Positions 1 to 24,334 of a DNA stretch of 24,334 bases are shown piece by piece (within the stretch, counting starts at the first letter, position 1; the number at the start of each line of letters is the position of its first letter). Under the pieces are notes generated by a model, which was not told the DNA's origin, searched no databases, and was given only the letters and a program-made list of their open reading frames with translations. This stretch comes from a virus. The DNA is taken from positions 1 through 24,334 of IMG/VR virus record IMGVR_UViG_3300020219_000067. One strand, written 5' to 3'. A program made the position numbers and the translations under genes.

Positions 1-870
1 GATCTCATCGGCAAACACGTACGTGAGGAAGCTAAGCGTTTGTGGGTGCGCGGGGTAGGGGTGGGCAGTGAGCGGATACACGCCTGCGCCAAGGCCGTGC
101 AAGTTGGCTTGGGCGTGCATGTCGCACACATCCACGCGCGGGTGCAGTGGGCTCAGCTCGAACCGCACGCCCACCACATCGTCATCCAGCGCGCCGGCGC
201 CAACGAACGCCTCGGTGAACGCGCGGTTCATCTCAGTGCGCAACACGCGCTCGTAAATAAATCGCTGGCTGTTTTCACTCGCGGTCAGGCTGCGGCGCAC
301 AAGCTCCTTCAGGTTTTTGGCTGTGCCTGCTTCCATTGCGGACGTGGTGTCGATCAGCAGCGGCTTGCCGCCGGCGATCAGCTCCAGCGCTGAGGTACTA
401 GCCGCTTGTCCGCGCGCGATCGCACCGAGGATTTGCTCGCGCACCACTTGCCGCGTGCCCTGGCCAGCGCGCCACAGCCGGTCGGAAAGCTGAAGGCCAT
501 CGGCCCCGGTGAACTCGCGCACGAAGCGCAGCGCTTCGGCAGCGGCGGCATCGGCAGTCACCGGCACCGCACCAATCACGCCGACGCCCATGCCGACCGA
601 TGTACGAAGGCCGTCCAGCAGCAGGCGCTGGAAAGCGGTATCGAAGGCATTCATGCGCATCTCGATGAACCGATTCAGCGCATCGATATTGCTGATCGGA
701 ATGGTGCCGTCGGGCAGTGCCAGGCGGTCGATCTCGGCGCCGAACTCGGCCTGCAGTGCTTCCAGCAGCGCTGCGAGCTGATCAATCTGCTGCTCGCGCC
801 AGGCAATGGCCCGCGCGCGGGCGGCCAGAGTGGCTTGAAGTATCCGCGCGGCGCGCTCGGCAGGCGTCAC
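1..870 (-). CDS. Phage head morphogenesis protein (MuF/SPP1 gp7-like), C-terminus cut by window edge
   Basis: The minus frame is open from a GTG at 870 to the window edge, giving 290 codons and no stop, so the C-terminus is missing. Its first residues are MTPAERAARILQATLAAR. It begins 4 bp after the portal stop, with a GGGA element in the end of the portal gene as a possible ribosome site. The first third is rich in helix-forming residues. The visible end has the arrangement typical of MuF-type minor capsid proteins: ERVLRTEMNRAFTEAF, then RVDVCDMHAQANLHGLGAGV and an HPQ segment. In this family the protein sits in the procapsid next to the portal and helps assembly, and the gene usually follows portal, as here. 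The family call comes from motif resemblance and gene order. Confidence 0.8.
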   Translation of the reverse strand, partial: MTPAERAARILQATLAARARAIAWREQQIDQLAALLEALQAEFGAEIDRLALPDGTIPISNIDALNRFIEMRMNAFDTAFQRLLLDGLRTSVGMGVGVIGAVPVTADAAAAEALRFVREFTGADGLQLSDRLWRAGQGTRQVVREQILGAIARGQAASTSALELIAGGKPLLIDTTSAMEAGTAKNLKELVRRSLTASENSQRFIYERVLRTEMNRAFTEAFVGAGALDDDVVGVRFELSPLHPRVDVCDMHAQANLHGLGAGVYPLTAHPYPAHPQTLSFLTYVFADEI

Positions 871-874
871 GGCA

Positions 875-2290
875 TCATCCCGTGCTGGTGGCGATGCTGG
901 TGGCGCTCTCGCCCTTGGGGGCATTGCTGGGCGTTACGCTCACGCGTGCGGGCTTGCGCGTCGTGTCCAGCGGGGCCTCGTTGTCATCGTCGTCCAGGTA
1001 GGCGCTGCGATCGCGCTTGGCTGCGGCAACCGCCATATGTATCTGCGCCACGTCCAGCCCGGCTGTTTCCCAGCTGATCTCTGCCGGCACGCCAAGGGCC
1101 TGATACTTCAGCGCCAAGTCGGCACGCTGGTTCGGCGTGTCGGTGCGGCGCTCGGCAAACACCACGTCGAAGTCGTAGGCCGTAGGGTTCAGCCCTTCCA
1201 GCAACAAGTGCAGGATGAAGCCCTGCTTGTACACGTAACTGCAGTTGTCCTGCAGGCTATCGATCTCGTCAAAGTAATCGATCTTCAGATCCTGCAACAC
1301 ATCGCGGCTTAGGTCGTTGACGTAGCCGAACAATCCTTTGGGCGCCGGCGATCCGCTGAAAAACGTGTCCAGCAGATACGCCACGTCGGCGATTTCATCG
1401 AGGTTAGCGTCACCGTTCACCGGCGTCACAGTGGCCTTTTTATTGCTGAAGTAATCGCGCCAGTTTCCGTGCGCCTGGTCGCGTTCCACGTCGGCACGAT
1501 AGTCGGTGATCTCATCAGCGGTAGCACCCTCCAGCGCGTGCATCAGCCGCAGCGGCGCGCGCGTCTTGCGGCGCACTACAAGGTCCTGCTCGGTCATATC
1601 CAAGCGCTTCCACACCGCACGGCTGGCATCGAGATACGGGCGGCCCAAGCTGCCCCAGTCGTCGTAGTTGTCCGGCTGCAAGCGTGCCACGGTCATCTGC
1701 CACAACCCGAAGGTGGCAATGGGTCGGCCACTCGCGTTCAGGTCCATCTGTTCGTAGGCCTTGCGCACATCCACGAAGCGGCCGTTCGGCGCCACACAAG
1801 GGCGAATGGTTTCCGCCGGCATGCGAGCGCAGCTGGCCAGTTTGCCTTCGTCGTCCAGCACCCACTGCATGCACAGGTTGCCTTCGATCATCAATCCGCG
1901 CAGATCGCTCTCCAGCTTCTCGCGGCGGTTGAGCGACAGGCGGGTGACGTAGTGCTTCCATTCCCGCTGCAACCGCTCGCCCTGGTTGCTTGCCTTGAGC
2001 AGCAAGCCACCCTTGGCCGCAGCGCGCGTGGTGCGGGTGTGGATCTTCTTCACCCGGCCATCGCGCTTGTCCATGGCGCGCACGTCGTTGATCGACGCCA
2101 GCAGCGTGGGGTCTACCCAGAGCTGGTTGTACATGTAGCGCAGCGCGTTCTCGGGGGTCGACCGCTGTCCTCCCTCGGTGCTGCGCTGCATGCCCGTACC
2201 GGCCGGGGTGACTTTGGCGGTCTCTGCACGGCCAGCGCCGCGAATGCCGAACAGGCCCATGAATCCAAGTGCTGCGTCGCGCAATCCCAT
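875..2290 (-). CDS. Phage portal protein
   Basis: A 471-residue protein lying directly between the large terminase and the head-morphogenesis gene, the usual place and size for a portal. The portal forms the dodecameric ring at the capsid vertex through which DNA enters and leaves. The sequence has an early segment (LWVDPTLLASINDVRAMDK), a central region naming a one-per-phage-type fold (WGSLGRPYLDASRAVWKRLD), and a helix-rich stem/clip part (GLFGYVNDLSRDVLQDLKID). The last 40 residues are low-complexity, acidic then Ser/Thr-rich (DDDDNEAPLDTTRKPARV), probably a flexible tail. The ATG at 2290 is preceded by TTAGGAGA at good spacing. It starts 10 bp after the terminase stop, so the two are surely co-transcribed. 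Confidence 0.85.
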   Translation of the reverse strand: MGLRDAALGFMGLFGIRGAGRAETAKVTPAGTGMQRSTEGGQRSTPENALRYMYNQLWVDPTLLASINDVRAMDKRDGRVKKIHTRTTRAAAKGGLLLKASNQGERLQREWKHYVTRLSLNRREKLESDLRGLMIEGNLCMQWVLDDEGKLASCARMPAETIRPCVAPNGRFVDVRKAYEQMDLNASGRPIATFGLWQMTVARLQPDNYDDWGSLGRPYLDASRAVWKRLDMTEQDLVVRRKTRAPLRLMHALEGATADEITDYRADVERDQAHGNWRDYFSNKKATVTPVNGDANLDEIADVAYLLDTFFSGSPAPKGLFGYVNDLSRDVLQDLKIDYFDEIDSLQDNCSYVYKQGFILHLLLEGLNPTAYDFDVVFAERRTDTPNQRADLALKYQALGVPAEISWETAGLDVAQIHMAVAAAKRDRSAYLDDDDNEAPLDTTRKPARVSVTPSNAPKGESATSIATSTG

Positions 2291-2300
2291 GGCGTGTCTC

Positions 2301-3869
2301 CTAAGCCGCCGACAGCAGCTGCTGTGGCGAATGGCTGGTGGTCAAAAGTACGGTCGGCACGTCGGCCAATCCACGGGTAGCTAAGGCCCACACGGCGGCC
2401 ATCAGCGCGTCGAAGTAGTCATCGCCCACTGCCGGCTTAACCATCTTGTAGCTCGGGTAGCTGGCCTTGGTTGGCTCGGGGCGGATATTTCCGAGCTGGC
2501 GAACAAGGGTGCGTATCTCGAGCGTTTCGGCGTTGGTCGGGTCCAAATCGTCGAAATAGGGGATCGCAGCACGCCCACCGTGGAACAATTGTTTCACAGA
2601 GACCGCCATTTGATGCTTGGTCATGCCCTCAAACCGCATCGGCGCGAACGCCCAACCCGGCCAGTTGCTGGCGGTAGACTGACCATCGCCAACCGCGCGA
2701 CGGTCGATTTGCGTCAAGCCACGTCGAAACAACTCGTCGTTCGCCGCCGTCATCATCCCCACGCCATACGCGTCGCCAATGGCGTAGTCCGGGTTGAAGT
2801 ATTCCCACAGCCCAAGGATGTCGTGCATGACCGCTGGTTCATCGGCACCCGGGGCCCAGCTGTGGCAGTAAATCACCGTCATCCAGTTGCCCATGGTCTC
2901 GGTGATCACCAGTGCGTGGCGGCTGCTGCTCGGGTTTTCACCGTGTCCGCCGGCGTCGTAGCCCAGCCCGATCAATCCGCGGCGCTTGTAGCGTTCTCCC
3001 GGCATCGGATCGGCCAGCTGCAGGTTGGCAGTCAGCCCCACCTGCATGGCGCGGCGGATGTGTTTTTCCCACACCAGGTTGCGGCTGCTTACGTTGCGAC
3101 ACAGCAGCTGGCGTATGTACTCATCCGCATCGAGTTGCTCGCGCATCATCAGCATAAAACTTTCTTGCAGAATGCCGAGCTGGATGCCGAGGTACATGTC
3201 CACCGTGGGCAAGATCGTGTACTCGCCTGATTCGACCAGGCCGGTCAGCGTGTCCGCCCCTTTGAAAACGCCGGTGATGCGGATCTGCGGCTTGTTCTTT
3301 GATTCGTTGCTGGCACCCAGGCGGCGGCTGGCGCCCATCATGAGCAGGAATCGACCATAAAGCCGTTCATGCGGCATGTCGTCCACTTCCTCGAGCGATG
3401 CGGCTGTCATGTCGCCGCCGTCGATCTGGGCCATGATGCCGTAGCTGCGCGCGATTGACCGGTTCTCGAATTGATACGTAGTGTCTGCCAGCTGCGGGCG
3501 ACCGCTGCGGTACCGGATGAAAGCGCTCAAGATCGGGCTACGGCGTATCGCTTCCAAGTGGTAGCCGAGGTTGACGATCGCCTGCGCCTCGCGCGGCGCA
3601 ACGATGCCTATTTCTTGATCGGCATGCAGCGCGGCGTACATCAGCAAGTAAAGCTCTTTTATAGCCGTCTTGCCCGTTCGCCGACAGCTGAAGTCGATGG
3701 TGTTCTGGTGTTCATCCATCTCGATGCACTTGAGCACCTGCATCGGGTCAAGATCTACGTTGTGCACGTGTTTGTGCCACATCGCGTGGTCGCCAGCGAA
3801 GCGAAAAATCTCGCGCTCGGCAACGTTGTTGGATTGCATCCGATCGCTGCGAGACTGACGCTCAGCCAT
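2301..3869 (-). CDS. terL: Terminase large subunit (packaging ATPase/nuclease)
   Basis: The DNA-packaging motor subunit, which cuts concatemers and pumps DNA through the portal. With the start at 3869 it is 522 residues. The Walker A loop is C62-RRTGKT68, and a Walker B-like acidic stretch is TAASLEEVDDM. The C-terminal RNase H-like nuclease is marked by GYDAGG, YAIGDAYGVG and DDYFDALMAAVWAL, which supply the three expected acidic residues. I chose ATG 3869 over the in-frame ATG at 3887 because it gives an 8-nt ATGGCTGA overlap with the preceding stop, a junction type repeated elsewhere in this genome. The ribosome-site evidence is weak for both starts. The family call is strong; headful or cos packaging cannot be told from the sequence. 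Confidence 0.9.
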   Translation of the reverse strand: MAERQSRSDRMQSNNVAEREIFRFAGDHAMWHKHVHNVDLDPMQVLKCIEMDEHQNTIDFSCRRTGKTAIKELYLLMYAALHADQEIGIVAPREAQAIVNLGYHLEAIRRSPILSAFIRYRSGRPQLADTTYQFENRSIARSYGIMAQIDGGDMTAASLEEVDDMPHERLYGRFLLMMGASRRLGASNESKNKPQIRITGVFKGADTLTGLVESGEYTILPTVDMYLGIQLGILQESFMLMMREQLDADEYIRQLLCRNVSSRNLVWEKHIRRAMQVGLTANLQLADPMPGERYKRRGLIGLGYDAGGHGENPSSSRHALVITETMGNWMTVIYCHSWAPGADEPAVMHDILGLWEYFNPDYAIGDAYGVGMMTAANDELFRRGLTQIDRRAVGDGQSTASNWPGWAFAPMRFEGMTKHQMAVSVKQLFHGGRAAIPYFDDLDPTNAETLEIRTLVRQLGNIRPEPTKASYPSYKMVKPAVGDDYFDALMAAVWALATRGLADVPTVLLTTSHSPQQLLSAA

Positions 3870-4809
3870 TGCCTTCGCCCGCCGCATGCTCGATCAGGAT
3901 CGGATCGCGCGCGGAGTTGGCCTTCGCGTTGTTCACCAGGTCGCGCAACCCTTCCAGCGCCTTTGCCTGGCGCTGCTGGTATTCGAGTGCAGCTTCGGAC
4001 TGCTGCCCGGCAGCAGCGATGAACCCTTTCACGTTCTCGGCTTCGTCCACCGCCTTCGGTGTCATGCCCAAATCCGAAAGTCCCAAATTGAGCGAGGCGA
4101 TCAGATCTTTGAGCGGGCGCAGCAGTGGGTGCGCTTCGATTCGCTCGATGGTCTGTATGACATTGCCTTCTTCATCCTTGATCTGCGCCAAGTGCAGCCG
4201 CCCATCGGTGTCGAAGTGGAACTCGGGCCGCCGGATGGCACTGCTGTCGGCCAGGATCGTGCGCACGATGTCCTCCATGATCGCGGTGACGTTCGCGTGC
4301 AGCTCCGCGCGGATACCGGTCAGCAGTGTTGGGTCGCGGCTCTCGAACGCGACGTGGTGGCGCAGGTAGAGCTCCGTGCGTGAGCGGCAGGCCTTGTCGG
4401 CCCAGCTGCAGCCGTTGTTGAAGTACTCGCATGTCGAGCACTGCGCGTATGCGCCTGGCTTGGCAGGGAAATAGGTGGCTGTGCGCGCACTCAGGCCATG
4501 GGTCAGCGCGTTGAACCGCGTACGTCGGGCCTCTTCCGGCGTTGGGTGACCGCGCAAGTTCTCCCGCACCGCCGCTTTGCCCGCCTCGGTTTTTGGGCCC
4601 GTGGCGCTCGCCCACATTTTCAGCATTCGGCGCTGTTCTGCGCTTTGCCCGGACTCACTGCCGCAATCGGGGCAGCTGGCGGCGTACTGCCACGGGTGCC
4701 ACTCGTCTTGAGGCGCGTCAATCACGCGTGCAGGCGCTGCGGCAAAGCGCATATCGCAGCTGCCACAGTGAAAATCTACATCGTCGAGTTGAGGGCGACG
4801 CTTGCCCAT
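3862..4809 (-). CDS. Probable terminase small subunit-like protein with zinc ribbon
   Basis: A 315-residue protein ending inside the start of the large terminase, where the small subunit normally lies. The N-terminus has a zinc-ribbon pattern, C15-x2-C18 and C46-x2-C49. It is followed by GPKTEAGKAAVRENLRGHPT and ARRTRFNALTHGLSA. This GPKT..GK..-..N-ALKHG pattern is common in short phage proteins next to terminases. A second Cys-rich patch (CSTCEYFNNGCSWADKAC) follows, and the C-terminal half is helical with a Gln/Ala-rich coiled-coil-like end (residues about 265-300). At 315 residues it is longer than most small terminases. The DNA-recognition role is inferred from position and Cys clusters; a different DNA-binding packaging accessory is possible. 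Confidence 0.6.
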   Translation of the reverse strand: MGKRRPQLDDVDFHCGSCDMRFAAAPARVIDAPQDEWHPWQYAASCPDCGSESGQSAEQRRMLKMWASATGPKTEAGKAAVRENLRGHPTPEEARRTRFNALTHGLSARTATYFPAKPGAYAQCSTCEYFNNGCSWADKACRSRTELYLRHHVAFESRDPTLLTGIRAELHANVTAIMEDIVRTILADSSAIRRPEFHFDTDGRLHLAQIKDEEGNVIQTIERIEAHPLLRPLKDLIASLNLGLSDLGMTPKAVDEAENVKGFIAAAGQQSEAALEYQQRQAKALEGLRDLVNNAKANSARDPILIEHAAGEGNG

Positions 4810-4860
4810 GTCGGCCTAAAGGTTGCGCGGCGACATGCTGAAGCGGCCTAACTTGCCGTT

Positions 4861-5277
4861 CTACGGGGCGAGCGGCGCAGCGCCAAAGTTGTCGGGCACA
4901 TCAAATAAGCCCAACCGTCCCCGGATCGGCGTCGGAACCATGAAGCGTTCCACATCCTCCAGCACCCAGCACCACGGACCTTCTGCGTGATCGTGCTTGC
5001 GCAACCAGGGGAATCGTTTGCAGATCCTCGGGTGCGTTATCTCTGTCAGGAGCACGCACTCCACCAGCTGAGCGCGCCCAACCACCGCTCCAAACACCAG
5101 CGGCTCACCGTAGCAACGCACCATGTGCGCATCAGCGCAATCCATCCATGCCCGGCTGACCCCAGCGTGGATCAGCAGCGGCCCGCGGTACCGAGTTGGC
5201 CATGAGCGATTCTCGACGCGCTTTGCACCGGTGACAATCAGGTGCGCATAGGGCTGGCAAATCGTGAGGCACTTCAT
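4861..5277 (-). CDS. ASCH-domain protein
   Basis: A 138-residue protein with a clear ASCH signature: ICQPYAHLIVTGAKRVENRS, then a W-x-T-x-YRG-LLIHA segment, a central GAVVGRAQLVECV strand, and GPWCWVLEDVERF near the end. ASCH domains have a PUA-like beta-barrel and bind RNA or modified nucleosides; some are amidohydrolases acting on acetylated cytidine. Phages often carry them, and their exact substrate is usually unknown. Its ATG overlaps the stop of the upstream gene (ATGA, 5274-5277), so it is translationally coupled. It sits among small early/middle genes between the DGR/methyltransferase block and the terminase block. Confidence 0.85.
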   Translation of the reverse strand: MKCLTICQPYAHLIVTGAKRVENRSWPTRYRGPLLIHAGVSRAWMDCADAHMVRCYGEPLVFGAVVGRAQLVECVLLTEITHPRICKRFPWLRKHDHAEGPWCWVLEDVERFMVPTPIRGRLGLFDVPDNFGAAPLAP

Positions 5278-5531
5278 CGCGGCGGCGCCGGCGGCAGCAG
5301 CAGCTGTTCTTGGCGTTGCTCAAACCAATCCGGGTCTAGCTGAAACATCGTGCATGTGCCGTCCTCTTTCACAAGGCTGTCTAGTATCGATGTCGCAATT
5401 GTGTTGTTGCATGCGTCGTAGTTGTAATAGTTCTGAACCCAGGCAATGGGGCAGGCGACGTCCCCATAGCGACACTTCGCACACTGAGAATCAAAACACA
5501 CGCCAGAGGTACCATTCGGGAAGTAGGCCAT
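5274..5531 (-). CDS. Small Cys-rich phage protein of unknown function
   Basis: An 85-residue protein with a strong ribosome site (AAGGAGA, 8 nt before the ATG). The N-terminal half has five closely spaced cysteines (VCFDSQCAKCRYGDVACP, then YDACNN), which suggests metal binding or a small disulfide-type fold. There is no signal peptide or membrane segment. The end is Gln/Leu/Pro-rich. It overlaps the ASCH gene by ATGA. I do not recognise a family. Confidence 0.75.
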   Translation of the reverse strand: MAYFPNGTSGVCFDSQCAKCRYGDVACPIAWVQNYYNYDACNNTIATSILDSLVKEDGTCTMFQLDPDWFEQRQEQLLLPPAPPR

Positions 5532-5599
5532 TGAGGGTCTCCTTTACTGTGTGGTTGCGCTTAGCTTCGATATAGAATTTCTGATCATCGTGAGGCACT

Positions 5600-5811
5600 T
5601 CACTTCGCACCAAGTCGCGCGTGGTCTGCCTTGGTGCTTAGCCGCATGCGTTCGATGCGATTGCGCACCTCGGCGATTGCCTCACCCGTTGATGTTCCGC
5701 GGTCCATCAGCTGGTCGGCTATTGCGATTGCAGCGTCGAGCCCATCGATGCGGCCAGCAAACCACGCGACGCAATTCGTTTTTTGCTCGGTACCGTTGTG
5801 AACGTCAGACA
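5600..5811 (-). promoter_or_regulatory. Possible internal translation start within the 5600-6244 gene
   Basis: An in-frame ATG at 5811 follows GGAGAG with a 5-6 nt spacer, a better ribosome site than that of the full-length start. It would give a 69-residue helical protein starting MSDVHNGTEQK. This is seen directly; whether it is used is unknown. Confidence 0.4.
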
Positions 5812-6244
5812 TAGGGGCTCTCCGTAAGTTGGCAGCGTGTTCTGGAGCGTGCGACGCGATAGCTTCGGTGATTGCTGCCTTCAAGGCTGCAGGCTTTACA
5901 AAGTCCGCAAGCCGGCGATTTTTTCTTGGCCTGGCACCCGATGCGGAATGCACCATGCGATTGCTCGCGACCTCGGCCAGAAACTCGACCGCTTCCACCG
6001 GTACGCGGTTGATGTGCGTCACGTTGCAGGGCGCAATGTCATTCGTAACGCCGCGATATCCGCCCAGACGCACCGTCGTCGACGTCGCTCGCCCCGACAG
6101 CCATGGGCCATCCAAGCCAACGAATGTGTGCTCCTCAATGCAACCCATGCAGCGCTTATGCGTAAGCAGGTCGCCTTTTTTTACCGTGCGCTGAACGATG
6201 GCAACGTGCGCCACGCGAGCGAGGTCAAGTTGATTGTTAATCAT
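5600..6244 (-). CDS. Hypothetical phage protein, possibly two products from one frame
   Basis: A 214-residue protein starting at ATG 6244 (MINNQLDLARVAHVAIVQRT), with GAGGG upstream and an 8-nt overlap (ATGATTAA) with the end of the methyltransferase fusion. The N-terminal part has CMGCIEEH and a Gly/Arg-rich beta-type segment (GRATSTTVRLGGYRG), followed by an Ala-rich helix. At 5811 an in-frame ATG (MSDVHNGTEQKTNCVAWF) is preceded by GGAGAG at ideal spacing, like the ribosome sites of other genes here. The last 69 residues, a helical domain, may therefore also be made alone, or the frame may be a fusion of two former genes. No family recognised. Confidence 0.65.
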   Translation of the reverse strand: MINNQLDLARVAHVAIVQRTVKKGDLLTHKRCMGCIEEHTFVGLDGPWLSGRATSTTVRLGGYRGVTNDIAPCNVTHINRVPVEAVEFLAEVASNRMVHSASGARPRKNRRLADFVKPAALKAAITEAIASHAPEHAANLRRAPMSDVHNGTEQKTNCVAWFAGRIDGLDAAIAIADQLMDRGTSTGEAIAEVRNRIERMRLSTKADHARLGAK

Positions 6245-7712
6245 TGGTGGTTGCCCTCTCTGTTGGTTGCGCACCCGCCTTGGCTCTAGGATTTCTCCCA
6301 GCCGCGGTCTGCGAAAAATCGGAAAATGGCATCCCGTGATTGCTGATCAATGCATCGGAACATGCCCGGTTCAGCCATAAGACTTCGGTGCGGGCCTTGC
6401 CCTTTTCGGCAAAGTGCTTACGCTCAACCCGCTCCCAGCCAGCGTATAGCTCGCGGTCGTAGAGCGGGCAGGGGTAGCCGGACAGCGCCACCATCCCGGT
6501 CAGTGCGTGCAGGGTTTCGGCAAGGCGGTGATGATCGGCGTCGTTCATCTCGTGCCGGTAGCCGTGCGTGCCGCTCTTGCGCTTGGTGATCGCGCTGCGT
6601 GTGGCGTGGACATAGGGCGGATCCACGTAGTGCAACGTGTTCGGCCCGTCGAACTGCTGCATCACTTGGCACCCGTCGCGGTTTTCTATCACCACGCGCT
6701 GCAGCCGCGCGGTGAAAGCGGGGATCGCATCCGAGAAGGTTGCCCACTCGGCCGAAGGAAAGCTGCGGTTGCTCGGGCGCTTGCTGCGAAACCCGCTGCG
6801 GCACGTACGCGTCACAGAGTCGGAGCCGTGCCCGAAAAACGAGCGCACGATGGTCTTGTGCACCGCTTCCAGATCGTCCATCGACGGCGTATAGCTCCAC
6901 TCGAACTCAGCGCGGACGTAAGGCGTGAACGCGAGCCGGCGTTGCAGCTCGGCCGCGGCCGACGACTCGCGCAGAATCCGGAACACGCGCACGATGTCGC
7001 CATCCAGATCGTTGTACACCTCGCCCAGCGAGCGGGCCTTAAGCATCAGCACGCTGGCCGCTCCACCGTATGGCTCGACGTAGAACTGGTGCGGCGGGAA
7101 GAACCGCAACACCCATGGCGCCAGGCGAAACTTGCCGCCCTGACCGCTCGCAACCTGTCGAATGTGCCCACGAACGCGATCAACGGCGGCGTGCGTACCG
7201 TGGTCGACGCGATTGGCGTGACTGTCGAAGATGAAACGTGGTTCGTAGATCGCTTCCAGGTGCGGCACCAGCCAGTGATGCACCACCCGGTCACCGAAGT
7301 CGGGGGCGTGTATTTCGCGCGCCTTCGGCCTGCATGCAACGAAACAGTTGGTTGGAGACGGCGACCAAGTTCCGGTGTTGAGCCGTTCCTGGATAGTGAA
7401 GAGGCGATCCGGCCAGTGCGCTTCGAACGCGAGCTGGTTGGCGCTCGCGACCTTATTGCGCCTGGCACGGCGCAACGCCTTGTAGAGCGCTCCGAAGCTG
7501 ACCACACCCTGACACTCACCGACCGGCGACGGACCCGACCACGACCGGACCGCACGCACGCGCGCGCTGTTGTCGATGTGGTTGTTGTTGACGTTGCCGT
7601 TGTTGAAGTCGACGCACCAGCGCACCGAGGCAGACCAGGCGGCCTGCAACGACGCTTCCTCGCATTCTTGAGACCCGTCCGAACATCTTTGTAGGTAGCG
7701 CGGCTTCGTCAT
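6237..7712 (-). CDS. Truncated DGR reverse transcriptase fused in frame to a D12-class adenine DNA methyltransferase
   Basis: The frame is open for 491 codons. Codons 1-69 read through the template repeat; its ATG overlaps the avd stop (ATGA). Codons about 70-190 are the N-terminal part of a DGR reverse transcriptase: FGALYKALRRARR, GTWSPSPTNCF, PKAREIHAPDFGDRVVHHWL, FIFDSHANRVDHGTHAAVDR. The palm motifs with the catalytic aspartates, including YxDD, are missing. From codon 192 it becomes a D12-class N6-adenine methyltransferase: GGKFRLAPWVLRFFPPH, YVEPYGGAASVL (SAM-binding motif I), EVYNDLDGDIVRVFR, HYVDPPY (catalytic motif IV), SGYPCPLYDRELYAGW. The junction is near 7140-7160. Only the few residues before the GGK of a normal D12 enzyme seem lost, so methylation may survive. 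Translation may start at ATG 7712 or GTG 7505. Confidence 0.85.
   Translation of the reverse strand: MTKPRYLQRCSDGSQECEEASLQAAWSASVRWCVDFNNGNVNNNHIDNSARVRAVRSWSGPSPVGECQGVVSFGALYKALRRARRNKVASANQLAFEAHWPDRLFTIQERLNTGTWSPSPTNCFVACRPKAREIHAPDFGDRVVHHWLVPHLEAIYEPRFIFDSHANRVDHGTHAAVDRVRGHIRQVASGQGGKFRLAPWVLRFFPPHQFYVEPYGGAASVLMLKARSLGEVYNDLDGDIVRVFRILRESSAAAELQRRLAFTPYVRAEFEWSYTPSMDDLEAVHKTIVRSFFGHGSDSVTRTCRSGFRSKRPSNRSFPSAEWATFSDAIPAFTARLQRVVIENRDGCQVMQQFDGPNTLHYVDPPYVHATRSAITKRKSGTHGYRHEMNDADHHRLAETLHALTGMVALSGYPCPLYDRELYAGWERVERKHFAEKGKARTEVLWLNRACSDALISNHGMPFSDFSQTAAGRNPRAKAGAQPTERATTND
7145..7505 (-). pseudogene. Remnant of the DGR reverse transcriptase (N-terminal domain only)
   Basis: About 120 codons match the start of DGR reverse transcriptases, from the opening LY.A..RAR helix through the REIHAP...DRVVHH block to the RVxxGTHAAxDR loop. 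In intact relatives the next segment is the first catalytic aspartate strand, then the YxDD box. Here the sequence instead changes to methyltransferase after GHIRQVASG. A whole DGR RT is roughly 300-400 residues, so about two thirds is absent. No other frame in the window supplies the missing part. GTG 7505 is the likely ancestral start, just beyond the template repeat. Confidence 0.8.
7518..7654 (-). repeat. DGR template repeat (TR)
   Basis: A 137-bp sequence that is near-identical to VR2 and, over 130 bp, to VR1. On the coding strand the core (7568-7609) is a run of adenine-bearing codons, seven of them AAC, reading DFNNGNVNNNHIDNS. It is flanked by a G/C-rich 3' half (7518-7567) that would act as the initiation-of-homing partner. 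At its 3' end TR reads GGTGAGTG where both VRs read GGTCAGTAA, the usual kind of IMH*/IMH difference. The TR sits between avd and the RT remnant, the order known from the Bordetella phage BPP-1 DGR. Confidence 0.95.
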
Positions 7713-8146
7713 AAATTGGCCTCCGAAGAGGCGATGCGAGTACTCAGTATCTGGGCACGCTCCGAACCGCCGTGGCGGTGCGGATTCTGGCCCTTGGGGT
7801 GTTTCATCAGTTCACGGTGCCACCCGCCAGCCTGCCGTCCAAGATCGATCGCAATCCGCATAATCATCTCGAACTGGCGCAAACCGGCGAACGCCTGCAG
7901 GCGCTGCCCGATCTGCATGGAGAGCTTGAGCTTGTCAACCTGCCACCGCAGCTTGGCTACCCACTTCGAGACGCGCTCTTGGTCACGCCAGGCGCGATGC
8001 GCGAGCGTGGCGGCCTTCGTCGCCAACTCGCGTAATTCTGCACCAATCGCATACTTGTGGAATCGCGCGAAGCCGCGAACAGCTTGCTCAATTTCGAGCA
8101 TCAGCCGTTCGGCCGTCTTCACTATCGGGGGCAGTGCAAAGCTCAT
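7709..8146 (-). CDS. avd: DGR accessory variability determinant (Avd-like)
   Basis: A 145-residue, Arg/Lys-rich, almost wholly helical protein between the targets and the TR, the standard place of Avd. Avd forms a pentameric four-helix-bundle barrel that binds nucleic acid and the RT and is needed for mutagenic cDNA synthesis. Characteristic parts are FHKYAIGAELRELATKAATL, the ALAHRAW-type middle helix, LSMQIGQRLQAFAGLRQFE and IDLGRQAGGWHREL. The start MSFALPPIVK at 8146 was chosen over the ATG at 8164 because GGTGAT lies at a usable distance; nothing lies before 8164. Its stop overlaps the ATG of the TR-containing frame. The C-terminus is basic and disordered-looking. Confidence 0.85.
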   Translation of the reverse strand: MSFALPPIVKTAERLMLEIEQAVRGFARFHKYAIGAELRELATKAATLAHRAWRDQERVSKWVAKLRWQVDKLKLSMQIGQRLQAFAGLRQFEMIMRIAIDLGRQAGGWHRELMKHPKGQNPHRHGGSERAQILSTRIASSEANL

Positions 8147-8173
8147 GCTGCGATCACCATGCAAAAGCGCAAA

Positions 8174-8608
8174 TTACTGACCGACCGGCGACGGACCCGA
8201 CCACGACCGGACCGCACGCACGCGCGCGCTGTTGACGATGCGGTGGTAGCAGACGTGGCCGTTGAAGAAGTCGACGCACCAGCGCACCGAGGCAGACCAG
8301 GCGGCCTGCCTAGATGTCCAGTACCAGGTGCTCTTCACATCATCGAGTGCGGGATCGGCTGCGGGGTTGTAACGCGAGCGGTCAATGCGTCGGCTCAGCT
8401 CGATGTCGTCGGGCTGGCGCCAGTCGTCGAATCCGCCGGCGCGGAGTTTCTTCACTACCTGGGCGGCTTTATTCGCCGAAACTTCATCAGGGTGTGCGTC
8501 TTTGAACAGCCACAGCAAATTGGCCGATGTTTCGTGAGTGAAGACGTGCGGATGTCCGGTTTCGGAAACGGGCCGAAGATTCGCGTCCAACTGGATATCA
8601 GTGTTCAT
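8174..8608 (-). CDS. DGR target protein 1, DUF1566/C-type-lectin-like fold
   Basis: A 144-residue protein whose C-terminal third is VR1. The N-terminus (MNTDIQLDANLRPVSETG) leads into a whole DUF1566-type domain: NLLWLFKDAHPDEVS, RAGGFDDWRQPDDIELSRRI, SRYNPAADPALDD, STWYWTS. The variable strand DFFNGHVCYHRIVNS follows, and the constant end is ARVRAVRSWSGPSPVGQ. In known DGR proteins this fold displays the variable side chains as a ligand-binding face. There is no signal peptide and no membrane or fibre domain, so how it reaches a virion or other site is unclear. The ATG at 8608 is preceded by AAAGGA. It is about half identical to target 2 outside the VR. Confidence 0.88.
   Translation of the reverse strand: MNTDIQLDANLRPVSETGHPHVFTHETSANLLWLFKDAHPDEVSANKAAQVVKKLRAGGFDDWRQPDDIELSRRIDRSRYNPAADPALDDVKSTWYWTSRQAAWSASVRWCVDFFNGHVCYHRIVNSARVRAVRSWSGPSPVGQ
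8180..8309 (-). repeat. DGR variable repeat VR1
   Basis: A 130-bp copy of TR positions 7518-7647. It differs at 9 positions, all of them template adenines on the coding strand; there are no other differences. The core 8230-8271 encodes DFFNGHVCYHRIVNS where TR has DFNNGNVNNNHIDNS. The constant G/C-rich end runs up to the stop codon. VR1 and VR2 also share TAATTTGC just beyond the stop. Confidence 0.95.
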
Positions 8609-8678
8609 GTGGATTCCTTTAGCTGGGCGCTTGCGCACCACGTCGGCACGCGAGCACGGAGACATTCCAAAAAGCAAA

Positions 8679-9122
8679 TTACTGACCGACCGGCGACGGA
8701 CCCGACCACGACCGGACCGCACGCACGCGCGCGCCGGAGGCGATGTGGAGGTAGCCGACGGAGCCGTAGCCGAAGACGACGCACCAGCGCACCGAGGCAG
8801 ACCAGGCGGCCTGCAACGACGTCCAGTACCAATCGGGCCGCACGTTGTAGAGATCTGTGTTCGCGGCCGGACCACTGCGGCTGTAGTCGACACAGGTGAT
8901 TTGCTCCTGCGGAACGCCGAGGCGCCAATCGTCGAAGCCACCGGCACGCAGTTCGCTCACGATTCGATCTGCTTCGGCTGCAGTGACACTTTCGGAGTGC
9001 GCGTCTTCGCGCAACCACAGCAGGTTCATCGAAGGGTTGTGAGTGAATACGTGAGGCTGGCCGTCAGAGAGGGGCTGGAGGTTCGCGTCTAGTTTTATTT
9101 CAGTGTTGGTGTTGGTGTTCAT
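8679..9122 (-). CDS. DGR target protein 2, DUF1566/C-type-lectin-like fold
   Basis: A 147-residue paralogue of target 1. After an Asn/Thr-rich start (MNTNTNTEIKLDANLQ) it has NLLWLREDAHSESVT, RAGGFDDWRLGVPQEQITC, VDYSRSGPAANTDLY and DWYWTS, all hallmarks of the DUF1566/Lcl C-terminal domain. It then carries VR2 with the variable strand VFGYGSVGYLHIASG and the constant end ARVRAVRSWSGPSPVGQ. Its ATG overlaps the stop of the preceding small gene (ATGA, 9119-9122), and GGAG lies 9 nt upstream, so it is translationally coupled to the primase operon. No signal peptide is seen. The ligand is unknown. Confidence 0.88.
   Translation of the reverse strand: MNTNTNTEIKLDANLQPLSDGQPHVFTHNPSMNLLWLREDAHSESVTAAEADRIVSELRAGGFDDWRLGVPQEQITCVDYSRSGPAANTDLYNVRPDWYWTSLQAAWSASVRWCVVFGYGSVGYLHIASGARVRAVRSWSGPSPVGQ
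8685..8821 (-). repeat. DGR variable repeat VR2
   Basis: A 137-bp copy of the full TR. It differs at 15 positions, all template adenines on the coding strand; all other positions are identical. The core is 8735-8776. Eleven codons carry changes, including AAC to GGC, TAC, TCC and CTC, so the protein strand is quite different from both TR and VR1. Confidence 0.95.
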
Positions 9123-9307
9123 GCTCTTACGCTCCGGTTATTTGGCCTTGCGGCCGGTGTGCGAGCGCGCGGCCCAGCGGCTTCGCGCTTGCGATCTTGT
9201 TCAGCCGCGTGCTTCCACGCGAACAGCAGTTCGTCCGTAATCGGCGCCCACGCGCCTTCCTCAAGCGGTGGCACCACAGTCAACATCGGCGCGGTCGATG
9301 TGCTCAT
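9119..9307 (-). CDS. Small protein of unknown function between primase and DGR
   Basis: A 62-residue protein starting MSTSTAPMLTVVPPLEEGAW. Its ATG overlaps the primase stop (ATGA, 9304-9307), and its stop overlaps the start of DGR target 2 (ATGA, 9119-9122). The middle is a short amphipathic helix (ELLFAWKHAAEQDRKREA), and the end is basic and Arg/Pro-rich. The double overlap argues that it is real and translated between its neighbours. No family recognised. Confidence 0.6.
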   Translation of the reverse strand: MSTSTAPMLTVVPPLEEGAWAPITDELLFAWKHAAEQDRKREAAGPRARTPAARPNNRSVRA

Positions 9308-12039
9308 GACGCGTAGCCTGCATCTGGTGTGGACAGGTACAACCCGTAGCCGCGCATGCGATCGAGCGACAGTGCAGTCAGGTGGGCAACGCGCTTGCTG
9401 TTGATGCGTTTGTCGCACTCGTCTTTGACCACCAGTCCGGCGTGAGCGAGCTGCGCAGCAAACACACGGCCAGTCTTCACCGGCAGGCCGTCCCACATCT
9501 GTCGCAGTCGACTGTCGGTGCTGATGTGATCGATTACGTGTTGCGGGCGAAGCAGGATGCACGCTTCTCCGTCTACCTCGTCGAACAAGTACGGGTGTTC
9601 GAACCGGTGCGATTCGATCTCGCTGGTCAGCGTCTCGAGAATCCACACCCAGGGCTGGCGATCACCACTTGTGCGCTTGATGAAAGCATTCATCTCTTCG
9701 CGCAGATCAGGCAGGAAATTCCCCTGCTCTGGGTCTACACCGGAAAACTCACACAGCAGCGACCAGGCCAATGCGAGCGCGCTGTAGTTGCGCATCACGC
9801 GGCTGGCACCCGGGTCATCCGCATCAAGCGATGGCGCCCCGTTGTCGCCCGTGGCGCGGCTTTTCGCGCCGCACCACTTTTCCCACTTGGTGAGTCGCTC
9901 CAGCACTTGCTCGCGCGTTAGCTCACACAGAAATTGCAACCATTGCCGCACCGGGAAACGCGGCAGGTTTTCTGGCATTAGCGGACCCATGCGCTTGCTC
10001 AAGTCCGTCTGGACCAACTTGCCAAGCAGGCTTCGAACCGGCACATCTTCGCCGGCCAAAAGCACGGGCGCACAAATTAGGTACGGCAGCATGTCGCTGT
10101 TGCGGCGTGTCGGCGTGTAGTTGTAGGCCTCCTGCAGCAGCGCAACCGCTTTGTCGATCACGTCCTGTTTGCGCGCGCTCAGCTCTTCCCATCCAACCGG
10201 GTGCGACGTGTAACTGACGCTGCACAGCTGTCGAAACTCCGTCATCAGCGACTGACCGCTGAATACGGTCATGCCCACGGTTCGCTCGAGGCGTTTCACC
10301 AGGGTGCTCTTGCCGCTTCCTTTCTCGGCCTGCATGACAAGGTGTGGCCAGAAGCCAATGAACGCTTTAAGGTGCGCGCCCAGCGACCACACCAGCGCCA
10401 GCAGCGCGCGATTACCTTTGAACGTGGACTGATATGCAGCAATCACGGTCTGCGCGTCCGCTGTCGTGCCGCTCGCGAACACCAGGTTGTTATACGGGCA
10501 CTGCTTTTCGGGGTCCCTGAAGTAACAGTCCGGACCTTCGTTCACCACCGGCTTGCAGTTGCGGTAGGCCAATCCGACAAAGTTGATCGCGTCGCGCGCG
10601 CCGCACTCGGCGCTGCGCTCCATGATGTTGACCAGGCGCAGCAAGCGCGCCTGATTGAACACCGGGCCAAAGCGCTTCCACATATCGCTGTTGTGCAGCT
10701 TGTCGTCGTCGAAGACGCGACGTATCAGCTTCGCGCCGTGCCGCGGCGTCTGCACCCCAACTGCGAACACGACCTCGGGCTGCAGGTCCAGCTCGCCGGT
10801 CATCATTGCCGTAGCACCGGCGATGCTGACGCGCGATATTGCGGCCACGCGAAAGCCAGCGACATCCTCGAACTGCGGCTGCTCGTTTCCTTCCGCAGTG
10901 GTCTCGACCTTGGTCACGTAGGACGTGAAGTCGGCTTTGCAGCGAAACCGCCAATAGACGGCGAAGTCGTGCATCGGCAGAAACACACGATTGCGACCCT
11001 GCGGGCCGTCCTTACCGGGTAAGCCAGGGATAGCCCACGGCTCCACGTCCACCATCCGCGCCTTCAGCTCTGCGGGCATCTTCTGCGCGATATCGGCAAC
11101 ATCGTTTAGTTCGTTTTTGTACCACTGCGTCTGGTCGACCATTTGGCAGGCGATGTTCAGACCCACCAGCAGGTCATAGATCACCCAGCTCGCCTCGGCA
11201 CCAGCGCGTTTGCCTTTTTCGTTGGGCAAGTCGGCGTCAAGCGCCAGAATCACCTGCTTGCCGATCAACAGCGACCAATCGATGTTGGGCGCGTTACCGG
11301 TGCCTCGAATTGCCAGCGCAGCGGTAAAGGCCATGCCGCAGCTGTCGACGCATAGCGCATTGATGGCGCTCTCGACTACATAAACGGTGCGGGCTTGCTT
11401 CAGCTTCACCGGACATGCGGTCCAAAACACCCCATCCTTCTCGCCCTGCGTCTGGGTCTTCACTCCGCCGTTCAACACAGGGTCCGCATAGCGCACGTCT
11501 ACAGCCACCGCGGTGCCCATCGAATCACGCACGATGAACGCCACGCCCGGGCCGGCATGGCCAACGTCACCCGCAGGTTTTTTGTCGCTGACCCATGTTG
11601 TGAATCCGATTGTCTTGCGCGCAATTCCCAGCTTGATCGCCACTTCCTTGACGCCGCGGCTCAGCAAATACGCCGTGGCCGGCGCAGTGTCCTGCATGCA
11701 GCGATCAGCGATGAAATCAACCGTCGAGCGACGGGCACGCGGCGCGATGTCCTTGCGATCGTGGGCTATACCGTAGATCTCATGCAGCCGCCGCATTCCG
11801 GAGGGCACATCGGCGATGCCCTCCACGAACATAATTAAACTGACGCAGTCGCCCCCGGCGTCGTCGTCGCTGAAGTCTTTCCACGCTTTGCCATCTTTGA
11901 AAATGCTGAGGCTGGGCGACTTGTCCGCATGATGCGGGCTGCAGTAGTTGCCGGTGTCGCCACCGGGGCGCTTGAGGCTCAGCCGCGACGCCAAGTCGTG
12001 CAGATCAATGATCCGTTTCAATTCAGCAATCGATGCCAT
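9304..12039 (-). CDS. Phage DNA primase/helicase (CHC2-type zinc finger, Toprim-like, ATPase)
   Basis: A 911-residue replication protein. The N-terminus has a primase zinc-finger-like block: YCSPHHADKSPSLSIFKDG, then GGDCVSLIMFVEG. A Toprim-like part follows, with VYVVESAINALCVD (the Glu) and VILALDADLP (the Asp-x-Asp). About two thirds along is a P-loop, MQAEKGSGKSTLVKRLERT, of a helicase-type ATPase. The protein probably unwinds and primes the phage origin. ATG 12039 (MASIAELKRIIDL) was chosen because the preceding gene stops 3 bp before it; the in-frame extension to 12219 overlaps that gene and looks non-coding. It starts a coupled run through the small gene at 9119-9307 into the DGR. Confidence 0.85.
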   Translation of the reverse strand: MASIAELKRIIDLHDLASRLSLKRPGGDTGNYCSPHHADKSPSLSIFKDGKAWKDFSDDDAGGDCVSLIMFVEGIADVPSGMRRLHEIYGIAHDRKDIAPRARRSTVDFIADRCMQDTAPATAYLLSRGVKEVAIKLGIARKTIGFTTWVSDKKPAGDVGHAGPGVAFIVRDSMGTAVAVDVRYADPVLNGGVKTQTQGEKDGVFWTACPVKLKQARTVYVVESAINALCVDSCGMAFTAALAIRGTGNAPNIDWSLLIGKQVILALDADLPNEKGKRAGAEASWVIYDLLVGLNIACQMVDQTQWYKNELNDVADIAQKMPAELKARMVDVEPWAIPGLPGKDGPQGRNRVFLPMHDFAVYWRFRCKADFTSYVTKVETTAEGNEQPQFEDVAGFRVAAISRVSIAGATAMMTGELDLQPEVVFAVGVQTPRHGAKLIRRVFDDDKLHNSDMWKRFGPVFNQARLLRLVNIMERSAECGARDAINFVGLAYRNCKPVVNEGPDCYFRDPEKQCPYNNLVFASGTTADAQTVIAAYQSTFKGNRALLALVWSLGAHLKAFIGFWPHLVMQAEKGSGKSTLVKRLERTVGMTVFSGQSLMTEFRQLCSVSYTSHPVGWEELSARKQDVIDKAVALLQEAYNYTPTRRNSDMLPYLICAPVLLAGEDVPVRSLLGKLVQTDLSKRMGPLMPENLPRFPVRQWLQFLCELTREQVLERLTKWEKWCGAKSRATGDNGAPSLDADDPGASRVMRNYSALALAWSLLCEFSGVDPEQGNFLPDLREEMNAFIKRTSGDRQPWVWILETLTSEIESHRFEHPYLFDEVDGEACILLRPQHVIDHISTDSRLRQMWDGLPVKTGRVFAAQLAHAGLVVKDECDKRINSKRVAHLTALSLDRMRGYGLYLSTPDAGYAS

Positions 12040-12041
12040 GG

Positions 12042-12356
12042 TTACCAGCTTCTGATGTAGGTGGTGCTGAGGCTGGGTTCGCCGGCTTCCCACAGCCGGC
12101 AGGCGGGCGACTTGATCAGGATGTCGGTCGAGCGGGACCGGTCCCACTGCGACAACATCCGTCCACACTTGTAGAATCGCTGACGGTTCGAAAGCTCGCG
12201 AAACTTGCAGTGTGCGCAAGTGCTGCAGCTCTCGATGCTTGGGCCGGTACCGGGCGGCGCGGCGTACCCGTTCGCAACCTCAGTGCGCTTGATTCGCCGC
12301 ACGTTGCGGCGCGGCTTTTCGCCGAAAAGGTCACCGCCGTTCTTCGCGCGGTTCAT
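12042..12356 (-). CDS. Small Cys-rich (zinc-finger-like) phage protein
   Basis: A 104-residue basic protein with a cysteine pattern: SCSTCAHCKF, then RFYKCGRM about 20 residues later, and SPACRLWE about 20 residues further on. Similar small treble-clef-like proteins are common in early operons of proteobacterial phages and are thought to bind DNA or RNA. It ends 2 bp before the primase start and begins with an ATGA overlap with the preceding gene. The function is inferred only from the metal-binding pattern. Confidence 0.7.
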   Translation of the reverse strand: MNRAKNGGDLFGEKPRRNVRRIKRTEVANGYAAPPGTGPSIESCSTCAHCKFRELSNRQRFYKCGRMLSQWDRSRSTDILIKSPACRLWEAGEPSLSTTYIRSW

Positions 12357-12571
12357 GCGACTTTCGCCTGGCGTACGAACTCGCTGCTGAACACTGGGCT
12401 CGCGCCAAGCTCAGCGCGCAGCCGGGCAATGAAGGGATCGGTGCCGAGTACCTGCGCCAGGGCAGGCTGCGTCGTCTTCACGCGGTTCCATACCTTGCGC
12501 TGCAGGTCAGGCGAAAGATCGCGCGCAACCACACCCGGCAACGCCGCTGAATGCAAGTCCGGGTTAGCCAC
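12353..12571 (-). CDS. Small hypothetical early protein
   Basis: A 72-residue protein (MANPDLHSAALPGVVARDLS...) joined to the next gene by ATGA at 12353-12356 and overlapping the end of the previous gene by 8 nt. It is a mostly helical, soluble protein with a KVWNRVKTTQPALAQVLGTD centre. No family recognised. It is accepted because of the overlap pattern on both sides. Confidence 0.6.
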   Translation of the reverse strand: MANPDLHSAALPGVVARDLSPDLQRKVWNRVKTTQPALAQVLGTDPFIARLRAELGASPVFSSEFVRQAKVA

Positions 12572-12752
12572 GGCGATACCCCCAAATGATCAGCGGCAGT
12601 GCAATCGGCCAGGTGATCGCGCATGCGAATTGTTGCGGCACACTGAAGCGATCCAGCAGCGCATAAAACCGGCGGCTGTTGTCCATTTTCAGCATCAGCC
12701 ACACCCCGGTCATCACGTACAAAACGCCGAGGACGGTCCAGATGGCGGCCAT
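12564..12752 (-). CDS. Small two-helix membrane protein
   Basis: A 62-residue protein with two hydrophobic segments: AAIWTVLGVLYVMTGVWLML at the N-terminus and FACAITWPIALPLIIWGY near the end. They are separated by a charged stretch (KMDNSRRFYALLDRF). Both ends probably lie on the same side of the inner membrane. The start at 12752 follows AAGG at usable spacing and comes directly after the preceding stop. It lies in the early operon, far from the lysis genes, so it is not an obvious holin; a superinfection or regulatory role is possible but unproven. Confidence 0.6.
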   Translation of the reverse strand: MAAIWTVLGVLYVMTGVWLMLKMDNSRRFYALLDRFSVPQQFACAITWPIALPLIIWGYRRG

Positions 12753-12753
12753 G

Positions 12754-12993
12754 TCAGGCCGCCTTCGCAATTGCGATCACGTCTTCCAAGCGCACAACAT
12801 CGCAGTGCGTCACGCGCTGCGGAAAATCGGCCGTCAACACCAGTGTGTTGTAGTGCGGGATGTACTGGCCGCGATGCCAATCAGCCAGCAGCAGCTCGAG
12901 TCCGAAGTGCCTCTGCAGCATTGCAGTGTCTATTGTCTCTCCGGGAGAAGCCCGTCCAACGACGATCACGGAGCGCGGGTTCGTTTTGTTCAT
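12754..12993 (-). CDS. Small hypothetical early protein
   Basis: A 79-residue protein starting MNKTNPRSVIVVGRASPGET with AGGG 9 nt upstream. It looks like a small alpha/beta fold: a first strand SVIVVG, a central YNTLVLTADF, and a C-terminal LEDVIAIAKAA helix. It lies between the short tyrosine recombinase and the membrane protein. No family recognised. The longer frame up to 13128 overlaps the recombinase and was not used. Confidence 0.6.
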   Translation of the reverse strand: MNKTNPRSVIVVGRASPGETIDTAMLQRHFGLELLLADWHRGQYIPHYNTLVLTADFPQRVTHCDVVRLEDVIAIAKAA

Positions 12994-13003
12994 GGCGTTG
13001 GCC

Positions 13004-13621
13004 CTAGCAAGCAGATTGAAGGGCGGCCGCAAGATCTTCGCGGTCGGGCAATGTGTAAACGGCGGTGGAGTCGCGCGAGTGGTGGCCAAGCGACGCCTGC
13101 ACGAACGCCTGTGGGTCTCGCCCGACACTTCGTTCCATGAGCCGCTTTGCCAAAGTGTGCCGCCACCAATGCGGTGTCGCTTTCACGCTAAGCTTTGACT
13201 GAGTGACCCAGTACTGCATGCGCAACTGGAACTGCCGCACGGTCATTCGCTGAGACTGCCGCGACCAGATCAGGGGCGCATCTGCGTCTGCCGTTAGCTT
13301 TAGGTCGACCCGCAGTTTCAGCAGGGCGCGCAGTGCAGCCATCGCCCCGGTGTTAAGCGGCACGCTGTATCCGCGTCGACCCTTCACGATGTCATCTCGC
13401 AAAGTGAGGCGTTTCACCGCCAGCGCGTCGCGCGCGTCCGCGACGGTCAGTCCAGCAATCGAGCCAATGCGAATGCCTGTTTGTCGCGCGAGCGTCATCC
13501 AGTACAGGTCGCGCTTGGCGTAAGGGCTGTCGATCGACTTGACGTGATGCAACAGCTGTTTTTCCTCCCGCTCCGTGAGGTATCGGTTGAACACTTGGCG
13601 ATTGGTGATGGCCTCATGCAT
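13004..13621 (-). CDS. Short tyrosine recombinase (catalytic domain only)
   Basis: A 205-residue phage-integrase-family protein. It has the first arginine in TGIRIGSIAGLTVADAR, a lysine/arginine hairpin KGRRGYSVPLN, the H-x-x-R box as HWWRHTLAKRL, the late histidine in ASLGHHSRDS, and the nucleophile in TAVYTLPDRE. A separate N-terminal core- or arm-binding domain is missing, so it is shorter than a usual integrase (about 350). It lies inside the early operon, overlapping the previous gene by 8 nt (ATGCATGA). It may resolve genome dimers or invert a segment. It differs clearly from the integrase at 18779-19804. Confidence 0.8.
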   Translation of the reverse strand: MHEAITNRQVFNRYLTEREEKQLLHHVKSIDSPYAKRDLYWMTLARQTGIRIGSIAGLTVADARDALAVKRLTLRDDIVKGRRGYSVPLNTGAMAALRALLKLRVDLKLTADADAPLIWSRQSQRMTVRQFQLRMQYWVTQSKLSVKATPHWWRHTLAKRLMERSVGRDPQAFVQASLGHHSRDSTAVYTLPDREDLAAALQSAC

Positions 13622-13985
13622 TGGCCACCTCACCGAATCGTTCTGGGTTCATCGCGTCGGCCGCTTCCTCGAGCAGCTCCGCAGCAATATCGGCTTCATC
13701 TGGTGTGAAGCGCAACATCAACGCCCGACGCAGCAGAGCTACGCTGCCAGCATCGGACGCGACCACCGACCAGTTTTCTTCTCGAATTTGTGTAAGCGTG
13801 GAATGTGTTCTCGAGGCACGCGCATGTCGGGACATCTGACGCATCAGCTCGGCCAGCGCCAACGCCTCCAGCATCGACAACTGCATGCAGAAGGGGCCGG
13901 CCATAAGCGCAATGAATCGGCGTGACTCCGGCGACCACACGAACGCGCAAGAGTTGATGCTCTTGGCTAAACCGTTCTCCATCAT
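13614..13985 (-). CDS. Hypothetical early phage protein
   Basis: A 123-residue protein starting MMENGLAKSINSCAFVWSPE. GGAG lies 9 nt upstream and there is an ATGA overlap with the preceding gene. The middle is an Ala/Leu/Met-rich helix (LSMLEALALAELMRQMSRHA), and the end is acidic (DEADIAAELLEEAADAM). No family recognised. The overlaps on both sides and the codon pattern support it. Confidence 0.6.
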   Translation of the reverse strand: MMENGLAKSINSCAFVWSPESRRFIALMAGPFCMQLSMLEALALAELMRQMSRHARASRTHSTLTQIREENWSVVASDAGSVALLRRALMLRFTPDEADIAAELLEEAADAMNPERFGEVANA

Positions 13986-14341
13986 TGTGCTGACTCCATA
14001 GGTTGATTGAGGGCGCCGCGCGCGCCTTGCCGGGTGGCAATCAATGGCCACGCCGGGGATTCCACGTTGAACATCACCGTTCCAAACGAAGACACCGCTA
14101 CTGGCAACCAGCGGCCATTGGCAGCTAGGTCGACCGCGGTCACTGCAGTGGTTTCAATTCGCCCCGTGTTGCGCAATTCCCAAACCATGCGCACTGCCGA
14201 AGGCTCGCCATTCACCTGTCGGTCGCGCAGCAAAACCAACATCAAGTCGCCGAACGTCACGGGCACGCCAAGCAACAGCTTGATTCGCCGCTCAAATGGC
14301 ACCCGCTCGTGCGGCAGGATTTCCCAAACCTCAGCGGACAT
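13982..14341 (-). CDS. Hypothetical early phage protein
   Basis: A 119-residue protein starting MSAEVWEILPHERVPFERRI with an ideal GGAGAG ribosome site. It appears to be a beta-rich, single-domain soluble protein (VTFGDLMLVLLRDRQVNG, FGTVMFNVESPAWPL). It overlaps its upstream neighbour by 11 nt and its downstream neighbour by ATGA. No family recognised. Confidence 0.6.
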   Translation of the reverse strand: MSAEVWEILPHERVPFERRIKLLLGVPVTFGDLMLVLLRDRQVNGEPSAVRMVWELRNTGRIETTAVTAVDLAANGRWLPVAVSSFGTVMFNVESPAWPLIATRQGARGALNQPMESAQ

Positions 14342-14519
14342 CGGCGCTCTCCGATCTGGTCGGCAGATAGCGCGACAGCAACTTGGCGCGAAACAAATAG
14401 AAGAGGCCTTGGCCGAGAAAGGCAGGCAAGCGCGCATCGACAGGGGGGACGATGACGCGCGCGATACCGTTTTCACGACGAAGGGTGGGCGGCGCGACGT
14501 AGTTGGGGAATCTACGCAT
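14331..14519 (-). CDS. Small basic early protein
   Basis: A 62-residue, Arg/Pro-rich protein starting MRRFPNYVAPPTLRRENG. GAGG lies 9 nt upstream and there is an 8-nt overlap (ATGCGTAG) with the CII-like gene. One weakly hydrophobic stretch (LPAFLGQGLFYLF) is present. Unknown function. Confidence 0.5.
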   Translation of the reverse strand: MRRFPNYVAPPTLRRENGIARVIVPPVDARLPAFLGQGLFYLFRAKLLSRYLPTRSESADVR

Positions 14520-14985
14520 CGGCCAAGGCCTCAAGGCGGAGCAGGACGCACAGGCCAGCGCGAACGAGGTCATCAAATGCCCCTCGCACTGCGGCTATCT
14601 CTGCTGGATTGATGCGACCGTCGCGCAACGATTCGCGGATCACTCCGGAATGCTTGCCAACGGTCACGTGGAAGTCGGCGTACTGGGTCAGTAGCTCCAC
14701 ATCAGACCCGACGCAGTCATCTGGCAGCGCATAGACGCAATGGCCAAGGGCTGATGCGTAAGCCTGCAGAATGCGAAAATCTTTTGCCGCCAGCTGCAGC
14801 GGGACCGATTCCCGCAACCCGAGCTGATGCGTATCGATGGTCGGGTTCACCTTATTGCTCAGGGTGCCCGATTGCAGTCCGACCTTTGGCGCTAATGCCA
14901 CCGCGCCCCGAGTCCTGGTCCTGCGGTCCACATAGTCGTGAACCGTGTCGTACATCATCCGGTCGAGCCGGTCGAACAATTCCAT
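14512..14985 (-). CDS. Phage regulatory CII family protein (Phage_CP76-like)
   Basis: A 157-residue protein starting MELFDRLDRMMYDTVHDYVD after a GGGGG ribosome site. The N-terminal helix, GLQSGTLSNKVNPTIDTHQL and the helical C-terminus match the CII-type regulator family of P2-like and related phages. In that family a lambda-repressor-like helix-turn-helix region activates or tunes the lysogeny decision; the ALAPKVGLQSGTLSNKVNP segment is the helix-turn-helix candidate. As the first gene after the Cro-like repressor it heads the early operon, as in lambda. The role in this phage is inferred. Confidence 0.7.
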   Translation of the reverse strand: MELFDRLDRMMYDTVHDYVDRRTRTRGAVALAPKVGLQSGTLSNKVNPTIDTHQLGLRESVPLQLAAKDFRILQAYASALGHCVYALPDDCVGSDVELLTQYADFHVTVGKHSGVIRESLRDGRINPAEIAAVRGAFDDLVRAGLCVLLRLEALADA

Positions 14986-15259
14986 TGTGAACCCCCGTCG
15001 CGTTCTCACTTTCCGAACGAACGGGTCTCTGATTTGATCCACACCCATGACAGAATCACGGATGAGGGTAGCTGCTTCGAAACCGGAGACCCTCACCCGT
15101 CCCCGGCAGAGCTGGAACTCTGCCGGGGACACCTTTTACCGATGGGGATTCGGCTTGCGCCAGGCCTACGGTGCGGCCATTGATTTCAAGGTCTCCCTCA
15201 CCCCCGCAGCGTTCAGCCTATGCGCCCCGGCGCATGACAGATTGGCGCTGCGCGCTGAA
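14986..15259. other. Non-coding gap between cII-like and cro-like genes
   Basis: The 274 bp hold the hairpin at 15101-15128 and an outer inverted pair, GGAGACC at 15085-15091 and GGTCTCC at 15190-15196. I see no credible gene. The open frames crossing it lack ribosome sites. Confidence 0.5.
15101..15128. terminator. Strong 11-bp hairpin between cro-like and cII-like genes
   Basis: A perfect inverted repeat, CCCCGGCAGAG and CTCTGCCGGGG, around a 6-nt loop. On the plus strand TTTT follows six bases later; on the minus strand, the direction of the early transcript, no T-run follows. It lies between the Cro-like and CII-like genes, where lambda has tR1. It could be a weak terminator of leftward early transcription or a plus-strand terminator. 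Confidence 0.55.
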
Positions 15260-15481
15260 TTAGTTGGCAACCTCCGCAGCCGTGGCCGATGCATAGATTT
15301 TCTTAAGGCTGAGTCGAGGGAATTTCTGCTGAAGCAAGATGGCCAGCCGGGGGCTGGGCATCTTGTTGCCAAGCTCCCACTGGCTAACAGTCGCCTTGGT
15401 AATTCCAAGCGATTCGGCCAATCCGCGCTGAGATAGTCGGCGGGCTTGGCGTGCTGCGCGGATTGGATGCGGGTTGTCCAT
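15260..15481 (-). CDS. Cro-like repressor (XRE-type HTH)
   Basis: A 73-residue protein made almost wholly of a lambda-repressor-like helix-turn-helix: LSQRGLAESLGITKATVSQW, then ELGNKMPSPRLAILLQQKF. It is divergent from the CI-like gene, with 80 bp between them. Its recognition helix (TKATVSQWELGNK) is nearly the same as that of the CI-like protein (TKSAISQWELGNK), so both should bind the same operators. The start at 15481 (MDNPHPIRAARQ) was taken because it begins a normal domain. The upstream in-frame ATG at 15544 would run through the operator region. Confidence 0.82.
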   Translation of the reverse strand: MDNPHPIRAARQARRLSQRGLAESLGITKATVSQWELGNKMPSPRLAILLQQKFPRLSLKKIYASATAAEVAN

Positions 15482-15561
15482 ATGCGAACGGTATACCCAC
15501 AGTGTGACCGTGTCAACCAATCGGATACACCGTTTGAGTACCAAGGGAATACCCTTGCATC
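15482..15561. promoter_or_regulatory. CI/Cro operator and early promoter region
   Basis: The 80 bp between the divergent repressors. On the minus strand TTGACA (15511-15516) is followed 15 bp later by TATACC (15490-15495), a likely early promoter whose -10 lies in the palindrome GGTATACC (15490-15497). The related elements GAACGGTATACCC (plus) and AAACGGTGTATCC (minus, about 15523-15535) form a candidate operator pair. A second palindrome, AAGGG-AATA-CCCTT, covers 15543-15556 just before the CI-like start. Confidence 0.6.
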
Positions 15562-15993
15562 ATGAAGGCCGGGGCCAGATTCGGGGAGCGATTTAGAGAC
15601 GCGCGTACGGCCGCGCGCCTGTCCCAAGATGTGCTTGCCGATCGATTGGGAATTACCAAATCGGCGATCAGCCAGTGGGAGCTGGGCAACAAAGCCCCAC
15701 GGTTTGAGCTATGGGCGTCGATACGTCGCGAACTTGGCGCATCGTTGGATCAACTCATTTGCGGTGACTCTTTGCCACGATCTGGCGCATTGCGCAGCGC
15801 AGAACAATCGCCGGTGTATCAGATTGGTAAGGTCTCTCCAGCGGACCACAGGAGTCGCCAAATCGTTCAGCTTTTTGGGCAACTAAGCGAATCGCAACAG
15901 AAGGCTATGGTTGAACTTATGCGCAGCATTGTTCCAACTCAAGCGGATCACACTGATCGACGCCGCCAAAAGAAAGCGGAGCCCCGCGCCTGA
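15562..15993 (+). CDS. CI-like phage repressor (XRE-type HTH)
   Basis: A 143-residue plus-strand protein. The N-terminal 65 residues are a helix-turn-helix domain: FRDARTAARLSQDVLADRLG, then ITKSAISQWELGNKAPRFEL. The C-terminal part is short and helical (QIVQLFGQLSESQQKAMVEL) and ends in a basic tail. It lacks the Ser/Lys S24 peptidase domain of lambda CI, so induction by RecA-style self-cleavage is unlikely. It is more like the short C2-type or oligomerising repressors. The ATG follows a palindrome closely and no normal ribosome site is evident, so the message may be leaderless. Confidence 0.82.
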   Translation: MKAGARFGERFRDARTAARLSQDVLADRLGITKSAISQWELGNKAPRFELWASIRRELGASLDQLICGDSLPRSGALRSAEQSPVYQIGKVSPADHRSRQIVQLFGQLSESQQKAMVELMRSIVPTQADHTDRRRQKKAEPRA

Positions 15994-16002
15994 CGCTAAT
16001 GG

Positions 16003-16029
16003 AGCGGTGGGCGCAATTGGCCCACCGCT
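16003..16029. terminator. Hairpin terminator between converging genes
   Basis: A perfect 10-bp stem, AGCGGTGGGC and GCCCACCGCT, with a 7-nt loop GCAATTG. It lies 10 bp after the CI-like stop and 22 bp before the end of the converging secreted-protein gene. No T-run follows. A bidirectional terminator is likely from position. Confidence 0.6.
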
Positions 16030-16050
16030 GACTAGGTCATAGGCAATTGG

Positions 16051-16434
16051 TCAGGGCGAACCACGCGGGACACGCTCGAACGTGTCGAACGGGCTGATCT
16101 TTGCTACTCCGGTCTGGGCCCGATTAACTTGGTTGCGCAGCACCATGATCACCCCCGCCGGGGTCTCGAACACGTCCGATACGTAGCCCAGAACTGTGAA
16201 ACTGCCACTCTCAGCGACCGCTGAAAATCTACGGATCGGCAGCGCAGCCAAGTCGCAATACACAAGCCGCACTTCATTTGCACTCAGTGAGTAGGCGTAG
16301 TTGCACACGCCATTCGTCGCCGTGACCACATCAAGGCGAATCAATGGCGGATCCTCAGCCATCACCATACCCGGCACAGCACACATCGCCAGCGCCAACA
16401 GAACGCGCGGCATCAAACTCTTCATCCCTTGCAT
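16051..16434 (-). CDS. Small secreted protein, candidate lysogenic-conversion (moron) gene
   Basis: A 127-residue protein with a signal peptide: a basic start, the hydrophobic core VLLALAMCAVPGMV, and likely cleavage after MA in GMVMAEDPP. The mature part is small and beta-rich, with two cysteines (GVCNYAYSL and LVYCDLAAL) that may form a disulfide in the periplasm. The start at 16434 has AGGGG 7 nt upstream. It sits next to the repressor and the serine recombinase, a position where phages often keep genes expressed in the lysogen. No family recognised. Confidence 0.65.
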   Translation of the reverse strand: MQGMKSLMPRVLLALAMCAVPGMVMAEDPPLIRLDVVTATNGVCNYAYSLSANEVRLVYCDLAALPIRRFSAVAESGSFTVLGYVSDVFETPAGVIMVLRNQVNRAQTGVAKISPFDTFERVPRGSP

Positions 16435-16443
16435 AAATTACCC

Positions 16444-18084
16444 CTACGCTGCGTGCCGCTTGAGACAAAACCGCGGCAACCGTGAGACCACAATGGCGGT
16501 TCGTAGTAAGGAGTGCTCGGGGAGCCAATTCGCAGCACTATGAACCGAGATGGGCTGGGCAACCAGCCGCGTTGGATCGTAGCGGATCTCCACGGTGTCG
16601 GCCTGAACAGTGATCGACTTAACGAACCGTGAATAAAACGAGCGGCTCGTCTTGGCATTTTCGGTGTCAAGCAATTCGCCTCGTAGAAACTCGGCCAGAT
16701 CCACCAACGACGCATCGTCCATGTGCACTCGGCGCGACGGAACGGTCTCCAGGGCAGCGATTTCAGCCTCTAACGCTTTCATGATCGCGCTGTTGTCGCG
16801 AAGACGTGGCGCTATGTCGGCTAGGTCGGGCGCATCCCTGCCCTGCACCTCCAGAACGTCCAGCAAGCGCTTATTGCGCAGCTGGACTGAAGACAGGCGC
16901 TTGGTCAGTTCCGATCGCTTCTTGCCGCGTTCTGCGACGTAAGCGACCGCCTCTGCTTCGATCGCATCCGCCACAACGCGCATATTCTCTGGTGTGATGA
17001 CCTGATCGACAATAATTTCCGACATCCACGGGTCCAAGACGTCGGCACGAATGCGCCTGGACTCGCAATCCTTGTGCTTTAACGATCGCTGGCAGTTGTA
17101 ATAGGCGTATTGCTTGCTCCGCCCTCGAGCCGTCTCTATCTGCATTGCTTGCCCACACAAACCGCAGCGCATCAAGCCGGTGAAAGCATGCGTGCTTCTC
17201 GAACTCCCAGCATCACCGGTTTGCTGAGGACTCGAAGCAGCGATGATTGCCTGCACACGCTCCCAATGCTCGACGGGAATCAACGGAGGATAAGCGTCGA
17301 CAACAACCCACGCCGACGGGTCCTTTATTCGACCGCCGCGAGCTTTTCGGCCGTAGATGGTGCGCCCGATCACCATCGGGTTTTTAAGAATGTACAGAAC
17401 GCTGGTCTTGTCCCATTTTTTGCCGTCGCGCCTCACAGCGCCCAGGCTATTTAGCGCCTCGCTTATCTGAGTTGCACCGAAGCCGTTTGCACGGCGATCG
17501 AACATCTCGATGACCCACGGCGACTCGTTTTCGTTGGGCACCAAGCGGCGACGCTTGGGTTGCACTAAATCGGGTACCACTTTGAATCCATAGGGGGCAA
17601 CGCCGCCGCAGAAAAATCCGCACTTGGCGTTCCTGACCATTGATCGAGTCGTGTCTTTCGATGTGCCACGCGACTTCGCTTCATCCATGACCTCAAACAT
17701 CGAATCGAGCAGCCACCCTTCATCGGTTTCAAGGTCGATATCGGCAGACGTGTAGATTAGTCGTACGCCGCCGGCGGTCAGCTCTCGTTTGCGCGTCATC
17801 GCTTCGAATCTGTTTCGCGCGAAACGAGAGCTCGACCAAGTGATCAGATAATCGACCTCGGTAACCACGCAGAACTCGACCGCATCATCGAATGTCGGGC
17901 GATTGCTTTCCTTAAACGCCGACCGACCGCCGTCAACGAAGGAGCGAACCACTGCGGCGCCTAGCTCGGCAGCTTTACGGACCCCGGCTTCGACCTGTGA
18001 TGGAATAGACACGTCGGCCGAGGCCTGTTTTCGATCGCTAACGCGGGCATAGAGCACCGCAGTCTTGGTGCCGGGTTGTGTCAT
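16444..18084 (-). CDS. Large serine recombinase (integrase)
   Basis: A 546-residue large serine recombinase. The catalytic domain begins VLYARVSDRKQ, with the nucleophile at Ser16. It continues through YLITWSSSRFARNRFE and the GTSKDTTRSMVRNAK region to the recombinase domain (GGVAPYGFKVV, VLYILKNPMVIGRTIYG). A zinc ribbon follows (MRCGLCGQAM, then YYNCQRSLKHKDC), and after it a coiled-coil region (residues about 400-450). Such enzymes join attP and attB in one direction without host factors and need a directionality factor to excise. It is coupled by ATGA to the gene upstream. Its neighbour at 18779 is an unrelated tyrosine integrase. Confidence 0.9.
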   Translation of the reverse strand: MTQPGTKTAVLYARVSDRKQASADVSIPSQVEAGVRKAAELGAAVVRSFVDGGRSAFKESNRPTFDDAVEFCVVTEVDYLITWSSSRFARNRFEAMTRKRELTAGGVRLIYTSADIDLETDEGWLLDSMFEVMDEAKSRGTSKDTTRSMVRNAKCGFFCGGVAPYGFKVVPDLVQPKRRRLVPNENESPWVIEMFDRRANGFGATQISEALNSLGAVRRDGKKWDKTSVLYILKNPMVIGRTIYGRKARGGRIKDPSAWVVVDAYPPLIPVEHWERVQAIIAASSPQQTGDAGSSRSTHAFTGLMRCGLCGQAMQIETARGRSKQYAYYNCQRSLKHKDCESRRIRADVLDPWMSEIIVDQVITPENMRVVADAIEAEAVAYVAERGKKRSELTKRLSSVQLRNKRLLDVLEVQGRDAPDLADIAPRLRDNSAIMKALEAEIAALETVPSRRVHMDDASLVDLAEFLRGELLDTENAKTSRSFYSRFVKSITVQADTVEIRYDPTRLVAQPISVHSAANWLPEHSLLRTAIVVSRLPRFCLKRHAA

Positions 18085-18563
18085 TGCTGAACCCTGATTT
18101 TTGCCACGATTTTATGCAAGTGAGACAGGCCCACGTCTTCACCAAGCGCAGACTTCACCCGTGCACGAATTTCAGCCGACGAGAAGCCATCGGCGAGCAT
18201 CGATTTGATCATCAGATTGCGCTGCAGGCGCATGTACTGTCGAAAACTCGGGAGTGATATCCGGTTGCGTTCGTCCATCCAAGCCTCGCTGCTGGTCAGC
18301 AAGCGCCACACCGCAACGAATTGGTCGAATCCGATCAGCTCTGCGACGCCTAGCCATGCGGCGCTCAAACGCAGACCGCGCAACTCCGCAACGCGTGGGT
18401 CGCTGCTCGGCGAGAAATCCAAAGCACTGCAGGTCTGCTGGTACCCACCCCACCCCGACAGGGTCGAGATGGCCGCTTGCCGAGCCCCCGGGGGTGGCAG
18501 TTGGCCGCGGGAATGGGCATCAGCCGCACCAGGTGCCGCGGGAATTGCATTCGAGCTTCGCAT
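18081..18563 (-). CDS. Hypothetical protein coupled to the serine recombinase
   Basis: A 160-residue protein starting MRSSNAIPAAPGAADAHSRG, translationally coupled to the serine recombinase by ATGA at 18081-18084. The first 45 residues are low-complexity. The middle is helical (GVAELIGFDQFVAVWRLLTS). The C-terminus resembles a helix-turn-helix: RLQRNLMIKSMLADGFSSAE, then IRARVKSALGEDVGLSHLHK. A regulator of the recombinase, or its directionality partner, is a reasonable guess from position only. The true start may lie further in, since the first part looks disordered. Confidence 0.6.
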   Translation of the reverse strand: MRSSNAIPAAPGAADAHSRGQLPPPGARQAAISTLSGWGGYQQTCSALDFSPSSDPRVAELRGLRLSAAWLGVAELIGFDQFVAVWRLLTSSEAWMDERNRISLPSFRQYMRLQRNLMIKSMLADGFSSAEIRARVKSALGEDVGLSHLHKIVAKIRVQQ

Positions 18564-18778
18564 TTAACTGTTCTGACCTGCTGACAAGCCGCGACCCTGT
18601 AGCCCCTTGCAGCGCACAACCTTCGCTTTTGTAGAGAAAGCGAAACTCACATAGTTCTAGGAAGATACAAACTTAGCCCGCTTTCGTTCAGATATTCGAC
18701 CACGTCCACACCCCTGTGAAAACATAGCATAAATGCATGGGCGGGCTTCCGGGTCTTTGATTTCCGGGCAGACGATGT
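18564..18778. other. Intergenic region between two recombinases, with hairpin
   Basis: A 215-bp region upstream of the serine-recombinase operon and downstream of the tyrosine integrase. It has an 8-bp perfect inverted repeat, TTCGCTTT (18622-18629) and AAAGCGAA (18637-18644). It also has a direct repeat TTCCGGG near 18750-18773. It is AT-richer than its surroundings, as expected for a promoter and possible attP. I cannot define the core. Confidence 0.45.
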
Positions 18779-19804
18779 TCAAGCGTGTCCGGGCTTGGCC
18801 TTTGCAATATCTCGCACCGATTCGAGTAGTTGGTTTTTCATTTTCGCGAGCGGATTGGAGCGGTCGACAATTTCGCGCAAACGGCGTGCGGCTAAGTGCG
18901 TGTAGATCGCGGTCGACTTCGGATCCTCATGGCCAAGCAACGCCTGGCGCTGAAGAATGTCGACGCTCGACTCAGCAAGCTCGGTGCCGTACAGGTGTCG
19001 GGCTGCATGCGGGTGTAGCTTGCTGCGATGGATGCCGGCGCGTTCGCCATTGCGTTCAATCACGTATCGCAGACCGCGTGCGCTTATACGACGACGTTCG
19101 CCGTGGAATTCGTGCGTCGGTATGGATCCACTGTTCAACGAGACGAACAGAACTTGGTCACCCGTCGCTGTGCTGCGATCCAGCGCGGCCAGGTCGGGGT
19201 GAGCCAGATAGGCCTGCAACAGCGTCGCGGCTTCGCTCGGCACGGGTACCAAGCGCTCATTGCCACCCTTCTCTTTAACAGAAACGGTGAGCTGGTTGTG
19301 CGTCCAAGTAAGTGCCGATTCGTTGAGCCCTGTCAGGCCAGAGACACGCATGCCGCAGCCGATGAACATGGCAATCATCGATGCATCACGCAGGCCGGCG
19401 AACGTGCCGATGTCCGGCGCCATCAGCAAACGTTCGGCATCCTGCAGCGACATACCCACTGGCAAACGTCGGCCGACCTTGGGGTAGTCCAGATCCTTTG
19501 CGACCGGTTTGCAAGCGCCCTGCGCTGCGGCATATCCATAGAAGTTCTTGATCGCCGACACCATCGGGCGCCTGGCCCGTGGGGCGAGTCCGGCTGCGTG
19601 GGCCACGGGTCCAGTGAATTCGGCCAGGTCGTTCGGTTTGAGCTGCAATAACGTCAGCTGCTTCTCTTTTGCCGCCCATTTTGACAGGCGCTCGATGATC
19701 TCGCCGTACTTTGCCACGGTGGCCTCTGCGCGTCCGCGATTGTGCTGCAGCCACTCAAGCCAACGGCGGGTCAATTCGAGCTCGGTCAAAATGGGTGGTG
19801 GCAT
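18779..19804 (-). CDS. Phage integrase, tyrosine recombinase
   Basis: A 341-residue tyrosine recombinase when started at ATG 19804 (MPPPILTELELTRRWLEWLQ). The SAM-like core-binding domain is residues about 1-100 (RAEATVAKYGEIIERLSKW). The catalytic domain has Arg in GCGMRVSGLTGL, a Lys in SVKEKGGNERLVPV, H-x-x-R in LHPHAARHLYGTEL, His in ALLGHEDPKS and the nucleophile Tyr in TAIYTHLAARR. This is a XerC/D- or phage-type enzyme. An extended frame to 19900 exists, but its extra codons are built from the CGTGGAA repeats (NVEVVE), so I regard them as upstream DNA. Two integrases side by side suggest either nested elements or a spare recombination system. Confidence 0.85.
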   Translation of the reverse strand: MPPPILTELELTRRWLEWLQHNRGRAEATVAKYGEIIERLSKWAAKEKQLTLLQLKPNDLAEFTGPVAHAAGLAPRARRPMVSAIKNFYGYAAAQGACKPVAKDLDYPKVGRRLPVGMSLQDAERLLMAPDIGTFAGLRDASMIAMFIGCGMRVSGLTGLNESALTWTHNQLTVSVKEKGGNERLVPVPSEAATLLQAYLAHPDLAALDRSTATGDQVLFVSLNSGSIPTHEFHGERRRISARGLRYVIERNGERAGIHRSKLHPHAARHLYGTELAESSVDILQRQALLGHEDPKSTAIYTHLAARRLREIVDRSNPLAKMKNQLLESVRDIAKAKPGHA

Positions 19805-19811
19805 TTCCCGG

Positions 19812-20164
19812 CGTGGAACGTGGAAGTAGGGGTCAGATTGCCCGCAAACCCGCGTGGTTGCAAGGTTTATGAGTTCCACGACTTCCACGTTTTGGACCAT
19901 ATACGAAGGTGAAAACGTGGAAGTGCTTTTCGCTCAAACGTTTGTTTGCGTGGAACTCTCTTTGCTAGGTCCTCTATATATCTCTCTCTTTTAAATCAAT
20001 CTCTTAGAGAGAGAGAATAGGGGAATGTGAACAAATAGTGAAGTGTAACTATTTGGCTAAAACGTGGAAGCTGGAAACAATAAACGTGGAAGTTTTAGGC
20101 AAGAACGTGGAGGGTCTCTTGTGACCGATCAATGGGTTACAAATTGAAAAGGCCAATTTCCACG
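19812..20164. repeat. Cluster of CGTGGAA direct and inverted repeats
   Basis: The heptamer CGTGGAA or its complement occurs nine times exactly: plus strand 19812, 19819, 19916, 19949, 20063 and 20085; minus strand 19874, 19883 and 20158. There is one near copy at 20106 (CGTGGAG). The fuller consensus is AAACGTGGAAGT. Chance would give well under one copy in 350 bp. The array covers the region upstream of the integrase gene and could be integrase arm sites, an iteron-like origin or a regulator array. An AT-rich stretch with a TC/AG inverted repeat lies in its middle. Confidence 0.75.
19981..20016. repeat. TC-repeat/AG-repeat inverted structure
   Basis: TCTCTCTCT (19981-19989) can pair with the AG run at 20006-20016 across an AT-rich loop. 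It lies in the lowest-GC part of the window, between the CGTGGAA repeats. It could be a cruciform, a terminator for either side, or a DNA-unwinding element. Confidence 0.45.
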
Positions 20165-20379
20165 GAATTGCGCACCTCCCACCCCATACTTTTAGCTGAA
20201 ATCGGCCCGTTTTCCCTCTTAAGGGGTCCGGGGTCGACCATCAGGGCAGGCAGCGGCGCGCACCAATGGAGTAAAAGGGCCGGCTGGGCACGCAGCCCAG
20301 GGCGTCGAGCGTCATCGACGGCACGATTTTATATGGACATATACAATAGGAACGAACGGCCCGCTTGTGGAGAAATACT
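20165..20379. promoter_or_regulatory. Upstream region of the plus-strand gene, with palindrome
   Basis: There is no gene here. TATATG-GA-CATATA (20330-20343) is a perfect palindrome, and TACAAT (20342-20347) could be a -10 box for the gene that starts at 20380. No convincing -35 is seen. The palindrome overlapping the -10 suggests an operator. Confidence 0.4.
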
Positions 20380-20664
20380 GTGGGAAAAAAACAGACAGGC
20401 GCAGCACCAGGTCGGCCATCGACGCGGTTGCCGTCAACCCCGGCTGGGCACGCGCAGGACTGGCAAGAGCAGCACGTGCGCGCTGGCGGCAGCATCCGTC
20501 GGGTGACGCTTTACAGCGCTGCTACGCGGGCGCTGGTGTCGATGGCACGTCCGCGCAAAGCCAGCGCGCTGATCGACAAGCTACTGATCGCAGAGTGGCT
20601 GCTGCGCAACCCAGGCAAGACGGTCCAGGACCTATTGCCGAAGAAACGGCCGCGTACAGGCTGA
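20380..20664 (+). CDS. Small basic protein of unknown function (plus strand)
   Basis: A 94-residue protein with a GTG start at 20380. GGAG lies 8 nt upstream, and a palindrome-overlapped -10 lies about 33 bp upstream. The sequence is basic, with a Pro/Thr-rich N-terminus (GKKQTGAAPGRPSTRLPS) and a helical end (MARPRKASALIDKLLIAEWL, then LRNPGKTVQDLLPKKRPRTG). It may be a small DNA-binding protein. It is one of only two plus-strand genes in the window, the other being the CI-like repressor, so it may be expressed in the lysogen. An alternative frame (20367-20738) overlaps it and looks less protein-like. Confidence 0.45.
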   Translation: MGKKQTGAAPGRPSTRLPSTPAGHAQDWQEQHVRAGGSIRRVTLYSAATRALVSMARPRKASALIDKLLIAEWLLRNPGKTVQDLLPKKRPRTG

Positions 20665-20734
20665 AAGTTGGCGAGCAACGGGAGACATCTCGAAACTTTG
20701 GCACGCTGGCGGGCGTGTGTGGCGCCACTGATGA

Positions 20735-21097
20735 TTAGTAGCTGCCACCCGTGCGGCCTAGTGGATCCACACTACTCGACGACGCCGGCGCCGGCGCCGC
20801 GCCAATCTTGATCACGCCGACTCGCTCGAGTCGACGCAGACACGCTGCACAGCTGCTACGGCGCTCTTCACACCGAGCGTACTGCCCTGCGGCGATCTCG
20901 ATGGTCAAATGCGCCAGCGCATCCCAGTCGCCAGAGCCGTCCGCGCGTGTCTGCCATACGGGCAAGGCCGGGCAGGGTTCGAAACAGAATGCGCTGCAGC
21001 TGCTGGGGTAGGGCTCAGTGACCGAGCGCTTGGTTAACCCGCCGCACGCGGACAGGGTCAGCAACGCAATCGACAGGCAGAGGCGTAGCGACTTCAT
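20735..21097 (-). CDS. Rz1: Outer-membrane spanin lipoprotein (Rz1-like)
   Basis: A 120-residue lipoprotein: signal segment MKSLRLCLSIALLTLSACGG with the lipobox LSAC and lipidation at Cys18. Further cysteines follow (SSCSAFCFEPCP, SSCAACLRRL), and the end is Ser/Pro/Ala-rich. It starts inside the 3' end of the Rz-like gene in another frame (83-bp overlap), the hallmark of Rz/Rz1 pairs. With Rz it spans the periplasm and fuses inner and outer membranes in the last step of lysis. It is longer than lambda Rz1 (60 residues). GGAG lies 10 nt before the ATG. Confidence 0.75.
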   Translation of the reverse strand: MKSLRLCLSIALLTLSACGGLTKRSVTEPYPSSCSAFCFEPCPALPVWQTRADGSGDWDALAHLTIEIAAGQYARCEERRSSCAACLRRLERVGVIKIGAAPAPASSSSVDPLGRTGGSY

Positions 21098-21401
21098 GGC
21101 TGGAATACTCCGAGTTGAGTTTATGCAATGCGCGCTCGATCGAGGTCAGGCGTTTCATTTGAGCGGCGTCGTCGACCGCGGCGAGCGTGCCGAGCATCGA
21201 CACGTTTGCAATCCAGTTTTCTTGAGCGCTGATCAGATCGTCGCGAGCCTTTTTATCGGCGGTGGTCTTGGCTTCGGCCAGCGCCGTCTCGTAAGCGTCG
21301 CTCACTTGGTCCCGATGCCACGCATAGATCAATCCGAACAGCAGCATCAGGCCGAGCACAGCGCGCTGGGCCCAGAGAAATTTAAGGAAGGCGGTGGTCA
21401 T
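21015..21401 (-). CDS. Rz: Inner-membrane spanin (Rz-like)
   Basis: A 128-residue protein with one N-terminal membrane anchor (AVLGLMLLFGLIYAW) and a charged periplasmic coiled-coil-like region (DQVSDAYETALAEAKTTADK, then KARDDLISAQENW), the standard i-spanin layout. The start MTTAFLKFLW at 21401 has GAGG 8 nt upstream and an ATGA overlap with the muralytic gene. Its 3' end overlaps the Rz1-like gene. The spanin call rests on architecture and gene order, since spanins share little sequence. Confidence 0.78.
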   Translation of the reverse strand: MTTAFLKFLWAQRAVLGLMLLFGLIYAWHRDQVSDAYETALAEAKTTADKKARDDLISAQENWIANVSMLGTLAAVDDAAQMKRLTSIERALHKLNSEYSSHEVATPLPVDCVADPVRVRRVNQALGH

Positions 21402-22111
21402 TTGGATAACCTCATTCGCTTGATCGCAGTCCACAGCATGAACCCGACGGCCGAGACCAGTATCAGCACACCGCCCAAGACAAAGAAGCTGCCCGTGTTG
21501 ATGTCGCCGCTGTCGATCTTTGCTTTGCCCGCCGCGCGCAAATCGTCGGACGCCTGCTTAACTTCGAACACCAGGTATCCAGCACCGCCGGCGGCGAGAC
21601 CGGCGCCTGTGGCCACGCCGGCGGCGGCGCGGCTCTCGGGCTGAGCACGGAGCGGCGCTGCTGGCGCTACGACACCAGCTCGACGCAGTCCCTCGTCGAT
21701 CACGTCCTGCGCATACCACTCCGTGCGATTCGCTACTGCGGGCTTGCCGTTTTCGTGGTTGATGATCGCCTTGACGATCTCGACCAGGTGAGCGTAGCTC
21801 TGCAAGTCCAGTCGCTGATCCGCATCCAACCCAGAAGCCTTGGTCACCTGCTCCACATAGGCGTTGGTGTTGTTTTCGACCGATGGAGCCCATCGATTGA
21901 TGATGCCCCGAATTGTGTTGATCTTGTGCTTCTTGTCGTAGGTGATCAGGGTGCGCGCCAGAGCGCGGATGCCATCAGGGGCGGACTTGAAGCGACAGAA
22001 GCGGCCGTCGCTGGCTGGCGCGTCTAACCCTTGCCATTGGTAGCGATCGGAATAGTCGATGTTGCCCGGGTTGTTGTTGCGGATGCCGCGCGGCAAGTTG
22101 TTTGTGACCAT
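21398..22111 (-). CDS. Muralytic enzyme/structural protein P5-like with C-terminal membrane segments
   Basis: A 237-residue protein. Residues about 8-140 start PRGIRNNNPGNIDYSDRYQW and continue ASDGRFCRFKSAPDGIRALA and EWYAQDVIDEGLRRAG. The GIRNNNPGN-type start is typical of the lytic (often named structural protein P5) family of phages, which cuts peptidoglycan. After an Ala/Gly-rich linker come two hydrophobic segments, the last being FFVLGGVLILVSAVGFMLW, so it may be membrane-anchored. The start at 22111 has GGAGAG 6 nt upstream. It is next to the spanins, which fits an endolysin. Its membrane segments could also give a holin-like or export role. Confidence 0.72.
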   Translation of the reverse strand: MVTNNLPRGIRNNNPGNIDYSDRYQWQGLDAPASDGRFCRFKSAPDGIRALARTLITYDKKHKINTIRGIINRWAPSVENNTNAYVEQVTKASGLDADQRLDLQSYAHLVEIVKAIINHENGKPAVANRTEWYAQDVIDEGLRRAGVVAPAAPLRAQPESRAAAGVATGAGLAAGGAGYLVFEVKQASDDLRAAGKAKIDSGDINTGSFFVLGGVLILVSAVGFMLWTAIKRMRLSK

Positions 22112-22199
22112 GGCTACTCTCCGTTTTCAGATGCCAGCGCGGCAGCGGGAGCCGTCGCGCCGGAGTTACGCGCGTCGCCTACTACCGCGCGGCAAGGGG

Positions 22200-22511
22200 T
22201 CAGGGCGGATGCCGCCCGTTGAGTCGTTCGTCGATCTTGTCTTCCAGCCTTTGCAGGTCGCTGCGCAAATCGAGGCGTGCGCCGCGCACCTCCGCCAGCA
22301 CTTCACTCCGGTACAAGCTAGCGTTGCTTTCAACCTGATCCATGCGCTCTTGCATGCGTTCCAGCTTCTCCGCCTGCACCAACGCACGTGTGTCGATCGC
22401 AGCCAGCCGGCCGCCCACGTACCACGTACCGAGCGCGACGAACACAAGCGTTTGCACCAATCCGCTGACCAGTTGTCCAGCGTCGCGCTTCAGCCATTCG
22501 GGCATGCTCAT
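22200..22511 (-). CDS. Small membrane-anchored coiled-coil protein, holin-like candidate
   Basis: A 103-residue protein starting MSMPEWLKRDAGQLVSGLVQ at 22511, just after the upstream stop. One membrane segment (LVSGLVQTLVFVALGTWYVGG) is followed by a long charged coiled coil (ALVQAEKLERMQERMDQVES, then RLEDKIDERL). In the lysis cassette this could be a holin, pinholin or antiholin; the single membrane segment does not settle which. No normal ribosome site is visible before it, so translation may depend on the upstream gene. Confidence 0.6.
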   Translation of the reverse strand: MSMPEWLKRDAGQLVSGLVQTLVFVALGTWYVGGRLAAIDTRALVQAEKLERMQERMDQVESNASLYRSEVLAEVRGARLDLRSDLQRLEDKIDERLNGRHPP

Positions 22512-22515
22512 CGGG

Positions 22516-23433
22516 CTAGGGGTTCGCGGGCGGAGTAGGTCGAACAGGGGGGAGCACAACAGGCGTGCAGTTGCCACCAGCCCCACCGGATCCACCCGTG
22601 CCGCCAAGGCCACCCGCGCCACCCGTGGCACCACCGCCAGCCATCCCGCCATTGGCGCCGCTGGAGGCACCGCCCCCACCGCCGGGTCCACCTGTGCCAC
22701 CAGGCGCGCCAGGCGCGCCGCTACCCCCGCTGCCGGCGACGCAGTTGCCTGAGTTGATGATGTCTGTTGAGTTGTGCCGCACCGCGTTTTCGTCGCCATT
22801 CACCGCGTTGTTGCCTTGTCGCACGCCCAGCGTAGCGTCGTTGGAATTGGCGATCAGTGTGCTCTCTGTCAGCTGAGTGACGGCGCCGTGGCTGTACACG
22901 CCACCAGCGCCGACTTGAATGGCTGGTGGTGCGTTGGCGAGTGTCGTGCTGACGTTCGCAAAGGCTTGCACCGTAGCCGTCTCGCGCTGCGTGTTCTGTG
23001 ACGATACCCATCGCGTGGTTTCGTTCGCCTGGCGCGTTGCGTCGAAGCTGACCACTCCACTGATCACTCCATTGACCATCGGCCCTACGTTCTGTGCGAA
23101 CTGGCCGATCTGCTGTAACGCAGTTGGCGGCGGCGAGTACTGCGGCAGCACAGGTTGATGCGGACCGGCACCGGTTCCCGCGCGGTGGTTGGCCAGCGTG
23201 GTTGACGTCTTGCCCAAAAAGCAGATGGCCATAGCGCCTTCGGACTTTGCTTGCATGCATTCGGCATCGTCTTTCTGACGTTGTTCGGCCAGCATCCGTT
23301 CGTGCTGCAGCAGTTGGTCGTTTTGTCGTTCTGCGCTGGCAGTCAGCTCCACCAGATTGGGGTCTTTCTTGATGTTGAAACACGCTGTCAGCGTCAACGC
23401 TGCAGCGGCGATGATGAGCAGTCGAATACGCAT
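22516..23433 (-). CDS. Phage lipoprotein with Gly-rich C-terminal tail
   Basis: A 305-residue lipoprotein. The signal segment MRIRLLIIAAAALTLTACFN has the lipobox LTAC, with lipidation at Cys18. A charged Gln-rich helix follows (AERQNDQLLQHERMLAEQRQ), then a helical/Asn-Thr-rich middle (TLIANSNDATLGVRQGNNAV). From residue about 235 comes a collagen-like low-complexity run of Gly with Ala, Ser, Thr and Pro (GAPGAPGGTGGPGGGGG), and the end is Pro-rich (VVLPPVRPTPPANP). GGAG lies 8 nt upstream of ATG 23433. It probably sits in a membrane or on the cell surface; function unknown. Such tails also appear in phage tail or surface proteins. Confidence 0.65.
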   Translation of the reverse strand: MRIRLLIIAAAALTLTACFNIKKDPNLVELTASAERQNDQLLQHERMLAEQRQKDDAECMQAKSEGAMAICFLGKTSTTLANHRAGTGAGPHQPVLPQYSPPPTALQQIGQFAQNVGPMVNGVISGVVSFDATRQANETTRWVSSQNTQRETATVQAFANVSTTLANAPPAIQVGAGGVYSHGAVTQLTESTLIANSNDATLGVRQGNNAVNGDENAVRHNSTDIINSGNCVAGSGGSGAPGAPGGTGGPGGGGGASSGANGGMAGGGATGGAGGLGGTGGSGGAGGNCTPVVLPPVRPTPPANP

Positions 23434-23503
23434 GGCCGATCTCCGTTGTGGCGGCCGCAGTCTGGGCGCGACAGAGCGGCCAAACTACGGGAGAGGCGGC
23501 GAC

Positions 23504-24334
23504 CTACAAGGTCTCTGCAACAACTAAGCTCGACCGGTAGTAAGGCCCCGTCACATGCTCGATCTCCACATCGTTCTCAAGCACCCCGTAAACGCCCATG
23601 CGCCGCATGTAAAGCGTGGAGCTGGTGCGCGGCAGCACGATCACGGTGCTGCCTTTTCCCGCCTCGAACTTCATCCGATCAAGGCAAACGCTGTTGGTGT
23701 TGTTGATGCCAAACACCTGCGCCTCAGTCAGTCGCGGCAGCGGCGCTGTGAGTTTTCGATAGCGCGCCAGCCGCGTGTGCGTCACCACGCGGTGCGGCGT
23801 GACACGAACAAGACTGTTGTCGAGCGTAGGAGCTTTCCAATTCTTGCCAACCCCATCGAGCACCATCGCTGGCCCTGCCCACAACCGGCCGATCTCGAGC
23901 AGGTAGCTGCCCGGCGCCGGCGCCACAAATCGCACCGCTATGGACTGCACGGAATGGTCTTGGCTCAGCAGCAAGTAGGCGTCTCCAGCGGTTGAACCCC
24001 AAATCGGAGTGCTCCCTTGATCGAACGGGTTTGATGTATGCACCAGCGTCGTCCACGCGGCATCGGAGTACAGCCGCACGGTTACAGTCAAACCCTGCAC
24101 CACCGAATTTGCGGACAGCATCGCAAGCACTCGCGCCAGCATGGGCTGGGCGGTGAATCCGGTGAAGCGGATCTCGCCGCCTGGCGGCGCGGTGCCTTTC
24201 AACAGAGTCAAATTCGCCGGCTGCGCCTTGGTGCGATCACGAATATTCACCAAGGTTCCGGCTACCGTCTCAAAAAATATCGTGCCTGCATAAACGTCAG
24301 GAATCGACAGCGTCGCCGTGGCATCGGCCAGAAG
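23504..24334 (-). CDS. Putative virion (tail-associated) protein, N-terminus beyond window
   Basis: The frame is open from the window edge to the TAG at 23504, with 276 codons visible and no stop. A TTG at 24253 is internal; the codons before it read on (TLSIPDVYAGTIFFETVAGT), so the true start lies outside. The protein is beta-rich (GLTVTVRLYSDAAWTTLVHT, GSYLLEIGRLWAGPAMVLDG, TLYMRRMGVYGVLENDVEIE), as in phage tail or adhesion proteins. A 70-bp gap separates it from the lipoprotein. The structural role is inferred from composition and position upstream of the lysis genes. Confidence 0.6.
   Translation of the reverse strand, partial: LLADATATLSIPDVYAGTIFFETVAGTLVNIRDRTKAQPANLTLLKGTAPPGGEIRFTGFTAQPMLARVLAMLSANSVVQGLTVTVRLYSDAAWTTLVHTSNPFDQGSTPIWGSTAGDAYLLLSQDHSVQSIAVRFVAPAPGSYLLEIGRLWAGPAMVLDGVGKNWKAPTLDNSLVRVTPHRVVTHTRLARYRKLTAPLPRLTEAQVFGINNTNSVCLDRMKFEAGKGSTVIVLPRTSSTLYMRRMGVYGVLENDVEIEHVTGPYYRSSLVVAETL

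Follow-up and report, generated by a model that had tools for sequence, protein, structure and literature searches.

Diversity-generating retroelements (DGRs) are usually tallied by pairs of a template repeat (TR) and variable repeats (VRs) together with a reverse transcriptase (RT) match. The locus described here raises the question of how much such repeats say about activity: does a cassette with textbook adenine-only VRs still diversify its targets? It lies in a phage contig (IMG/VR record IMGVR_UViG_3300020219_000067, positions 1 to 24,334), and we refer to this whole stretch of 24,334 nucleotides as the window. Terminase, a glutamine-amidotransferase-like gene and primase follow each other in the window in the same order as in Microcystis phage vB_MaeS-yong1, and the DGR, which is joined to a dam gene, lies between the last two of these genes. 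Integrase-type genes together with a CII-like regulator point to a temperate phage. Rfam and tRNA scans returned nothing, and no related locus was confirmed when IMG/VR was searched via the primase.

Repeats, targets and Avd

The first-pass annotation had described one TR and two VRs that differ from it at adenines only, and re-alignment of the three segments reproduced its coordinates and mismatch counts. On the minus strand, the TR (7518-7654) aligned without gaps to VR2 (8685-8821) over 137 bp with 15 mismatches, and TR positions 7518-7647 aligned in the same way to VR1 (8180-8309) over 130 bp with 9 mismatches. Classified by template base, every mismatch fell on a TR adenine (9/9 in VR1 and 15/15 in VR2), with hypergeometric p values of 7.6e-9 and 4.0e-16, respectively, for 20 adenines in the 137-bp core. 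Nineteen of these adenines are inside 7568-7609, which had been given correctly as the substituted span with seven AAC codons, and 16 of the 20 are altered in at least one VR. VR1 and VR2 have three identical replacements in common (7588, 7586 and 7583) and are unlike at 13 further sites; judging from these patterns, they were altered independently of each other. Mismatches at non-adenine template positions, which had been named as evidence against the reading, were absent from the core (0 changes among 227 aligned non-A sites). Ordinary duplication followed by random drift was rejected as the origin of the repeats, the core being free of any non-adenine mismatch.

At the 3' end of the repeats, position 7517 (minus strand) marks a step from G at the TR to C at both VRs, with conserved flanks. 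Because every relative examined has the same step, we assigned it as the IMH*/IMH boundary rather than as a breach of the adenine rule. No stem of at least 6 bp, and hence no hairpin or cruciform of the BPP-1 type, was found 3' of VR1 or VR2. Such a hairpin is also missing 3' of most VRs in RT-intact relatives, indicating that its absence is no sign of decay.

The VRs form the C-termini of two minus-strand genes, VR1 in target gene 1 (8174-8608, 144 aa) and VR2 in target gene 2 (8679-9122, 147 aa), each with an Lcl_C domain (PF07603, E = 5.8e-16 and 5.9e-16, respectively). We infer from the family alone that these two paralogous proteins have a C-type-lectin-like fold. The gene order on the minus strand is target 2, target 1, Avd and ORF 6237-7712. 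The Avd gene (7709-8146, minus strand) starts at an ATG within ORF 7709-8164 and ends in a stop that shares bases with the following ATG (ATGA). The earlier suggestion of an Avd-like gene between the targets and the TR gained support from matches to phrog_3206 (E = 6.7e-12), NF033474 (NCBIfam, E = 1.4e-6) and bAvd (Pfam, E = 4.9e-5), the last two of which are significant yet under the curated cut-offs.

A reverse transcriptase fragment joined to a Dam methyltransferase

The ORF that follows Avd (6237-7712, minus strand) encodes 491 aa, comprising a TR-encoded leader, an RT N-terminus (aa ~70-191) and a Dam-type N6-adenine methyltransferase (aa ~191-451). Its RT half matched phrog_1423 at aa 70-191, and aa 74-188 matched residues 16-130 of the 328 residues in the BPP-1 RT structure (PDB 8ub7). 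In the alignment with 21 relatives, the fusion departs from the RT family just ahead of the first catalytic motif, LQLD. The palm motifs LQLD, SQ and YVDD are missing from the kept N-terminal fragment (7140-7523, minus strand), and about 60% of the RT is gone, judged against the BPP-1 RT. No RVT_1 match was obtained anywhere in the 24-kb record by profile search. Of a DGR RT with the palm motifs SQ and YxDD, the N-terminus alone is kept, and Dam stands in the place of the palm. The state of the RT was absent from the first-pass annotation, though it is the decisive feature of the locus.

The Dam part (6237-7139, minus strand) matched phrog_56 at aa 191-451 (E = 5e-53) and PF02086 above the cut-off, and aa 185-484 of the fusion showed 46-50% identity to the Dams of Pseudomonas phage F116, Caulobacter phage Sansa and Meiothermus phage MMP7. 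Motifs GGK (motif X), EPYGGAAS (motif I) and DPPY (motif IV) are retained, as in Dam-type enzymes; the native start is gone, along with some 11 residues of the N-terminus. We predict that this half is a Dam-type N6-adenine methyltransferase, which could still be expressed through the in-frame fusion. An AlphaFold model of the fusion built from an 8-sequence alignment was uninformative (mean pLDDT 33).

The two parts meet at 7134-7139 (minus strand) in GGCGGC, which is common to the RT (SGQGG) and Dam (HGGK) frames. The codons around the joint are AGC GGx CAG GGC GGC GGC in the RT of relatives, TAC CAC GGC GGC AAG in dam and AGC GGT CAG GGC GGC AAG in the window. Beyond 7142-7143, within about 4 bases of the joint, the DNA is no longer similar to independent dam genes. 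The simplest event would be illegitimate joining of the two genes at this common GGCGGC.

The nearest cassettes were found in viral contigs and in genomes of Dyella, Rudaea, Lysobacter, Stenotrophomonas and a Burkholderiales MAG. The closest relatives thus form a Xanthomonadales/Burkholderiales prophage DGR lineage (L002-L016 and L020-L026), whose RT and Avd share 58-71% and 44-55% identity, respectively, with those of the window. They have Lcl_C-like targets and the same avd-ATGA-TR-RT ORF layout, but unlike the window, 20 of 21 keep an intact RT with the SQ and YVDD motifs. The only relative without YVDD, L003, has lost roughly 70-90 residues in frame, so that HALLR is joined to the RDR that follows the motif, and its VRs are likewise A-only (10 and 12 substitutions). 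A search for Dam in 15 viral records and in the relatives' loci examined gave none. The ATGA over the avd stop opens a frame through the TR into the RT in 20/20 cassettes examined, and this holds in L013, L014 and L025 too, despite a TR frame that differs from the frame of the targets. Because this frame is open throughout, the RT of the lineage would appear to have a leader translated from the TR. Group 3 of the DiGReF survey (PMC3521204) already contains TRs that overlap the RT ORF.

Present state of the cassette

By its repeats, targets and Avd the locus is a real DGR, and by its RT it is a DGR remnant rather than a complete DGR, because the palm is replaced by Dam and only the RT N-terminus is left. 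The junction that created this state was also found outside the window. A 35-base exact pattern across the joint matched two further IMG/VR contigs, 3300020057_000414 (L018) and 3300020203_000471 (L019), whose alignments to the window span 6.1 and 6.7 kb, with 99.95-99.97% identity and 3 and 2 SNPs, respectively. An assembly chimera is unlikely because both carry the identical junction. It could be argued that the contigs are misjoined or come from a rare deletion variant, and that most of the population keeps its RT whole and its dam separate; disrupted and intact forms of the same DGR locus can occur side by side within a population (PMC10907252), and variants can be collapsed in contigs. 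We consider this very improbable: the exact junction recurs in three assemblies that are separately named and differ in their SNPs, the stretch shared at the joint (about 6 bp) is far under assembler word lengths, and no contig of this phage with an intact RT was recovered by a protein query with the RT fragment and a pattern scan. L018 is the sole other contig that covers VR1, and none covers VR2. Its VR1 is identical to that of the window and an exact-pattern search for other VR2 alleles was empty, so the proposed search for the same cassette with other VR alleles gave none. One SNP of L018 lies in the RT fragment and causes E133K at a residue invariant in 21/21 aligned relatives (15 after removal of near-duplicates); the fragment in the window also has H171 where all aligned relatives have K. 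Both changes are consistent with relaxed constraint on the fragment. Leave-one-out deviations at conserved RT sites numbered 3 in the window versus 3 in one intact relative.

An RT acting in trans would give these observations another meaning. The cassette could be non-autonomous and still diversifying, with another RT, encoded elsewhere in the phage, by a co-resident prophage or by the host, serving its intact TR, spacer and Avd. A second RT in the phage or host could exist since the record is a 24-kb fragment, and trans action between DGR loci is known in Thiohalocapsa (PMC10907252); the TR-spacer RNA region (380 nt after the TR) and Avd are preserved, and the VRs show no drift. We nevertheless regard this as unlikely, given that the 24-kb record is without an RT, that VR1 is the same in two contigs 3 SNPs apart over 6.1 kb, and that an invariant RT residue segregates, though an unused fragment would also predict the latter. 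Similarly unlikely is a trade of the RT for the Dam fusion by a phage that keeps template RNA, Avd and targets and borrows its RT from a co-resident prophage, which would make diversification conditional on company. The fusion might also be functional in its own right, its RT N-terminal region acting for instance as a domain that targets the methyltransferase by binding RNA or Avd. The ORF is uninterrupted and its two halves are in frame, and it retains the Dam motifs GGK, EPYGG and DPPY, but selection for Dam expression alone already predicts an in-frame joint because Dam has lost its own start. As RT residues E133 and K171 vary and the fusion occurs in this phage only, among the matches found, such a function appears extremely improbable.

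The locus is a genuine DGR of a temperate-type tailed phage and was very probably inactivated recently; the cassette most likely worked until recently and is now switched off. In the course of events that we propose, an intact RT with Avd would have reverse-transcribed the TR RNA, making errors at adenines, and the resulting cDNA would have replaced the VRs. An illegitimate deletion or recombination at the shared GGCGGC would then have taken ~60% of the RT, namely the palm and thumb, together with the first ~11 dam codons, leaving the Dam GGK in frame. Both VR alleles would have been frozen by this event, and an in-frame fusion would have been left from which Dam expression may still be possible. 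An intact RT with Dam behind it was found in no relative; one of these scans ran without a positive control, and its negative is weak. For lack of a relative with this arrangement, the ancestral order and the type of event are not directly visible, and whether by deletion within one genome or by recombination with another, the event is one that we infer.

The timing follows from the absence of non-adenine changes in the 227 sites, which puts an upper limit of about 1.3% divergence on the age of the last retrohoming (rule of three, 95%); retrohoming was therefore recent, and the loss of the RT came later still. Three limited lines of evidence argue for inactivity, namely the same VR1 in L018, the E133K and H171 changes, and the missing catalytic domain. 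The cassette cannot retrohome unless an RT is supplied from elsewhere. The evidence comes from three contigs, and the record is a linear 24-kb fragment, compared with 43.7 kb for a backbone relative.

Since the A-only VRs accompany a nonfunctional RT here, a textbook adenine pattern alone is no proof of activity. The locus is also a natural example of how one junction freezes a DGR and makes a new fusion gene. Together with the separate deletion in L003, the fusion suggests that phages of this lineage may use deletion of the RT palm to turn off diversification.

Comparison with known systems

The first-pass annotation had compared the locus with adenine-specific mutagenic retrohoming in Bordetella phage BPP-1. 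That mechanism explains the repeats, and the layout is the same; the working cassette that the comparison implied did not stand, the RT being cut before the palm and fused to Dam, and the locus therefore records past mutagenesis rather than present activity. Like the BPP-1 DGR (mtd-VR, avd, TR, brt), the window has the order target-VR, avd, TR and RT on a single strand, TR/VR differences at adenines only, an IMH/IMH* step at the VR 3' end and an Avd of the same family. It differs from BPP-1 in having two small Lcl_C targets beside a primase instead of a tail fibre, an RT ORF that runs in frame through the TR from the ATGA at the avd stop, a truncated RT fused to Dam, and VRs that are not followed by a 7-10 bp hairpin. 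With regard to the methyltransferase, the phage Dams of F116, Sansa and MMP7 start at their own ATG (M...RYHGGK), whereas in the window this start is replaced by RT sequence.

RT-dead DGRs beside A-only VRs have already been described, and Schillinger and colleagues attributed them to very recent inactivation (PMC3521204). The RT is disabled by a nonsense mutation in Ruminococcus gnavus, by an insertion element in Acaryochloris marina and by a frameshift in Bacteroides sp. 9_1_42FAA, with VR/TR differences still A-only (PMC3521204). The locus in the window is of this known kind, and inactivation by an in-frame RT::Dam fusion was not found in the literature searched. Unlike in those RT-dead DGRs, the RT was lost here by an in-frame junction to dam, which is common to three contigs.

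Reading frame through the template repeat

At the stop codon of avd, an ATGA motif starts a reading frame that runs across the template repeat (TR) into the reverse transcriptase (RT) gene, and this arrangement was found in 20/20 cassettes, comprising the window (position 7712) and 19 relatives. In three of the related cassettes (L013, L014 and L025) the ORF is still open although the TR is read in a different frame. Therefore, the TR may be translated as an N-terminal leader of the RT.

The YVDD motif of the RT was lost through an in-frame deletion in another related DGR, L003 (7833-8972; contig IMGVR_UViG_3300048930_000661), a second natural loss of the palm within this DGR lineage.

Cargo slot and neighboring recombinases

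Comparison with Microcystis phage vB_MaeS-yong1 showed that the terminase, amidotransferase-like and primase genes are syntenic (window 2301-4809 and 9304-12219). The interval between these two blocks is a cargo slot, occupied in the window by the DGR and Dam.

Three integrase-type recombinases, two tyrosine-type and one long serine-type, lie within 7 kb (13004-13633, 16444-18084 and 18779-19900), which suggests nested or successive integrations. An inverted repeat with 44-nt arms (15363-15406 and 15649-15692; 84%, spacing 242 nt) is located near a CII-like regulator.

Element downstream of the variable repeats

Within the DGR lineage of the window, a loosely conserved element, approximately CAGTnATnGGCCTYTTGGCC, was observed 3' of the variable repeats (VRs) and not of the TRs, at 8140-8180 and 8645-8685 in the window and at the equivalent place in relatives. 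In Bordetella phage BPP-1, by contrast, the VR is followed by a hairpin, the place that this element takes in the lineage of the window.
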